This document shows positions 1 through 64,000 of a stretch of 64,000 bases of DNA, piece after piece. A model generated the notes under the pieces. It was not told where the DNA came from. It did no database searches and saw only the letters and a list, made by a program, of their open reading frames with translations. The position numbers were made by a program, and so were the translations under genes. The first letter of the stretch is position 1, and each line of letters starts with the position of its first letter. Origin of the DNA: Wenzhouxiangella sp. 15190 (GTDB lineage Bacteria > Pseudomonadota > Gammaproteobacteria > Xanthomonadales > Wenzhouxiangellaceae); NCBI RefSeq assembly GCF_003417465.1, contig NZ_QVMV01000028.1, positions 124,001-188,000 on the forward strand, in the 5' to 3' direction.

Positions 1-866
1 GCAGTCAGCCGGGCACCTGGCGCTGGCTGGCGGCGCTCTGGCTTGCCCTGGCCGTCGTGCTCGGCGGCGGTCTGGTATGGGTCTATCACAGCCAGACCCG
101 TGCCATGACGGAATCCACCTACGGCTACGCCGACGCTCTGGTAAGCGTCGTCGCACGGGAGACCGCCGAAGCGATGATGCTCGACGACACGACGGCACTG
201 TCCAACCTGGTCTCCGATTTTTCCGTCAACCCCCGCATCACCTACCTGCATATCAGCGATCGTAACGGACAAGTCCTGGCTTCGACCGATCCGTTCCTGC
301 AGGGCGAGCCCCGCCCAAAGCCGGGTCGAGCCACGATCGAACGTGAACAGGGCGGCGTACGGCTACTGGCGAGAGAGGACGGCAATCTGGAATTCCAGAC
401 ACCGATCCGCTTTCAGGCCCAGCGCATGGGCGAGGTCCAGCTGGGTATCGACGGCGATCAGCTCGAATCCGCCGCACAGACGACGCTCACGATGCTTGCG
501 CTCATCTTTGCCATCACGCTGGTGGTGGTCGGAATCGGGTTCAGTCTGCTGGTCCGGCGCCAGCAGCGCTCCATTCAGCGGGTCAGTCGCGGCCTGCAGC
601 GCATCGCCCGCGGCCAGTACGACGCCCGGCTGGAGAGCAACCGACAGGACGTCTTCGCGCCGCTCTTCCGGGTGTTCAACGACATGGCCAATCGGCTCGA
701 AGAACGCCACGGTTACCTGCAGCACAAGCCGGCGCGTCGCCCGTTACCCCATCCCGGTGATCGCACCGACATCGATGGCGACGACACGATGGAGATGGAT
801 TGGTCGATCGACGAGACCGACAATGTCCTGCCGCTTTCGGAGCGGAAAAAATCGGGCGGGGACTAG
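1..866 (+). CDS. HAMP-domain membrane protein, 5' end missing
   Basis: The frame is open to the window edge, so the true start lies outside; about 288 codons are visible. A hydrophobic helix lies at the very start. It is followed by an extracytoplasmic segment of roughly 130 residues, a second hydrophobic helix (about bases 490-555), and a HAMP-like region containing RIARGQYDAR and FNDMANRLEE. The protein then ends in a short acidic tail with no kinase, GGDEF or methyl-accepting domain. The layout recalls AhpA/YtjB-type membrane proteins or a sensor that has lost its output domain; I cannot decide between these. Its stop lies 2 bases from the stop of the convergent LysM gene. Confidence 0.7.
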   Translation, partial: SQPGTWRWLAALWLALAVVLGGGLVWVYHSQTRAMTESTYGYADALVSVVARETAEAMMLDDTTALSNLVSDFSVNPRITYLHISDRNGQVLASTDPFLQGEPRPKPGRATIEREQGGVRLLAREDGNLEFQTPIRFQAQRMGEVQLGIDGDQLESAAQTTLTMLALIFAITLVVVGIGFSLLVRRQQRSIQRVSRGLQRIARGQYDARLESNRQDVFAPLFRVFNDMANRLEERHGYLQHKPARRPLPHPGDRTDIDGDDTMEMDWSIDETDNVLPLSERKKSGGD

Positions 867-868
867 AT

Positions 869-1999
869 TCAGCCGCTTTGCAAGGATTCCAGTTTCTGTT
901 GGGCCCGATGAGCCCGCTCGAGATACCGAATCGCCGGCTCGAAATCCGGATTGATCCGGACGACACGGTTCCACAATTTCACCGAGAGTTCGACCTGCTG
1001 ATCGCGCCAGGCCGTAAGCGCCAGATCATGATAGTGCTCGACCAGCAAACGCTCGAGCCGTGACAGTCTTGCCCCGTGCGCCCGGGACAGATCGACCGAC
1101 TGTTCCCGCGCCGCGATCAGCGTCTCGAATGCTGCCCGCTCATCACCGCGAGCCAGTAATTGCTCGGCCTCCCCGAGCTTCAGGCGTGCGTCGACGTGGC
1201 TGCGCTGCCGGGCGAATTCACCCTCATTGGCCAATCCCCCCAGCCAGGGCGACGCCTGCCTGAGATACTGATCGGCACTGTCCGGGTCGTCCTCCCGGCA
1301 TGCATCCTGCGCCAAATGCACTGCGGCGCGGGCCAGAGTAGCTCTCCCGGGGTCATTGAGCTCGTCGGCCCGGGCCGCGCTGAGCAGCATTGAATATGCC
1401 TGGCCATGCGCTTCTCGCTCGACGAGCCTTCGTGCGCTCTGGTTCGGGTCGGCGCTGCCATCGGACTCGGCCGGAGCATCCGCCTCCGGGGGCGCCTCGG
1501 TGCTTGCCGCGCGGTCACTGGCGGATGTATTCGGAACCTTGAGCCGCTGACCCGGCTGCAGCAATCGGGGGATTTCGATGTCATTGAGCTTCGCCAGCGA
1601 GTAAAAAAGCAGGCCATTTCCGATACTACGCTCGGCGATGACCGACAGACTTTCGCCGGCCCTGACTTCGATCTGCTCGAATTCCGTACCCAGCAACTCC
1701 TCCGGGGGCTGCCGGATCTGGGCAAGTAAGAGCTGGGCCGTCACATCGCCCGGACGCTCATCGGCAATCTGCTCGAGCAGGTCCTCGGCCTGTGCCTCTT
1801 CGCCTTCCTGCAACAGGCCGATGGCGGCGCCGACCGTGACGGAAGGCGCTTCCTGCTGGCCATCAGGAACCTGATCCACGGAGGGCTCCGAAGTGGTTTC
1901 ATCCGAGGGGCGGCTCTGCCACGACTGGCAGCCCGCCAGCGTGAGGCAGACCGCGGCCAGCACGAAGTATCGGAGTTGGACGCGTCGCTCGGACAACAT
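869..1999 (-). CDS. LysM-domain lipoprotein with TPR-like helical C-terminus
   Basis: A 376-residue protein with a type II signal peptide (lipobox LTLAGC, Cys24), so probably anchored in the outer membrane facing the periplasm. After an acidic linker and a helical segment, residues about 110-156 form a LysM domain (VRAGESLSVIAE ... LLQPGQRLKVP) that should bind peptidoglycan glycan strands. The remaining 200 residues are Ala/Leu/Arg-rich helices ending in FEPAIRYLERA, which look like tetratricopeptide repeats. It starts 54 bases downstream of the TRAP permease gene on the same strand and could be cotranscribed with it. The exact role is unknown; an envelope scaffold function is an inference. 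Confidence 0.75.
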   Translation of the reverse strand: MLSERRVQLRYFVLAAVCLTLAGCQSWQSRPSDETTSEPSVDQVPDGQQEAPSVTVGAAIGLLQEGEEAQAEDLLEQIADERPGDVTAQLLLAQIRQPPEELLGTEFEQIEVRAGESLSVIAERSIGNGLLFYSLAKLNDIEIPRLLQPGQRLKVPNTSASDRAASTEAPPEADAPAESDGSADPNQSARRLVEREAHGQAYSMLLSAARADELNDPGRATLARAAVHLAQDACREDDPDSADQYLRQASPWLGGLANEGEFARQRSHVDARLKLGEAEQLLARGDERAAFETLIAAREQSVDLSRAHGARLSRLERLLVEHYHDLALTAWRDQQVELSVKLWNRVVRINPDFEPAIRYLERAHRAQQKLESLQSG

Positions 2000-2053
2000 T
2001 CAGGACCTCATTGCTTTCAAGTTTTCAGTGTAGCGCAACCGCGGCGTGTCGCC

Positions 2054-3331
2054 TCATGCGTCGAACAGGGACGGCAAGGCCAGGCTCAGTGCCGGCCAGG
2101 CGGTGATGATCAACAGCGCCACGAACAGGATGGCCAGAAACGGCAGCACGGCACGGTGGAGCGTGGGAATATCACGTTCGAAACGAGGGCCGGCCAGCAG
2201 AGGATCGTTCGCCAGCGGCGGTGTGCAGTAACCGATCTGGAGGCTGACCACCGACACGATTCCGAGATGAACCGGGTCGACGCCCAGGGCCGTGGCCACC
2301 GGGATGATCAGCGGAGCCAGAATAACCACCGCAGCGCCAATATCAATCATCATCCCGGCGGCGAGCAGCAGCGCGATCACGGCCAGCAGAAAGATCAGGC
2401 GGCTGGCGACAAGCGGTTCGAGCCACTCGTACAAGCGTTGAACCACGCCCGCGTCGATCATGACGTTGGCCGAGGCCATCGACATGCCCAGCACCAGGAC
2501 GATGGCGGCCACCGGCATCATCGCCGCGGTAACGATCTCCGGCAACTTCGACGGACGGATGTCACGACGGACCAAAACCAGGGTGATCAGAACCCAGGCT
2601 GCCGCGATCACCGCGGCATCGACCACGCGCAGGTAGCCCGAGTAGATGCCGCCGAGGATCACGAAAGGCAGCGGCAGTTCCAGGGCGTTGTCGCGCAATG
2701 CCCGCCCGATCGGCTTGCGGGACCCCTTGCCGCGAGGCAATCCCTGGTGATCCCACGCGGCATAGCCGCCCATCAACGCCAGTATCAGGAGCCCCGGCAA
2801 CAGTCCCGCCAGGAACAACGCTTCGATGCTCAACGCCGCGCGCGGCGCGACCTGCTGGGCGACAACCGCGTAGAGAATCAACGGCAACGAAGGCGCGAAC
2901 AGGACGCCCGGGCTGGAACCGGCCGTGACGACACCGAGGGCGAAATGCCGCGAATGACCGTTCTGGATCAGGACGGGCAGCAACAGGCTGCCGAGGACGA
3001 TGACGGCAACGCTGGCGGTCGCCATGAATGCCGTGAGCAACGAACAAGGGATAAGCACGAAAAACACCGCGCCACCGGAGAGCCGGCCCGGCATCGCTTG
3101 CATCAGGCCCAGCAAACGCCCCGGCGCACGGCTTCGTGCCAGCAACATCCCGGCAAAGGAGAAAAGCGGGAGCGCCACGAGCAACGGCAGCTCACCGATG
3201 CGCACGAACGTCATGCTGGCCAGCAGCGGATCCAGTCCCGCCTGCCAGTAGCCACCCAGTGCGGCCAGGGCAACCACGGCGAACAATGGCATGCCCAGGA
3301 GCGCCAGGACGATCAGCACGAAGACCATCAT
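2054..3331 (-). CDS. TRAP transporter large permease (DctM family)
   Basis: A 425-residue, very hydrophobic protein with about 12 predicted membrane segments and DctM-type glycine/proline-rich turns (GSSPGVLFAPSLP, IGYCTPPLANDPLLAG). In TRAP transporters the large subunit is the sodium-coupled elevator-type translocation channel for carboxylates and related solutes, in the inner membrane. Its start overlaps the small-subunit stop by 4 bases, so the two are translationally coupled. No periplasmic DctP gene lies on either side, so the substrate cannot be guessed. Confidence 0.88.
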   Translation of the reverse strand: MMVFVLIVLALLGMPLFAVVALAALGGYWQAGLDPLLASMTFVRIGELPLLVALPLFSFAGMLLARSRAPGRLLGLMQAMPGRLSGGAVFFVLIPCSLLTAFMATASVAVIVLGSLLLPVLIQNGHSRHFALGVVTAGSSPGVLFAPSLPLILYAVVAQQVAPRAALSIEALFLAGLLPGLLILALMGGYAAWDHQGLPRGKGSRKPIGRALRDNALELPLPFVILGGIYSGYLRVVDAAVIAAAWVLITLVLVRRDIRPSKLPEIVTAAMMPVAAIVLVLGMSMASANVMIDAGVVQRLYEWLEPLVASRLIFLLAVIALLLAAGMMIDIGAAVVILAPLIIPVATALGVDPVHLGIVSVVSLQIGYCTPPLANDPLLAGPRFERDIPTLHRAVLPFLAILFVALLIITAWPALSLALPSLFDA

Positions 3332-3849
3332 TCCGGTTCACCCTGATCGGGGACCGGCGACAGGGCCGCCGAAGGGGGAGACACCGCCCAGGCCAGAAAG
3401 CGGGCAGCCATCATGGCGAAGCCGATCGGAATGATTACCCGCACCACCCACATGGGCACATTCAGAAACGCCACGGCCTGGAACTCGTACTCGAGCGCAA
3501 CGATGTCGAGACTGGTCCAGGTCAGCGCCAGGCAGATCAGGGCCGTGGCTGCGAACAACACGCGCCGCAGCCAGACCACGGCTACCGCCGGCAGCCGGCA
3601 CTCCAGAACACCGATGCGGATATGACGCAATCGTCCCGTGGCGACCACGGCGCCGGTCATGACCAGCCACAAAACCACGGCACGCATCGCAGCGTCGATC
3701 CACGGCAGTGTCATGCCCGCCAACGCCCGAAATCCAATATCGGCCAGCCCGAGAAGCAGCAGGATCAGAAACAGGACGGTGAGCGTGCCGGATTCGATCC
3801 ATCGAATCGATCGCGTCGCCGGATCCTGGTCGCGATCAGGCCCGGACAC
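3328..3849 (-). CDS. TRAP transporter small permease (DctQ family)
   Basis: A 173-residue protein with four hydrophobic segments and the DctQ-like stretch GMTLPWIDAAMRAVVLW followed by VVATGRLRHIRIGVLE. The small subunit pairs with DctM and is needed for TRAP transport. It precedes and overlaps the large permease gene. Upstream (3850-3945) is a short non-coding gap before folD containing an imperfect hairpin (CTTGCGGGC at 3896 / GCCCGCGCAAG at 3914) that could end folD transcription. Confidence 0.85.
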   Translation of the reverse strand: MSGPDRDQDPATRSIRWIESGTLTVLFLILLLLGLADIGFRALAGMTLPWIDAAMRAVVLWLVMTGAVVATGRLRHIRIGVLECRLPAVAVVWLRRVLFAATALICLALTWTSLDIVALEYEFQAVAFLNVPMWVVRVIIPIGFAMMAARFLAWAVSPPSAALSPVPDQGEPE

Positions 3850-3945
3850 GCATTCGCTCCGGTTCGGCGTCCCTCAATCCCCGGCACTTGATCGCCTTGC
3901 GGGCGCCCTCCCAGCCCGCGCAAGCGTCGCACCCCGTGCGGGAGA

Positions 3946-4815
3946 TCACGGCGCGCGAACGACCAGCCCGGCCGCTTCGGCCGTATTCTGCATCAGGGTT
4001 GCGACCGTCATCGGTCCCACGCCCCCCGGAACCGGTGTGATCCAGCCGGCGCGCCTTGCCGTGGTTTCGTAGTCGAGATCGCCGTGCAGCTTTCCGTTTT
4101 CACCACGGTTGATACCGATGTCCACGACGATGGCGCCCTCGGCAATCCAGTCCGGATCGACAATGCCGGGCTTGCCGACGGCAACGCAGAGCACTTCCGC
4201 CCGTTCGACGTGGGCGCGCAGGTCCCGGGTGAACCGGTGGGCGATGGAAACCGTGGCACCGGCCAGGAGCAATTCCAGCGCCAGCGGCCGGCCGACGATG
4301 TTGGACGCACCCACCACCAGCGTGTTCATGCCCTTGGTATCGATATCGTGTGCGGCAAGCAGTGTCATCACCCCGCGTGGTGTGCACGGCCGCAGGCCGG
4401 GGTCCCGCAGGGCAAGCCGACCCATGTTGGCCGGATGAAAACCGTCGACATCCTTGTCCGGTGCAATACGCCGGGTCACGGCGTGTTCATCGAGATGGGC
4501 CGGCAACGGAAGCTGCACCAGAATGCCATCGACCGCCTCGTCGCGATTGAGGGCGTCGATCAGCGCCAGCAATTCGCTGCGACCCACGCCGTGTGCCAGA
4601 CGATGGGTGGTCGAGACCATGCCGGCACGCTCACAGGCACGAATCTTGTTTTTGACATAGATTTCGGAGGCCGGGTCGTCACCGATCAGGACCACGGCAA
4701 GCCCGGGCGGCCTGCCGCCAGCGTCCACGTGATAAGACACGGCATCGGCGACGTTGCAGATCAGTCGGTCGGCAACCGCTCGACCATCCAGAATACGGGC
4801 GGGAGATTTCGTCAT
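3946..4815 (-). CDS. folD: Bifunctional methylenetetrahydrofolate dehydrogenase/cyclohydrolase
   Basis: A 289-residue protein from ATG 4815 ([16 protein letters not shown]). An upstream in-frame ATG at 4884 would add 23 non-conserved residues and run into the divergent gene, so I chose 4815. FolD signatures are visible: [20 protein letters not shown], the NADP-binding [15 protein letters not shown], and the terminal [15 protein letters not shown]. It interconverts 5,10-methylene- and 10-formyl-tetrahydrofolate in the cytoplasm. The divergent GPx-like gene begins only about 22 bases away, so their promoters must overlap or be very compact. Confidence 0.95.
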
Positions 4816-4837
4816 GACCGATATTGTAAGGTAGGAT

Positions 4838-5350
4838 TTGGTGGGAAACCGACTCGGAGTCAGACCGGACGTGAACCTGTTCAATCATCACTTCAAGGAT
4901 CTCTCGGGCGCAAACATCTACCTCGAGCGCTATCGTCACCAACCGTTGTTCATCGTCAACATCGCGACTGAGAGTCGCTTCCTTCCCCAAATCAAGCGAA
5001 TGCAACAACTGCACACGCAGTTCAATCGCCATGGCCTGGTGGTGATCGCCATTCCCTCCAACGACTTCGATGAAGAACCGCGCGACGAGGCGGAAATCGA
5101 GGCGTTCCTGCGCGAAAACTATCCGTTCAGCTTCATCATCACGCAACGCTACTCGGTCACTGGCCCGGAGGCTCATTCACTCTTTCGCGAGATGCTGCAG
5201 GAAAAAGGCGCCTCCATCCTGCCCCGCGGCAGCTTCAACAAGTACCTGTTCGATCGTCATGGCGAGCTGGCCGAGCATTTCCCGCCCGAAACCCTGCCCG
5301 ACGACCCGATGCTGATTCGCTGCGTCAATCAGCAGTTGGGGAGCCTCTAG
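4838..5350 (+). CDS. Glutathione peroxidase-fold protein lacking catalytic residues
   Basis: A 170-residue protein that follows the GPx fold end to end: [12 protein letters not shown] at the start, the [12 protein letters not shown] strand-helix, [10 protein letters not shown], and [12 protein letters not shown]. All four positions of the GPx catalytic tetrad appear changed: Ser46 for the peroxidatic Cys (family NVASKCGFTPQ), Asp76 for the Gln of the NQF motif, and Gly131-Ser132 for the Trp-Asn of WNF. It is therefore unlikely to be a thiol peroxidase. The start is uncertain: TTG 4838 and GTG 4841 follow an AAGG-type site, and GTG 4871 gives a family-like N-terminus. There is no signal peptide, so it is probably cytoplasmic. 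Confidence 0.82.
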
Positions 5351-5362
5351 GCAAACAGGCGC

Positions 5363-6766
5363 TCAGCGTTTCCGGTTCTTGCGGACAAACTTCTTGAGCC
5401 GCCTGCGCTTTTCGACCTGCCGGGGCGTGAGCTTGTTGCGACGCCCGGCATACGGGTTGTCACCCTCACGAAACACCAGCCGTACCGGCATGCCGGTCAG
5501 GCGGAAGTGCTTTCGGAAGGTGTTGACCAGGTAGCGCTGGTATTGGTCGGGAATACCCCGCACCCGATTGCCGTGAATCACGATCCGGGTCGGAAAGTGA
5601 CCCCCACTATGGGCGTAGCGCAATTTGGGCGACTTGCGCTGCACCGCCGCCGGCGGATGAGCCGCCACGGCATCGCGCAGTGTGCGGGTGAGTGCGCCGG
5701 TGGGCAGTTCCTGCTCGCCGGCGGCATGCACGTGCTCGATGGCATCGGTGAGCTCGCCCAGCCCGCTCCCGTGCAAGGCGGAGATTGTCACCACCGGCGC
5801 AAAACGGGCGAAATCGAGCCGCTCGGCAACCTCCACGAGCACCGCGCGGCGGCGGTCATTGTCGATGGCATCCCATTTGTTGATCGCTATGACCAGTCCG
5901 CGTCCGGCCTCGATGACATGACCAGCCAGGCGGGCATCCTGTTCGGTAATGCCTTCGACGGCGTCACAGATCAGGCAGACGATGCGAGCTTGCTCGAGCG
6001 ACTGTAGCGCCTTGATGGTGCTGAAGCGTTCCACGCCCTCGTGACTGCCCCGGCGGCGTCGAATACCGGCCGTGTCGATGAGGTGATAGCGGACGCCGTC
6101 GCGCTCGATGGTGGCGTGAATGGGATCCCGGGTGGTGCCGGCCACCGACGTGGCCAGGGCTCGCTCTTCGCCCAGCAGGCGATTCATGAGCGTCGACTTG
6201 CCGGCATTCGGCCGACCGATCAGCGCCAGACGCAGGCCGTCGTCGTCGGGCACACTGCTTTCTTCCGCCTCGGGCAGCAACTCGGCAAGTGCCTGGCCGA
6301 GGTGATCGAGTCCGCGCCGGTGGCTGGCCGAAATCGGACAGATTTCGCCCAGCCCCAGCTCCGCGGCTTCGGCAATCGCCAGGTCGGGATCCAACCCATC
6401 GGACTTGTTGACCACATGAACGACCGCTTTCCCGCGATTGCGCAGGTCGGTCGCGATCTCGTGTTCAACCGGAAGAATTCCGGCACGCGCGTCGGTCAGG
6501 AACAGGACCGCGTCGGCCTCGTCGATCGCCAGGCGGGTCTGGGCCTGGGCGCCCAGTTCGATCTCGCCACCCGCCTGGTCCAGCCCGCCCGTATCGACCA
6601 GAATCACCCTTCTCGCGCCCACCGTGGCGCGACCGTAGATGCGGTCGCGGGTGACACCGGGTGTATCCGCCACCAGCGCGTCCCGGGTCTGTGTCAACGC
6701 GTTGAACAGCGTTGACTTCCCGACATTCGGCCGCCCGACAATGGCGACCACCGGCAGCGTAGACAT
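5363..6766 (-). CDS. der: Ribosome biogenesis GTPase Der (EngA)
   Basis: A 467-residue tandem GTPase of typical Der length. The first G domain has GRPNVGKSTLFN, DTPGVTRD and NKSD. The second has GRPNAGKSTLMN, DTAGIRRRR and NKWD. The C-terminal KH-like domain (RIVIHGNRVRGIPDQYQRYL) ends in a basic tail rich in RRRLKKFVRK. Der acts in maturation of the 50S subunit. It is the last gene of the leftward operon ndk-rlmN-pilW-rodZ-hisS-yfgM-bamB-der and lies 11 bases after bamB. Confidence 0.97.
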   Translation of the reverse strand: MSTLPVVAIVGRPNVGKSTLFNALTQTRDALVADTPGVTRDRIYGRATVGARRVILVDTGGLDQAGGEIELGAQAQTRLAIDEADAVLFLTDARAGILPVEHEIATDLRNRGKAVVHVVNKSDGLDPDLAIAEAAELGLGEICPISASHRRGLDHLGQALAELLPEAEESSVPDDDGLRLALIGRPNAGKSTLMNRLLGEERALATSVAGTTRDPIHATIERDGVRYHLIDTAGIRRRRGSHEGVERFSTIKALQSLEQARIVCLICDAVEGITEQDARLAGHVIEAGRGLVIAINKWDAIDNDRRRAVLVEVAERLDFARFAPVVTISALHGSGLGELTDAIEHVHAAGEQELPTGALTRTLRDAVAAHPPAAVQRKSPKLRYAHSGGHFPTRIVIHGNRVRGIPDQYQRYLVNTFRKHFRLTGMPVRLVFREGDNPYAGRRNKLTPRQVEKRRRLKKFVRKNRKR

Positions 6767-6777
6767 GGAAGGCCGCC

Positions 6778-7947
6778 CTAGCCCGAGCGGCTGACTCGCC
6801 AGGCGCTCAGCTCTCCGTCTTCGTCCAGCAGGTAAAGCGTATCCCCGACAACCAGCGGAGCCGAGACCGGTGCACTGCCGCTGGCCTTTTCACGTCCAAC
6901 GATCTCGCCGTTGTCGGCGTCGAAGAAGTGCAGGTAACCGTCGAAATCGCCAACCGCAACCAGGCCGCCCAGGAACACCGGACGGGTCAAGTCGCGACGC
7001 AGAAGCTGATTGTCACGCCAGAGGGTGGTGCCGTTGCGACGATCGATCATCCAGACGTTGTCGTCCTTGTCGGTGACCGCCAGTTGCGTGCGACGCAAAC
7101 TCAATCCGCTCGACGACGAAATCTCCTTGACCCAAAGCGTACGGCCGGATTCCAGTGCCAGGCCCGCCAGTCGACCGTGGTAACTCACCACGTAGAGTTC
7201 GGTACCGACGACCAGCATCGGGCCGTCGATATCGGCCAGACGTTCCAGCTCCGTGCGTCCTTCGGGTGCACTGACGCGCTGTTCCCACAGCACCGATCCA
7301 TCCGAAACGCGAAGCGTCGTCACCTGCCCATCGTCGTAGCCGATGTAGGCCTGACCGGCCCGCGTCAGCGGATCGCCGTTGCCGCGAAGCGTCAGCAGGG
7401 GAACGCTGCGGTCATGCACCCAGAGGCGCGCGCCGTCGCTGCGATCCAGGCCGAATACCCGGCCATCGATACAGCGCGCGATGATGATGCCGTCATGCAG
7501 TACCGGCATGGAGAGAATTTCGGAAGACAACTGGGCGCGCCAGCGGATCGCGCCGGAACTGCGGTCGATGACCACCAGCTCACCGTCGAAAGTGCCGACG
7601 ATAATCAACTCATCCGTTATGGTCGGTCCCGCGGAAATCGGCAACCCGATATCGATTTCACGCTCGATCCGCCCGGTTTCGCGATTGACGGCCGTGATCC
7701 GCCCCTTGTGATCGGCAGCCCAGATCTGGTCGCCGGCAGCCACGGGCCGGATGCGCGGCTGACTGCGGTTGATTCCGTCACCGGTATCGACGGACCAGAC
7801 GCGGTCAATGGGCACCGATTGCTGAATATCGGTCAATTCAGCCGGCTGGAGTTCGTCGTCATCGCTGAACCAGCCGCCAATCGTCTGACAGCCTGCCAAC
7901 AACAAGAGCACGGGGACCAGAGCGAGTAGTCGTCCAAGCCGGATCAT
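6778..7947 (-). CDS. bamB: Outer membrane protein assembly factor BamB
   Basis: A 389-residue lipoprotein (lipobox LLLAGC, Cys20) followed by a beta-propeller of PQQ-like blades (GRITAVNRETG, GELVVIDRSSG, GRVFGLDRSDG, GTTLWRDNQLL). BamB is the propeller lipoprotein of the BAM complex that helps deliver beta-barrel proteins to BamA. Its start overlaps the yfgM stop by 4 bases, and the position between yfgM and der is the conserved one. Confidence 0.95.
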   Translation of the reverse strand: MIRLGRLLALVPVLLLLAGCQTIGGWFSDDDELQPAELTDIQQSVPIDRVWSVDTGDGINRSQPRIRPVAAGDQIWAADHKGRITAVNRETGRIEREIDIGLPISAGPTITDELIIVGTFDGELVVIDRSSGAIRWRAQLSSEILSMPVLHDGIIIARCIDGRVFGLDRSDGARLWVHDRSVPLLTLRGNGDPLTRAGQAYIGYDDGQVTTLRVSDGSVLWEQRVSAPEGRTELERLADIDGPMLVVGTELYVVSYHGRLAGLALESGRTLWVKEISSSSGLSLRRTQLAVTDKDDNVWMIDRRNGTTLWRDNQLLRRDLTRPVFLGGLVAVGDFDGYLHFFDADNGEIVGREKASGSAPVSAPLVVGDTLYLLDEDGELSAWRVSRSG

Positions 7948-8591
7948 GAAGCATCTCCGTCCGTCGTCGCGGCGTCGATCTTGATCTGCAGCAACCCCGG
8001 ATTCCCACCGTCGGCCGTGCGCTGCGACAACGCCTCTTCCCAGGCTGAGCGCGCTTCGGCCACGCGTCCGCGCTCGAACAGCAGATCACCGCGTGCCTCA
8101 GCCCATGTCGCCTCGAATCCCTCGGGAGCGGACTCTTCCAGCAGCCCCAGCGCTTCCTCGTACTGGCCCTGGGCTTCGAGTACACGCGCCAGACGAAGCT
8201 TGGCCACCGGCCAGAGGGATTCAAGACGGCCGTTGTCGAGGATGCCGCGGTAGACATCGGCGGCCGGCGACAGCCGACCCGCTTCGATCCAGGCGGCGGC
8301 CAAGTGCATGCCGGCCAGACCGGTGTAGGCCGTCTCGCCCACCGCATCCTGCATGGCCTGATACTCCGACGCCGCGGATTCAAGGTTGCCGTCGGCCACT
8401 TGCTGGCGCACGACCTGATAGTAATCCGAACCCATCAACTGCTGTTCGGCGCGGTAATCCTGCCACTGGCGAAATCCGAAGATACCGCCGAATGCCAGTA
8501 TCAGGGCGACGATGATCGCCGAGCTGTATTCCTTGATCCAGCGTCGGACGCGCTCACCCTGTTCGTGTTCGTCGTAAAGCTCTACAGCCAT
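7944..8591 (-). CDS. yfgM: YfgM-family ancillary SecYEG translocon subunit
   Basis: A 215-residue protein: short cytoplasmic N-terminus (ELYDEHEQGERVRRWIKEY), one transmembrane helix (about residues 24-42), and a periplasmic TPR-like region (AASEYQAMQDAV, GRLSPAADVYRGIL, GQYEEALGLLEE). In E. coli YfgM is an inner-membrane protein that associates with SecYEG and periplasmic chaperones. It sits directly upstream of bamB with a 4-base overlap and 53 bases after hisS, which is the usual gammaproteobacterial order. Confidence 0.9.
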   Translation of the reverse strand: MAVELYDEHEQGERVRRWIKEYSSAIIVALILAFGGIFGFRQWQDYRAEQQLMGSDYYQVVRQQVADGNLESAASEYQAMQDAVGETAYTGLAGMHLAAAWIEAGRLSPAADVYRGILDNGRLESLWPVAKLRLARVLEAQGQYEEALGLLEESAPEGFEATWAEARGDLLFERGRVAEARSAWEEALSQRTADGGNPGLLQIKIDAATTDGDAS

Positions 8592-8644
8592 TTCAAATTG
8601 ATCCTTGCGGTCGGCGTGATAAAAAGCCAGCTGTCTATGATAAA

Positions 8645-9922
8645 TCAGTCATCGCGCTGCGCGGCAATCAATGACTGCAAGCGTTGCGGCAACTGTTCGA
8701 GGGCGACCACTTCCTGATCGGCGTCGCCACGCAGATCCTTGATCGCCGCCTCTCCACGGGCAAATTCGGCTTCTCCCAGGATGACGCACCAGCGTGCGCC
8801 ACTGCGGTCAGCGCGCTTGAATTGCGAGCGCATGCTGCCGCCGGCCAGCGCGGTGGCCAGCGACAGGCCCGGCAAGTCGTCACGCAACTTCTCGGCCAGC
8901 GAAAGCATATCGCCGGCATCGACCTGGCTGACCAGGAAGACGTCGGCATTCTGGACATGCTCGACGCCGGCCGCCTCGAGCATCGCCAGGAGTCGTTCCA
9001 CGCCCAGCGCAAAGCCAATGCCGGGTGTGTCGCGACCGCCCTGAATTGCCACCAGGTCATTGTAGCGACCGCCGGCACATACCGTGCCCTGGGCGCCGAG
9101 ATCGTCGGTTACCCACTCGAAAACGGTGCGGCAATAGTAGTCGAGCCCGCGCACCAGGCCGGTGTTGACGCTGTATTCGATGCCCAGGCGATCGAGCAGC
9201 GAACATACGTTCCGGAAATGTTCGCGGGCGGCATCGCCGAGCTCGTCGGCCAGCCGGGGCGCATCCGCCATGATGGCGCGCGTTTCCTCGTTCTTGCTGT
9301 CGAAAATGCGCAAGGGATTGGTATCCAGTCGCCGCTGGCTGTCGGTATCGAGGCGATCCCTCAGCGGCGTCAGGTACTCGACGAGTTTCTGCCGGTAACG
9401 CTGGCGGTCCTCGCGATCACCCAGCGTGTTGATCTCGAGACGAATCCGTCCCGAAAGACCAAGCTCGCGCCAGAGCCGTTCACCCAGCGCAATCAGTTCC
9501 ACATCGGCAGTGGGCTGTTCCAGGCCGAACACCTCGGCCCCGAACTGGTGAAACTGGCGCTGGCGTCCTTTCTGCGGACGTTCGTGGCGGAACATGGCCC
9601 CCTGATACCAGACCTTCAGGCCCGGAGAATGCAGCAAGCCGTGCTGGATGGCCGAGCGCACGACCGCTGCCGTGCCTTCCGGACGCAGGCTGAGCAGCTC
9701 ACCGTTACGATCTTCGAAAGCGTACATCTCCTTCTCGACGACATCGGTGGCCTGGCCGATGGCGCGTGAGAAGACCTCGGCCTTTTCCAGTATCGGCAGG
9801 CGGATCTCGTGGAAATCGTAGGCCGCGAAAACACGGGCCAGACGCCCTTCCAGCCAACGCCACATGGGCGTCTTGTCCGGCAGGATGTCGTGCATGCCGC
9901 GAATCGACTGGATGTTGTTCAT
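8645..9922 (-). CDS. hisS: Histidyl-tRNA synthetase
   Basis: A 425-residue class II synthetase of normal length. Motif 1 region is IRGMHDILP, motif 2 is MFRHERPQKGRQRQFHQFG, the histidine-binding loop is GLVRGLDYYCRT, and motif 3 is GIGFALGVERLL. The C-terminal anticodon-binding domain begins near DVFLVSQVD. The enzyme charges tRNA-His in the cytoplasm. In many gammaproteobacteria ispG lies between rodZ and hisS; here only a 78-base gap with a stem-loop separates them. Confidence 0.97.
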   Translation of the reverse strand: MNNIQSIRGMHDILPDKTPMWRWLEGRLARVFAAYDFHEIRLPILEKAEVFSRAIGQATDVVEKEMYAFEDRNGELLSLRPEGTAAVVRSAIQHGLLHSPGLKVWYQGAMFRHERPQKGRQRQFHQFGAEVFGLEQPTADVELIALGERLWRELGLSGRIRLEINTLGDREDRQRYRQKLVEYLTPLRDRLDTDSQRRLDTNPLRIFDSKNEETRAIMADAPRLADELGDAAREHFRNVCSLLDRLGIEYSVNTGLVRGLDYYCRTVFEWVTDDLGAQGTVCAGGRYNDLVAIQGGRDTPGIGFALGVERLLAMLEAAGVEHVQNADVFLVSQVDAGDMLSLAEKLRDDLPGLSLATALAGGSMRSQFKRADRSGARWCVILGEAEFARGEAAIKDLRGDADQEVVALEQLPQRLQSLIAAQRDD

Positions 9923-9948
9923 CTGTTTGCTTCCGTCAGAAATGACAA

Positions 9949-9965
9949 GCCCGCCGACGGCGGGC
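9949..9965 (-). terminator. Hairpin between rodZ and hisS
   Basis: A perfect 8-base inverted repeat around one central base (GCCCGCCG A CGGCGGGC). In the leftward direction it is followed by TTGTCATTTCT, a weak T-rich run. It may attenuate transcription between rodZ and hisS. Confidence 0.4.
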
Positions 9966-10000
9966 CCGGGCTACCGTTAAAGTCTCTCGTCAGCCAGTGC

Positions 10001-10957
10001 TCAACGCTGAACCTCGCCGTCACCGGAAATGGCGATTTCGGCCATGTCACCGCTCTCATCGCCTTCCCAGGTGACGGGATGGCCGTTGAACCGCAGCTTG
10101 ACGGCACTGGAACGACCAACGAGCAGGCGAAAGGGTGGTTCACCCTCGTAGTTTCGAGTCTGCCCACTGCGCAACAGATCGTACTCCAGGCGGGTCCCTT
10201 CGGCATCATGAATCTCGATCCAGCTGTCCTCGAGCAGTTCCAGCTCCAGTGCACTCGGGGGCGGCCCGGCCTCCTCGGCCAAAGCTTCATCGGATGCATT
10301 CCCGACTTCCGCCGCAGCCGCGTCCACGGCGGGCTCACGGCGGGATTCTCTTGCCGGCCGGATGGGTTTGAGTGGTATGGCCGAGGCCGAGACGTGGCGA
10401 TTCGTCGCAGCCTCGTCGGAAGGCAATTCCTCGCTGCTTGATCGATTCTCTGTGGCGTCACGCTGTTGTGCCGCCTCGGGCGCACCGGCCACGGTCGGCG
10501 GCTCTTCGGCGGCGACGTCACGCTCCAGCATGCGGGTCCCGCCGGCAATGAAGAAATAGACGAGCGGTGGAACAATAGCAACAGTTACAAGCGCATAGGT
10601 TGCAATCTTGAGGTACCGCTCGAGCCGCCATTCACCCCTCGACACCGGCAGAACCTCTTGCAATTCGGGCAGTATATCTTCGCCGGCATCGACCAGCAGG
10701 GCATCGGGCTCGATATCCAGCAGCTGCGCATAATTGCGGATATAGCCACGTCGATAGATGCTGGAAAGCTGGTCGACCTGGCCGGTCTCGATATCGTTGA
10801 TGATCATGCCGGGCAGGTGCAATCGCCGGGCAACGTCGTCCTGTTCGAGACCAAGTTCTTCTCGTCGACGCCGTAGTTCAGCGCCGATACGCTCGTATTT
10901 CCGTTCCGCTTCTTCCTGTTGTGCCTGTTCGTTGTTTGCGCTGGTGTGTTCAGTCAT
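10001..10957 (-). CDS. rodZ: Cytoskeletal protein RodZ
   Basis: A 318-residue protein with the RodZ layout. It has an N-terminal helix-turn-helix (residues about 22-90, GAELRRRREELGLEQDDVARRL and SSIYRRGYIRNYA), one transmembrane helix (about 115-140), a low-complexity Ala/Glu linker, and a C-terminal DUF4115 beta-domain (ELLEDSWIEIHDAEG ... LKVR-like end). RodZ couples MreB filaments to the elongasome and so helps set rod shape. Its start overlaps the pilW stop by 8 bases. Confidence 0.93.
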   Translation of the reverse strand: MTEHTSANNEQAQQEEAERKYERIGAELRRRREELGLEQDDVARRLHLPGMIINDIETGQVDQLSSIYRRGYIRNYAQLLDIEPDALLVDAGEDILPELQEVLPVSRGEWRLERYLKIATYALVTVAIVPPLVYFFIAGGTRMLERDVAAEEPPTVAGAPEAAQQRDATENRSSSEELPSDEAATNRHVSASAIPLKPIRPARESRREPAVDAAAAEVGNASDEALAEEAGPPPSALELELLEDSWIEIHDAEGTRLEYDLLRSGQTRNYEGEPPFRLLVGRSSAVKLRFNGHPVTWEGDESGDMAEIAISGDGEVQR

Positions 10958-11738
10958 CTTGGCTGGTCTGTTGTCTTATGTCTCGAGCTTCGGCCGACTC
11001 GGGAAATTCCTCCTCGAGTCGTCTGAAGTAGCGGGCGGCTTCCCGCTCGTTGCCAAGCCGCTGCTCGATCCGGTACCCCAGCAGTAATGCTTCCGGATCG
11101 ACCCCCGCGGCCGCCTCGTAACGCTGCATGAACGCTCTGGCCTTGAAGGCCTCGTCTCGTTGCAGGAACAGGCGTGCCAGATGGTAGAGCGCGTTGGGAT
11201 GCTCTGAATTGATATCCAGGGCCTCGCGCAAATAATCCTCCGCTTCATCATACCGGTTGCTGCGAATGGCGCAGGAACCGGCATTCGAGTAAGCAACTTC
11301 CCGCGTATCGTAAAACGGATCGTCGATGGCGCGCCGAAAGAGCTCGTCGGCCTCCTCGTACTCACCCTCGCGGCAAAGGAAGGTTGCGTAACTGTTGAGC
11401 GTTGCGCCGTCCTCGGGCGCCAGGCGAACCGCTTCACTGAAATAGCGCCGTGCACGCGATTCGCGGCCGAGCCGCTCCTGGATCAGGGCCAGGGTGACAT
11501 AGGCCGGAACGTGTGCCGGGTCCAGCTCGATCGCCCGTTCCAGTTTGTCGATGGCCACTTCCAGGTCGCCGCGCTCGAAATAGCCCACGCCCAGGCGTGT
11601 GTTGACGTCGGCGGCCTGCACCGGACTGACCCGGTCCATCCCCTTTCGCCCGCTCTGCCCCGGCTGGGACTGCGTGGTGGCACATCCGCCGACGACCACG
11701 ACCAGGAGCAACAGCACGAACAGGCGAAACCCGGTCAT
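10950..11738 (-). CDS. pilW: Type IV pilus biogenesis/stability lipoprotein PilW (PilF)
   Basis: A 262-residue lipoprotein (VVVVGGC, Cys19) with consecutive TPRs: TRLGVGYFERGDLEVAIDKLE, HVPAYVTLALIQERLG, ATLNSYATFLCREGEYEEA, NALYHLARLFLQRDEAF. PilW/PilF is the pilotin needed for assembly of the PilQ secretin. Its place between rlmN and rodZ is the conserved one. It overlaps the rlmN stop by 4 bases. No other pilus genes are in the window. Confidence 0.92.
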   Translation of the reverse strand: MTGFRLFVLLLLVVVVGGCATTQSQPGQSGRKGMDRVSPVQAADVNTRLGVGYFERGDLEVAIDKLERAIELDPAHVPAYVTLALIQERLGRESRARRYFSEAVRLAPEDGATLNSYATFLCREGEYEEADELFRRAIDDPFYDTREVAYSNAGSCAIRSNRYDEAEDYLREALDINSEHPNALYHLARLFLQRDEAFKARAFMQRYEAAAGVDPEALLLGYRIEQRLGNEREAARYFRRLEEEFPESAEARDIRQQTSQDD

Positions 11739-12853
11739 GAGGCCACCGCTTGGCGAGCGAGTTGCTGCTGGACAACCTGGCGTCGCTGATTCGGACTGAG
11801 AAGCTTGCCCACCAACTGGCCGCAGGCCGCATCGATATCCTCGCCGCGCGTCTTGCGCACCGTGGTGATCAAGCCGGCCGCACGGGTGATGCTCTGGAAC
11901 TCGTAGATCGCCTCGTCCGAAGAACAGCGAAACGGCGTGCCGGGAAACGGATTGAAGGGGATCAGATTGATTTTCGACGGCAGTACGCTGAGCAGACGCA
12001 CCAGCGCACGCGCGTGCTCCGGGCGGTCGTTGACGCCATCGATCATGGTGTATTCGAAGGTGACCGAGCGTCGCGGGCGCGCCTTGATGAAGCGCTTGCA
12101 GGCCGCTATGAGCTCTTCGACCGGATACTTGCGGTTGAGCGGCACGAGCCGGTAGCGCAAATCGTTGTCTGCGGCGTGCAGGGATACCGCCAGCGCGAAA
12201 TCCTCGCCGTCCGACAGGGCGTCGATTCCGGGAATGACGCCCGAGGTGGAAATCGTGACGCGGCGTGCGGCCAGACCGTAGGCCAGGTCGTCACGCAAGA
12301 GCGACAGCGTCGGCTTCACCGCGTTCAGGTTGAGCATGGGCTCGCCCATACCCATGAACACGACGTTGGTTATGCGCTGTTCGTCGCCGTAAAGTTCATG
12401 CAAGCGCTGAGCGGCCTGCCAGACCTGGCCGATAATTTCCGACGAATCCAGGTTGCGGCTGAAACCCTGCGTGGCGGTCGAGCAGAACGTGCAGTTGAGC
12501 ATGCAGCCCACCTGCGAGGAAATGCACAGCGTGCCGCGGCTGGTTTCCGGGATGTAGACGGTCTCGACAGCGTTGCCGCCGGCGATCGACATCAGCCACT
12601 TGATGGTGCCGTCCGCCGATCGCTGTTCACGCGTGACCGACGGCGGCGCGACACCCGCCGCTGTCGCCAGGCGCTCGCGCAACGCCCTCGACAGATCCGT
12701 CATCTCCGAAAAATCGGTCACGCCGCGCTGGTGAATCCACTGCAGCAACTGGCGTGCACGAAACGGTTTTTCGCCGAGTTCGACGAAAAATCGCTCCAGC
12801 CCTGCCCGATCAAGACCGAGCAGGTTCGTGATTTCTTGAGGCCCTGCGGGCAT
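11735..12853 (-). CDS. rlmN: Dual-specificity 23S rRNA/tRNA adenine-C2 methyltransferase RlmN
   Basis: A 372-residue radical SAM enzyme. The cluster-binding motif is CMLNCTFCSTA (CxxxCxxC). Also visible are the GMGEPMLN segment, VSLHAADNDLRYRLVP, and the second catalytic cysteine in GEDIDAACGQL near the C-terminus. RlmN makes m2A2503 in 23S rRNA and m2A37 in some tRNAs. It starts 20 bases after ndk. Confidence 0.96.
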   Translation of the reverse strand: MPAGPQEITNLLGLDRAGLERFFVELGEKPFRARQLLQWIHQRGVTDFSEMTDLSRALRERLATAAGVAPPSVTREQRSADGTIKWLMSIAGGNAVETVYIPETSRGTLCISSQVGCMLNCTFCSTATQGFSRNLDSSEIIGQVWQAAQRLHELYGDEQRITNVVFMGMGEPMLNLNAVKPTLSLLRDDLAYGLAARRVTISTSGVIPGIDALSDGEDFALAVSLHAADNDLRYRLVPLNRKYPVEELIAACKRFIKARPRRSVTFEYTMIDGVNDRPEHARALVRLLSVLPSKINLIPFNPFPGTPFRCSSDEAIYEFQSITRAAGLITTVRKTRGEDIDAACGQLVGKLLSPNQRRQVVQQQLARQAVAS

Positions 12854-12873
12854 GTGCGTGATTTCGCTGATAA

Positions 12874-13293
12874 TTACCGCGAGTATATCTCATCAGCGCC
12901 GAAAAAGAAGGCGATTTCCTCTTTTGCCGTATCCTCGCCGTCCGAGCCGTGCACGGCGTTGGCGTCGATACTGGAGGCAAAATCGGCCCGAATCGTGCCG
13001 GGAGCGGCCTGGCGCGGGTCGGTGGCACCCATCAATTCGCGGTTTCGGACGACGGCATCCTCACCTTCGAGCACCTGGACCATCACCGGGCCCGAGGTCA
13101 TGAACTCAACCAGATCGTTGAAGAAGGGCCGTTCACGATGGACCGCGTAGAATCCTTCGGCCTCTTCACGGGTAAGATGCTTCATTCGTGCGGCGACGAT
13201 TTTCAGGCCGGCGCGCTCGAAGCGCGTAAAGATTTCACCGATGATGTTCTTGGCCACGGCATCGGGCTTGATGATGGACAGTGTGCGTTCCAT
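12874..13293 (-). CDS. ndk: Nucleoside diphosphate kinase
   Basis: A 139-residue protein of standard length: start [16 protein letters not shown], phosphohistidine His115 in the NAVHGSDG motif, and end [11 protein letters not shown]. It balances cellular NTP/dNTP pools. It is the first gene of the leftward operon that ends with der. The 278 bases upstream (13294-13571) hold the divergent promoter region; a leftward TATACA-like -10 is visible at 13371-13376, and I see no gene there. Confidence 0.97.
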
Positions 13294-13571
13294 TCCTGCT
13301 CCTTGGGATCAAACTGGAAATAAGTAACTCGCCCACACGGCCTTTTGACGCCATCGGGCAAACCGCGAATTGTATACCTGAATGGCTGCCGATTCATGCC
13401 CCGACCCGGTTGTTTTCCGCAATCAGCCCGTCAAAAGGGCTTGTACCCGAGGATATTGGGTGCTCATAATGAACTTTCCGGATCCGGGCGCTGCGCAAAC
13501 CGGGGGAACAGATTAATACCCGTATGCACACGATCCGAACAGCGTCCGGCTGCATTTTTCGGGAAGGGATA

Positions 13572-16481
13572 ATGCGCCAACTCATCGGTGTGACGGCAGC
13601 TTGTGTGCTGTTGTGGTCAATCATGCCCGGCCTGGCTCTTGCCCAGGTCGGCCAACTGCCGTTCGATGAATTGCATCGCCAGACCTGGACCACCCGTCAG
13701 GGCCTCCCGCACAACACCGTCAACGATATAGCCCAGACACCCGACGGCTACCTTTGGTTCGCGACCTGGGAAGGCATCGCGCGATTCAACGGTCACCGCT
13801 TCAGAATCTTTCAGCGCGGCCCGACCACGGGCTTACCCGATGCAGGCTCCCTGTCGCTTTCGGTCGACGATCAGGGCCGGCTACTGGCAGCCGGCGCCCG
13901 CGGCGGGCTTTCCGTCGCCGATGGCCCCCGGTGGCAGCCATTGCCTACCGCTCCGACCATGATCTCGCACGCGCTTATCGACAGCCGCGGCCAACTGTGG
14001 ATTGCGACCCAGGGCGCCGGCGTCATTCACCGCGAATTCCGGGAGGACGGCAGCACCGTGGCCAGGGAAACGCTTCTGCCAGGCGCTTCCGCCTATCAGA
14101 TTCTCGAGGACGATCGGGGGCTCTGGGCGGGTACCTCCAGGGGGCTGCTACGAATCACCCATGACGGAGAACACAGCCTGGTCGGTGCCGAACAACTGCC
14201 CCCGTCCCCGGTACTCAGCCTGCTCGAGAGCTCCGACAGGGGGTTGCTGGTGGGTACCGAACAGGGGCTTTACGTGCGTAACGCCGCCGACAAGCCGTTC
14301 GAACTTCTGCATGAAGCATTCGAAAACCTGGCCGTAAGCACGCTACTCGAGGACGACAGCGGCGCACTCTGGATCGGCACCATCAACTCGGGCCTGTTTC
14401 GTCTCAACAAACGGGGCGTGCAACGACTCGATACCGATGAAGGCCTGCCCAACAACCGCGTCGTATCGCTGTTTCAGGATTTCGAAAAAAGTCTGTGGGT
14501 GGGCACCAATGGTGGTCTGTTGCGCCTGCGCTCGGCACCGTTCGTGACCACCACGCGCGATCAGGGCCTGGTCGGCAACTATGTGCGCGCCGTCATGCCG
14601 CACTCGGACGGCAGCCTCTGGGTCGGAACCAGCGAGGGTGTCAGCCGGATTGACGGAGACCGGATAACGACCATACGCGATGGCGAACGCGCCCTGCCCC
14701 TGTCCACCCTCAGCCTTGCCGAATTACCGGGGGGCGATGTGCTCATCGGCACCCATTCCGACGGCGTCCTCCACTGGCGGGATGGCCGAATCGTGGCGCG
14801 CCACAATCGCAGCACTGGCCTGCCGTCGAACGACATCCGCTATCTGCACGCGAAGAGTGAGGCAGCGATATGGGTGGCGACGGCCAGCGGCCTGGCGAGA
14901 ATCCATCGTGATGGAACGCAGGTCTACATGCCCGAAGACGGGTTGCCCGGTGATTTTGTCATCGCCGTCAAGGAAGATAGCCGGGGCGAAATCTGGGTCG
15001 GCACGGGTTTCGGCCTGGCGCGTTTCAAAGGGAGCGATTTCGAGCCGATCTCCTTCTACCACCTCGACGAAACCATGTACGTTTACGGCATCCATGAAGA
15101 CCGTGAGCAGTACTTGCTGTGGCTGGCGACCGACCGCGGGCTAATCCGCTACGACCCGGAGTCAGGACACGGCGATCTGGTCGGTCGCGACGCCGGCATG
15201 CCAGTCGACAAGCTGTTCCATGTGGTTGACGACCGTCACGGTGCTTTCTGGCTGACCAGCAATCGCGGCATTATCCGGGTTATCAAGCGTCAGGCCGAAG
15301 CCGTGGCCGATGGCCGGCGCGAGACCATCGACTTCGAGCTCTACACCGAGGGTGACGGCCTGCTCAGCGCGCAAGCCAACGGTGGCGCCGGCCCGCCGGC
15401 CGCCTGGCACGCAGGCAGGGTCTGGGTCGCAACGTCGGCGGGCCTAGCGCGCGTTGATCCCGAACACCTCACCCGCTACGAAAACACCACGCTACCGGTC
15501 AGCATCGAGCACTTCGAGGCCGACGGACGAGTCATGCCGATCGACGGGCCCGTCAGTCTCAAGGCGGGCACCGAACGCGTGGTCGTCCAGTATGCCGGGC
15601 TCGGTTTCATCATGCCGCAGCGAATCCGCTATCGGACGCAGCTCGAAGGCTTCAACGACGACTGGGTCGAACGCCAGGGACAGAATGTCGCCGAGTACAC
15701 CAACCTCGGCCCAGGCGAATACGTCTTTCGCGTATCCGCCGCCTACCCGTACGGCAACTGGAACGGTTCCGAAACCACCCTGCGTTTCTCCATTGCACCC
15801 CTGCCCTGGCAGCGCGCCTGGTTCTGGGTGCTGGTCGCCCTGGGACTGGTGGGCCTGATCGCGCTCGCTACGCAATGGCGGATGCGCCGACTCGAGATGC
15901 GCGCCGATCAATTGCGCGCCCAGGTCGAGGAAAAAACCCGCGAACTCAAGCAACAGGCTGAAGACTTCGAGCGCCAGGCCCGCATCGACCAGCTCACCGG
16001 CCTCGCCAACCGGCGGGCATTCGACGAGTGGCTGGCGAAGGAATTCCAACGCAGCCACGAGGATAACCGCCCACTGAGCCTGGTCGTCATGGACCTGGAC
16101 CACTTCAAGCAGATCAACGACGAATACTCGCACCTCATCGGCGACGAAGTGATGTGCGTCGTTGCCGACGTACTGCGCGAGCACGTGCGCATCGGCGATC
16201 AGGCGGCGCGCTGGGGCGGCGAGGAATTCACGCTGACCTTCCACGATATCGACAGTGACCGGGCCGCGCAGATCAGTGAGCGTATCCGCAAGTCGATCGA
16301 AACCACCGATTTCGGTCAGCTCGCCCACGGATTGCACATCACGGCCAGTTTCGGCGTGAGCGACAACCGCCACGCGAACAGCTATGAAGATCTGCTGCGA
16401 CAGGCCGATCAGGCGCTCATGCAGGCCAAGGCTGAAGGCCGGAATCGAGTCGCAATGCACGGTTCCACGAGCAATTCGTGA
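13572..16481 (+). CDS. Propeller-sensor diguanylate cyclase (two-component-propeller/Y_Y_Y/GGDEF)
   Basis: A 969-residue protein from ATG 13572, preceded by GAAGGG. An upstream ATG at 13524 would bury the signal peptide. Order: signal peptide ending ALAQ; many repeats of the type GYLWFATWEGIARFNG, QLWIATQGAG and SLWVGTNGG that form periplasmic seven-bladed propellers; a Y_Y_Y domain (about residues 643-736, RTQLEGFNDDWVE ... LGPGEYVFRV); one transmembrane helix (about 746-768); a short coiled coil; and a GGDEF domain with active-site GGEEF near residue 880 and an intact RxxD inhibitory site (RIGD, five residues before). It should make cyclic di-GMP in response to a periplasmic ligand. Confidence 0.92.
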   Translation: MRQLIGVTAACVLLWSIMPGLALAQVGQLPFDELHRQTWTTRQGLPHNTVNDIAQTPDGYLWFATWEGIARFNGHRFRIFQRGPTTGLPDAGSLSLSVDDQGRLLAAGARGGLSVADGPRWQPLPTAPTMISHALIDSRGQLWIATQGAGVIHREFREDGSTVARETLLPGASAYQILEDDRGLWAGTSRGLLRITHDGEHSLVGAEQLPPSPVLSLLESSDRGLLVGTEQGLYVRNAADKPFELLHEAFENLAVSTLLEDDSGALWIGTINSGLFRLNKRGVQRLDTDEGLPNNRVVSLFQDFEKSLWVGTNGGLLRLRSAPFVTTTRDQGLVGNYVRAVMPHSDGSLWVGTSEGVSRIDGDRITTIRDGERALPLSTLSLAELPGGDVLIGTHSDGVLHWRDGRIVARHNRSTGLPSNDIRYLHAKSEAAIWVATASGLARIHRDGTQVYMPEDGLPGDFVIAVKEDSRGEIWVGTGFGLARFKGSDFEPISFYHLDETMYVYGIHEDREQYLLWLATDRGLIRYDPESGHGDLVGRDAGMPVDKLFHVVDDRHGAFWLTSNRGIIRVIKRQAEAVADGRRETIDFELYTEGDGLLSAQANGGAGPPAAWHAGRVWVATSAGLARVDPEHLTRYENTTLPVSIEHFEADGRVMPIDGPVSLKAGTERVVVQYAGLGFIMPQRIRYRTQLEGFNDDWVERQGQNVAEYTNLGPGEYVFRVSAAYPYGNWNGSETTLRFSIAPLPWQRAWFWVLVALGLVGLIALATQWRMRRLEMRADQLRAQVEEKTRELKQQAEDFERQARIDQLTGLANRRAFDEWLAKEFQRSHEDNRPLSLVVMDLDHFKQINDEYSHLIGDEVMCVVADVLREHVRIGDQAARWGGEEFTLTFHDIDSDRAAQISERIRKSIETTDFGQLAHGLHITASFGVSDNRHANSYEDLLRQADQALMQAKAEGRNRVAMHGSTSNS

Positions 16482-16522
16482 AATAACGCCCGAACACCGG
16501 AGAAACTTGCGCTACACCGCGA

Positions 16523-16550
16523 TTCACGCCTGCCATGACTTCGCTATACT
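16523..16550 (+). promoter_or_regulatory. Possible sigma-70 promoter for the PDZ-GGDEF gene
   Basis: TTCACG (16523-16528) and TATACT (16545-16550) are separated by 16 bases and lie about 115 bases upstream of the ATG at 16666. The -10 is good and the -35 weak. Confidence 0.35.
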
Positions 16551-16665
16551 GCTTGGTCAAGGATCCAAAAAAGGGGTATAAGGTCTTGAATCCGTTCGAA
16601 TGCATTCGGCTCGCCGGCCACGCATTCGCCGCCTGTGTGTCCGCCTGCCTGGAAGGCAACTGCGC

Positions 16666-18939
16666 ATGAGTCGTCTCCCGCTCACCAGGCGTCGCGGCGG
16701 CAGCATCCTCGTGCCGACGGCCATCAGCTTGCTGGTGGCCGCCCTGCTGATCTGGTCGGTCGTCGACGAGTGGCGATTTGCGCAGCAGAGAATCGGCGTG
16801 GCCATCGACGAAACCGAACAGGGGCTCATGATCGATGTCGTCGAGCCGGACACGCCGGCGGCTCAGGCCGGGTTGCAGGTCGGCGACCGGCTCCTCAGCC
16901 TTGAAGGTAACGCCTTTTCGACCCTTTCCGAACTGGACGAGATACTCGAGCGACACCAGGAGCCCGGCAAGCCGCTTCGGGGCCGAATCGAACGTGACGG
17001 CCGCACGGTCGATATCGAACTGACCCCCGGCACCGCCCTGGATCTCGCCGGGCTGCTCGCCAAATTCGTACTCGTTGCCGCGTATCTGGGGCTTGCAGCC
17101 CTGGCGGGCCGTTATCAAAAGCAGGACCTACGGGCGCGCATCCTCACCATCTTCGTCGCCCTCGTTGCGATCGAACTGGCCATTCCAGACGGTCACACGC
17201 TGGGCACACTGGCGATTACCGCCAGCGTGCTCTTCTGGCTTTTGTCGACGGGTGCGCAAATCGGCATGGAGCTGCATCTCGTCAGCCTCATCCCGGGGCG
17301 ATTGCCCGTCCTGAAGCGGCATCCTCGACTGGTCTGGGGCTACTACGCAATCGGAGCCGGAGCCGGCCTGGGGCTGACGGGCCTGGCCGTCCACCAATGG
17401 TATTTCGCGGCCCCCGGTGGACCCGATCTGCTGGGCGTGGCCGAGACGACGGTCTTTCTCACCTGGGCCATATCGGCGGTCGGTATTCTCTCCTGGCAGG
17501 CCTGGCGCGCGGACTCTGCACGCGCGACCAACCAGGCACTCATGGTGCTCGCCGGCCTTCTGCCCTGGGCCATCTACGTCATTGTCTCGAGCCTGTGGTC
17601 GGGCTGGGCCGGGCTGGATCCGGACATCGCCGAACAGATCGAAAACATCGTTCTGCTGATCTTCCCGGCCACGGTCTTCCTGGCCATCTTCCGGTACGGC
17701 CTGTTTGACGTCGAAACACTTGTCCGGCGGGGCCTGGTCTACGGCTCGGTGACCGTCCTGGTCATCGTCGTGCTATATACGCTGCTCACCACGGCGCTGC
17801 CTCTGGTCGAACGCCAGCTGGGCACCCAGACCGGTCAGTGGATCATCACGGCCTGCGCACTACTGATCGGTGTTCTGTTTCGCCCGCTCCGACACGGTAT
17901 CGAACGCCTGGTCGAGCGAGGATTCTTCCCCTCACGCCGCGCGTTGCGTTATCTCCTCATCCAGGTCGCACGCGGCCTGTCCACGCAGAACCGGCTCGAA
18001 AGCCTCATCCAGCAGCTTGCCAATGACACCCGGGAAGCGATGGATCTGAGCTGGTCGGCAGTCGTGGCCGTGGACGAGCCACAGAAAGGCCTGGCCACGG
18101 CATTCAGCGAAGGTATCGAGCCGAAACAGCGGGATCGACTGACCTGGCTACTCAACGAACGCTCCGAGGCGTTCGAGATCCTCGACCGCCTGCGTCGCCC
18201 GATCACGGTCAACCGGCTTCGGCGACAAAATGAGCAAGCGGCCGAAGATCTGAGCACGGCGGGTGCCGAGGTCCTGCTTCCCCTTTATTTCCAGCGCCGA
18301 ATGATCGGCATTCTCTGCCTGGGCAGGAAACTCAACGGCGAGTTGTTCCGCCGTGAAGAAATCGAACTGCTCGACCTGTTCTCGCACCAGATCGCCACGA
18401 GCCTGGAGAACCTGCGCCTGTTCCAGGACGCGACCTACGAGGAGCTCACCGGCCTGTTGCGCCGCGAAGTCGTTCTGCGCCAGCTCGATACCGAGGCTGC
18501 CCGCGCCGTTCGCAAGAACACACCGTTGTCCGTGTGCATGATCGACCTCGATCACTTCAAGGCCGTCAATGACGCCCACGGCCATCTGTTCGGCGACCGC
18601 ATCCTCGCCCGCGTCGCCGAAGTGATGCGCGAACGCGTGCGTGCCGTCGATGCACTGGGACGCTACGGGGGCGAGGAGTTCCTCCTGGTGCTCCCCGACA
18701 CCGACGGGGAAGGCGCGCGCAAGCTTGCCGAAGAACTGCGTAGAGCCGTTGCGGATCTGGCCTTCGAAGTTCCCGACGAAAGCGGCACGCTGGGCGTGAC
18801 AATCTCCATTGGTACGGCCACCGGAACATCCGACGATGACGATGCAGACGAGTTCGCAGCCCGACTGTTGCGCGGCGCCGATAATGCGGTCTTCCAGGCC
18901 AAGTCCAGCGGACGCAACCGCATCGTCGACGGGTCCTGA
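16666..18939 (+). CDS. PDZ / multi-TM / GAF / GGDEF diguanylate cyclase
   Basis: A 757-residue protein from ATG 16666, which has GGAAGG nine bases upstream; the in-frame ATG at 16600 lacks such a site. Order: one helix (about 14-31); a PDZ domain (about 45-118, VVEPDTPAAQAGLQVGDRLL), probably periplasmic; about eight more membrane helices (125-415); a cytoplasmic GAF-like domain (about 435-590); and a GGDEF domain with RYGGEEF at residues 665-671 and an RAVD inhibitory site five residues upstream. The membrane part (FRYGLFDVETLVRRGLVYG) resembles that of some multi-TM sensor kinases. It should synthesise cyclic di-GMP. A PDZ domain in front of a cyclase is unusual. Confidence 0.9.
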   Translation: MSRLPLTRRRGGSILVPTAISLLVAALLIWSVVDEWRFAQQRIGVAIDETEQGLMIDVVEPDTPAAQAGLQVGDRLLSLEGNAFSTLSELDEILERHQEPGKPLRGRIERDGRTVDIELTPGTALDLAGLLAKFVLVAAYLGLAALAGRYQKQDLRARILTIFVALVAIELAIPDGHTLGTLAITASVLFWLLSTGAQIGMELHLVSLIPGRLPVLKRHPRLVWGYYAIGAGAGLGLTGLAVHQWYFAAPGGPDLLGVAETTVFLTWAISAVGILSWQAWRADSARATNQALMVLAGLLPWAIYVIVSSLWSGWAGLDPDIAEQIENIVLLIFPATVFLAIFRYGLFDVETLVRRGLVYGSVTVLVIVVLYTLLTTALPLVERQLGTQTGQWIITACALLIGVLFRPLRHGIERLVERGFFPSRRALRYLLIQVARGLSTQNRLESLIQQLANDTREAMDLSWSAVVAVDEPQKGLATAFSEGIEPKQRDRLTWLLNERSEAFEILDRLRRPITVNRLRRQNEQAAEDLSTAGAEVLLPLYFQRRMIGILCLGRKLNGELFRREEIELLDLFSHQIATSLENLRLFQDATYEELTGLLRREVVLRQLDTEAARAVRKNTPLSVCMIDLDHFKAVNDAHGHLFGDRILARVAEVMRERVRAVDALGRYGGEEFLLVLPDTDGEGARKLAEELRRAVADLAFEVPDESGTLGVTISIGTATGTSDDDDADEFAARLLRGADNAVFQAKSSGRNRIVDGS

Positions 18940-18991
18940 GGCAAGAACGTGGACGGCTCCCCGAGTACGGCAAAAATTTCCGTCGAGTCGC

Positions 18992-19021
18992 TTGACGAAT
19001 CAGTGCTCAACCAGCAAAATA
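18992..19021 (+). promoter_or_regulatory. Probable tRNA-Asn promoter
   Basis: A near-consensus -35 TTGACG (18992-18997) and an AT-rich AAAATA (19016-19021) at 18-base spacing lie just upstream of the tRNA. Confidence 0.45.
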
Positions 19022-19035
19022 TGCGGCTTCACGAT

Positions 19036-19112
19036 TCCCCGGTAGCTCAGCTGGTTAGAGCGGGTGACTGTTAATCACTAGGTCGTTGGTTCGAATCCGA
19101 CCCGGGGAGCCA
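19036..19112 (+). tRNA. tRNA-Asn (GTT)
   Basis: A 77-base cloverleaf including an encoded CCA. The acceptor stem pairs TCCCCGG with CCGGGGA. The D-arm is AGCTCAGCTGGTTAGAGC, the anticodon loop is CTGTTAA with anticodon GTT, and the T-arm is GGTTCGAATCC. It stands alone, with its own promoter and terminator. Confidence 0.97.
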
Positions 19113-19120
19113 GATTCGAA

Positions 19121-19162
19121 AAGGCCCTGCACGGTATCATCCGTACAGGGCCTTTTTCTTTT
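19121..19162 (+). terminator. Rho-independent terminator of tRNA-Asn
   Basis: The stem AAGGCCCTG(C)ACGG / CCGT(A)CAGGGCCTT, with a short loop, is followed by TTTTTCTTTT. It begins 9 bases after the tRNA 3' end. Confidence 0.9.
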
Positions 19163-19176
19163 CCGGGGTATGCCCG

Positions 19177-19926
19177 ATGTGCGGACGCGGCGGTCACGAG
19201 TTTTCCTGGCGGCAAGTTCATGAATACCTCGACTTGTTCGGCAACCCGCCCGATGACGGGCTGCGACTGCTCAACGTCGCGCCGTCCACGCGTCGTGGCG
19301 ATACCGTCCGCTGGACCGTCCTGCCGGCGGCCATCCTCGACGAGCAGGGCCGCCGCGTGCTCGATCACATGGTCTGGCCGCTGATTCCCGCCTGGATGAA
19401 GGGCGATCTGCCGAAGTTCTCGACCGCCAACTGTCGCAGCGAGCCCGATACCCCGTTTTCCGAGACCGTCTCGAAAAAACCGACTTTCCGCAGCGCCTGG
19501 AAGCACGGCCGGCGCTGCCTGGTGCCCTTTTCCTGGTTCTACGAGTGGGACCAGCGCAGCAAGCCCAAGCAGCCCTGGCGCGTGATGCCGGCCGCCGCCC
19601 CGATGCTGATATTCGCCGGGCTCTGGGACGTCTCGACCACCCCCGAGGGCGAAACACGCCGCTCGTTCACGCTCATTACCACCGAACCCAACGGCCTGCT
19701 GCGCGACATCGGTCACCACCGCGCACCGGTGATGCTCGACGAAGGTCAGTGGTCCACCTGGCTGGGTGGTTCGCCGGAGGAAGCCGAACGACTGCTCGAG
19801 CCACCGCCGGAGGGCAGCCTGCGCGCCGAGCCGGTCACGACCCGCGTCAACAATCCCGAATATCAAGAAGAAGATTTGCTTAAGCCCATCGAAGTGTCCA
19901 AAGGTCAGGCCAGGCTGGGCTTTTAG
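19177..19926 (+). CDS. SRAP-domain protein (HMCES/YedK family abasic-site shield)
   Basis: A 249-residue protein beginning MCGR; Cys2, exposed after Met removal, is the residue that forms a thiazolidine crosslink to abasic sites in ssDNA. Family residues are present: Asn85 in TANCRSE, Glu123 in PFSWFYEW, and His170 in GHHRAPVML. It shields abasic sites in single-stranded DNA during replication or SOS. It lies next to the imuAB-dnaE2 mutagenesis cassette, which fits a DNA-damage role. It is somewhat longer than E. coli YedK (222 residues), with a Lys-rich tail. Confidence 0.92.
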   Translation: MCGRGGHEFSWRQVHEYLDLFGNPPDDGLRLLNVAPSTRRGDTVRWTVLPAAILDEQGRRVLDHMVWPLIPAWMKGDLPKFSTANCRSEPDTPFSETVSKKPTFRSAWKHGRRCLVPFSWFYEWDQRSKPKQPWRVMPAAAPMLIFAGLWDVSTTPEGETRRSFTLITTEPNGLLRDIGHHRAPVMLDEGQWSTWLGGSPEEAERLLEPPPEGSLRAEPVTTRVNNPEYQEEDLLKPIEVSKGQARLGF

Positions 19927-19944
19927 GGGCTTCGATCAAGAGAA

Positions 19945-20155
19945 ATCTCAAATCTCAAGCACCAAATAACAAACAAATTCGAAGCACCAATGTTCGAATG
20001 ACCGAAACGAAAAACCAGTGGCTCGTCGAAGCCCGCGTAGGTCGTCCGTCGGCGATGTAACGCCGACCTACGCGGGTTTCGTTTGGAACATTCGAATTTC
20101 GATCATTCGAATTTGTTTCGGATTTGGTGCTTCGGATTTGAAAATTTCGGTCAGT
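19945..20155. repeat. Nested inverted repeat, family B (CAAGCACCAA / TTGGTGCTT)
   Basis: The outer arms are CTCAAGCACCAAATAACAAA with ATTCGAAGCACC on the left, and ATTCGAATTTGTTT with GGATTTGGTGCTTCGG on the right. GTTCGAATGACCGAAAC-type and GTTTCGTTTGGAACATTCGAA-type segments lie inside them. At the centre is a second, perfect 13-base palindrome: CCCGCGTAGGTCG (20032-20044) with CGACCTACGCGGG (20064-20076). It fills the gap between the SRAP gene and imuB. No coding sequence is seen. Confidence 0.85.
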
Positions 20156-21578
20156 CGAACAGACCGTGAATAAACCATCCCTCCCGCGGCTGGTGTTCGT
20201 GGAAAACCCATAGCCGACGGCCGTGGCGGTCGCGGGCGACGAAATAATCGCGTCGGCAGTCTTGTTCATCCCACCAGCCGGCCTCGATGCGTTCCGGCCC
20301 ATCCTCCAGGCGCAAGTTCTCGCGCCGGCAGGGCCGGGGCTCGGGCAATAGCCAGGTCGGGCGCGGTCGTTTGTCGCTGCAGCTTGCCGGCGTGCCCGGC
20401 TCGACCCAGCGCCAGGCCTTTTCCGGGCGGTGGTCGGACTGCGGGGCCAGCCCGGACAGGCCCTCATCTCCGAGCCTCGCCTTGAGCCGGTCCAGCAGCG
20501 CCGGCCAGGCATCGCCGCGGTTGTTGCCGTTCCACAGGTCCGCCTGGGGCGGGCGATGCTCATCGGTGCTTTCGGCGCGCAGCTCGACGGCTTCCACCGG
20601 ACCGGGCAACTCGAGCTTGTCGAGCTTGAGCGCAAGCAACTCCAGCAAGCGCTCGGCATCCATGCCGGGACGCGACAGGCCGACCCGAACGGGTACGCTG
20701 CCGCCGCCGTCCTCTCGCTGAAGCGCGATGTGCAGGCGCGTGAGCGCCCGGTCACGGACTTCGAGCCAGTGTGCCGTGCGGGCGACGGCACGGCGCAGCA
20801 CGAACAACAGGGCCGAACTGTCGCTGCTGGCCGCGGGCAGCTCCAGACGCAGCCGGAACGTTTCCGGCGGCTGCCAGGCGATCAGCGGCGTCGACACCCG
20901 CCCTTCCAGGCAAGCCAGGTGCCGGTTCAGCTCCGGCCCGAAGCGCCTTGCCCGCTCGGGCGCCGGCAGGCGCAGCAACTCCGCCACGGAATTCAGCCCA
21001 CAGCCCGCCAGGGCCTGCGCCTGGCTGTCGTCCAGGGCCAGGGCGGTCAGCGCAAGCCCGTGCAGGGTCTTGCGCATGGCACCGCGGCTTGCCGCATGCA
21101 GGCCGTGGCGGGCAAACAGCCGGGCCGTGACGGCCACCGGCGCCGACCCGGTTCGCACCGGCAGGCCGGCTTGCTCGAGCTGCGCGCAGAGCGTTTCGAC
21201 CAGCGGCCGCAGACCGCCGTAGAGCCGCCGGCTGCCGGCGATTTCCAGCAGTACGCCGTCGGGTGGCGCCAGCACCACCTGGCTGCTGCCGCGCCAGGCG
21301 CCCAGCGCCAGCTGTTCGAGCAGCGAGCGTTCGGCCGCCGAATGACGTGGCCGGCTGTGCAGGGCCGGCGCGACGGCCAGCGCCGTGCTCAGCGGCTGGC
21401 CCGGCACCACCCCGACCCGGCGCGCGGCCGCGCCGGCCTGCAGGATCACGTGGCGCCCCCGCTGATGGCCGTGCACGGCGTGCAGCTCGGGCATCTCCCG
21501 GTCGCACTGCCAGGCCGCCAGCAGGGGCAGCTGCGGGCAGTGCAGGCCCAGCCAGAGTTCAGGATGAGGCGTGGGCAT
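20151..21578 (-). CDS. imuB: ImuB, Y-family-polymerase-like translesion accessory protein
   Basis: A 475-residue protein from ATG 21578 (MPTPHPELWLGLHCPQLPL), which lies inside the imuA 3' end as is usual. A longer frame up to 21641 is possible but not family-like. It has Y-family palm and little-finger features (LALDDSQAQALAGCGLNSVAELLRLP) but lacks the usual catalytic acidic cluster near the start (LWLGLHCPQL instead of an FxDMD-type motif), as expected for ImuB. It bridges the beta clamp, ImuA and DnaE2 during SOS mutagenesis. The SOS operator lies upstream of imuA. Confidence 0.93.
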   Translation of the reverse strand: MPTPHPELWLGLHCPQLPLLAAWQCDREMPELHAVHGHQRGRHVILQAGAAARRVGVVPGQPLSTALAVAPALHSRPRHSAAERSLLEQLALGAWRGSSQVVLAPPDGVLLEIAGSRRLYGGLRPLVETLCAQLEQAGLPVRTGSAPVAVTARLFARHGLHAASRGAMRKTLHGLALTALALDDSQAQALAGCGLNSVAELLRLPAPERARRFGPELNRHLACLEGRVSTPLIAWQPPETFRLRLELPAASSDSSALLFVLRRAVARTAHWLEVRDRALTRLHIALQREDGGGSVPVRVGLSRPGMDAERLLELLALKLDKLELPGPVEAVELRAESTDEHRPPQADLWNGNNRGDAWPALLDRLKARLGDEGLSGLAPQSDHRPEKAWRWVEPGTPASCSDKRPRPTWLLPEPRPCRRENLRLEDGPERIEAGWWDEQDCRRDYFVARDRHGRRLWVFHEHQPREGWFIHGLFD

Positions 21579-22221
21579 GACGACGATAGCGTTCCAGATC
21601 GAGAACGGACTCGGAGGCCGGGCCCAGGCGCCTCGACTCAACCAGCCCGGCCGGGCTGCGCAGGATCTCGACGCCGGAACCGGGGCTCAGGCCCAGGCGC
21701 AGGGCAGAAACGGACGGCGGCGGCGACTGCTCAGGGCGATAGACGACAAAAGTTGGCCCCGGGCTGTGCTCGGCGGCCAGCTGCAGGCGGCGCACGGCGC
21801 GCTCCCCTACCCGCCCGGCCGGTGGCCAGACCGCGACGCTGCCGCACAGGCCGCTTTTGAGGCACTGCTCGGCCGCCCACAGCACCTCGGTGGCTTCGCG
21901 CACCACAAGCAGGTGTTCGAGCGCCACGCCCGCCCCGGCCATCGCCTGCGGCCCCGGCACCATGACCGGGCCGGCCAGCACCACCGGCTGCCCCTGTTGC
22001 GTGCAGCGCGCCAGCAGCGGCAGCAGCAAACCCAGTTCACCGCAGCCGCTCACGCGCGGCAAAAGCTCGGTCAGCCGCCCCAGCGGCCAGCCGCCGCCCG
22101 GCAGGCCGCGGTCGAGCCAGTCCAGGCCGGTAGGCACGGCCGGCAAAGACCTGCGGGCACGCCCGCGCCACAAGTCGGGACGGTGATCCAGCAGTTGTTC
22201 GAGTCGTGCTTCGGCCGACAT
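21559..22221 (-). CDS. imuA: ImuA, RecA-like SOS mutagenesis protein
   Basis: A 220-residue protein. The ImuA family start is visible (PAVPTGLDWLDRGLPGGGWPLGRLTELLP), followed by GCGELGLLLPLLARCT and a RecA-fold core (VVLAGPVMVPGP). The C-terminus ends in DLERYRRHAHASS. ImuA works with ImuB and DnaE2 in damage-induced mutagenesis. It overlaps imuB by 20 bases. Its start lies 29 bases from the LexA box shared with divergent dnaE2. Confidence 0.92.
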   Translation of the reverse strand: MSAEARLEQLLDHRPDLWRGRARRSLPAVPTGLDWLDRGLPGGGWPLGRLTELLPRVSGCGELGLLLPLLARCTQQGQPVVLAGPVMVPGPQAMAGAGVALEHLLVVREATEVLWAAEQCLKSGLCGSVAVWPPAGRVGERAVRRLQLAAEHSPGPTFVVYRPEQSPPPSVSALRLGLSPGSGVEILRSPAGLVESRRLGPASESVLDLERYRRHAHASS

Positions 22222-22250
22222 TGCGGGCTCCGTTCGGGTGGACCAGAATA

Positions 22251-22266
22251 CTGTATAAGTTTACAG
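22251..22266. promoter_or_regulatory. LexA (SOS) box between imuA and dnaE2
   Basis: CTGTATAAGTTTACAG is an exact match to the gammaproteobacterial LexA consensus CTGT-N8-ACAG. It lies between the divergent imuA (start 22221) and dnaE2 (start about 22309), so one operator can repress both transcription units. Confidence 0.95.
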
Positions 22267-22308
22267 TTTCTCAAAACCCGCGAATTCACCCATTCACCGG
22301 AGCCCGTC

Positions 22309-25300
22309 TTGGCCGATCCAGTCACGCCGACACCCGAATACGCCGAACTGCACGCCCTGAGCGCCTTCAGCTTCCGGCGCTCGGCCGCGCAGCCCGAGGC
22401 CCTGGTCCGGCGCGCCGCCGAGTGCGGCTATTCGACCCTGGCGATCACCGACGAGTGCTCGATGGCCGGCGTGGTGCGCGCCCACGAGGCCGCCCGCGAA
22501 TGCCGCATCCACCTGGTCGTCGGCAGCGAATTCCACCTCGATGACCTGCATCTGGTGCTGCTCGCCCCCGATCGTGGTGCCTACGCACAGATCTGTCGCC
22601 TGATCACCCGCGCCCGGCGACGTGCCGGCAAGGGTGAGTACCGGCTCGACCCGGAAGACCTGGACGAAGGCCTGGAAAACGTGCTGGCGATCTGGAAACC
22701 GACACGACAAGTGGGGAAGAACCCACTTGATCGTGTCGTTCCGGCCGAAGAGCCGGGACCTCCCATGCTCGACGGCAGCACTGCATGGAGGAAAGCCTCC
22801 GCCAGGTGCGAGGTCCCGGATAACCGCTTCGCGGTTTCCGGGACGACAGAACGGGCGAACCAGCCAACCAGCAAACCAGCCAACGAAGTTCTTGCCGCCT
22901 GGCTCAAGGCGCGCTTCGGCAACCGCCTGTGGCTGGGCGCGAGCCGCCTGCTCGCCCCCGGCGAGCGCGAATGGTTTCGCAAGCTCGACGAACTGGGCGA
23001 GCGTCACGACATCCCGAGGCTGGCCTGCGGCGACGTGCGCCTGACGGTGCGGGGCGACAAGCCCCTGCTCGACGTGTTCACCGCGCTGCGCCTCGGCCGG
23101 CCGGTGGCCGACTGCGGCCTGGCCCTGGCTGCCAGTGGCGAACAGCACCTGCGCCCCCGCGAAGTCCTGGAAAAGCTGTATCCGGCCGAATGGCTGGCCG
23201 AAACCCTGCACCTGGGTGCACGCTGCCGCTTCTCGCTCGACGAGCTGAACTATCACTATCCGCGCGAGCTGGTGCCGCAACCGCTCAGCCCCATCCAGCA
23301 CCTGCGCCAACTCACCCTGGCCGGTGCCCGCAAGCGCTACGGCGATCCCGTCCCGGATAAGGTCAGCGCCCTGCTCTCGCGCGAGTTGGCCCTGATCGAG
23401 GACATGGGCGTGGAGGCCTTCTTCCTGACCGTGCATGACCTGGTCGAGTTCGCCCGCTCGCGCGGCATCCTCTGCCAGGGTCGCGGTTCGGCGGCCAACT
23501 CGGCGGTGTGCTACTGCCTGGGCGTGACCGAGGTCGATCCGTCGAAACAGCAGCTGCTGTTCGAGCGTTTCCTGTCGAAGGAACGCAACGAGCCGCCGGA
23601 CATCGACGTCGACTTCGAGCACGAACGGCGCGAGGAGGTGTTGCAGTATGTCTACGAAAAGTACGGCCGCGAGCGCGCCGCCCTGGCCGCCACCGTCATC
23701 TGCTACCGCCCGCGCAGCGCCATGCAGGACGTCGGTCGCGCACTGGGCTTCGAACCCGAGCGCATCAACCGCCTGACCGCCTCGCTGGCCTGGTGGGACC
23801 GGCCCGGTATCTGGCCCGAACGCCTGCGCGAGTGTGGTCTCGACCCGGATGCGGCGATCACGAAGCGCTTTCTCGAGCTGACCAACCGCCTGATCGGCTT
23901 CCCGCGCCACCTCTCCCAGCACGTCGGCGGCATGGTCATCTCCGATACGCCCCTGCACGAACTGGTGCCGGTGGAAAACGCCGCCATGGCCGATCGCACC
24001 ATCATCCAGTGGGACAAGGACGACCTGGAAAGTCTGGGCCTGCTGAAGGTGGACTGCCTGGCGCTGGGGATGCTCACCGTGATCCGCAAGGCTATGGATC
24101 TAGTGAACCGGGATGAACAATGGAACCACGGAAGACACGGAAGGACACGGAACAATGACGATGCATTGCAAACTACGGGCTCCACTTGCGTAAACGCCGT
24201 AAACGACCAATCCGACTCACGATATTCATCTCTTCCGTGTATTCCGTGCTTTCCGTGGTTCCATGATTCAAAGCCGCTGACGCTGGCAACGATCCCCCGC
24301 GAAGACGCCCGCACCTACGACATGCTCTGCCGCGGCGACGCGGTGGGGGTGTTCCAGGTCGAGTCGCGCGCACAGATGGCGATGCTGCCGCGTCTGAAGC
24401 CGCGCTGTTTCTACGACCTGGTCATCGAGGTGGCAATCGTGCGACCCGGTCCGATCCAGGGCGACATGGTTCATCCCTATCTCGAGCGTCGGCGCGACCC
24501 CGGTGCCGTGACCTACCCCAGCGCGGAGCTGAAAAGCGTTCTCGAGCGCACCCTGGGCGTGCCGATCTTCCAGGAACAGGTCATGCAGATTGCCATGGTC
24601 GCGGCCGGATTCAGCCCCGGCGAGGCCGACCAGCTCAGGCGCGCCATGGCGGCCTGGCGCCGGCGCGGCGGCCTGGAGCCGTTTCGCGAACGGCTGCTGA
24701 CGGGCATGCGCGAGCGCGGTTACTCCGACGAGTTCGCCGAACGCATCTACAAGCAGATCTGCGGTTTCGGCGAGTACGGTTTCCCCGAGTCGCACGCGGC
24801 CAGCTTCGCCCTGCTGACCTACATCTCGTCCTGGCTGAAATGCCACCACCCCGCCGCCTTCGCCTGCGCATTGCTCAATAGCCAGCCGATGGGTTTCTAC
24901 GCCCCCGCCCAGATCATCAACGATGTGAAACGCCATGGAGTGCGGGTATTGCCGGTGGATGTGCGCTATAGCGAATGGGATTGCACGTTGGAAAGCAAGC
25001 ACCAAGCGTTGAAGAGCAAGCACCAAGCACCAAGCACCAAACTAAAGAGCAAGCACCAAGCACCAAGCACCAAATCCCAAACAAATTCGAAATTCGAATG
25101 TTCGAATGTTCGAAACAAGCCAACCAGCCAACAAGCGAACCAGCGAACCAGCGAACCATTAATTCGCCTGGGCTTGCGCATGATCAAGGGTTTTCGCGAG
25201 GACGCGGCCCAACGCATTGTTCATACCCGGGGGCAGTATCCCTTCCGCGATGTCGACGACCTGGTCGAGCGGGCCGGACTGGATCGTCGGGGGCTGCGCA

Positions 25301-25857
25301 AGCTAGCCGACGCTGGTGCATTGAAGGGGCTGGCCGGGCATCGGCACCGTGCCCGCTGGGCCGCGCTCGGGGCGCGGCGCCAGGGGGACCTGCTGGCCGA
25401 TGCGGAAATCAGGGAACAACCGGTGCAGCTGTCCCTGCCGGACGCCCGGAGCGAGTTGCTCGACGACTACGCCAGCCTGGGGCTCAGCCTGGACCGGCAC
25501 CCGCTCAAACTGTTGCGCCCACGGCTGGGGCGACAGGCTCTCCGGGCAAATGAACTGCCGCTACAGGCCGACGGGCGTCGCATGTCGGCGGCCGGACTGG
25601 TCACGCACCGCCAGCGGCCCGGTACGGCCTCGGGCGTCGTCTTCCTGTCACTGGAAGACGAGACCGGCATCATCAACGTGGTGGTCTGGCCGAAGCTGCT
25701 CGAGCGCTATCGCCGCGAGGTCCTCGGCAGCCGCATCCTGCGCGTGCGCGGCAAGCTGCAGAATGTCGAAGGGGTATGCCACCTCGTGGCCGAACGGATC
25801 GACTGCCTGGATGCCTGGCTGGCCGAACTCGACAGCCACTCGCGGGACTTCTGTTGA
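22309..25857 (+). CDS. dnaE2: Error-prone DNA polymerase DnaE2 (ImuC) with three in-frame repeat insertions
   Basis: I place the start at TTG 22309 (ADPVTPTPEYAELHALSAF), which follows CGGAG and lies downstream of the LexA box; the reading frame stays open much further upstream into imuA. That gives about 1182 residues, against roughly 1020-1080 for the family. Domains: PHP (LHALSAFSF), polymerase palm with PDIDVDF (Asp431/433/435) and LKVDCLALGMLT, helix-hairpin-helix, and OB fold (GVVFLSLEDETGIINVVVW). Three segments do not belong to the family and are made of dispersed repeats: about residues 130-193, 602-658 and 895-951. The frame is intact through all three. It performs SOS-induced translesion synthesis with ImuA/ImuB. 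Confidence 0.93.
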   Translation: MADPVTPTPEYAELHALSAFSFRRSAAQPEALVRRAAECGYSTLAITDECSMAGVVRAHEAARECRIHLVVGSEFHLDDLHLVLLAPDRGAYAQICRLITRARRRAGKGEYRLDPEDLDEGLENVLAIWKPTRQVGKNPLDRVVPAEEPGPPMLDGSTAWRKASARCEVPDNRFAVSGTTERANQPTSKPANEVLAAWLKARFGNRLWLGASRLLAPGEREWFRKLDELGERHDIPRLACGDVRLTVRGDKPLLDVFTALRLGRPVADCGLALAASGEQHLRPREVLEKLYPAEWLAETLHLGARCRFSLDELNYHYPRELVPQPLSPIQHLRQLTLAGARKRYGDPVPDKVSALLSRELALIEDMGVEAFFLTVHDLVEFARSRGILCQGRGSAANSAVCYCLGVTEVDPSKQQLLFERFLSKERNEPPDIDVDFEHERREEVLQYVYEKYGRERAALAATVICYRPRSAMQDVGRALGFEPERINRLTASLAWWDRPGIWPERLRECGLDPDAAITKRFLELTNRLIGFPRHLSQHVGGMVISDTPLHELVPVENAAMADRTIIQWDKDDLESLGLLKVDCLALGMLTVIRKAMDLVNRDEQWNHGRHGRTRNNDDALQTTGSTCVNAVNDQSDSRYSSLPCIPCFPWFHDSKPLTLATIPREDARTYDMLCRGDAVGVFQVESRAQMAMLPRLKPRCFYDLVIEVAIVRPGPIQGDMVHPYLERRRDPGAVTYPSAELKSVLERTLGVPIFQEQVMQIAMVAAGFSPGEADQLRRAMAAWRRRGGLEPFRERLLTGMRERGYSDEFAERIYKQICGFGEYGFPESHAASFALLTYISSWLKCHHPAAFACALLNSQPMGFYAPAQIINDVKRHGVRVLPVDVRYSEWDCTLESKHQALKSKHQAPSTKLKSKHQAPSTKSQTNSKFECSNVRNKPTSQQANQRTSEPLIRLGLRMIKGFREDAAQRIVHTRGQYPFRDVDDLVERAGLDRRGLRKLADAGALKGLAGHRHRARWAALGARRQGDLLADAEIREQPVQLSLPDARSELLDDYASLGLSLDRHPLKLLRPRLGRQALRANELPLQADGRRMSAAGLVTHRQRPGTASGVVFLSLEDETGIINVVVWPKLLERYRREVLGSRILRVRGKLQNVEGVCHLVAERIDCLDAWLAELDSHSRDFC
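22700..22885. repeat. In-frame repeat insertion 1 in dnaE2
   Basis: Contains a 16-base hairpin (CGACACGACAAGTGGG / CCCACTTGATCGTGTCG, 22700-22738). Next is a palindromic element with ends GTCGTTCCGG (22735) and CCGGGACGAC (22838), inner arms CCGGGACCTC (22753) / GAGGTCCCGG (22810), and the hairpin AACCGCTTCGCGGTT. It ends with a GAACCAGCCAACCAGC tandem tract. It encodes residues of no DnaE2 homology between AIWK and LAAWLKARFG. Confidence 0.85.
24121..24263. repeat. In-frame repeat insertion 2 in dnaE2 (family A)
   Basis: Perfect 13-base terminal inverted repeats TGGAACCACGGAA (24121-24133) and TTCCGTGGTTCCA (24251-24263). They are extended inward by further ACACGGAA and TTCCGTG units. It interrupts DnaE2 between MDLV and LTLATIPREDA. 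Confidence 0.92.
24996..25158. repeat. In-frame repeat insertion 3 in dnaE2 (families B and F)
   Basis: Tandem CAAGCAC / CAAGCACCAAG units, then AACAAATTCGAAATTCGAA with repeated TTCGAATG, then GCGAACCA repeats. It looks like the left half of a family B element followed by the tract seen at the end of insertion 1. It encodes a Lys/Ser/Gln/Thr-rich loop between WDCTLE and IRLGLRMIKG. Confidence 0.9.
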
Positions 25858-25863
25858 AAACCT

Positions 25864-25978
25864 ATGGAACCACGGAAGACACGGAAATCACGGACAGGCT
25901 CGCGGTTTTCCGTTTCGGTCATTCGAACATTCGAATTTCGAATTTGTTTGTGATTTGGTGCTTGGAATTTCGAATTTA
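25864..25978. repeat. Chimeric repeat: family A left arm joined to family B right arm
   Basis: TGGAACCACGGAAGACACGG opens the segment, as in family A. After CACGGA it continues into TTTCGGTCATTCGAACATTC and GATTTGGTGCTTGG, the right arm of family B. It lies just after the dnaE2 stop; the rest of 25858-26037 shows no gene. Confidence 0.8.
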
Positions 25979-26037
25979 GTGCCGTCCGCCAGAGGCACCT
26001 CCCCCGGCGGACACACCAAACCTCACACGCAAGCCAA

Positions 26038-26478
26038 TCAGGTGATGATCGTCACCGGGCTCTTGGCATGGCGGCTGACCTTGTCGCTGACGCTGCCGAG
26101 CACCAGGCTCTTCATGCGCGACAGGCCGCGGCGGCCCATGATGACCATGACGCCCGGGTCATCCTCGGTGTAGCGCACGATCTCTTCGGCCGGATCACCG
26201 ATCGACGTTTCTTCCTCGAGGTCACCGGGAGCATCGTCGCCGAGTTCCTCGCGCGTCTTGTCGAAAGCACGCTGGGCAGCGGCCTGGGCAGCCTGGTCTA
26301 TGTCGTCGCGCGACATGCCGGCCATGCCGATGACTTCGACCGAAGCGGCCGGGAACACATAGAACAGACGCATCGGCACGTTCAGCGCCGAAGCCATGCT
26401 AGCGGCAAAGTGGGTGGCGCGATTGGCGTTTTCGGAGCCGTCGACCGGTACCAGAATCTCCTTGATTGGATGGTTCAT
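26038..26478 (-). CDS. Universal stress protein (UspA family)
   Basis: A 146-residue single-domain protein from ATG 26478, preceded by an AGGAGG-type site; a longer frame to 26511 is less likely. It begins KEILVPVDGSENANRA and ends with the nucleotide-binding signature MGRRGLSRMKSLVLGSVSDKV (GxxG-x9-GS), so it probably binds ATP. Such proteins accumulate under stress; the specific role is unknown. Confidence 0.92.
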   Translation of the reverse strand: MNHPIKEILVPVDGSENANRATHFAASMASALNVPMRLFYVFPAASVEVIGMAGMSRDDIDQAAQAAAQRAFDKTREELGDDAPGDLEEETSIGDPAEEIVRYTEDDPGVMVIMGRRGLSRMKSLVLGSVSDKVSRHAKSPVTIIT

Positions 26479-26528
26479 CGCTGATCCTCCTGCATTGCGT
26501 ATTGTTGTCAAAACCCGGGTTTATTGTG

Positions 26529-26553
26529 CAAGACAGGCTGTCGGCCTGTCTTG
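26529..26553 (-). terminator. Hairpin downstream of ligA
   Basis: A perfect 10-base stem, CAAGACAGGC / GCCTGTCTTG, with a TGTCG loop lies 17 bases beyond the ligA stop. No clear T-run follows on the leftward strand, so it could equally protect the mRNA 3' end. Confidence 0.5.
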
Positions 26554-26569
26554 ATTTGAAGCAAGTTGT

Positions 26570-29337
<2,768 letters not shown>

Positions 29338-29415
29338 GGTTTTTCGACCTTGAGCGTTGCAGTGCCCAGAGTGTAACCGAAGCGGCTTACCACACTTCCG
29401 ACCATACGAACCCCA

Positions 29416-32400
29416 TCAGGCCTGGGCAAGCGCCACGGCACGATCCAGGTCGACCGATACCAGCCGCGAAACACCGGGTTCACGCATGGTCACGCCCAGC
29501 ATCTGGTGGGCGATCTCCATGGTGACCTTGTTGTGCGTCACGACCAGGAACTGCACCTGCTCGGACATCTCGCGCAGCATGTCGGAGAAGCGGCCCACGT
29601 TGGCGTCATCGAGCGGCGCGTCGACTTCGTCGAGCAGGCAGAACGGCGCCGGATTGAGATTGAAGATCGAAAACACGAAGGCCACCGCGGTGAGGGCCTT
29701 TTCCCCGCCGGAGAGCAGGTGGATGCGGGCGATGCGCTTGCCCGGCGGGCGCGCCAGGATGGCGACTCCGGCCGACAGCCAGTCCTCGCCGACCATTTCG
29801 AGATGACCGTGGCCGCCGCCGAACAGCCGCGGGAACAGGGTTTCCATGTTCTTGTTGACCTGCTCGAAGGTCTCGCGGAATCGTGTGCGGGTATCGCGGT
29901 CGATGCGGCTGATCGCCTTCTCGAGCGTCTCGAGCGCCTCGAACAAATCGTTGTGCTGGCGATCGAGGTATTCCTTGCGTTCCGACTCGGTTTCGTATTC
30001 GTCGATGGCGGCCAGGTTGACCGGCTCGAGACGGCGGATCTTCTGTTCCAGTGATTCGAGTTCGTCCTGGTACTTTTCCGCTTCGGCACCCTCGGGTAAT
30101 TCGCCCAGCAGTTCGTCGAGTTCGGCGTCGAGTTCGGCGATACGCTCGGCGATCGTCTCGGCCTTGAGCTGGGTTTCCTTGAGCGCGAGCTGGCGGCTGG
30201 ACTGGTCGCCACGGATCTGATCGACGTCAGCGGCCGCCTTCTGGCGAATCTCGTCCTGTTCGCGCCACTTGGCTTCGAGTGATTCGAGCTTCGACCGGGC
30301 TTCACGCAGGCGTTCCTCGATCTTGAGGCGCTGGTCGAGGAATTCGTCGCGCTTTTTCTGCTGCTCGGCGACGGGCTCGTCGCCCTGGGCCAGCGCCTCG
30401 CTGAGTTCCAGGTAGCGCGACTGCAACTGTCCGACCTGGTTGTCCATGCGCTCGATCGACTGGCGCAATGACTCCAGGCCGGCCCGGCTGGATTCGACCT
30501 TGAGCGACAGTTCCTCGCGCTGCTTGCGCGACTCGGCCAGGCGCGCCCGCGCCTGCTGACGGGCCTCGTCGAGTTCACGGCGCTCACGCTGCAGCGGCTC
30601 GCGCCCGGCCTCGGCTTCCTGCATGCGCTCGAGGGCGGCTTCCATGTCACGCCGGGCCGCCGTTACCGCTTCGCTGTCCTCGGCCTGGCGCGCCTTGAGC
30701 GTCTCGACTTCCTCTACAGCGGCCTTGCGTTGGCGCTCGAGGTTCTCCAGCCGCGACTCCAGACTGCTGAGCTGGCCCTGCAGACGGGCATGCTCGCGCT
30801 GGCCGGCTTCGAGTTCGGAGCCTTCCTGCGAGAGTTCGGCTTCGAGGCGCTCGCGCTCTTCGCGCGAGTCGGTGAGTTGCGCCTCGATCCCGGCGATGCG
30901 CTCATCGTCGGTTTCGATCTGTTCGCCGAGTTCGCGGATTTCCTGTTCACGCTGCAACAGGCCGGAGTCGTCCGCGGCGCCGGCCGGCTGCCGCAGCCAG
31001 CCCGTGCCCAGCCACACGCCTTCGGGCGTGATGACCGATTCGTGGTCGGCCAGCTCGGCCAGCCTGCTCCGCGCCGTGGCCAGGTCGGAAACGCAGTGGA
31101 CGCGCGCGAGCACGGCCCCGAGTGCCCCGGCGCCGCCGACCTTCTCGGCCAGGGTGCCCGGCCTGGCCGACGTCTCGCTGCCATCGGCCATGCGCAGGCC
31201 GGCATCGGGCAGTTCATCGCCCAGATGGGCCTCGATACCGTCGACCCGAACCGCCTGCAGCCAGTCCTCGAGTACGGTCTCCACCGCGCGATTCCATTCC
31301 TGGTCGGCGATCTCGATTCGGTGCAGGACGCGGGCTTCGGCATCCAGGCCCTGCGTCTCCAGCCATTGGGCGATGCTCTCGTCATTGTCCTCGCCGCGAT
31401 TGAGCAGGCGCAGGGAGTCCATGCGGGTCTCGCGCTCGTGGCGCTCGGCCCGGGCGGCCTCGAGATCGTTGCGCAGCTGTTCGATACGGGAACGCAGTTC
31501 ATTCACGCGAGTGCGTTTTTGATCGATGGCCTCGCGCATCCCGGTGATTCGCTTTTCGCTGTCGGCAATCTGCTCCTCGAGCCTGGCCTTTTCCTCGCCC
31601 AGCCGATCGGCCGCGGCATCACCGCTTTGTTCATCGAGCACCTTGAGCCGCTCGGCCGCTCGGTTCATGCGGTCGTCGAGATGCTCGATACGCTGGCGCA
31701 GGAGCTCGGCCTCGTTGGAGGCATTGCCGGCGCCTTCCTGATGCGCCTGCCAGCGCTCCTGCCAGGACTCCAGCGCCTCGTCGATGCGTTCGACCTCGGA
31801 TTGTGCCTCCTTTTCTGCCTCGCGCGCGGACTCGAGTTCGGGATTGAGTCGCGCCAGCAGCTCGGAAGTCTCCTTCACCTGCGCCTTGTCCAGCACCAAG
31901 TGCTGCTTGAGCTCGTTGAGCTGGGACTCCGTCTCGCTGTATTCAGCCTGCTGGCGCTTGCGAATCTCGCGCTGGTGGTCGATGGCCTGCTCGATGCGGG
32001 CGATCTCGGCGGCGACTTCGTAGAGCTCGCCCTGCACATTCGACACCGCATCCCGGGCCTGGTGCTGGCTCTGCCTGAGCGTCTCGAGCTCTTTTTCCGC
32101 CGAGCGCTGCGTCGACAAGGCCGCCTGCAACTGGTTCTCGACTTCGCGCAAGGCCTTCTCCTCACCCTCGGAGCGCGCCTTCATCTCGCGCCAGCGCAGC
32201 GCCATCAAACGCGCCTCGTCGCCGCGGTAGCGTGCCTTGAGTTTCTTGTAGCGTTCGGCCGCGTTGGCCTGGCGCTTGAGCTTGTCGAGGTGCTTGGTCA
32301 CCTCTTCGCGCAGGTCGCTCAGGCGCTCGAGGTTCTCGCGGGTGTGCCGGATTCGGTTCTCGGTTTCGCGACGCCGTTCCTTGTACCGGGAGATACCGGC

Positions 32401-32901
32401 CGCCTCCTCGAGAAAGGCCCGCAACTCCTCGGGCCGGGCCTCGACGATCTGCGAAATCATGCCCTGCTCGATGATGGCGTAGCTGCGTGGCCCCAGGCCG
32501 GTGCCGAGAAAGAGGTTGGTGATGTCCTTCTTGCGGCACTTGGTGCCGTTGAGCCAGTAAATGGAGTGACCGTCGCGCGTGACCTGGCGCTTGACAGAAA
32601 TCTCGCTGTAGTCGGCGTACTCTCCGCCGGCCCGGCCGTCACTGTTGTCGAAGATCAGTTCCACCGTGGCGGTGGCCACCGGCTTGCGCGAGCTCGAACC
32701 GGAGAAGATCACGTCGCTCATCGATTCGCCGCGCAGCTGACGGGCCGAAGTCTCGCCCATCACCCAGCGCACGGCATCGATGACATTGGACTTGCCGCAG
32801 CCGTTCGGCCCGACAATGCCCATGAGGTTCGAGGGAAACTTGATCGTGGTCGGCTCCACAAAGGACTTGAAGCCGGAGAGTTTCATTGCGGTCAGTCGCA
32901 T
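29416..32901 (-). CDS. smc: Chromosome segregation ATPase SMC
   Basis: A 1161-residue protein from ATG 32901 ([18 protein letters not shown]). Walker A is [16 protein letters not shown]. Two long Glu/Arg/Leu coiled coils flank a hinge around residues 510-650. The C-terminal head has [18 protein letters not shown] and Walker [14 protein letters not shown]. It forms the condensin ring with ScpA/ScpB, encoded about 2 kb away. It is divergent from queF across about 65 bases. Confidence 0.96.
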
Positions 32902-32966
32902 CTGGACAGAGTATCGTTTCGAGTTGTTGTAATGTACGCGCAATCAACGCCAGGAAGCCGACCGAA

Positions 32967-33356
32967 ATGGCCATCGAACCCAGCAGAAATCTGGAAACGT
33001 TTCCCAACCCGCAGCCGGCGCGGGATTATACCATTCGGATTCGCATCCCCGAATTTACCTGCCTGTGCCCGAAGACCGGCCAGCCGGACTTTGCCGAGCT
33101 GCTGCTCGAGTACGTCCCCGAAGCCGAGTGCGTCGAACTCAAGGCGCTCAAGGGCTACGTCTGGAGCTTTCGCAACGAAGGCGCCTTCCACGAGGCCGTC
33201 ACCAATCGCATTCTCGCCGACCTGGTCGAAGCGGTCCAGCCGCGTTTCATGCGCCTGACGGCCGAGTTCAATGTACGCGGCGGCATTTACACCACGGTCG
33301 TGGCCGAACACCGCGTGGAAGGCTGGCAGGCGCCCGATCCAGTGGCACTACCGTAG
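32967..33356 (+). CDS. queF: NADPH-dependent 7-cyano-7-deazaguanine reductase QueF
   Basis: A 129-residue protein from ATG 32967, preceded by AGGAAG. It belongs to the short single-domain type. It has the catalytic cysteine segment [16 protein letters not shown] and the QueF signature [20 protein letters not shown]. It reduces preQ0 to preQ1 for queuosine in tRNA. No other queuosine gene is in the window. It is convergent with the parvulin gene. Confidence 0.95.
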
Positions 33357-33417
33357 GACGGCAGCACCCGATGTCTCGAAGCTCAAAGTCTCACCGAATT
33401 CCAATCGGAGGCCCGGA

Positions 33418-34239
33418 TCAATCAACATCGTCCAAAGGCAACATCGGGGTGATCTCGGCCTGGTCGTAGAGCGAATCGGTCAGGGCCTCGCGGCGCTGCT
33501 GCAGCAGTGAGCGGGCAATGCCCTCCCGCACCTGCTCCAGCGCCGGCACCTGGAGGTCGCGCGTGTCGAGCACGCGAACCAGGTGCCAGCCACGACTGCT
33601 TTCCAGGGGTTGAGGCACGATTTCCCCGCTTTCGGTCTCGACCAGCCGGGCGGCAAAGTCCTCCGGCACCTGGCTGCGATCGATCCAGCCGGGTTCCTCG
33701 ACGGCCAGGCCGTCAGCTTGTGCCTCGGCACGCAGTTCGGAGTAGTCCATCTCATCGTCCTGCAGCCGCCTGATGGCCTGCAGCACTCGTGCCTGTTCCT
33801 CGTAGGCGATGGTCTCGATGCGGTACTGCGTGTCACCGGAGCGTTCCAGTTGCGCCTGGTAGACCTCACGGATGTCCTCATCGGTCACCGGCCGGGCGCG
33901 CTGTGCCCGGTTGATGTAGTGGCGATACATCGTCTGGATCTCGGACAGTCGCAGTTCGGCCTGAACCTCCGGATCCTCGGCCATACCCTCGGATCGGGCG
34001 GCGTTCGCCACGGCCTGCATCCGGATGAGCTCATCGAGGACTTCGCGCATTTGCTCGTGATCGGAGGCTTCGATATCGCGTACTTCCATGACCCGCTCGA
34101 GCATCGCCAGCGTGATCGGCCTGCCGTCAACCTCGACCAGCACCACGTTCTCGTCGTCGGACCCGGTGGGCTCTCCATCCTGTTGTTCACAGGCAAACAG
34201 GAAAATAACAACCAATAGAATCAGCAGTCTATAGCTCAT
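33418..34239 (-). CDS. Parvulin-type peptidyl-prolyl isomerase lipoprotein
   Basis: A 273-residue protein from ATG 34239 (MSYRLLILLVVIFLFAC, lipobox Cys17); an open frame to 34473 is only the shadow of bolA. A SurA/PrsA-like N-terminal region (VEVDGRPITLAMLERV) is followed by a parvulin domain (about residues 145-240, ELRAEAQADGLAVEEPGWI ... SSRGWHLVRVLDTRD). It probably acts as a periplasmic foldase on the outer membrane. It overlaps bolA by 11 bases in the operon yciI-bolA-ppiC-like. Confidence 0.88.
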   Translation of the reverse strand: MSYRLLILLVVIFLFACEQQDGEPTGSDDENVVLVEVDGRPITLAMLERVMEVRDIEASDHEQMREVLDELIRMQAVANAARSEGMAEDPEVQAELRLSEIQTMYRHYINRAQRARPVTDEDIREVYQAQLERSGDTQYRIETIAYEEQARVLQAIRRLQDDEMDYSELRAEAQADGLAVEEPGWIDRSQVPEDFAARLVETESGEIVPQPLESSRGWHLVRVLDTRDLQVPALEQVREGIARSLLQQRREALTDSLYDQAEITPMLPLDDVD

Positions 34240-34498
34240 TTTTCGAAACAGCCTCGATATTGAGAGCGTGGATATCGGTCTGCATGAGATCGCCGACCGC
34301 CGCATAGACCCGGCGGTGACGCGCCAGGCGCGGCAGGCCGGCGAACACATCGCTGACGATGCGAACCCGAAAGTGACCGCGTCCGTCTCGAGCGCCGGGA
34401 TGACCGACATGAAGATGGGACTCGTCCACGATCTCGATCTCGTCGGGATGAAGCTGCGCTTCCAGCCGCTCACGAATCATGGCCGCCCGATCGCTCAC
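34229..34498 (-). CDS. BolA family protein
   Basis: An 89-residue protein starting at GTG 34498, which overlaps the yciI stop as GTGA. The BolA signature is visible: IVDESHLHVGHPG, GHFRVRIVSDVFAGLPRLARHRRVYAAVGD. BolA proteins bind DNA and pair with monothiol glutaredoxins in iron-sulfur metabolism. The overlap and the family start decide the GTG start. Confidence 0.92.
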   Translation of the reverse strand: MSDRAAMIRERLEAQLHPDEIEIVDESHLHVGHPGARDGRGHFRVRIVSDVFAGLPRLARHRRVYAAVGDLMQTDIHALNIEAVSKNEL

Positions 34499-34794
34499 GG
34501 CAGCACCTGCTTGAAGGGGTGAACTTCCGTATCGACCCAGGCTCCGCAGTTGAGGTAGGGATCGGCACCGGCCCAATCGCGGGCTGCTTCAAGACTGTTG
34601 AACTCCGCCACGATGAGCGAGCCCGAAAAGCCGGCCGGTCCGGGGTCGGCCGCGTCGATCTTCGGCAAGGGCCCGGCCAGGACGAGACGGCCTTCGTCAA
34701 GCAGGGCATTGATGCGAGCCAGATGGGCCTCGCGCGCGCTGCCGCGCCGCTGCAGCCCGTCCTCGGCATCGCGGCCGACAATCATGTAAAGCAT
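34495..34794 (-). CDS. YciI family protein
   Basis: A 99-residue protein from ATG 34794, preceded by GGAGGAAAC. It has the YciI (ferredoxin-like, dimeric) pattern MLYMIVGRD, HLARINALLDEGRLVLAGPLP, GSLIVAEFNSLEAARDWAGADPY. The biochemical role of the family is poorly known. Translationally coupled to bolA. Confidence 0.92.
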   Translation of the reverse strand: MLYMIVGRDAEDGLQRRGSAREAHLARINALLDEGRLVLAGPLPKIDAADPGPAGFSGSLIVAEFNSLEAARDWAGADPYLNCGAWVDTEVHPFKQVLP

Positions 34795-34894
34795 GTTTCC
34801 TCCGGCAAGTGATCGCCTTCGCATTGTATCGGGATGTGCAATCTCATCATATCCGGGCCACCTTCATCGGCGTAAACCGCTAAACTGACACCCC

Positions 34895-35707
34895 ATGAGC
34901 GACACACCGGAATCCCGGGCCCGACAGGAAGAGATGCCCTTCGCCATCGTGCAGGGCGCTCCCGTGTTGAAACTGCCCGACGACCTCTACATTCCGCCCG
35001 ACGCGCTGGAAGTATTTCTCGAGGCGTTCGAGGGTCCGCTCGACCTGCTGCTGTACCTGATCCGGCGTCAGAATCTCGATATCCTCGATATTCCCATTGC
35101 CGAGATCACCCGACAGTACACCGGCTACATCGAGATGATGACGGAGATGCGGCTCGAGCTGGCCGCGGAATACCTGGTGATGGCCGCCATCCTGGCCGAA
35201 ATCAAGTCGCGCATGCTGCTGCCCCGCCCGCAGGTCGAAGAGGATGAGGAGGAAGACCCCCGTGCCGAACTCATCCGTCGCCTGCAGGAATACGAACGGT
35301 TCAAGCAGGCGGCCGAAGAACTCGACGAGCTGCCGCGCCTGGAACGCGACCTGGCCGTGGCGAGTGCCGAAGTGGAAGATCAGGGCCAGGTCAAGTTGCC
35401 GCCGGAAGTCGACCTGCGCGAAGTGCTGCTGGCACTCAAGGATGTCATGGCCCGGGCCGAAATATTCGCCCATCACCATGTGCAGGCCGAGCCGCTATCG
35501 GTGCGCGAACGCATGTCGCGCATCATCGACCTGGTCTCGAACAACCAGTACGTCGAGTTCGACGCCTGTTTCGATCTCGAGGAAGGCCGCAAGGGCGCCG
35601 TAGTGGCATTCCTGGCCATGCTGGAGTTGCTGCGCGAGCACCTGATCGACCTGGTCCAGCAGGAGCTGTTCGGCAGCATTTACGTGCGCTCCCCGTCTCA
35701 CGCCTGA
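34895..35707 (+). CDS. scpA: Segregation and condensation protein A
   Basis: A 270-residue kleisin: EVFLEAFEGPLDLLLYLIRRQNLDILDIPIAEITRQ near the N-terminus, LAAEYLVMAAILAEIKSRMLLP, and a C-terminal winged helix ending LVQQELFGSIYVR. It bridges the SMC heads. First gene of scpA-scpB-rluB; 16 bases separate it from scpB. Confidence 0.96.
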   Translation: MSDTPESRARQEEMPFAIVQGAPVLKLPDDLYIPPDALEVFLEAFEGPLDLLLYLIRRQNLDILDIPIAEITRQYTGYIEMMTEMRLELAAEYLVMAAILAEIKSRMLLPRPQVEEDEEEDPRAELIRRLQEYERFKQAAEELDELPRLERDLAVASAEVEDQGQVKLPPEVDLREVLLALKDVMARAEIFAHHHVQAEPLSVRERMSRIIDLVSNNQYVEFDACFDLEEGRKGAVVAFLAMLELLREHLIDLVQQELFGSIYVRSPSHA

Positions 35708-35723
35708 TTTCAAAGACGACCCG

Positions 35724-36521
35724 ATGGATATCGACTACCTCAAACGCATTGTCGAAGGCGCCCTGCTGGCCGCCGGCCAGCCGCTCAGCCTCAACCAGCT
35801 CAACAGCCTGTTCCCCGAAGGCGAACAACCCGGCCACGGCCCGTTGCGCGAGGCACTGGCCGCGCTCGACGCCGAACTGGAGGATCGCGCCGTCGAACTG
35901 CGACAGGTCGGCAGCGGCTACCGGATTCAGATCCGCACCGACCTGATGCCCTTCATTTCGCAGCTGTGGGTCGAAAAGCCGCCACGCTACTCGCGCGCCC
36001 TGCTCGAGACACTGGCAATCATTGCCTATCGCCAGCCGATCACGCGCGGCGAGATCGAACAGATACGCGGCGTTTCGGTCAGCTCCAACATCCTGCGTAC
36101 GCTGCAGGAACGCGACTGGATCCGGGTGGTCGGACACCGGGACGTACCGGGCCGGCCCGAGCTGATCGGTACCACCAAGGCGTTTCTCGACTACTTCAAT
36201 CTGAAGTCGCTCGACGAACTGCCGACGCTGGCCGAGATCAAGGATATCGACAACCTCGAACCCGAACTCGAACTTCAGAGTCCGGAATCCGACCCCGACT
36301 CGTCCAATGCACAGAAGGACGCCCATGAGCAAGTCGACGAGAAAGAAGACAACCAGCCGCAATTCGACGACGAAGAAGAGCGGGAAGCGGAGTACCCGAG
36401 TCAATCGAACGGGCGAGACGACGAGGCCGAAACATCGGTCGAAGAAGACGATGAACCGGCAACACAGTCGGAAGAAGGCCCGGGCGGAGAAGCCGAAGGC
36501 GAGCGGCGAAAAACTGACTGA
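35724..36521 (+). CDS. scpB: Segregation and condensation protein B, with long acidic tail
   Basis: A 265-residue protein. Residues 1-175 form the tandem winged-helix ScpB core (IVEGALLAAGQPLSLNQL, RALLETLAIIAYRQPITRGEIEQIRGV, PELIGTTKAFLDYFNLKSLDELP). The last 75 residues are a disordered Asp/Glu-rich tail. The tail DNA (36325-36521) is also read in another frame as the basic N-terminus of RluB. ScpB dimers stabilise the SMC-ScpA complex. Confidence 0.95.
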   Translation: MDIDYLKRIVEGALLAAGQPLSLNQLNSLFPEGEQPGHGPLREALAALDAELEDRAVELRQVGSGYRIQIRTDLMPFISQLWVEKPPRYSRALLETLAIIAYRQPITRGEIEQIRGVSVSSNILRTLQERDWIRVVGHRDVPGRPELIGTTKAFLDYFNLKSLDELPTLAEIKDIDNLEPELELQSPESDPDSSNAQKDAHEQVDEKEDNQPQFDDEEEREAEYPSQSNGRDDEAETSVEEDDEPATQSEEGPGGEAEGERRKTD

Positions 36522-37308
36522 GTCCGGCGCAACCGAGCGTCTGCAGAAGATACTGGCCCGTGCCGGACTGGGCTCGCGACGCAAGCTCGAAGCGAGAATC
36601 GAGGCGGGCGAGATTCGCGTCGACGGCCGTATCGCCGAACTCGGCGCGACCGTCGGTGACGGCAGTCTGGTCGAGCTGGACGGCAGGCGATTTCGTATCA
36701 CGAGCCGGCCGGCCGAACATCGCACCCTGATCTACAACAAGCCCGAAGGCGAGGTCACCACCCGCAACGATCCGGAAGGCCGCCGCACGGTATTCGACCG
36801 CCTGCCCGGCCTCCAGCAGGGACGCTGGATCGCCATCGGCCGCCTCGACATCAACACCGCCGGTCTACTGGTCCTGACCACCGACGGCGAACTGGCCAAC
36901 CGCATGATGCATCCATCCGGTCAGGTCGACCGCGAGTACCTGTGCCGCGTCCGCGGCTCGGTCAGCGAGGAACAGATCGAGCAACTCCTGAGCGGCGTGC
37001 AGCTCGACGACGGGCCGGCCCGATTCAGCGACATCGTGGCCGGAGAAGTCACCGGCGGACACAGCTGGTACACGGTGGCGCTCATGGAAGGTCGCTACCG
37101 CGAAGTCCGCCGCCTCTGGGAAGCCGTCGGCGCACAGGTCGCTCGACTCAAGCGCGTGCGATTCGGCCCCGTTTTCCTGCCGTCCCGCGTCAAGAGCGGG
37201 CAGTACGAGGAGCTCTCACCGGCCGACCACCGCGTCCTGCGCGAGGACGTCGGCCTGTCCTCGATAAATGTGGAACTAATGGCGGAAGAGGTTTCGAGTT
37301 CCCGATAG
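36325..37308 (+). CDS. rluB: 23S rRNA pseudouridine(2605) synthase family protein
   Basis: A 327-residue protein from ATG 36325, preceded by GAAGGA; an ATG at 36451 would shorten the tail. Residues 1-65 are a Lys/Arg/Ser/Thr-rich disordered segment. Next come an S4 domain (ERLQKILARAGLGSRRKLEARIEAGEIRVDG) and the pseudouridine synthase core with catalytic Asp in GRLDINTAGLLVLTTDG. Family subtype RluB is inferred from this motif and the scpB neighbour. It overlaps scpB by 197 bases. Confidence 0.93.
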   Translation: MSKSTRKKTTSRNSTTKKSGKRSTRVNRTGETTRPKHRSKKTMNRQHSRKKARAEKPKASGEKLTESGATERLQKILARAGLGSRRKLEARIEAGEIRVDGRIAELGATVGDGSLVELDGRRFRITSRPAEHRTLIYNKPEGEVTTRNDPEGRRTVFDRLPGLQQGRWIAIGRLDINTAGLLVLTTDGELANRMMHPSGQVDREYLCRVRGSVSEEQIEQLLSGVQLDDGPARFSDIVAGEVTGGHSWYTVALMEGRYREVRRLWEAVGAQVARLKRVRFGPVFLPSRVKSGQYEELSPADHRVLREDVGLSSINVELMAEEVSSSR

Positions 37309-37351
37309 AGGATTCGTAAACCCTCGCTACTTGGCGATGGATCACTCTTGT

Positions 37352-37511
37352 AATGTTCAAGATCCAAGCACCACAAACAAACAAATCTCAATGACCGAAA
37401 TTTCAAGTGATCAAAACGAATCGGGGCGCTTCGAACGCCTGAGGCCGTGTCTTGATCATTCGGTCATTGAAACATTGGTCCTTGTTTGAGAATTGGTGCT
37501 TGGTACTTGGA
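37352..37511. repeat. Inverted repeat, family B, between rluB and the OmpA-like gene
   Basis: Left arm CAAGATCCAAGCACCACAAA with CAATGACCGAAATTTCAA; right arm TTCGGTCATTGAAACATTGG with GAATTGGTGCTTGGTACTTGG. The inner pair ATGACCGAA (37390) / TTCGGTCAT (37459) is exact. The 310-base gap 37309-37618 holds only this element and a hairpin. Confidence 0.85.
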
Positions 37512-37574
37512 CATTGATGCGTTGGAGCAATCGGTCTTATGACCGATCCATCCGGCTTTGAGCCGCAATAGCAG

Positions 37575-37598
37575 ACCACCGGCGTAGGCGCCGGTGGT
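37575..37598 (-). terminator. Hairpin beyond the OmpA-like gene
   Basis: A perfect 10-base stem, ACCACCGGCG / CGCCGGTGGT, with a 4-base loop lies 20 bases past the OmpA-like stop. It has no T-run on either strand, so termination is only a guess. Confidence 0.4.
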
Positions 37599-37618
37599 CG
37601 TTGACAGACCTTCGCCCG

Positions 37619-38290
37619 TCACTCCTCCGTGATCGGCATGAGCGTCAGTTCCACGCGACGGTTGGCGGTGCGGCCGGCCTCGGTCTCGTTGCTTGCGATC
37701 GGGTGATCCGGACCGTAGCCGTAGGTGGCCAGGCGTACGGAATTGATGCCCTGGGATACTAGGTAGTCTCCGACCGCCTCGGCCCTGCGCTCGGACAGTT
37801 CCATGTTGTAGCTGCGCGGGCCGGTCGAGTCGGTATGCCCGTCGATGACCAGCACGGTCTTTTCATATTCCTCGAGCACCAGCGCGACCGATTCGAGCAC
37901 GTCGAAGAACTCCGAGCGCAGACTGGCGCTGTCGAAATCGAAGGTGACATTGCCCGGCATGTTGAGAATGATTTCGTCGCCACGGCGGGTCACGCTCACG
38001 CCGGTTCCTTCGAGTTGCCGCCTCAGTTCCGCTTCCTGGCGATCCATGTAGTTGCCGATCGCCGCGCCGCTGAGCGCCCCGATCCCGGCGCCAATGGCCG
38101 CGCGCTCGAGTCGGTCGCCACCGCTGATGGCGCCGATGACGGCACCGACGCCGGCGCCGATGGCCGCACCCTGGCCGGTGCGCGAGGTCCGTTCCTCACC
38201 GGTGTAAGGGTCGGTGGTGGCGCAAGCGCTGATCAGCAGGATCATCACGATGGTCAGCAGCTTGGCAATCTTCTGTGTCAGGGTTCTCAT
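37619..38290 (-). CDS. OmpA-family lipoprotein with glycine-zipper segment
   Basis: A 223-residue protein from ATG 38290 (lipobox LLISAC, Cys23); frame upstream to 38509 is non-coding. After DPYTGEER comes a glycine-zipper region (GAAIGAGVGAVIGAISGG, GAGIGALSGAAIGNYMD). The C-terminal OmpA domain binds peptidoglycan (VLVIDGHTDSTGPRSYNMELSERRAEAV ... NRRVELTL). This is the YfiB/YiaD-type architecture. It anchors outer membrane to cell wall. Confidence 0.93.
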   Translation of the reverse strand: MRTLTQKIAKLLTIVMILLISACATTDPYTGEERTSRTGQGAAIGAGVGAVIGAISGGDRLERAAIGAGIGALSGAAIGNYMDRQEAELRRQLEGTGVSVTRRGDEIILNMPGNVTFDFDSASLRSEFFDVLESVALVLEEYEKTVLVIDGHTDSTGPRSYNMELSERRAEAVGDYLVSQGINSVRLATYGYGPDHPIASNETEAGRTANRRVELTLMPITEE

Positions 38291-38387
38291 ACACGCTCCA
38301 TAGGGTCGGGTCAGCGACCGGTCACAATATGCTGTTGTCTGATGGTACACCGCGAGCCGTTCAACCCCGGCTGAATGACAGCGGTTG

Positions 38388-39757
<1,370 letters not shown>

Positions 39758-39761
<4 letters not shown>

Positions 39762-41230
39762 TCCGATTGCTCCGGAAGATGCAGTTCCATACGACTTCCC
39801 CCAAGCGCCCTGCTCTCACCGACTTCGATCGACGCGCCGTGCTCCTCGGCCACGCCGTGGACGATGGCCAGGCCGAGTCCGGTACCGCCGCGACCCTTGC
39901 CCGCGGTGTGGAACGGCTCGAAGATGCGCTTGCGCTGGGTGGGCGGCACGCCGGGACCGTCGTCCTCGACGGCCGCCACGATGCGCCCCTGCCCATCGGG
40001 TGCCAAGCTCACCACGACACGCGTTTCCGCCGCCTGGACGGCATTGCGGACCAGGTTGAGCAGCGCATGCTCCAGGCGTATCGACCAGCCCATGGTCTCC
40101 AACCGGCGCTCGGGCGAACGGTACGCCAACTCGATACCCCGACTTTCGCACTCCGGTCGCACACTGGCCAGCACGCGCTGCAACAGGCGATCGAGATCCA
40201 CGACTTCGGGCTCGGAGCGGTCGCTGCGGGCGAACTCCATGAGCTGGTTGATCAGTTCGCGCGTACGGTTCACCTGCCTTCGAATGCGCTCGAGGCGTCG
40301 AACGGAATCCTCCGACAAGCCCTCGTCGCGCTGGAGGCGGCGGGTGTCGGCGTCGATCACCGTCAGGGGTGCGCCGAGTTCGTGCGCAACCCCGGAGGAA
40401 AACTGCCCCAGCCGGGCCAGGCTCTCCTGGGCCAGCATGCGACGCTCCATTTTTCGGCGTTGCCGGCGCTGCTCGGCCAGTTGCCCGGCCATTCGATCGA
40501 GACCGTCGAGCATCCGGTTGAATGCCGCCGCAACGCCCGAGATTTCGGTCGGGCCGTCGGTTTCCGCACGATGTGAGCGATCGCCGGACTCGATGCGCGC
40601 CATCGAGCCAACGAGCCGTTCTACATGGCGCCCCACGGCCAGCCTGTAGCCGATGCCAACGATCATCAGCATGACGGCCATCACGGCTGCCCACGCCAGC
40701 CAGGTCCGGTTCCGGATCTCATTGAGACGTTGCGTGATTTCGCTTTCCAGGCGAACGACCTGCAGGAGTCCCTCGATACGGCCGGTCCGTCCGGTCAGAG
40801 GCACGAAATAGGAGAACACGTCCTCACCGGCAAGCTGGGCGTAACGACCCATCTCCTCCCCCATCTCGACAAGCTCGACCGCCTCGATCTGTTCGCGCCG
40901 GCCCGGATAGGCCTCACCCGCCACGGCGATGCGCCGCCCACCCGCACCGTAGACATAGGCGCCGTAAACCCTTCCGATCTCGAAGACCGCATCGAGGGTC
41001 TGCTTGATGCTGTCAAGATTGCCTTCCTGCAGGGCCCGCTCCACCGGCACACGGGTCGCCCGCGCGACCAGCTCGATCTCCTTCTCGAGCCGGCTCTCGA
41101 CCGTATCCTCGACTGCCGCGTAGGTCAGCCACACCGCCAGTGTGCCGAACACGGCAAGCGGCAGCACCACCAGCAGTGCGAGCTGCAAACGAAGGCTTCG
41201 TAGTGCTCTCAAAAACGTCACATGTTTCAT
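39758..41230 (-). CDS. Membrane sensor histidine kinase
   Basis: A 490-residue protein. It has two transmembrane helices (about 14-36 and 176-198) bracketing a periplasmic sensor region, then HAMP, then a HisKA domain with His283 in SGVAHELGAPLTVIDAD, then HATPase with N box LVRNAVQAAE, G1 DDGPGVP and G2 GGTGLGLAIVHGV. It should phosphorylate the NtrC-type regulator encoded immediately downstream (ATGA overlap). The signal is unknown. Confidence 0.94.
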
Positions 41231-41239
41231 TATGACACA
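41223..41239. promoter_or_regulatory. Candidate regulator-binding palindrome upstream of the sigma-54 promoter
   Basis: TGTTTCAT-T-ATGACACA is an imperfect 17-base dyad (7 of 8 positions) about 65 bases upstream of the -24 element, a usual place for an NtrC-type enhancer. It overlaps the kinase start codon. AAAGGGT (41244) / ACCCTTT (41276) is a second dyad nearby. Function inferred only from position. Confidence 0.35.
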
Positions 41240-41304
41240 TCAAAAAGGGTACTTGCCAACCAACCAGCAGCTGCAACCCTTTGATTTTTCGTCCATGGCG
41301 CATT

Positions 41305-41321
41305 TGGCACGCGCATTGCAT
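41305..41321 (+). promoter_or_regulatory. Sigma-54 promoter of the DUF4168 gene
   Basis: TGGCAC-GCGCA-TTGCAT matches the -24/-12 consensus TGGCAC-N5-TTGCW exactly. Transcription should start near 41332, about 35 bases before the ATG at 41368. The adjacent regulator carries GAFTGA and is a candidate activator. Confidence 0.88.
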
Positions 41322-41367
41322 ATACGGAAGCGCCAAGACAAACCCACATGACACCAAGGAGTGAAAC

Positions 41368-41745
41368 ATGACCATTGGCAATACTTCCAAGCTCTTCGCC
41401 GCACTCATTGCCCTGACCTTCAGCCTGGCCGTGGTGGCCCAGGAGGGGCAGCAAACGCAACCGCAACAGCAGCAGCCTGAAACCATCGACGTCAGCGACC
41501 AGCAGCTCGAGCAGTTCGCTGAAGCGCAGACCGAAATCTCCGGCATCCAGCAGGACTTCTCCTCGCGCCTGCAGGAAGTCGAAGATCCGGAGAAGGCTCA
41601 GGATCTGCAGCGCCAGGCCAATGAAGAAATGACCGCTGCCGTCGAGGACGCGGGCCTGGATGTGGAATCGTTCAACCAGATCGCCATGGCGATCCAGAAC
41701 GACCCCGAACTGCAGCAGAAGCTGACCGAAATGCTTCAGCAGTAA
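41368..41745 (+). CDS. Exported DUF4168 protein
   Basis: A 125-residue protein with a Sec signal peptide (cleavage near VVAQEG), a Gln/Pro-rich stretch, and a helical DUF4168 domain (SDQQLEQFAEAQTEISGIQQ, SFNQIAMAIQNDPELQQKL). The family is small, exported and of unknown function. It has AAGGAG just upstream of the ATG, its own sigma-54 promoter and its own terminator, so it is a single-gene transcript, probably controlled by the two-component pair next door. Confidence 0.9.
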   Translation: MTIGNTSKLFAALIALTFSLAVVAQEGQQTQPQQQQPETIDVSDQQLEQFAEAQTEISGIQQDFSSRLQEVEDPEKAQDLQRQANEEMTAAVEDAGLDVESFNQIAMAIQNDPELQQKLTEMLQQ

Positions 41746-41786
41746 TTCGCTGCGAATTTCTCGGCTCTGCCGAGACCTGAAGCAAG

Positions 41787-41820
41787 AAAACCGGGGCGGT
41801 TGACCGCTCCGGTTTTTTTT
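41787..41820 (+). terminator. Rho-independent terminator of the DUF4168 gene
   Basis: AAACCGGGGCGGT / ACCGCTCCGGTTT stem with a two-base loop, followed by a run of eight T. Confidence 0.92.
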
Positions 41821-41843
41821 ATCCCTGACCCCTGGACAACACC

Positions 41844-42419
41844 TCAGGGGTTGTAAATCGTATTGCCCCGGGCAACGTAGCGCTCCAGCACACGGGCCGC
41901 TTCCTCGCGCAGGATTCCCGAGCGAACCTCGATACCGCGCCGCTCGAGCGCCTCGACCCAGTCGGCCGGCTTTTCCCCTTCATCGAAACCCGACGCCTCG
42001 GCATCGGCTCTGGTTGCACCACACAAAACCGAGCTCACGCCCGACCAGGGGATCGCTCCGAAACACATGGCGCAAGGCTCGCAGGACGTGACGAGCTGGA
42101 GCGCGCCAAGTCCAGTGTCGGCCAGGCTCCACGAGCCCATCACCCGCTGGGCCACGCTCAACGCCAGGATTTCCGCATGGGCCGCCGAACAAAGCTGGTG
42201 CTCCACGCGGTTGACGCCCAGGGCGACAACCTCGCCGCTGTCTTGTACGACAACCAGCGCGCCGAAGGGACCACCGGTCTTGCGGCGCTCGTTCTGGTCG
42301 GACAGGCTGATAGCCGCCGCCATCCGTTCGCGGGCACTCGGCAGACGGTCAGGCAGCTTTTCGGCAAATTCCTCGATCCAGTCGGGAAGATCCACCCGAA
42401 TCCCGAAATCCGCCCTCAT
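41844..42419 (-). CDS. Nucleoside/guanine deaminase family protein
   Basis: A 191-residue cytidine-deaminase-fold protein. The zinc and proton-shuttle motif is HAEILAL, and the second motif is TSCEPCAMCFGAIPWSG (PCxxC). Overall it resembles guanine deaminase/tRNA-specific adenosine deaminase relatives. The longer N- and C-termini (ISLSDQNERRKTGGPFGALVV; ARGNTIYNP) favour a free-base or nucleoside deaminase over TadA. The 4-base overlap with rlmB suggests cotranscription. The substrate is not determinable here. Confidence 0.88.
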   Translation of the reverse strand: MRADFGIRVDLPDWIEEFAEKLPDRLPSARERMAAAISLSDQNERRKTGGPFGALVVVQDSGEVVALGVNRVEHQLCSAAHAEILALSVAQRVMGSWSLADTGLGALQLVTSCEPCAMCFGAIPWSGVSSVLCGATRADAEASGFDEGEKPADWVEALERRGIEVRSGILREEAARVLERYVARGNTIYNP

Positions 42420-43150
42420 GACATCCTCCTCTCGACAGCAGCAAACAGGGCGATTCCCGTTGCCACGGAAACATTCAGACTCTCGATGGCGCCCGGCATG
42501 GGAATCTCGACCAGTTCATCGCAATGCTCGCGCGTAAGCCGGCGCATGCCGCCCTCCTCGCCGCCGAGCACCATGGCCAGTCGACCGTCGAGCCGCGCAT
42601 CATAAAGACGCTGCCCCGTCCCGGCTGCGAGTCCGACGCGCCAGACATCATGGTCAGCCAACGACCGCAGGCTGCGGGCCAGATTGGTCACGATCACCAG
42701 CTCGACGCGTTCGGCCGCTCCGGCGGCAGCTCGACGCGCTGCGGGCGTCAGCCCCACCGCCTTGTTGCGCGGAATGACGACGGCCGTCACGTCGGCGGCA
42801 GCCGCGGTACGCAGGCAGGCACCGAGGTTGCCGGGATCCTGGACGCCGTCGAGCACCAGGAACAGGGCCCGTTCGTCGATCGTTTCTAGAAGCTCCTGCA
42901 GGCGCCGGTCGTCGCCGGGCTGGCGCGGTTTGAATTCGGCGATCACCCCCTGGTGGCGGACTCGACCGGCCATGCGGTCAAGGGCATGTTCGTCGGCGTG
43001 CTCGACGGTAATGCCGGCTGACTTCAGCGCCTCGCCCAGCGCATTCAGGCGACCACCGCCCGGCTTGAGCCAGGCACGCACGATTCGTTCGGGCGCGATA
43101 CCGAGCAGACCCTCGACTGCATTGACGCCCATTGCCAACTCGCGCTTCAT
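42416..43150 (-). CDS. rlmB: 23S rRNA (guanosine-2251-2'-O)-methyltransferase
   Basis: A 244-residue SpoU-family protein: N-terminal substrate-binding domain (GVNAVEGLLGIAPERI) and a knotted SAM-binding domain with LVLDGVQDPGNLGACLRTA, LGGEEGGMRRLTREHCD and IPMPGAIESLNVSVATGIALF. It modifies G2251 of 23S rRNA. The order rnr-rlmB is the classic one. Confidence 0.96.
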   Translation of the reverse strand: MKRELAMGVNAVEGLLGIAPERIVRAWLKPGGGRLNALGEALKSAGITVEHADEHALDRMAGRVRHQGVIAEFKPRQPGDDRRLQELLETIDERALFLVLDGVQDPGNLGACLRTAAAADVTAVVIPRNKAVGLTPAARRAAAGAAERVELVIVTNLARSLRSLADHDVWRVGLAAGTGQRLYDARLDGRLAMVLGGEEGGMRRLTREHCDELVEIPMPGAIESLNVSVATGIALFAAVERRMS

Positions 43151-43164
43151 AACCCTGCCGGCAG

Positions 43165-45300
43165 TCAGTCGTCCCGGCGCTCGACCAGGCGGAAATCGAT
43201 CTTGCGCTCTTCGAGATTGACGGCGATGACTTCGACGCGCACCTGGTCGGCCAGTCGATAGCGGATGCCGCGTCGCTTGCCCGTCAGGCTCGAGCTGACC
43301 GGATCGAAATGGTAGTAGTCATTGGGCAACGCGGTGACGTGCACAAGGCCGCTGACAGCCAGGCCGTCGAGTTCGACGAACAGCCCGAAACTCGTGACAC
43401 CGGAAATGATGCCGTCGAAGATATCGCCGACATGGCGCTGCATGAACTGGCACTTCAGGCGCTCCTCGACGTCGCGCGAGGCATCCTCCGCCCGGCGCTC
43501 GGTCCATGAGCAGTGCCGACCCAGCTCCTCCATTTGCGAATACCCGTAATGGAAGTCTCCGCGCTTGCGACCGCGGCACAGATGCTTGATGGCGCGATGC
43601 AGTAACAGATCCGGGTAGCGGCGAATGGGCGAGGTGAAATGCGCATAGTGCTCCAGCGCCAGGCCGAAATGCCCCTGATTGTCGGGATGGTAGACGGCCA
43701 TGCTCAGGCTGCGCAGCAGTTGGGCATTGACCAGCGACTCGTTGGGTTTTCCGGCCACCTTGCGCTGGATGGCGGCGAATTGCTGCGGGTCGGGCGTTTC
43801 CGACCAGCGTACCTGGATGCCGTTGAAGCGCAGGAATTCCTCGAGTGACTCGAGCTTTTCCGAAGGTGGCGGCTCATGGACGCGGTAGAGCAACGGGAGC
43901 TTGCCGCGACCGACGAACTTGGCCGCCTCGACATTGGCTGCCACCATCAGTTCCTCGATCAGGCGGTGCGCGTCATGACGCTGCTGAAGCCGGATATTGG
44001 CCACGTTGCCTTCAGTGTCGAACTCGAAGTAGGCCTGTTGCGAATCGAAATCGAGCGCCCCGCGCTGCTCCCGGCGACGGAAGAACAGGCGATAGACCTC
44101 GTAAAGGGCCTGCAGGTTGTCCAGCACATGGCCGAAACGTTCGACCAGTTCCGGGTCGCCCGCTTCCATGATTCGTCGCACATGGTCATAGGTCAGCCGT
44201 GCATGCGAGCGCATCACCGCTTCGTGAAAACGGCTGGAAGTGACCTTTCCCTTGGCGTCGATTTTCATCTCGCAGACCAGGCACAGGCGGTCGACCTTCG
44301 GGTTGAGCGAACACAGGCCGTTCGAAAGTGCCTCGGGGAGCATCGGAATGACCCGGTCGGGGAAGTAAACCGAAGTGCCGCGCTTTTCCGCCTCTTCGTC
44401 CAGGGGCTTTTCGGGCTTCACGTACTCGGCGACGTCGGCGATCGCCACAAAAACCCGAAAGCCGTCGCCCCGGGACTCGGCGTACACAGCATCGTCGAGG
44501 TCACGCGCATCCGCGCCGTCGATGGTCACCAGGGGAAGTTCACGCAAATCCAGCCGCCCGGAAACCGAGTCCGCGTCGATGGTCTCGTCGAACGAGTCGG
44601 CCTCCCCCACCACTTCGTCGGGAAACTCCCAGGGAAGCTGATGGCTGTAGACGGCAATATCCGTGGCGATACCCGGCTCGTCGGCGTGACCGAGCACCGC
44701 GACGATTTCGCCCACCGCGCCGCGCTTCATGGCCGGCGGCTTGTCGATACGCACCACCACGACCTGCCCCGGCGTGGCCTTGCCGACGCGCTCGGCTGGC
44801 ACGAGGATATCCTGTGTCAGGCGCGGGTCGTCGGGCACGACCGTGGCCACACCCGACTCGATCAGCAGGCGACCGGCCACCTGCGCGTGGACGCGCTCGA
44901 CGACCTCGACGATGGCGCCTTCCTTCCGGCCTCGCCGATCGACCGCGGTAACCGCCGCCAGCACCCGGTCGCCGTTGAAGACCTGGCGCATCTGCTTGGG
45001 TGCCAGAAACAGATCCTCGCTGTCGCCGTCGGTGACGACAAAGCCGTAGCCGTCCGGGTGGGCACTGATCCGACCGGAGACGAGATCCATCTGGGAAGGC
45101 AGTCCATAGGCCGCCCGCCGGTTCTTGACCAACTCGCCCGATGCAACCATCTCCATCAGAACCGGTCTCAGAAACTCGTCCGACTGCGGTTTGTCCAGGC
45201 CGAAAAGGTGGGAAAGCTGGCGACGCGTGACCGGTCGACCAGCCTCGTCCAAGGCCGCGCGAATGCGTTCGCGCGAGATATGCGAAGATTGTTTGCTCAT
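43165..45300 (-). CDS. rnr: Ribonuclease R
   Basis: A 711-residue protein from ATG 45300 (MSKQSSHISRERIRAAL); the frame to 45342 is not family-like. It has an N-terminal winged helix, cold-shock domains (GRISAHPDGYGFVV), a catalytic RNB domain with TIDGADARDLDDAVYAE, and a C-terminal S1 domain (GDIFDGIISGVTSFGLFVELDG). It degrades structured RNA 3' to 5'. It is shorter than E. coli RNase R because the Lys-rich tail is nearly absent. Confidence 0.96.
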   Translation of the reverse strand: MSKQSSHISRERIRAALDEAGRPVTRRQLSHLFGLDKPQSDEFLRPVLMEMVASGELVKNRRAAYGLPSQMDLVSGRISAHPDGYGFVVTDGDSEDLFLAPKQMRQVFNGDRVLAAVTAVDRRGRKEGAIVEVVERVHAQVAGRLLIESGVATVVPDDPRLTQDILVPAERVGKATPGQVVVVRIDKPPAMKRGAVGEIVAVLGHADEPGIATDIAVYSHQLPWEFPDEVVGEADSFDETIDADSVSGRLDLRELPLVTIDGADARDLDDAVYAESRGDGFRVFVAIADVAEYVKPEKPLDEEAEKRGTSVYFPDRVIPMLPEALSNGLCSLNPKVDRLCLVCEMKIDAKGKVTSSRFHEAVMRSHARLTYDHVRRIMEAGDPELVERFGHVLDNLQALYEVYRLFFRRREQRGALDFDSQQAYFEFDTEGNVANIRLQQRHDAHRLIEELMVAANVEAAKFVGRGKLPLLYRVHEPPPSEKLESLEEFLRFNGIQVRWSETPDPQQFAAIQRKVAGKPNESLVNAQLLRSLSMAVYHPDNQGHFGLALEHYAHFTSPIRRYPDLLLHRAIKHLCRGRKRGDFHYGYSQMEELGRHCSWTERRAEDASRDVEERLKCQFMQRHVGDIFDGIISGVTSFGLFVELDGLAVSGLVHVTALPNDYYHFDPVSSSLTGKRRGIRYRLADQVRVEVIAVNLEERKIDFRLVERRDD

Positions 45301-45419
45301 GCCCTTTATTGTACCTGTCCACACGTTCACCGGATGCCACATCTACCTTCCATCCGCCGTTGGTTGACCTGACCTGTCATGCCGGCATAATTGGCCGCTG
45401 CACGAGCCCGAACGAATTC

Positions 45420-47027
45420 ATGCAATCACAGCATCCGTCACGCTCCGCCCTGCCCGGAACCCGAAAGGTCCTGCAGCTGAGCATCGCCACCCTCATCCTG
45501 CTCGGTTCCGGCTGCGCCATGATCGAAACCGAGCAACCGGCAGCCGAGTCCGTTGCCGAACGCAACCCTGCGGACCTGCCCGATCCATTCACGGTGGTCG
45601 AGGAAGCCACGCGCCACCTGGAAAACGATCTCGGAACCGAACCGCAACCGGCCCGGCCGCCTCATCTCTGGGCGCGTGTGGTCGATCGTCTCGCGTTTGC
45701 CGAGTGTCCGGCCGACAGTCGGGCCGAACAGTGGGCCCACTGGTACGGCGACCGCGACGAGTACATGGAGCGTGTTCTCAATCGGGCGCGCCCATGGCTG
45801 TACGACATCGCCGGTGAACTCGAACGCCGGCAGTTGCCCGGCGAACTCGCGCTGCTGCCCATCGTGGAATCGGCCTACGACCCTTTCGCCTACTCGCACG
45901 GGCGTGCCGCCGGCACCTGGCAATTCGTCAGCGCCACCGCGCGCGAGCGCGGTATCGAGATCAACGATTTCTACGACGGACGGCGCGACGTCTGGGCCGC
46001 CACCCGCGCCGCGCTGGATTATCTCGAGTACCTCAACAACAAGTTCGGCGACTGGAACCTGGCCCTGGCCGCTTACAATGGCGGCCAGGGCCGTGTCCAA
46101 AGGGCCATCGAGCGCAACCGCCGCGCCGGCCGGGCCACCACCTGGGAGGTGCTGCCCCTTCCACGAGAAACCCTTGGCTACGTACCCAAACTCAACGGGC
46201 TCGGCTGTCTGTTCAAGGAACCCGCCCGATACGGCTTCGAAATACCGATCTGGGACAACCGTCCACAGGTCGAGCGCATCGAACTGGACGGCCCGGTCGA
46301 TATCGTTGCCCTGTCAGCCGCCGCCAACATCGACATCGCCGAACTGGTCGCCATCAACCCGGGGCTCAACGGCCATCTTACGCCACCGGGCGGGCCCCAC
46401 TACTTGATGGTGCCCGCCGCACGAGCCGAACGCGTACGCGAGGTCATCGACCAGCTCGACACCGAGGATATGATCGTCTGGCGAGAAATTCGCGTGCGCC
46501 CCGGAGATACGCTCTCGCATCTCGCGCGGCGCCACAACACCACGGTGCGCCAGTTACGCGACGCCAACAACCTCAACGGTGATTTTCTTCGCACCGGCCA
46601 GACGCTGCGTCTGGCCGACAATGGGCGCACGCCCGAGAACTCGCCGCACGCCGAACGCTACGCCCGACTCACAAGCCTGCAGCAACGCCTGCTGCCGACA
46701 AGACGCTTTCAGCACCAGGTTCGTCCGGGCGAGAACCTCTGGCTCATCGCACGGCAATACGACGTGACGGTCGATGACCTGCAAAAATGGAACGGTCTCG
46801 GCAACAACGACCTTATCCGGCCGGGCGATCGTATTCTGGTCAACATGTCGCAACCCGGCACCAGCCAGACCCGCCAGTACACGGTCCGCAGCGGCGACTC
46901 GCTATGGACGATCGCCCAGCGCCACGATGTGTCGGTTGGTGAATTGATGCGCTGGAACGGACTGGCCGAAGGCAGCATCCTTCGACCCGGTCAGACTCTG
47001 ACAATCCGCGGGGGTGGCAATGCCTGA
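45420..47027 (+). CDS. mltD: MltD-like lytic transglycosylase with three LysM domains
   Basis: A 535-residue protein from ATG 45420 with lipobox LLGSGC (Cys32). SLT domain: catalytic Glu in LLPIVESAYDPFAYSHGRAAGTWQF and NLALAAYNGGQGRVQRAI. Three LysM repeats follow (VRPGDTLSHLARRH, VRPGENLWLIARQY, VRSGDSLWTIAQRH). It cleaves peptidoglycan glycan strands from the outer membrane. It overlaps the next gene, an M23 peptidase, by 8 bases, so the two wall hydrolases are coupled. Confidence 0.94.
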   Translation: MQSQHPSRSALPGTRKVLQLSIATLILLGSGCAMIETEQPAAESVAERNPADLPDPFTVVEEATRHLENDLGTEPQPARPPHLWARVVDRLAFAECPADSRAEQWAHWYGDRDEYMERVLNRARPWLYDIAGELERRQLPGELALLPIVESAYDPFAYSHGRAAGTWQFVSATARERGIEINDFYDGRRDVWAATRAALDYLEYLNNKFGDWNLALAAYNGGQGRVQRAIERNRRAGRATTWEVLPLPRETLGYVPKLNGLGCLFKEPARYGFEIPIWDNRPQVERIELDGPVDIVALSAAANIDIAELVAINPGLNGHLTPPGGPHYLMVPAARAERVREVIDQLDTEDMIVWREIRVRPGDTLSHLARRHNTTVRQLRDANNLNGDFLRTGQTLRLADNGRTPENSPHAERYARLTSLQQRLLPTRRFQHQVRPGENLWLIARQYDVTVDDLQKWNGLGNNDLIRPGDRILVNMSQPGTSQTRQYTVRSGDSLWTIAQRHDVSVGELMRWNGLAEGSILRPGQTLTIRGGGNA

Positions 47028-47871
47028 GCCCACTCCACTCCGCATCGTCCCCGCTGTCATCGCGCTCGTGGCGACAACGACCACCCAGGGCGCCGAGGAA
47101 CCTGTCTCGTTCGAGGGTGAAATGGTTCAGGGTGGGCTGGTCATCGGCCAGGCACCCGCCGGCAGCTCGGTCAGCATCGACGGCGAACCGGTGGTGACCA
47201 GTGACAGCGGCCGCTTTCTCGTCGCTTTCGAGCGCGAACAGACTCAGCCGGAAAAGGTCGAGGTCACGCTGCCCACCGGCATGCGCCTCGAACGTCGACT
47301 CGAACCGCAACCACGCGAGTTCGATATCCAGCGCATCGACGGACTGCCGCAGGACCAGGTTACCCCGCCGGAGTCGGTGCTGGCACGGATTCGCGACGAT
47401 GCTCGCCAGGCCCGCGAAGCGCGCCGTCGCCGTGACGCACGCGCCGACTGGGCGAGCGGCTTTGACTGGCCGCTTACAGGGCCGGTCACGGGCGTCTACG
47501 GCAGCCAGCGCATTCTCAACGGCGAGCCGCGCAATCCCCACTGGGGCATCGATATCGCCGCCGACACCGGCACGCCGGTGCGCGCCCCGGCCCCGGGCGT
47601 CGTGACCCTGGCCCATCCCGACATGTATTTTTCCGGCGCCACCCTGTTCATCGATCACGGACACGGTCTGGTGTCGGCCTTCCTGCACCTCGACGCCATT
47701 CACGTCGATGTCGGCGACGAGGTCGACCGCGGCCAGCTCATCGCCGACGTGGGGGCGACCGGGCGAGCCACGGGGCCTCACCTGGATTGGCGCATGAATC
47801 TTCGCGAAGTGCGCATCGACCCCGCCCTGCTGCTCGACTGGAGCGAGAATCCGAATGCCGAAGCACGCTGA
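47020..47871 (+). CDS. M23 family metallopeptidase with altered HxH motif
   Basis: A 283-residue protein from ATG 47020 (GTG 47014 is an alternative). It has an exported N-terminus, a beta-sandwich (VVTSDSGRFLVAFERE), an Arg-rich helix, then a LytM domain: GVYGSQRILNGEPRNPHWGIDIA (HxxxD) and GRATGPHLDWRM. The last motif is H-L-D where most active LytM enzymes have HxH, so the zinc site may use Asp or be weakened. It should be a periplasmic peptidoglycan endopeptidase or an amidase-activator-like protein. Coupled to the transglycosylase upstream. Confidence 0.9.
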   Translation: MPEPTPLRIVPAVIALVATTTTQGAEEPVSFEGEMVQGGLVIGQAPAGSSVSIDGEPVVTSDSGRFLVAFEREQTQPEKVEVTLPTGMRLERRLEPQPREFDIQRIDGLPQDQVTPPESVLARIRDDARQAREARRRRDARADWASGFDWPLTGPVTGVYGSQRILNGEPRNPHWGIDIAADTGTPVRAPAPGVVTLAHPDMYFSGATLFIDHGHGLVSAFLHLDAIHVDVGDEVDRGQLIADVGATGRATGPHLDWRMNLREVRIDPALLLDWSENPNAEAR

Positions 47872-48772
47872 TCCCGGCCGGTCTGGGCAAACCTACCGCC
47901 CGCGATTGCCGGGCGGTGGCTCGACGTTGCTCGGGCTGGTCGCGCTCATGCTGGTCGGTTGCGCCACGGCACCCCAAACGTCAACGGACCCGGATCGCCC
48001 GTCTCCCGTGTTGCAGCAGATCGCGGCACGATTGCCAGGCGAGTACGTCAGCATTCAAGACGAAAATCGCCCGGTCCAGTCCCTAAGCATTGAGCGGCGC
48101 TCCGGCGCCGAACCAGGCGAGGTCGCATTCTCGTTGATTCAGGCCGATGCAGGCGGTGAAAACCAGCGACGCTACGGCCTGAGCCTCCAGACCGCCGGGA
48201 TCGAAAATCGCCTGGATGGGCGTTTCGCCCTGCTGAATCCGCAGGGACGGGCTCGTCGAAGCTGCCCGATGAAATTCCACGTTACCGATCAGGGACTGGT
48301 TGGCGAAACCGACCCGGCCTCCTGTCGCTTTGGTGAAGGCGCCGAGGCGGTCGGACTACTCAAGGAAATGGCCTTCGACGGCCAAAGCATCCGCATAGGC
48401 GACCGTCTGGTGGAAGCCGAGTCCGGGGAGCCGCGTGGAGAAGATCAGGTCATCCGTTTCTTTCGGGCACGGCAATTCTCGGGCTGGCTGGGCATTCGCG
48501 ATGGCGAGGAATGGCGGATTGCGCGCGATTTCGGGCTGCGGCCGGGCGTCGGCGTCGAACCGCTGGATGCTGCCGACATGAGCCTGGGTGTTTTGATCGA
48601 ACTCAACTACTACCGCATGGAACGCGGCAACGACGATATCCTGCTGCGCCTGACGGTCACGGACGTCGAATCGGGGGAGACCATTGCCGAGTCCTGGGCT
48701 GCGCCCGGCTCACGCAATATCGGCGTCGCCCTGCCCGACCTTCAGGTCGGGCTGAACATTGCCAGTCAATAG
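47855..48772 (+). CDS. Lipoprotein, possibly CpeT/CpcT-like
   Basis: A 305-residue protein with lipobox LMLVGC (Cys36). The middle has LPGEYVSIQDENR, RRSCPMKFHVTDQGLVGETDPASCRFGE (two conserved-looking cysteines) and DGQSIRIGDRLVEA. The pattern of a beta-barrel with paired cysteines and GxTDPxxCR recalls CpeT-like proteins, but I am not certain. It overlaps the M23 gene by 17 bases, so it belongs to the same envelope operon. Function unknown. Confidence 0.7.
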   Translation: MPKHADPGRSGQTYRPRLPGGGSTLLGLVALMLVGCATAPQTSTDPDRPSPVLQQIAARLPGEYVSIQDENRPVQSLSIERRSGAEPGEVAFSLIQADAGGENQRRYGLSLQTAGIENRLDGRFALLNPQGRARRSCPMKFHVTDQGLVGETDPASCRFGEGAEAVGLLKEMAFDGQSIRIGDRLVEAESGEPRGEDQVIRFFRARQFSGWLGIRDGEEWRIARDFGLRPGVGVEPLDAADMSLGVLIELNYYRMERGNDDILLRLTVTDVESGETIAESWAAPGSRNIGVALPDLQVGLNIASQ

Positions 48773-48776
48773 CCGG

Positions 48777-49751
48777 TCAGTCGTGGCGCCATCCGGACGG
48801 CTGACCGTCGATCGGTTCGTAGCCGCCTTCCACACCCTTGGTGACGATCGCTACCGCGTTATGTGGATGCAGGCTCTCGAAATGGCGACAGCGGGCCCAG
48901 AAGTCGATCACCCGCTCCTGTGATTCCAGCGCCGTCTGCACGCGCCGCGCGGCGTCTTCGCAGAACATCAGGTTCTGGCCATTGAGTAAAGCAAAAGCCT
49001 GTTCGTCCTCGCGCTTGACGGCCGCCTGGACCGGCGTTTTGAGCGCCCCTTCCACGGCATCGATCATCTCCACGAAGGGGAAGGCCTCGAAGCTCGGAGC
49101 CAGCTGCAGTCGAATATCCGCCGCACTTCGCTGGCTGTGTGGCGTGGCCACGATGCCCTCCTCACTACCCAGCCACTCAAGCACCGCCTGCGCGTCGAGC
49201 GAGCCCTCATCGCCGAAATCCTTGCGGAACTGATCCTGAATCAACTGACGGGCGAGCGCGGCCGAACAGGGGCAGGTACTCGAGTAGGCGATCTGCAAGG
49301 CCATTTCGAGCTCGAACTCGCGGTCATCCAGGCTGGCGATGATGCTGATCGGATAGCGCCGCCAGCCGCTGTTGTCACTGACCAGCGCCTTGCGGCGAAG
49401 CATGTAGTCGAAATCGAGGCGAATCATGGCACGCGAACTGAGATCCTCGTGCGAGGCCAGGAAATCGCGCAGCAAGTGGCGCAGCAGCGCCGGCGTGACG
49501 GTATGCTCGGCCAGAGCCTGATCGAGATGCAGGTACAGGCGCGACATGTGGATTCCGCGCTTTTCCGGACGCTCGAGATCGACGAAGGCATTCACATGCG
49601 CGGTCGTCTGGGTATGGGTACCGTCGGTGGCATCGAGCAGGATGGGCATCTCGATGCTGTTCATGCCGACCCAATCGAGTTGCCCGGCCACCTGGGCCTG
49701 AGCGTGCGTGGCGACATCCGGCATGTTGGCGGTTTTGGGTCGATTCTTCAT
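48777..49751 (-). CDS. folE2: GTP cyclohydrolase I, FolE2 type
   Basis: A 324-residue protein of COG1469 type: LDWVGMNSIEMPIL, VDLERPEKRGIHMSRLYLHL, and the metal/active-site cysteine segment YSSTCPCSAALARQLI. It converts GTP to dihydroneopterin triphosphate for folate (and queuosine) synthesis; FolE2 enzymes work with metals other than zinc. Convergent with the lipoprotein gene, 4 bases apart. The start could also be ATG at residue 10. Confidence 0.94.
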   Translation of the reverse strand: MKNRPKTANMPDVATHAQAQVAGQLDWVGMNSIEMPILLDATDGTHTQTTAHVNAFVDLERPEKRGIHMSRLYLHLDQALAEHTVTPALLRHLLRDFLASHEDLSSRAMIRLDFDYMLRRKALVSDNSGWRRYPISIIASLDDREFELEMALQIAYSSTCPCSAALARQLIQDQFRKDFGDEGSLDAQAVLEWLGSEEGIVATPHSQRSAADIRLQLAPSFEAFPFVEMIDAVEGALKTPVQAAVKREDEQAFALLNGQNLMFCEDAARRVQTALESQERVIDFWARCRHFESLHPHNAVAIVTKGVEGGYEPIDGQPSGWRHD

Positions 49752-49895
49752 ATCAAGGCTCTCTGCTGCGTTTGGGTCGATAGCCGCCCTGAATTAGTGG
49801 GGGCGATTGTATTGCGAAGCAATATTGAACGCCATGCCCGATGAAAGACCCGTGAATCAGGACGCTGCCGCGGAACGCGAACAGGCAGGAGAAAA

Positions 49896-49972
49896 TGGTC
49901 GGAGCGGCGAGATTCGAACTCGCGACCCCCACAACCCCATTGTGGTGCGCTACCAGGCTGCGCTACGCTCCG
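49896..49972 (-). tRNA. tRNA-Pro (GGG)
   Basis: A 77-base cloverleaf with encoded CCA. The acceptor stem pairs CGGAGCG with CGCTCCG. The anticodon stem is CCACA/TGTGG with loop ATGGGGT, giving anticodon GGG. The T-arm is GAGTTCGAATCTC. It lies downstream of merR, a common gammaproteobacterial arrangement. Confidence 0.96.
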
Positions 49973-50051
49973 ACCGGAAACTAGCTTGGGGTTAAAAGCG
50001 GTATTTTACCGTGAATCGAATGGTATGTGCCATCAATCCGGATCCCGAAGA

Positions 50052-50155
50052 TTGGAACCACGGAAGACACTGAATACACGGAATAAATAAAAATCAGTAA
50101 CTTAAGATATAAAGTTGATGTAGGTTCCGTGCGCTTCCGTGCATTCCGTGGTTAC
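50052..50155. repeat. Inverted repeat, family A, between tRNA-Pro and merR
   Basis: Left arm TGGAACCACGGAAGACACTG; right arm CTTCCGTGCATTCCGTGGTT. The centre is AT-rich. The arms share the ACCACGGAA core and match insertion 2 of dnaE2. The gap 49973-50172 holds nothing else I can see. Confidence 0.88.
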
Positions 50156-50172
50156 TGGTTTTTGCGAAGATC

Positions 50173-50529
50173 CTAACGGCGCAAGACGTGGAGGATTTCC
50201 TCGAGCTCGACGCGCATTTGCTTGACCAGCTGCTGGCTGCGCGAGACGTCGTTCTGCGCCGTGTCGCCTTCGAGCCGCTGGCGCGCCCCCTGGATGGTGA
50301 AACCCTGTTCGTGCAGCAGGCTGCGAATCTGGCGCACCATCAGCACATCGTGGCGCTGGTAGTAACGGCGATTGCCGCGGCGCTTGACCGGCTTGAGCTG
50401 CGGGAACTCCTGCTCCCAGTAACGCAAGACGTGCGGCTTGACGGCGCACAGGTCACTGACTTCGCCAATGGTGAAGTAGCGCTTCGCCGGTATCGGCGGT
50501 AGTTCCTGATTACTCCCCGGATCCAGCAT
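50173..50529 (-). CDS. MerR-family regulator next to ihfA
   Basis: A 118-residue protein. It has a winged-helix MerR domain ([46 protein letters not shown]) followed by a short helix. It has no metal-binding cysteines at the C-terminus. It overlaps the ihfA stop by 20 bases. The MerR gene after ihfA is widely conserved, but its regulon is unknown. Confidence 0.93.
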
Positions 50530-50809
50530 ACGCTTCCACTCTCGCTCTCAGTTTCTGCCCCGGCTTGAAAGTCACCACACGGCGGGCCGATATGGGAATC
50601 TCTTCGCCCGTCTTGGGATTGCGGCCGGGGCGCTGGTTCTTGTCGCGTAGCTGGAAATTACCGAACCCTGACAGCTTGACGTGATCGCCGTCTTCCAGGG
50701 CCTGGCGTATGGTTTCGAACCAGGCATCGACGAATTCCTTGGCTTCGCGCTTGTTGAGGCCGACCTCATCGAATAGCGCGGAGGCCAGATCAGCTTTGGT
50801 CAAAGACAT
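50510..50809 (-). CDS. ihfA: Integration host factor subunit alpha
   Basis: A 99-residue protein of normal IHF-alpha length: ALTKADLA-type start, [58 protein letters not shown] with the DNA-bending Pro in RPGRNP. It bends DNA as a heterodimer with IhfB, and IHF often assists sigma-54 promoters such as the one at 41305. It starts 7 bases after pheT. Confidence 0.97.
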
Positions 50810-50816
50810 CCCCTTT

Positions 50817-53192
50817 TTAACCTCTCAGTTTGGCACCGAATCGATCTTCGAGATCGGCCAGCACCGTCTCGAGCAGTGCGTCGACCTCACGATCCTTAAG
50901 GGTGCGCGAAACATCGCGCAAAATCAAGCCCATAGCCAGACTTCTGAAGCCCTTTTCGATCCCTTCACCCCGATATTGATCGAAAATGACGCAATCCTCG
51001 AGCAATCCGCCGGCCGATTCACGCACCGCATCGATCAGATTCGAGGCGGGGTGCTCATCGGATACGACAAAAGCGATATCCCGGCGAACCGCGGGAAAAC
51101 GGCCACTGTCGCGGTGTTCCGGCAGCCGTCGGGCCGTGATGCTGCGTCCGTCGAATTCGGCCACGTAAATGGCCTGGTCCAGTTCGAGTTCATCGGCCAG
51201 TGCCGGATGCAACTGGCCGAGCCAGCCTGCCGGCTTGTCGTCGATCAGCAATCGGGCTGCCTGCCCGGGATGCAGCCAGGACAGATCGGCACGCTGGAAG
51301 CGGACCTTGCCTTCGACGGCATTGAAGGCGAGCAAGTGTTCAACCTCGCCCTTGAGATCGAAATAATCCGTTGCACGCGATTTACCGCTGAAATGCTGGG
51401 GGCGAATATCCCCCGTCATGAGCAGGCCGAGACGCCAGGATTCCTCGAAGACTTCCGGGCCGTTGCGGAAACAGTGGCCCGTCTCGAATAACCGGAACGA
51501 GGGAATCTGGCGGCGCAGGTTACGGCCGGCGACATTCAGGAGACCGGGCAGCAAACTGGTTCGCAACACCGCCATTTCGCGGCTGAGCGGGTTGGCCAGT
51601 GCCTGGGCGCCCTCGCCCATCGAAAGCGCATCCAGCTCGGCCTGGCTGACGAAACTCCAGGCGATCACTTCCTGGAAGCCTCGGGCGGCAAGCTGTTGCC
51701 GCAGTGCTCGCTCGCTGGTGCGCGTCTCGGGCGGCGCCTTGACCACGATCTCGCCGCCGGGATGACGGGTCGGCAGGCGATCGTAGCCGTAAATGCGCGC
51801 CACCTCCTCGATCAGGTCGGCTTCGATTTCGATATCCCGGCGAGCCGTCGGCGCCACCACTTTGAAGTGATCGTCGCTGCGGCTGACTTCCATGCCCAGC
51901 CGCTCGAGAATGGAATCGACGGAATCGGCGTCGAGTTCGGACCCGAGCACCCGGTTGAGCCGCGTAAGGCGCAGCGTCACGCGGGAGGCATCCGGAAGGT
52001 GCTCTTCATCCTTCGCTTCGACCACCGGCCCGGGCCGGCCGCCGGCGATGTCGACGATCAATCGGGTGGCGCGCTCGGCGGCGATGCGCTGAAGTGCCGG
52101 ATCGACACCGCGCTCGAAGCGATGCGCCGACTCGGTGGAGAGACCCAGCCGCCGGGCGCGACCGCTGATGGTGGCCGGATTGAACCAGGCCGACTCGAGC
52201 AGGATGTCGCGGGTGTTGTCGCCGACGGCCGAATCCTGTCCGCCCATGACGCCGGCAATCGCCAATGGCTGATCGTGATCGGCGATCAGCAGCATGTCCG
52301 CGTCGGGCTCGATTGCCTGGCCGTCGAGCAGCGTGATCTTCTCGCCCTTCGCTGCACGGCGCACGCGGATACCCCCTTCGATCTTGTCCAGATCGAAGGC
52401 ATGCATGGGCTGGCCGAGCTCCAGCAGCACATAGTTGGTGACGTCGACGATGGGGCCCAGGCTGCGAATTCCGGAGCGGCGCAGGCGCTCGACCATCCAC
52501 AGTGGCGTGGCCGCCGTGACATCGATGCCTTCGATCACGCGCCCGACATAGCACGGGCAGTCTTCGGGGCTGTCGAGCTCGATATCGATGCCGCGCTCGC
52601 TCACGGCCGCCACCGCTTCGATCTTCGGCGAGACGATCGGCTTTTCGGTAATGGCCGAAAGCTCGCGCGCCAGTCCGCGAACGGAGAGGCAATCGGCACG
52701 ATTCGGTGTCAGGTCGACCTCGATGATGTGATCGTCCAGGCCGAGATAGGCCGCCAGCGACTCACCCACCGGCGCGTCGCCGGGCAGCTCCATCAGCCCA
52801 CCGGCTTCTTCACCCAGGCCCAGCTCCGGCTCGGAACAGAGCATGCCTTGCGAGTCCACGCCCCGCAGTTTTGCCGGCTTGATCTTCATGCCGCCGGGCA
52901 GCGTCGTGCCCATGACGGCCAGGGGCGCCTTCAGGCCCTCGCGCGCGTTGGGCGCACCGCAAACGATGATGCGCTCCTCGCTGTCGCCAGCCACCCGGCA
53001 TACACGCAGGCGGTCGGCATCGGGATGCGGCTCGACCGACAGGATCTCGCCCACAACCACACCGTCGAGCGGCGGGGCGACGGGCTCGATGGAATCGACT
53101 TCCAGGCCGGCGAGCGTGAAGCGTTCAGCGATCTCTTCCGCGCTGAGGCCGGACTTCACCCACTCGCCGAGCCAGCGATGACTGATCTTCAT
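50817..53192 (-). CDS. pheT: Phenylalanyl-tRNA synthetase beta subunit
   Basis: A 791-residue protein of normal length: N-terminal OB/EMAP-like domain ([22 protein letters not shown]), B3/B4 editing region, B5 domain, catalytic-like core ([24 protein letters not shown]), and a C-terminal FDX anticodon-binding domain ([14 protein letters not shown] ... [11 protein letters not shown]). It charges tRNA-Phe with PheS. It starts 34 bases after the pheS stop. Confidence 0.97.
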
Positions 53193-53226
53193 GAGGTTTC
53201 CTTACAGCCTCCCTGATTCATGAGGC

Positions 53227-54590
<1,364 letters not shown>

Positions 54591-54602
54591 GATCGCTCTC
54601 CC

Positions 54603-54800
54603 TTAAAGTTTCGGCAGCATCTGACGCACGGCTTTTTCTTCCGCGCGATCGACGAGGGTGCTGGACCGCAAGCGCCGCTTGCGCTTGGTGTCCTTCTTGG
54701 TGAGGATATGGCTATGGTTGGCGCGCTTGCGCTTGATGCGCCCGCTGCCCGTGGCACTGAAGCGCTTGGCCGCGCCCCGGTTGCTCTTCATCTTCGGCAT
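54603..54800 (-). CDS. rpmI: 50S ribosomal protein L35
   Basis: A 65-residue basic protein starting [14 protein letters not shown] and containing [18 protein letters not shown]. The 123-base gap to infC has a GC-rich hairpin (CCCGG/CCGGG near 54840) that may belong to the L20-type translational control region. Confidence 0.98.
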
Positions 54801-54923
54801 TGTCTTCTCTCCTTGTTTTACCTTCGTGCAGCGGTTACCCGGGCCGTCCGGGCAACGCTTGCGAGCTGCATTCCAGCTAGTTGTATCCGACAGCTTGTGC
54901 TGCCGGTTCGTTCAGCGTCCGCG

Positions 54924-55445
54924 TCAGGAAGTCTTCTTCGGCGACAGCATCATGACCATCTGCCGGCCTTCCATACGCGGGCGCTGCTCCACGACCGTTT
55001 CTTCGGCCATGTCCTTTTCGACCCGCTGGAGGATCTCGAGACCGAGCTCCTGGTGGGCCATTTCGCGACCACGGAAGCGAAGGGTCACCTTGACCTTGTC
55101 GCCCTCTTCGATGAACCGGCGCAGGTTGCGCATCTTGACGTCGTAGTCGTGGTCATCGGTTCCGGGGCGGAACTTCACTTCCTTGATCTGAACCTGTTTC
55201 TGCTTCTTGCGTGCTGCCTGCGCTTTCTTGGACTGCTCGAAACGGTACTTGCCCCAGTCCATGATGCGGCAGACGGGTGGCTCGGCCTGCGGCGCGATTT
55301 CCACCAGATCCATGCCTTCTTCCCCGGCACGGGCCAGCGCATCCCTGATCGCCATCACCCCGATCTGATCGCCTTCGGAACCTACTACGCGCACTTCGCG
55401 CGCCGTGATGTCCTCGTTGCGTCGGGTCTTCTTATCTGTTGCGAT
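54924..55445 (-). CDS. infC: Translation initiation factor IF-3, AUC start codon
   Basis: 173 residues if translation starts at the ATC codon at 55445. AAAGGAGC sits 8 bases upstream, and the frame continues [19 protein letters not shown], the family N-terminus. The first ordinary start (GTG 55394) would delete 17 conserved residues. Core motifs: [45 protein letters not shown], and the C-domain [25 protein letters not shown]-3 rejects non-standard start codons, so an AUU/AUC start gives autoregulation in this family. Confidence 0.94.
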
Positions 55446-55483
55446 GTGTGCTGCTCCTTTCTGCGTTCAGTTCAAGTGAACCG

Positions 55484-57406
55484 TCAATTATCGGTGATCG
55501 GGCCGCGCTGCGCCACCTCCGTGGACAGGCGCTTGATCAGATCGTCGATCGACATGGCGCCCAGGTCGGTGCCGTCGCGCAGACGCACCGCCACCTGGCG
55601 ATTCTCGACCTCACGATCACCCACCACCAACAGATACGGGATCTTCTCGAGCGTGCGGCCGCGAATTTTATAGCCAATCTTCTCGTTGCGCAAGTCCGAT
55701 TCGACCCGAAAACCCTGCTGATTCAGGGTCTTGGTCAGCTCGCGCACATAGTCGGCCTGGGCGTCGGTGATGTTCATCACCACCGCCTGCACGGGCGCGA
55801 GCCACAACGGCAACTCACCGGCATAGTGTTCGATCAACACGCCGATGAAGCGCTCGATCGAGCCCAGGATGGCGCGGTGCAGCATCACCGGCACGCGGCG
55901 CTCCCCGTCCTCGTCGACGTATTCCGCGCCCAGGCGGCCGGGCATGGAGAAATCGACCTGCATGGTGCCGCACTGCCACACGCGGCCGATGCAGTCGGTC
56001 AGGGAGAACTCGATCTTGGGCCCGTAGAAGGCGCCCTCACCCGGCTGAAGCTCATATTCGATGCCGGCGGCATCGAGCGCCTCGGCAAGGGCCTTTTCAG
56101 CCTTGTCCCAGACTTCGTCAGCGCCGACGCGCTTTTCCGGCCGGGTCGAAAGCTTGACCACCACGTCGGTGAAGCCGAAGTCGTTGTAGACGTCGAAGAC
56201 CAGCTTGTTGAAGGCCAGCACCTCGTCGCGAATCTGGTCTTCGGTACAGAAGATGTGGGCGTCGTCCTGGACGAAGTTGCGTACCCGCATCAGCCCGTGC
56301 AGCGCGCCCGAGGGCTCGTTGCGGTGGCAGGAGCCGAATTCGGCCATGCGCAGCGGCAGGTCGCGGTAGCTCTTCAGGCCCTGGTTGAACACCTGCACGT
56401 GGCAGGGGCAGTTCATCGGTTTGACGGCGTAGACCCGATCCTCCGAGGAGGTGATGAACATGTCATCACCGAAGTTCTCCCAGTGCCCGGACTTCTCCCA
56501 CAGGCTGCGGTCTACGATCGACGGGGTGTGGATTTCCTGGTAGTCGGCCTCGCGCAGCCGGGCGCGGATGTAGTCCTGCAATGCCAGGTAGATGCGCCAG
56601 CCGCGATCGTGCCAGAACACCATGCCCGGGGCCTCGGGCTGGATGTGATAGAGATCCAACCGCGCGCCGAGCTTGCGATGATCGCGCTTCTCGGCCTCTT
56701 CCAGGCGCTTGAGATGGGCCTTGAGCTGTTTCTTGTCCGGCCAGGCCGTGCCGTAGATTCGCTGCAGCATCTCGTTGTCGGAATCGCCGCGCCAGTAGGC
56801 GCCGGCCAGCTTGGTCAGCTTGAAAGCGCCCAGCTTGCCGGTCGAGGGTACGTGCGGGCCACGGCACAGATCGATGAAATCACCCTGGCGGTAGAGCGAG
56901 AGCGTCTCGTCGGCTGGGATATCCTCGATGATCTTCGCCTTGTACTCCTCGCCCTGGTCGCGGAAAAACTCGACCGCCTCGTCGCGTTCCATGACCGAGC
57001 GCTCCACGGCGATGTCCTCGGCCACGATCTTCGCCATTTCCTGTTCGATCTTCTCGAGATCCTCGGGACGGAAAGGCTCCTCGCGCGCGAAGTCGTAATA
57101 GAAGCCGTCGTCGATCACCGGACCGATCGTGACCTGGGTTTCGGGAAACAGGCGCTTGACCGCCTGCGCCATCAGGTGCGCGGTGGAGTGTCGAATGAGC
57201 TCGACCCCCTCCTCGTCGCGCGCCGTTATGATGCGCAATTCGGCATCCTGATCGATCTTGTAGCTGGTATCCACCAGCCGACCCTCGACCTCACCGGCAA
57301 GCGCCGCCTTGGCCAGGCCCGGACCGATCGACTCGGCCACCTCGTGTACCGTCACCGGATGATCGAAAACCTTCCGGCTACCGTCTGGAAGCGTTATCTG
57401 AACCAT
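55484..57406 (-). CDS. thrS: Threonyl-tRNA synthetase
   Basis: A 640-residue protein: TGS domain ([25 protein letters not shown]), editing domain with the [16 protein letters not shown] motif, catalytic core with zinc ligands ([10 protein letters not shown]) and motif 2 ([21 protein letters not shown]), and an anticodon-binding domain. First gene of the leftward thrS-infC-rpmI-rplT-pheST-ihfA-merR group; infC begins 38 bases after its stop. Confidence 0.98.
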
Positions 57407-57587
57407 GGTTGCGAATTCTACCGCCTGTCAGCCCCCGAGATTGGGGCAAATTCCGAAAAATTGAAGGCTCCGATCGCGGCCCGATACGGGATGGCCTGCT
57501 TCAGTTCGACGCGGTGGCGAGGCCTTCAGCAGGCGATCCCGCATTGGGCCTGAGCTGGTTGCCAAAATGCAGGCAAATAATTCGTTC

Positions 57588-57745
57588 CTAGCACGGCCAC
57601 CCACCCCTGCTAGGTTCCTGGATCTGTTCCAGTGCTGCTGAGAGCGTCCGCATCGGTGACGGACGGAGCGCAGGAACCGGAGTGTACTCAAATGTACATG
57701 AGGATTTCGAGCACCGCCCGGCGCCGATGCGGGCGTTCTCAGTAG
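57588..57745. other. Structured non-coding region downstream of tRNA-Val
   Basis: The 357-base gap 57407-57763 has no credible gene. It contains several dyads: CCTAGCA/TGCTAGG (near 57594 and 57608); CTGCTGAGAGCGTCCGCATCGGTG (57636) against the complement of CGCCGATGCGGGCGTTCTCAG (57722), an imperfect arm of about 21 bases; and between them TGTACTCAAATGTACA. It lies directly after the leftward tRNA-Val, so it may form the 3' trailer/terminator structure or a small RNA; which one is not known. Confidence 0.5.
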
Positions 57746-57763
57746 TGCTGGGGCAGATTCAGG

Positions 57764-57840
57764 TGGTGGGCGATGCTGGATTTGAACCAGCGACCTCTGC
57801 CATGTCAAGACAGCGCTCTAACCAACTGAGCTAATCGCCC
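57764..57840 (-). tRNA. tRNA-Val (GAC)
   Basis: A 77-base cloverleaf with encoded CCA. The acceptor stem pairs GGGCGAT with ATCGCCC. The D-arm is AGCTCAGTTGGTTAGAGC, the anticodon stem-loop is CTGTC-TTGACAT-GGCAG (anticodon GAC), and the T-arm is CTGGTTCAAATCCAG. Confidence 0.96.
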
Positions 57841-57993
57841 TTCCGAATCAAGCCGGAAAGTCTACCGGAAGAACGGGAAATCGACAAGCGCAATGCACCG
57901 ATTTTCGCAATCCACCGGCCACGCATGCCGGGTTCACCCGGACGTACCCCTCCTGCTTGCTAAAATGTGCGGTTTAGGAAGCCACCAGCACCG

Positions 57994-60900
57994 ATGTCCG
58001 AGCGCTTTTCCGTATTCAATCCGCCCCGAGACGGCGACGGCCGCGTCGACTGGCCGCTGCTCGAGGGCCTGCCCCTGGCGCTGGCCGTCTCGACTTACGC
58101 GGGACGCAAGGGCGGCCCCGTGCTGGTGGCTGTCCCCGACGGTTATGCCGCCCGCAACCTGCGCGACGACATCAATCACCTCGGCGCGGCCGATGCGGAA
58201 CTCTTTCCGGACTGGGAGATCCTGCCCTACGATCTCTATTCGCCGCATCCCGACCTGATCTCGCGTCGCCTGGACCTGCTGTCGCGACTGCCGGGCATGG
58301 AGGCTGGCGTGGTGATCGCGCCGATCACCGCGCTGATGCAGCATCTCCCGCCGGTGGCCTGGGTGCAGGGCCAGAGCCTCAACCTGGCCGTCGGCGAGCG
58401 GCTCGATACCGAACGCTTCCGGGGGCGGCTGCACGCGGCCGGCTACGAAGTCGCCGAACAGGTCTGGCAGCCCGGCCAGTTCGCCGTGCGTGGCGCGGTC
58501 ATGGATCTGTGGCCCATGGGCCGGCCGGAGCCCTATCGCCTGGAGTTGTTCGACGACGAGATCGAATCGATCCGAACTTTCGACGCCGAAAGCCAGCGAT
58601 CCACCGGCAGGCTCGAGCGTATCGACATGCTGCCGGCGCGCGAGTACCCCTTCGACGAGGACAGCCGGCAGTTCTTCCGGCGCGCCTTTCGCAATCGCTT
58701 CGATGTCGACCTCAGGCGTGCACTGCCCTACCAGGACGTGGGCGAAGGCCATCACGGCCAGGGCCTGGAGCAGTACCTGCCGCTGTTTTTCGAAACCACG
58801 TCGAGCCTGACCGACTATCTGCCGAATCCGCACCGGCTGGTGTTGCTGCCCGGCGTGGAAGAGGCAGCCAGAGACTACTGGCGTGAAGTCGAGCATCGTC
58901 ACGAGCAGCGCGGCGGCGATATCGAACGGCCGGTCCTCGACCCGGATGAACTGTTCGTGCCGGCCGCCGACCTGGTCCGGACCATGGACGACGATGCCGC
59001 CGTGAAGGTGACCCGGCGCAAACCCGCCACCGACGTGGTCGCGCCCGCGCCCGGCCTGGACCTGGACGAGAAGGCCGAGGAAACCGCCCGCAAGCTGCGC
59101 GAAATGAGCGACCGCGTACTGATCGCCGCCGACACCGCCGGCCGGCGCGAGCTGATCCGCGATGCGCTGCGCGCCGGCGGACTGCGCCCGAAACTGCTGG
59201 ATTCTTGGTCGGCCTTCGTCAGCGGCGAGGATCCGCTGGCCGTGGTGGAAATGCCCGTATCGGGCGGCTGCCGCCTGGGCGATCGCGCCATTACCGTACT
59301 GACCGAAAGCGAGCTATTCCCGGGCCATACCCGCACCGTGCGTCGCGAACGCCGCAGCGGCCAGGACCCGGAAACCATGATCAAGAGCCTGGCCGATCTG
59401 CAGCCCGGCGCTCTGGTGGTCCATCTCGAACATGGCATCGGTCGCTACCTGGGCCTGGAAGTGCTCGACGCCGGGGAAACAACGGCCGAATACCTTTGCC
59501 TCGAGTACGCCGGCGGCGACAAGCTCTACGTGCCGGTGACCGACCTGCACCTGGTCAGCCGCTATACCGGGGCGGACCCCGAAGCCGTCGAGCTGCACAA
59601 GCTCGGTTCCGACCGCTGGGCACGGACCCGACGCAAGGCGGCCGAGAAGGTGCGTGATGCCGCCGCGGAGCTGCTCAACCTCCAGGCCCGCCGTGCCGCT
59701 CGGCAGGGCCAGAGTTTCGAGATTGACCGCGGCCTCTACGCCCGCTTCGCGGCTGGCTTCGAGTACGAGGAGACCGAGGACCAGCAGACGGCCATCGACG
59801 GCGTCCTGGCCGACCTGGCTTCCAGCGAGCCCATGGACCGGGTGGTGTGCGGCGACGTCGGCTTCGGCAAGACCGAGGTGGCGCTGCGCGCCGCCTTTGT
59901 CGTCGCGAATTCCGGCCGCCAGGTGGCCATGCTCGCCCCCACCACCCTGCTGGCTGAACAGCACTACCGCAATTTCGCCGATCGCTTCGCCGACTGGCCC
60001 GTCAACGTGCGCCTGCTGTCGCGCTCGGGTGGTTCTGCGGCAAAGACGGTCGCTGGCCTGGAAGACGGCACCGTGGATATCGTCATCGGTACCCATCGCC
60101 TGCTTCAGAAGGACATCAAGTTCCGCGATCTCGGCCTGGTCGTTATCGACGAGGAGCAGCGCTTCGGCGTGCGCCAGAAGGAGCGGCTCAAGGCCCTGCG
60201 TGCCGAAGTCGACCTGCTCACGCTCACCGCCACACCCATTCCACGGACACTGAACATGTCAATGGCCGGCCTGCGCGAGCTGTCGATCATCGCCACACCG
60301 CCGGCCAAGCGCCTGGCGGTTCGCACCTTCGTATCCGAGTGGGACACACCCACCATCCGCGACGCCGTCTCGCGCGAATTCCAGCGCGGGGGGCAGGTCT
60401 ACTTCCTGCACAACGAGGTGCGCACCATGCCGCGGCAGGTCGCCGAGCTCGAGGAGCTGTTTCCCAACGCCCGCATCGGCATGGCCCACGGCCAGATGCC
60501 GCCGGGCGAGATGGAAAAGACCATGCGCGACTTCTATGCCCGCCGCATCAACCTGCTGGTGTGCTCGAGCATCATCGAAAACGGCATCGACGTGCCCACG
60601 GCCAATACGATCATCATCAACCGCGCCGACAAGTTCGGCCTGGCGCAGCTCCACCAGCTGCGCGGCCGGGTCGGCCGCTCGCATCATCTGGCCTATGCCT
60701 ATCTGATCACCCCGCCGTGGAAGACGCTCACGCGCGATGCCAAGAAGCGCCTCGAGGCCATCCAGTCGCTGGAAGACCTGGGTGCGGGCTTCACCCTGGC
60801 CAGCCACGACCTCGAGATCCGGGGCGCCGGCGAACTGCTGGGCGAAGACCAGTCCGGCCAAATCGAGGCGATCGGTTTCGCGCTCTACTCCGACCTGCTC

Positions 60901-61416
60901 AACCGCGCCGTCGAGGCACTCAAGAACGGCGAGGAGCCCGACCTGGACGAACCGATGTCGATCACCAGCGAGGTCGACATGCACATCACGGCGATGATCC
61001 CGGACAGCTACCTGCCCGACGTGCACCAGCGCCTGGTGCTCTACAAACGAGTCAGCCAGGCCGACACCGATAAGAAGCTCAACGACCTGCAGGTCGAGAT
61101 GATCGACCGCTTCGGCCTGCTGCCGCAAGAGGTCAAGAACCTGTTCGCCACGGCCGAACTGAGACTGCGCGCCAAGAAACTGGGCATCAAGCGCCTGGAA
61201 GTCGGCCCCGCCGGCGGCCGGGTCGAGTTCAAGGCCAAGCCGGACATCGACATGGGCGAGTTGCTCAAGATGATCCAGAAGGAGTCCCATACCTTCGAAC
61301 TGCCCGACAACGACAAGCTGCGCATCAAGGGCGAGTTCGAGGAAGTCGAGGATCGCTTTCACATGGCCGAGGAACTGCTCGAGCGCCTGGCGCCGAAGGA
61401 ACGGGCGGCGGCCTGA
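57994..61416 (+). CDS. mfd: Transcription-repair coupling factor Mfd
   Basis: A 1140-residue protein from ATG 57994 (MSERFSVFNPPRDGDG). UvrB-like N-terminal domains come first, then the RNA polymerase-interacting domain (GALVVHLEHGIGRYLGLEVLD ... GGDKLYVPVTDLHLV). The translocase has Walker A GDVGFGKTEVALRAA, DEEQ box VVIDEEQRFGV and TATPIPRTL, and the TRCF C-terminal domain follows. It removes stalled RNA polymerase and recruits UvrA to lesions. Confidence 0.97.
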   Translation: MSERFSVFNPPRDGDGRVDWPLLEGLPLALAVSTYAGRKGGPVLVAVPDGYAARNLRDDINHLGAADAELFPDWEILPYDLYSPHPDLISRRLDLLSRLPGMEAGVVIAPITALMQHLPPVAWVQGQSLNLAVGERLDTERFRGRLHAAGYEVAEQVWQPGQFAVRGAVMDLWPMGRPEPYRLELFDDEIESIRTFDAESQRSTGRLERIDMLPAREYPFDEDSRQFFRRAFRNRFDVDLRRALPYQDVGEGHHGQGLEQYLPLFFETTSSLTDYLPNPHRLVLLPGVEEAARDYWREVEHRHEQRGGDIERPVLDPDELFVPAADLVRTMDDDAAVKVTRRKPATDVVAPAPGLDLDEKAEETARKLREMSDRVLIAADTAGRRELIRDALRAGGLRPKLLDSWSAFVSGEDPLAVVEMPVSGGCRLGDRAITVLTESELFPGHTRTVRRERRSGQDPETMIKSLADLQPGALVVHLEHGIGRYLGLEVLDAGETTAEYLCLEYAGGDKLYVPVTDLHLVSRYTGADPEAVELHKLGSDRWARTRRKAAEKVRDAAAELLNLQARRAARQGQSFEIDRGLYARFAAGFEYEETEDQQTAIDGVLADLASSEPMDRVVCGDVGFGKTEVALRAAFVVANSGRQVAMLAPTTLLAEQHYRNFADRFADWPVNVRLLSRSGGSAAKTVAGLEDGTVDIVIGTHRLLQKDIKFRDLGLVVIDEEQRFGVRQKERLKALRAEVDLLTLTATPIPRTLNMSMAGLRELSIIATPPAKRLAVRTFVSEWDTPTIRDAVSREFQRGGQVYFLHNEVRTMPRQVAELEELFPNARIGMAHGQMPPGEMEKTMRDFYARRINLLVCSSIIENGIDVPTANTIIINRADKFGLAQLHQLRGRVGRSHHLAYAYLITPPWKTLTRDAKKRLEAIQSLEDLGAGFTLASHDLEIRGAGELLGEDQSGQIEAIGFALYSDLLNRAVEALKNGEEPDLDEPMSITSEVDMHITAMIPDSYLPDVHQRLVLYKRVSQADTDKKLNDLQVEMIDRFGLLPQEVKNLFATAELRLRAKKLGIKRLEVGPAGGRVEFKAKPDIDMGELLKMIQKESHTFELPDNDKLRIKGEFEEVEDRFHMAEELLERLAPKERAAA

Positions 61417-61428
61417 GCCTGAAAAGCG

Positions 61429-61645
61429 TTAACCGCTAAGACGCGAAGAGCGCGAAGGGAAAAGAACATGGAACCACGGAAGACACGGAAGGGCACGGAA
61501 AAAAGACTTTAAGCTCTATTGCCGTGATGCTGTCACGATTTTTTTGGTTCCTGGTTTCCGTGTATTCCGTGATTTCCGTGGTTACAAGATTTTCTTCTTT
61601 CGCATTTCTTCGCATTTCTTCGCGTTCTTTGCGTCTTCGCGGTTA
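61429..61645. repeat. Nested inverted repeats: family C enclosing family A
   Basis: The outer pair is TAACCGCTAAGACGCGAAG (left) and CTTTGCGTCTTCGCGGTTA (right), 17 of 19 paired. Inside lies a complete family A element: TGGAACCACGGAAGACACGG (61469) and GTATTCCGTGATTTCCGTGG (61562). It fills the gap 61417-61699 between mfd and marC. Confidence 0.9.
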
Positions 61646-61699
61646 GTTCATCCAACCATCAACGACCTGACCGGGGTTCGGGATGATGTGCTCTGTCAT

Positions 61700-62368
61700 T
61701 CAGCCGGCGCCGGCAGCGCCCTCGAGTCCGGCGAGGTAGTTGGTGACCGCTTCACCGACACCGTTGAGGACAAACTGGACCGCGATCACCGCAAGGATCA
61801 GGCCGAACACCTTGGTCAGGATGCGTCGCCCGCTGTTGCCCAGCCAGCGAATTACGACGTTGGAATAAACCATCGTGAAGTAGCACGAGACGGTGGTCAC
61901 GGCGATGGCGAACAGCACCACGATGGAGTACCAGAACCCCGGCGCCTCACTGGTGAGGATCATGGCGGTGGCGATGGCGCCGGGGCCGCTGATGAAGGGA
62001 ATGGACAGCGGCACGATAGCGACGTCCTGGGCCAGCAGGGCGCGCGAAGGCCGCGCTTCGGACTTGGCATGGTCGGGCGCTTCGCTCTTGTTGAGCATGT
62101 TCATGGCGATGCCGAACAGGATCATCCCGCCGGCGATACGAAAGGCCGCCAGCGTGATGCCGAACAGCTGGAAGATCAGCGAGCCCATCAGCGCAAAGAC
62201 GAAAAGCATCGCCGTCGAGGCGATCACCGCCCGGCGTGCAATCGCTTCCTGCTCCTCGTCGTCGCTGTCGGCCGTCAGTGACGCAAAGGCAAAGGCCGTG
62301 GTCAGTGGATTGACGATCACGAACATGCCGACGATCGCGATCAGGAAATACTCGATGATGGATGCCAT
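61700..62368 (-). CDS. MarC family (UPF0056) membrane protein
   Basis: A 222-residue protein with six hydrophobic segments. The MarC pattern is visible: FVIVNPLTTAFAFASLT, FRIAGGMILFGIAMNML, and VPLSIPFISGPGAIATAMIL. The transport or other role of the family is not settled. It stands alone between two repeat elements. Confidence 0.92.
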   Translation of the reverse strand: MASIIEYFLIAIVGMFVIVNPLTTAFAFASLTADSDDEEQEAIARRAVIASTAMLFVFALMGSLIFQLFGITLAAFRIAGGMILFGIAMNMLNKSEAPDHAKSEARPSRALLAQDVAIVPLSIPFISGPGAIATAMILTSEAPGFWYSIVVLFAIAVTTVSCYFTMVYSNVVIRWLGNSGRRILTKVFGLILAVIAVQFVLNGVGEAVTNYLAGLEGAAGAG

Positions 62369-62512
62369 AGATACCGAGCTGGAAAACGTTTCGGATTCCA
62401 GTGAACGATAGCATGGAGGATGGAATCGCCTGCCGGAGAGGCCAGAAGTCAGAGGTCAGGGAGCAACGCGGTGTTCCTGGCACGCTACCGATAGGCGTCG
62501 CTGCGATGGGTA

Positions 62513-62659
62513 TTGGAACCGCAGATGAACGCGGATAAACGCAGATTCGCTCGCGCCCATACGTACGACCCTTCGCTTGGGCAGAGCCACGTGCGTCCCA
62601 AGCGGATACAAGTTCTTCATTCATTATCTGCGTCCATCTGCGTTCATCTGCGGTTCCAA
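62513..62659. repeat. Nested inverted repeat, family D
   Basis: The arms TTGGAACCGCAGATGAACG (62513) and CGTTCATCTGCGGTTCCAA (62641-62659) are perfectly complementary over 19 bases, and GATAAACGCAGAT / ATCTGCGTCCATC units continue inward. A second dyad CGCTTGGG (62574) / CCCAAGCG (62597) lies inside. It sits next to the end of the oxidase remnant. The tract at 62440-62460 (CCAGAAGTCAGAGGTCAGG) looks like another degenerate tandem unit. Confidence 0.9.
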
Positions 62660-62668
62660 ATCAATTGA

Positions 62669-62955
62669 TTACTCCGCAAACAGCTTCCCAGGATTGTATG
62701 CCATCGGGGTCGAACGCGGCCTTGAGGCGCATCAGTTCGATCTCGGCTTTCGAGCGGGTGTAGCGCAGGTCGTCGCGCTTGAGCAGGCCCACACCGTGTT
62801 CGGCCGAGACGCTGCCCTCGAACTGTCGGACCAGCTCGAACACGCGGGGGCTGAGCTTTTTTCCGGCCGCGTGGAAGTCCTCGATCGACCAAGTCTCGGG
62901 CCGCAACACGTTCATGTGCAGGTTGCCGTCGCCGATATGGCCGAACCATACGACT
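62669..62955 (-). pseudogene. Remnant of a GlcD-type FAD-linked oxidase (C-terminal fragment, frameshifted)
   Basis: The fragment reads KVVWFGHIGDGNLHMNVLRPE, FEGSVSAEHGVGLLKRDDL and LKAAFDPDGI, the C-terminal part of the FAD-binding oxidase/D-2-hydroxyacid dehydrogenase family (FGHxGDGNLH, EHGxG). The first ~370 residues are absent: homology starts abruptly near 62955. At the end the expected ILNPGKLF is found only in another frame (AATCCTGGGAAGCTGTTTGC), so about two bases were lost after GGCATA. Family stop would be 62669-62671; the read-through frame stops at 62661. A clear broken gene. Confidence 0.88.
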
Positions 62956-63106
62956 TTGAATATCCACCTAAAACCTAGACTTGAATTCTTCAGCCTCAGA
63001 CAGTAGCCTCGGCGATCAGCGGCACGAAGTGTGTGCCGGGGAAGGGATATGTTGCCCGCCGGTAAACGCCGGCTAGGCGTTGTGCGAATTTCTGGGGAGA
63101 CAGAGC

Positions 63107-64000
63107 ATGAGCATATCTCAGCCCTTTCCTTTGATCATCCTGTTATTTTCATTTTTCTTCACCGCAGTCGTTCACGCCAGCTCTGTGCCGCAAGCCGCGC
63201 TGGAAGAACGTCGCGGAATCGCGGAGAGTAGAGCTTACCAAGCCTCCGAAGCTCTTGCGACGAGTCCGAGGATTGACCCGGCATCTCTCATTGAGGCTTT
63301 GGACGTTCCCGCCGAGCAAGTTATTGCTGCATGGACGAACGGATCTCAGGCCTCGGCTAGGGCGTTCGATGAACTGGGCGTTATTCAGCCACGCGAGGGA
63401 AACACATTCGTAGTGCTGAGCACTGGCATTGCCGGCACTCCAGAAGCTGCTCCAGGCGCTGACTTATCTGGGTCCGATGAAACCACGATAACCATTGAGC
63501 TCGAACCGCCGGCCAGCGCGACTCACGTGGCTTTTCGTTTTCGATTCATGACCGCCGAGTATCCCGCATTTTCTGAATCCGGTTACAACGACCAATTCAC
63601 TGCAACACTGTCCGATTCCGGTGGTTCCAGGGAAATTGTCGGCATCACTGCCCAAGACAACCGCGTATATCCGGTCTCTGCATCAACGGCCGAAGGATCC
63701 GGATTTGACCTGTTCGCAGCCGACCCCCGGCAGTTCAATACGGAATTCGGGAACGGTTTGCCCGCATCCGGCATGACTGATTGGATTACCGTACGTGAGG
63801 CTCTCCGGCACGATGGCCCCATCACGCTGGAATTTCGGGTTCGCGATCAAGGCGACGACTTGATGGATTCTGCAGTGATTCTCGATGACATCTCTGCGGA
63901 CGCGGCTTCCATACACATGGCGCCGCGGAGAAAAAGCATATCGCCAGCACAAACCGATCCAGGTGACGTTCTCGTCAACTGTGTTTCGCCCCCGGCGCCC
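63107..64000 (+). CDS. Secreted protein, choice-of-anchor-like, 3' end missing
   Basis: An open frame of 298 codons from ATG 63107 (GGGGAGA seven bases upstream) to the window edge. A Sec signal peptide (LIILLFSFFFTAVVHA) is followed by a helical stretch and then a beta-rich region: FRFRFMTAEYPAFSESGYNDQFTATL, and LDDISADAAS. The EYP...YNDxFxAxLS pattern resembles the choice-of-anchor L type domain of large exported proteins. GC and codon use (many A/T-ending codons) are clearly lower than in the rest of the window, which suggests transfer. Function unknown. Confidence 0.75.
   Translation, partial: MSISQPFPLIILLFSFFFTAVVHASSVPQAALEERRGIAESRAYQASEALATSPRIDPASLIEALDVPAEQVIAAWTNGSQASARAFDELGVIQPREGNTFVVLSTGIAGTPEAAPGADLSGSDETTITIELEPPASATHVAFRFRFMTAEYPAFSESGYNDQFTATLSDSGGSREIVGITAQDNRVYPVSASTAEGSGFDLFAADPRQFNTEFGNGLPASGMTDWITVREALRHDGPITLEFRVRDQGDDLMDSAVILDDISADAASIHMAPRRKSISPAQTDPGDVLVNCVSPPAP

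Follow-up and report, generated by a model that had tools for sequence, protein, structure and literature searches.

A probable glutathione peroxidase pseudoenzyme, derived in place from a cysteine peroxidase, between folD and der in Wenzhouxiangella

Within the window, the 64,000-nucleotide stretch of Wenzhouxiangella sp. 15190 DNA analyzed here, a gene for a glutathione peroxidase (GPx) homolog without the peroxidatic cysteine lies between folD and der (Table 1). The original prediction described an intact frame starting at 4838, and the forward-strand frame 4838-5350 is indeed open. The start itself was probably placed too far upstream: similarity among relatives begins only at GTG 4871 and their DNA 5' of it aligns as intergenic spacer, so that GTG 4871 is most likely the true start. 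Residue numbers given here count from TTG 4838 as residue 1, following the earlier frame. The divergent arrangement with folD was described correctly, but the space between the two genes, put at almost nothing, amounts to 55 bases. This spacer holds the stretch ATTGTAAGGTAGGAT, which is conserved across the clade of Cys-less relatives described below and whose ATTGTA core recurs 5' of many Cys-bearing orthologs. Read on the folD strand, the core is TACAAT and stands directly ahead of the folD ATG, where it may serve as the -10 box for a folD transcript with almost no leader. After folD, TRAP-transporter DctM- and DctQ-like genes occupy positions 2054-3849; several relatives (L008, L011, L014, L017, L020) likewise have a DctQ-like gene adjoining folD.

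Table 1. Features of the folD-der locus, in positions of the window
Feature	Position	Strand	Basis and remarks
folD, divergent neighbor	3946..4815	-	ORF; syntenic in relatives
folD / pseudo-GPx divergent spacer, 55 bases, contains conserved ATTGTAAGGTAGGAT	4816..4870	.	spacer comparison with relatives
pseudo-GPx CDS, GTG start, 159 aa	4871..5350	+	Pfam GSHPx 2e-18 over 4871..5350; start conserved in relatives
Ser46 (AGT), place of peroxidatic Cys	4973..4975	+	alignment to solved GPx sequences and relatives
Ser74; Cys in 10 other members of the Cys-less clade	5057..5059	+	subfamily alignment
Asp76, place of tetrad Gln; ancestral in subfamily	5063..5065	+	subfamily alignment
DEEPR loop, residues 78-82	5069..5083	+	alignment of relatives
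Leu91, resolving-Cys column	5108..5110	+	subfamily alignment
Gly131-Ser132, place of tetrad Trp-Asn	5228..5233	+	alignment to solved GPx sequences and relatives
der (engA) GTPase, convergent neighbor	5363..6766	-	ORF and translation; syntenic in relatives

The protein matches the Pfam model GSHPx (PF00255) at 2.4e-18, with 66 bits against a cut-off of 27, and the NCBIfam models PRK10606 (BtuE) and Gpx7 at about 4e-22, under their equivalog cut-offs. The nearest named relatives are W. sediminis XDB06 (82% identical) and a Wenzhouxiangella MAG (81%). An AlphaFold2 model, predicted from an alignment of four rows only, reaches a pLDDT of 82 and a pTM of 0.79, and its top matches in the PDB are all GPx (TM 0.80; Z 21.2, rmsd 2.1 over 159 residues). 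The protein thus belongs to the GPx family by descent and is predicted to adopt the thioredoxin-like GPx fold, in keeping with the expectation that the fold segments are preserved. Some solved GPx entries are described as Cys-to-Ser or Sec-to-Gly mutants, for instance 9kzm and 2gs3, so the GPx fold tolerates such changes.

Residue-level alignment to solved GPx structures places Ser46 on the peroxidatic Cys or Sec, Asp76 on the Gln, and Gly131-Ser132 on the Trp-Asn of the catalytic tetrad. The Ser46 codon is AGT rather than TGA, which excludes selenocysteine recoding. The claim that every catalytic position has been replaced therefore stands for Cys, Trp and Asn, residues that an active GPx requires, but not for the Gln. 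Specifically, all 35 Cys-bearing orthologs have Asp at the Gln position, and so do 10 of the 11 other GPx rows, which come mostly from the order. Because Asp appears to be ancestral to the whole subfamily and is present in ordinary Cys-GPx of the order, Asp76 is not a loss, and this position is uninformative on loss of function. Further changes accompany the missing tetrad residues. The column that we take, from the known layout of 2-Cys GPx, to hold the resolving Cys lies in a helix about 45 residues past the peroxidatic Cys; a 2-Cys GPx needs a Cys there, and the window protein has Leu91. All 11 ordinary GPx rows have Cys in this column, as do 22 of 35 Cys-bearing subfamily members but only 2 of 20 Cys-less ones; the resolving Cys has thus been lost in 18/20 Cys-less and 13/35 Cys-bearing proteins. 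In the NDFG-x-Q-E-P-G loop, the Cys-less clade has deleted the Gly and changed Gln to Glu, both fixed, which gives DEEPR in the window protein. As such, the losses in its lineage comprise Cys, Trp, Asn and the resolving Cys, together with the one-residue deletion and the Gln-to-Glu change in the QEPG loop. The window protein alone within the clade has also lost Cys74.

The wider subfamily was assembled as 55 members, drawn from 25 genomes in this family (including the window's) and 30 in a second family of the order, aligned with 11 other GPx, and a tree was built without the four tetrad columns. folD and/or der adjoin nearly all of these orthologs, and the arrangement of the window recurs in 24 other genomes of the family and in nearly all members from the second. 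The few exceptions have one or both neighbors missing from the fetched stretch, and some of these reflect a contig end or an extra gene in between. In many relatives (L104, L105, L109, L110, L112, L081, L092, L095), gpx and der are separated by a MoeB/ThiF-like gene that begins with a rhodanese domain; no such gene stands between the pseudo-GPx gene and der in the window. In some genomes of the genus the GPx gene has been lost altogether, and folD lies directly beside der (G023, L116; G007, L125). Bit scores separate the subfamily clearly: across 250 genomes of the order, same-locus members score at least 193 bits and everything else at most 160. A survey of these 250 genomes and of 369 genomes of the class found no subfamily members outside the two families, to which the subfamily is, as known here, confined. 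Three class matches at 171-182 bits were rejected as members, being ordinary Cys-GPx away from folD and der.

In the tree, the window protein falls in a clade of 11 Wenzhouxiangella genomes with 100/100 support and a stem of 0.69 changes per site, and all 11 members lack Cys, Trp and Asn. The orthologs sharing these changes that the original prediction proposed to look for thus exist, as one clade. Nine more Cys-less members lie outside it, all of which keep Asn and most of which keep Trp. Parsimony places six losses of Cys, in the window's clade, L027, L028/L029, L091/L096, L092 and L093-L095, a count that is approximate since deep forks are poorly supported and branches are long. Ser is the replacement in nearly all cases. 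One common origin for every Cys-less form is rejected (p-AU 0.0016); for the eight Cys-less members of the second family, a shared origin is rejected only marginally (p 0.044). The window's clade is not rejected by a tree of folD from these genomes (p-AU 0.33), and the Cys-less gene is therefore consistent with vertical descent. Two same-locus proteins, L014 and L015 (genomes G025 and G013), keep Cys and Asn and have Thr at the tetrad Trp, an intermediate state. Orthologs retaining Cys had been named as a finding that could overturn the original prediction. They do exist between folD and der, with Cys, Trp and Asn in place, so this objection partly applies; being the ancestral state, however, they help to date the loss and do not contradict it.

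Selection on the Cys-less clade was assessed through the ratio of non-synonymous to synonymous change, a comparison proposed with the original prediction, and the ratio proved low. Pairwise dN/dS within the clade ranges from 0.014 to 0.164, compared with 0.04-0.13 for most Cys-bearing pairs (NG86; most dS values near saturation), and the best pair, L004/L005, has a dS of 0.19 and a dN/dS of 0.014. Measured against folD, the rate of the gene in the Cys-less clade is about double that in Cys-bearing Wenzhouxiangella (ratios of 1.97 and 1.15), which suggests somewhat looser constraint in the clade. Mean entropy within the clade is 0.37 in the former active-site loops and 0.73 elsewhere, a contrast equaled by 1 of 151 shifted masks. 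Furthermore, the clade shows about 40 newly fixed columns, including Ile42, Thr44, Asp78, Glu79 and Arg82 in what was the active site. These patterns indicate remodeling under constraint, not decay. Loss of the catalytic residues in a gene kept by purifying selection is what makes a pseudoenzyme, and by these sequence measures the gene qualifies. The description of it as a pseudoenzyme rather than a decaying gene is likewise borne out by the fully supported clade, the low dN/dS and the predicted GPx fold.

The available data are best accommodated by a model, to which a probability of roughly 0.65 can be attached, in which the protein is a GPx-fold pseudoenzyme that arose in place from a true Cys-GPx, is kept by purifying selection and most likely has a binding or regulatory function exerted through the old active-site face. 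The ancestor between folD and der would have been a 2-Cys GPx with both the peroxidatic and the resolving Cys; the resolving Cys would have gone next, leaving a 1-Cys form, and the branch to the 11 Wenzhouxiangella genomes would then have lost the peroxidatic Cys along with Trp and Asn. The old face might now hold a partner protein, ancestral or new, or a small ligand. Where the peroxidatic Cys has been lost, the resolving Cys is usually missing too, and the residues fit a path from 2-Cys through 1-Cys to 0-Cys, with the provisos that the rows are not independent and that L091 and L096 break the order. One review cites the proposal that both cysteines were present in ancestral GPx (PMC9404953). 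Since the former active-site loops are the most conserved part of the protein and carry a new set of fixed residues, a binding or regulatory role is favored, and the function is probably non-enzymatic, with a partner or ligand bound at these loops. A thiol or selenol is indispensable for the GPx cycle. The window protein has neither at the peroxidatic, the resolving or the Cys74 position and would be incapable of this cycle, and we infer that it lacks peroxidase activity.

A broader reading would extend the binding function to the whole folD-der subfamily. Specifically, even the Cys-bearing members would act mainly through non-peroxidase binding, and peroxidase chemistry, being dispensable, would therefore have been shed some six times in two families. 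This extension can be entertained tentatively, at odds clearly below even.

That the protein is still an enzyme, working through a migrated thiol (Cys74 in relatives) or through non-thiol chemistry involving, for example, Ser46, Thr44 or Asp78-Glu79-Arg82, is unlikely. Ten other members of the clade do keep Cys74, so that a thiol function is possible there, and polar Thr44, Asp78, Glu79 and Arg82 are fixed at the former active site. However, the window protein has Ser74, and relatives have Ser, Gln, Gly or Asn in place of its sole Cys, Cys164 near the C-terminus; the possibility that another Cys has taken over as peroxidatic residue, raised as a way for the original prediction to fail, is thus not borne out, and Cys164 can be set aside as a relocated peroxidatic residue. 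In addition, Ser46 is replaced by Ala in L007 and Gly131 by Glu in L010, so neither is essential, and no GPx mechanism is known to operate in the absence of a tetrad thiol or selenol.

There is also a slim chance that the protein acts as a dominant-negative partner that competes with or regulates a Cys-bearing GPx. Some genomes of the Cys-less clade (G003, G016, G008, G029) do encode a separate, ordinary Cys-GPx, but ordinary GPx are not tied to the presence of the Cys-less form. Four genomes that are 95-99.8% complete (G000, which is the window's, G024, G018 and G027) gave no second match to the protein and so would have no GPx-family enzyme to regulate. The window's genome, moreover, has no other match above the GSHPx cut-off; because it thus seems to have no Cys-GPx, a dominant-negative role is unlikely there. 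A candidate second GPx on contig 18 of this genome (25 bits, under the cut-off) was rejected as a TlpA-like protein with a CGPC motif; this protein (L002, 580-1905) has 441 aa, with an uncharacterized N-terminal region followed by a C-terminal TlpA-like CGPC thioredoxin domain. As for the supply of glutathione, all 30 Wenzhouxiangella genomes have a gshB match, strong in nearly all, and an E. coli-type gshA (PF04262) was not found in any of the 30.

It is scarcely probable that the gene is an early pseudogene under relaxed selection, its frame still open by chance. The long stem branch, the faster rate relative to folD and the absence of the gene from the genomes in which folD adjoins der could all be read in this way. 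Against this, the frames of all 11 genomes are open and free of internal stops down to about 55% identity, the low dN/dS largely refutes decay, and some 40 columns have become fixed anew while the former active-site loops are the best conserved. A sequencing or assembly artifact, in favor of which nothing was found, is refuted by the recurrence of these states in 11 genomes assembled separately, among them W. sediminis (L033) and the single-contig G018 and G027.

Several known proteins provide a frame for the proposed pseudoenzyme. Ordinary bacterial Cys-GPx of the BtuE and Gpx7 types (PF00255) resemble it in predicted fold and show significant sequence similarity, whereas the window protein lacks the tetrad Cys, Trp and Asn and the resolving Cys, carries the QEPG-loop deletion and is short, at 159 aa. 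The Cys-bearing GPx at the folD-der locus (L016-L026, L073-L090, L097-L100), orthologous by position and by tree, share the Asp at the Gln place but keep Cys, Trp and Asn, with the resolving Cys present in 22 of the 35; activity as 1-Cys or 2-Cys peroxidases is probable for them. Human GPx8 (3kij, 3cyn) is among the best structural and sequence matches and also departs from the full tetrad, its Gln being replaced by Ser (PMC7409322), but unlike the window protein it retains the peroxidatic Cys. A further parallel comes from ciliates: Tetrahymena TtGPx11 and related ciliate GPx have no tetrad residues, one such GPx occurs in each of several Tetrahymena species, and TtGPx11 is thus, like the window protein, a tetrad-less GPx homolog conserved across species (PMC7409322). 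The ciliate proteins differ in being eukaryotic and in coming from a large multigene family, with Ser in place of Cys in one ciliate (PMC7409322). A search of the open-access literature found no bacterial GPx without the tetrad and no paper on GPx in Wenzhouxiangella. What seems new here is a bacterial GPx pseudoenzyme within a syntenic series with repeated loss; pseudo-GPx as such were already known in ciliates.

Pseudoenzymes are usually met as single oddities, whereas here 2-Cys, 1-Cys and 0-Cys forms line up as a series at one chromosomal position, with about six independent losses. For genome annotation the findings carry a warning, as genes labeled glutathione peroxidase in these genomes may be without peroxidase activity, and some of the genomes seem to have no other GPx. 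Taken together, the catalytic and non-catalytic orthologs form ready-made pairs for asking what roles GPx play beyond peroxide reduction, a question that also arises for the GPx-type sensors of eukaryotes.

Follow-up and report, generated by a model that had tools for sequence, protein, structure and literature searches.

The gene at positions 16666..18939 (+ strand) of the window (the whole stretch of Wenzhouxiangella sp. 15190 DNA that was analysed, 64,000 nucleotides) encodes a diguanylate cyclase of 757 amino acids with the layout TM1-PDZ-9TM-GAF-GGDEF, as judged from the open reading frame, Pfam matches, hydropathy, and orthologues. This receptor-cyclase is real, conserved, and intact; its catalytic part is ordinary and its input is unusual. 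We propose, with a probability of roughly 60%, that it is a one-component membrane receptor with cyclic di-GMP (c-di-GMP) as the output, and that its ligand, as we infer, is probably a peptide or an exposed protein C-terminus. The first-pass annotation of this DNA had given the same coordinates, and we confirmed that reading frame. A probable ribosome-binding site (GGAAGG, 16651..16656, + strand, as are all of the features below) lies 9 nt 5' of the ATG at 16666.

Domains and membrane topology

The PDZ-like segment that the first-pass annotation had seen is a genuine PDZ domain (aa about 43-120, 16792..17025). In a Pfam scan with the 779-aa reading frame starting at 16600 as the query, three PDZ profiles scored above their cut-offs: PDZ_2 (E = 1.1e-11, 45.3 bits, cut-off 27), PDZ_6 (37.7 bits, cut-off 27), and PDZ (28.9 bits, cut-off 23.2). 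PDZ profiles also matched 24 of the 24 relatives that we aligned to the window protein, although these had been collected with a profile that contains the PDZ itself. The Pfam scores and the relatives together rule out a chance match. The segment also folds as a PDZ domain in the structural models (pLDDT of about 70-88 in two AlphaFold2 models), and in a model of the sensor it superposes on the PDZ domain of DegS with Z = 13.3 and an rmsd of 1.8 A over 80 residues. The nearest solved PDZ folds are those of DegP, DegQ, RseP, and DegS, the last with activating peptides such as YQF, and a profile comparison with solved PDZ domains agrees with the assignment.

At the other end of the protein, the GAF domain (aa about 444-582, 17995..18411) is matched by GAF_3 (43.2 bits, cut-off 27) and by the GAF profile, which is likewise above its cut-off, and the GGDEF domain (aa about 590-752, 18433..18921) scores 134.1 bits (cut-off 23.8). 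The active-site motif GGEEF (aa 668-672, 18667..18681) and the RxxD product-inhibition site, or I-site (RAVD, aa 659-662, 18640..18651), are intact, and both are intact in all 22 of the GGDEF-type proteins examined. As these motifs are intact, the cyclase is probably active and product-inhibited, which is what the first-pass annotation had supposed. GGDEF domains filled the results of fold searches with the whole model, and those of PleD, WspR, and GcbC are among the nearest solved structures. The window protein shares GGEEF, RxxD, and the fold with these I-site cyclases but differs from them in its input, a receptor with a PDZ domain and ten transmembrane helices.

Hydropathy alone gives nine peaks. 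We rejected a nine-helix layout because, with the N-terminus inside, it would put the cyclase outside the cell, and because a tenth helix (aa about 220-246), hidden within a 59-residue "loop," is present in both AlphaFold models. These models were built from only 9 sequences (mean pLDDT of 70.5 and 76.1; pTM of 0.48 and 0.66), and in each of them the linker is preceded by exactly ten long helices, the first and second of which flank the PDZ domain. Thus, as the annotation had it, the PDZ domain stands between a first helix and a multi-helix region, and hydropathy, charges, and models taken together put the number of helices after it at nine. TM1 (aa 14-33, 16705..16764, N-terminus inside) comes from hydropathy, and the models show a helix at 15-41. 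TM2-TM8 (aa 126-347, 17041..17706) are delimited by the models and by Pfam matches in relatives, as discussed below. TM9 and TM10 form a hairpin (aa 359-407, 17740..17886; hydropathy, charge count, and models), and alignments show a conserved basic linker from TM10 to the GAF domain (aa 408-442, 17887..17991).

For the ten-helix layout, the predicted inside loops carry 15.0 lysines and arginines per protein and the outside loops carry 2.2 (about 67 inside and 33 outside residues, with the PDZ loop left out), and the inside count exceeds the outside count in 24 of 24 sequences. As we chose the segment limits ourselves, this is support rather than proof. From the charge bias and the ten-helix models, the PDZ domain is predicted to be periplasmic and the GAF-GGDEF part cytoplasmic. 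The placement of the PDZ domain outside the cytoplasm, which the first-pass annotation had implied, is therefore borne out as a prediction.

TM2-TM8 correspond to the HisKA_7TM region (PF16927) of relatives. One close relative (L054) matches this family above the cut-off (30.6 bits, cut-off 28.6), and its match maps onto aa 133-349 of the window protein. HisKA_7TM was matched by 4 of the 24 aligned relatives, and the window protein itself had no match to it at E up to 1 in the Pfam scan. Compared with the HisKA_7TM histidine kinases, the window protein adds TM1 and the PDZ domain in front and a cyclase behind. With the sensor-only model, VIA-align also aligned TM2-TM8 to G-protein-coupled receptors (GPCRs), with Z up to 14.3 and an rmsd of about 4 A over about 226 residues; the tool warns that Z values in this range may be explained by a common helix arrangement. 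As there was also no GPCR among the best 50 Foldseek matches, we treat the likeness to GPCRs as a lead only.

Relatives and genomic neighbourhood

The first-pass annotation had proposed a search for the same architecture, and we found it within the genus and in Acidobacteriota. Our family search covered 43 genomes (the window's genome, 29 others of the genus, and 13 of other genera). Orthologues with a full-length sensor match (46-71% identity) are present in 10 of the 29 other Wenzhouxiangella genomes, and a full-length sensor match was found in 0 of the 13 genomes of other genera. All 11 Wenzhouxiangella proteins have the order TM-PDZ-TM-GAF-GGEEF. In 368 other Gammaproteobacteria, there was no match at 1e-15 and no full-length relative, and when 397 other Pseudomonadota were scanned twice, none of the matches listed was a full-length relative. 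The full sensor profile matched 176 of 398 Pseudomonadota genomes, and among the matches listed, all but the window's own gene cover the PDZ part only. As the alignment-profile scans of many genomes scored just 4 to 6 candidates per genome, absences from these scans should be read as lower bounds.

Some fragmentary or distant relatives were seen in other Pseudomonadota. L130 (994-2781, - strand) combines the membrane part with a PDZ match (28.3 bits, cut-off 27). Its GAF scores are weak, and Pfam gives it no cyclase or other catalytic domain; it is possibly a receptor that lacks an output. L135 resembles it by eye and has no PDZ match. L131, L136, and 17 similar loci are short frames (about 230-480 aa) that match only the last two helices of the sensor and the linker, and the short frame of L131 bears HATPase_c.

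In Acidobacteriota, the complete architecture occurs in a metagenome-assembled genome (L046) whose sensor is 36% identical to that of the window protein. Of 297 Acidobacteriota genomes scanned, 59 had matches at 1e-12, many of them partial, and in 12 a GGDEF-type protein carried the sensor at close to full length. GGEEF is visible in 11 of these 12 proteins; the other one (L065) ends with its contig. We ran Pfam on 10 of the 12 and on 10 others out of a longer list of matches. The same kind of sensor is found on PAS-HisKA-HATPase kinases (L071, L077, and L086, which are PDZ-10TM-GAF-PAS-HisKA-HATPase, a ComP-like layout). In two other proteins (L080 and L088), a PDZ-membrane-GAF sensor is joined to a SpoIIE phosphatase. 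The PDZ scores are weaker in the kinase and SpoIIE set (above the cut-off in L077, L080, and L088 and slightly below it in L071 and L086). Because this kind of sensor is also found on HisKA/HATPase and SpoIIE outputs, our data suggests that it is an exchangeable input module. Neither this reuse nor the sharing with Acidobacteriota had been seen in the first-pass annotation.

In a tree of 32 sensor regions from Wenzhouxiangella and Acidobacteriota, the 11 Wenzhouxiangella sequences form a single clade (100/100) within the GGDEF-type group and join Acidobacteriota lineages at an unresolved fork. Gene exchange between Acidobacteriota and Wenzhouxiangella, in either direction, is likely. (The GC content of the gene, 64.0% versus 63.6% for the window, gives no signal of a recent acquisition.) The kinase and SpoIIE types included lie on the opposite side of the tree from the GGDEF-type group (100/97). 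One GGDEF-type protein (L070) groups with the kinases, so there may have been more than one exchange of outputs, although the branch of L070 is long.

In the window, the gene sits between a second diguanylate cyclase directly upstream (13524-16481, + strand; Reg_prop propeller repeats, Y_Y_Y, and GGDEF) and a tRNA-Asn gene (19036-19112). Beyond the Reg_prop cyclase are genes that, from their sequences, we take to be ndk and rlmN. The interval from ndk to tRNA-Asn (12874-19112) is a small variable cyclase site beside a tRNA gene in Wenzhouxiangella. Both cyclases are at the site in five genomes (the window's, L039, L040, L099, and L100), the PDZ cyclase alone in four (L042-L045), the Reg_prop cyclase alone in one (L089), and neither in one (L090); in two more (L102 and L103), the PDZ cyclase is at another location. 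Nine further rlmN regions (L091-L098 and L101, of which L094 is short) have neither cyclase nor the tRNA gene. As each cyclase gene is found at the site without the other, they are not an obligate pair, and the two are gained or lost independently in the genus.

We also ran the search for conserved neighbours that had been proposed along with the annotation. Over 15 loci from both phyla, nothing except the PDZ cyclase gene itself is widely shared; other genes recur within small sets of loci, chiefly L152, L153, and L155. Among the same loci, there is no widely conserved adjoining gene that could be a dedicated ligand gene. The window's genome has 40 GGDEF matches in 3.1 Mb, which is a rich c-di-GMP network, so the PDZ cyclase would be one of many inputs.

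What the receptor may sense

The closest known layout is that of ComP, the sensor of the Bacillus ComQXPA peptide-pheromone system. One report describes ComP as having ten predicted transmembrane helices, its two ends in the cytoplasm, and a loop of PDZ fold that connects TM1 to TM2, and says that the detailed mechanism of ligand binding remains unclear (PMC9620489). Another calls a PDZ domain with one transmembrane helix before it and nine after it "characteristic of a ComP-like HK" (PMC3353171). The window protein is predicted to have this layout: one helix, the PDZ domain, nine helices, and both termini inside. The likeness is one of layout, as it appears from comparison with published descriptions of ComP. 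Unlike ComP, the window protein has GAF-GGDEF as its output rather than HisKA/HATPase, and for this reason we do not classify it as a ComP kinase. It also differs in having no comQ, comX, or comA alongside; the adjoining genes in the window are ndk, rlmN, the Reg_prop-GGDEF cyclase, and tRNA-Asn. A census of comQXPA loci reports them from Firmicutes and from no other phylum (PMC4008528). Plasmid searches gave no ComP-like protein among the matches listed, and one match (H20) is a PDZ protein of another kind.

We found no protein with both PDZ and GGDEF domains described in the open-licence literature. An apparent mention of PDZ in Azospirillum c-di-GMP papers refers only to plasmid pDZ-119, and in a paper on YfiN, PDZ is present only in the title of a cited work.

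The architecture that emerges from the sequence and the models is an N-terminus inside, TM1, a periplasmic PDZ domain, the HisKA_7TM-like bundle of TM2-TM8, the TM9-TM10 hairpin, and a cytoplasmic GAF-GGEEF part with an I-site; that is, the sensor layout of ComP-like kinases with GAF-GGDEF standing in for the kinase. The groove of the PDZ domain would bind a secreted peptide or the exposed C-terminus of an envelope protein near the membrane. Binding would move the seven-helix bundle and the hairpin, the pair of GAF domains would then re-orient and bring two GGDEF domains together, and c-di-GMP would be made until the I-site turns the enzyme off. A dedicated partner gene would not be required.

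The first-pass annotation had favored the sensing of unfolded or specific envelope proteins. An unfolded envelope protein is a possible ligand, and a ComP-like peptide receptor, or a ligand site in the seven-helix bundle with an accessory PDZ domain, would fit equally well. In its DegS-like form, in which the PDZ domain would bind misfolded proteins of the outer membrane or periplasm by their exposed C-termini and so raise c-di-GMP, we consider the envelope-stress idea unlikely. The PDZ domain is predicted to be periplasmic and its closest solved folds are those of DegS, DegP, DegQ, and RseP, but the latter carries little weight, because HtrA and RseP PDZ domains dominate the solved bacterial set. 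Also, the sensor layout is ComP-like rather than DegS-like, and no conserved envelope-stress gene lies alongside in the 15 loci compared. The likeness to DegS and RseP is in the PDZ fold; in contrast to those sensors, the window protein has no protease domain, and the signal would pass to c-di-GMP within a single polypeptide. HtrA and RseP proteases commonly carry PDZ domains, so the PDZ domain might instead recruit a periplasmic protease, or itself be recruited by one, and clipping of the receptor by this protease would be the activating step. This seems highly improbable, as Pfam finds no protease domain in the window protein and no type of neighbour is widely conserved over the 15 loci.

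A somewhat unlikely alternative is that the seven-helix bundle binds the ligand (a hydrophobic small molecule or a lipid) and that the PDZ domain is a scaffold, a localisation tag, or a gate. Most of the invariant columns of the sensor are in the membrane part, including the motifs ELHLxSxIP and RYxLFDxExxVRR, and two Acidobacteriota proteins (L082 and L083) combine a related membrane part with a kinase and give no PDZ match in Pfam. However, the PDZ domain is present in all 24 aligned relatives, with the bias in their collection described above. The GAF domain could also be the true sensor of the window protein.

A broader idea, doubtful as it is, is that an unnamed bacterial module (TM1-PDZ, a GPCR-like 7TM bundle with its N-terminus out, a TM hairpin, and usually GAF) reads peptides or C-termini from outside the cell and is traded among cyclase, histidine kinase, and SpoIIE outputs. 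ComP would be its one studied member, and the Wenzhouxiangella cyclase version, held in common with Acidobacteriota, would be a single-protein peptide-to-c-di-GMP system. If our main proposal holds, extracellular peptide reception of the ComP type would be tied to c-di-GMP in Gram-negative bacteria via one protein, and an envelope or peptide signal could become c-di-GMP without any partner protein. As this kind of sensor is joined to three different outputs, the cyclase version would also lend itself to an easy assay, with a c-di-GMP reporter, of the ligands of PDZ-10TM receptors.
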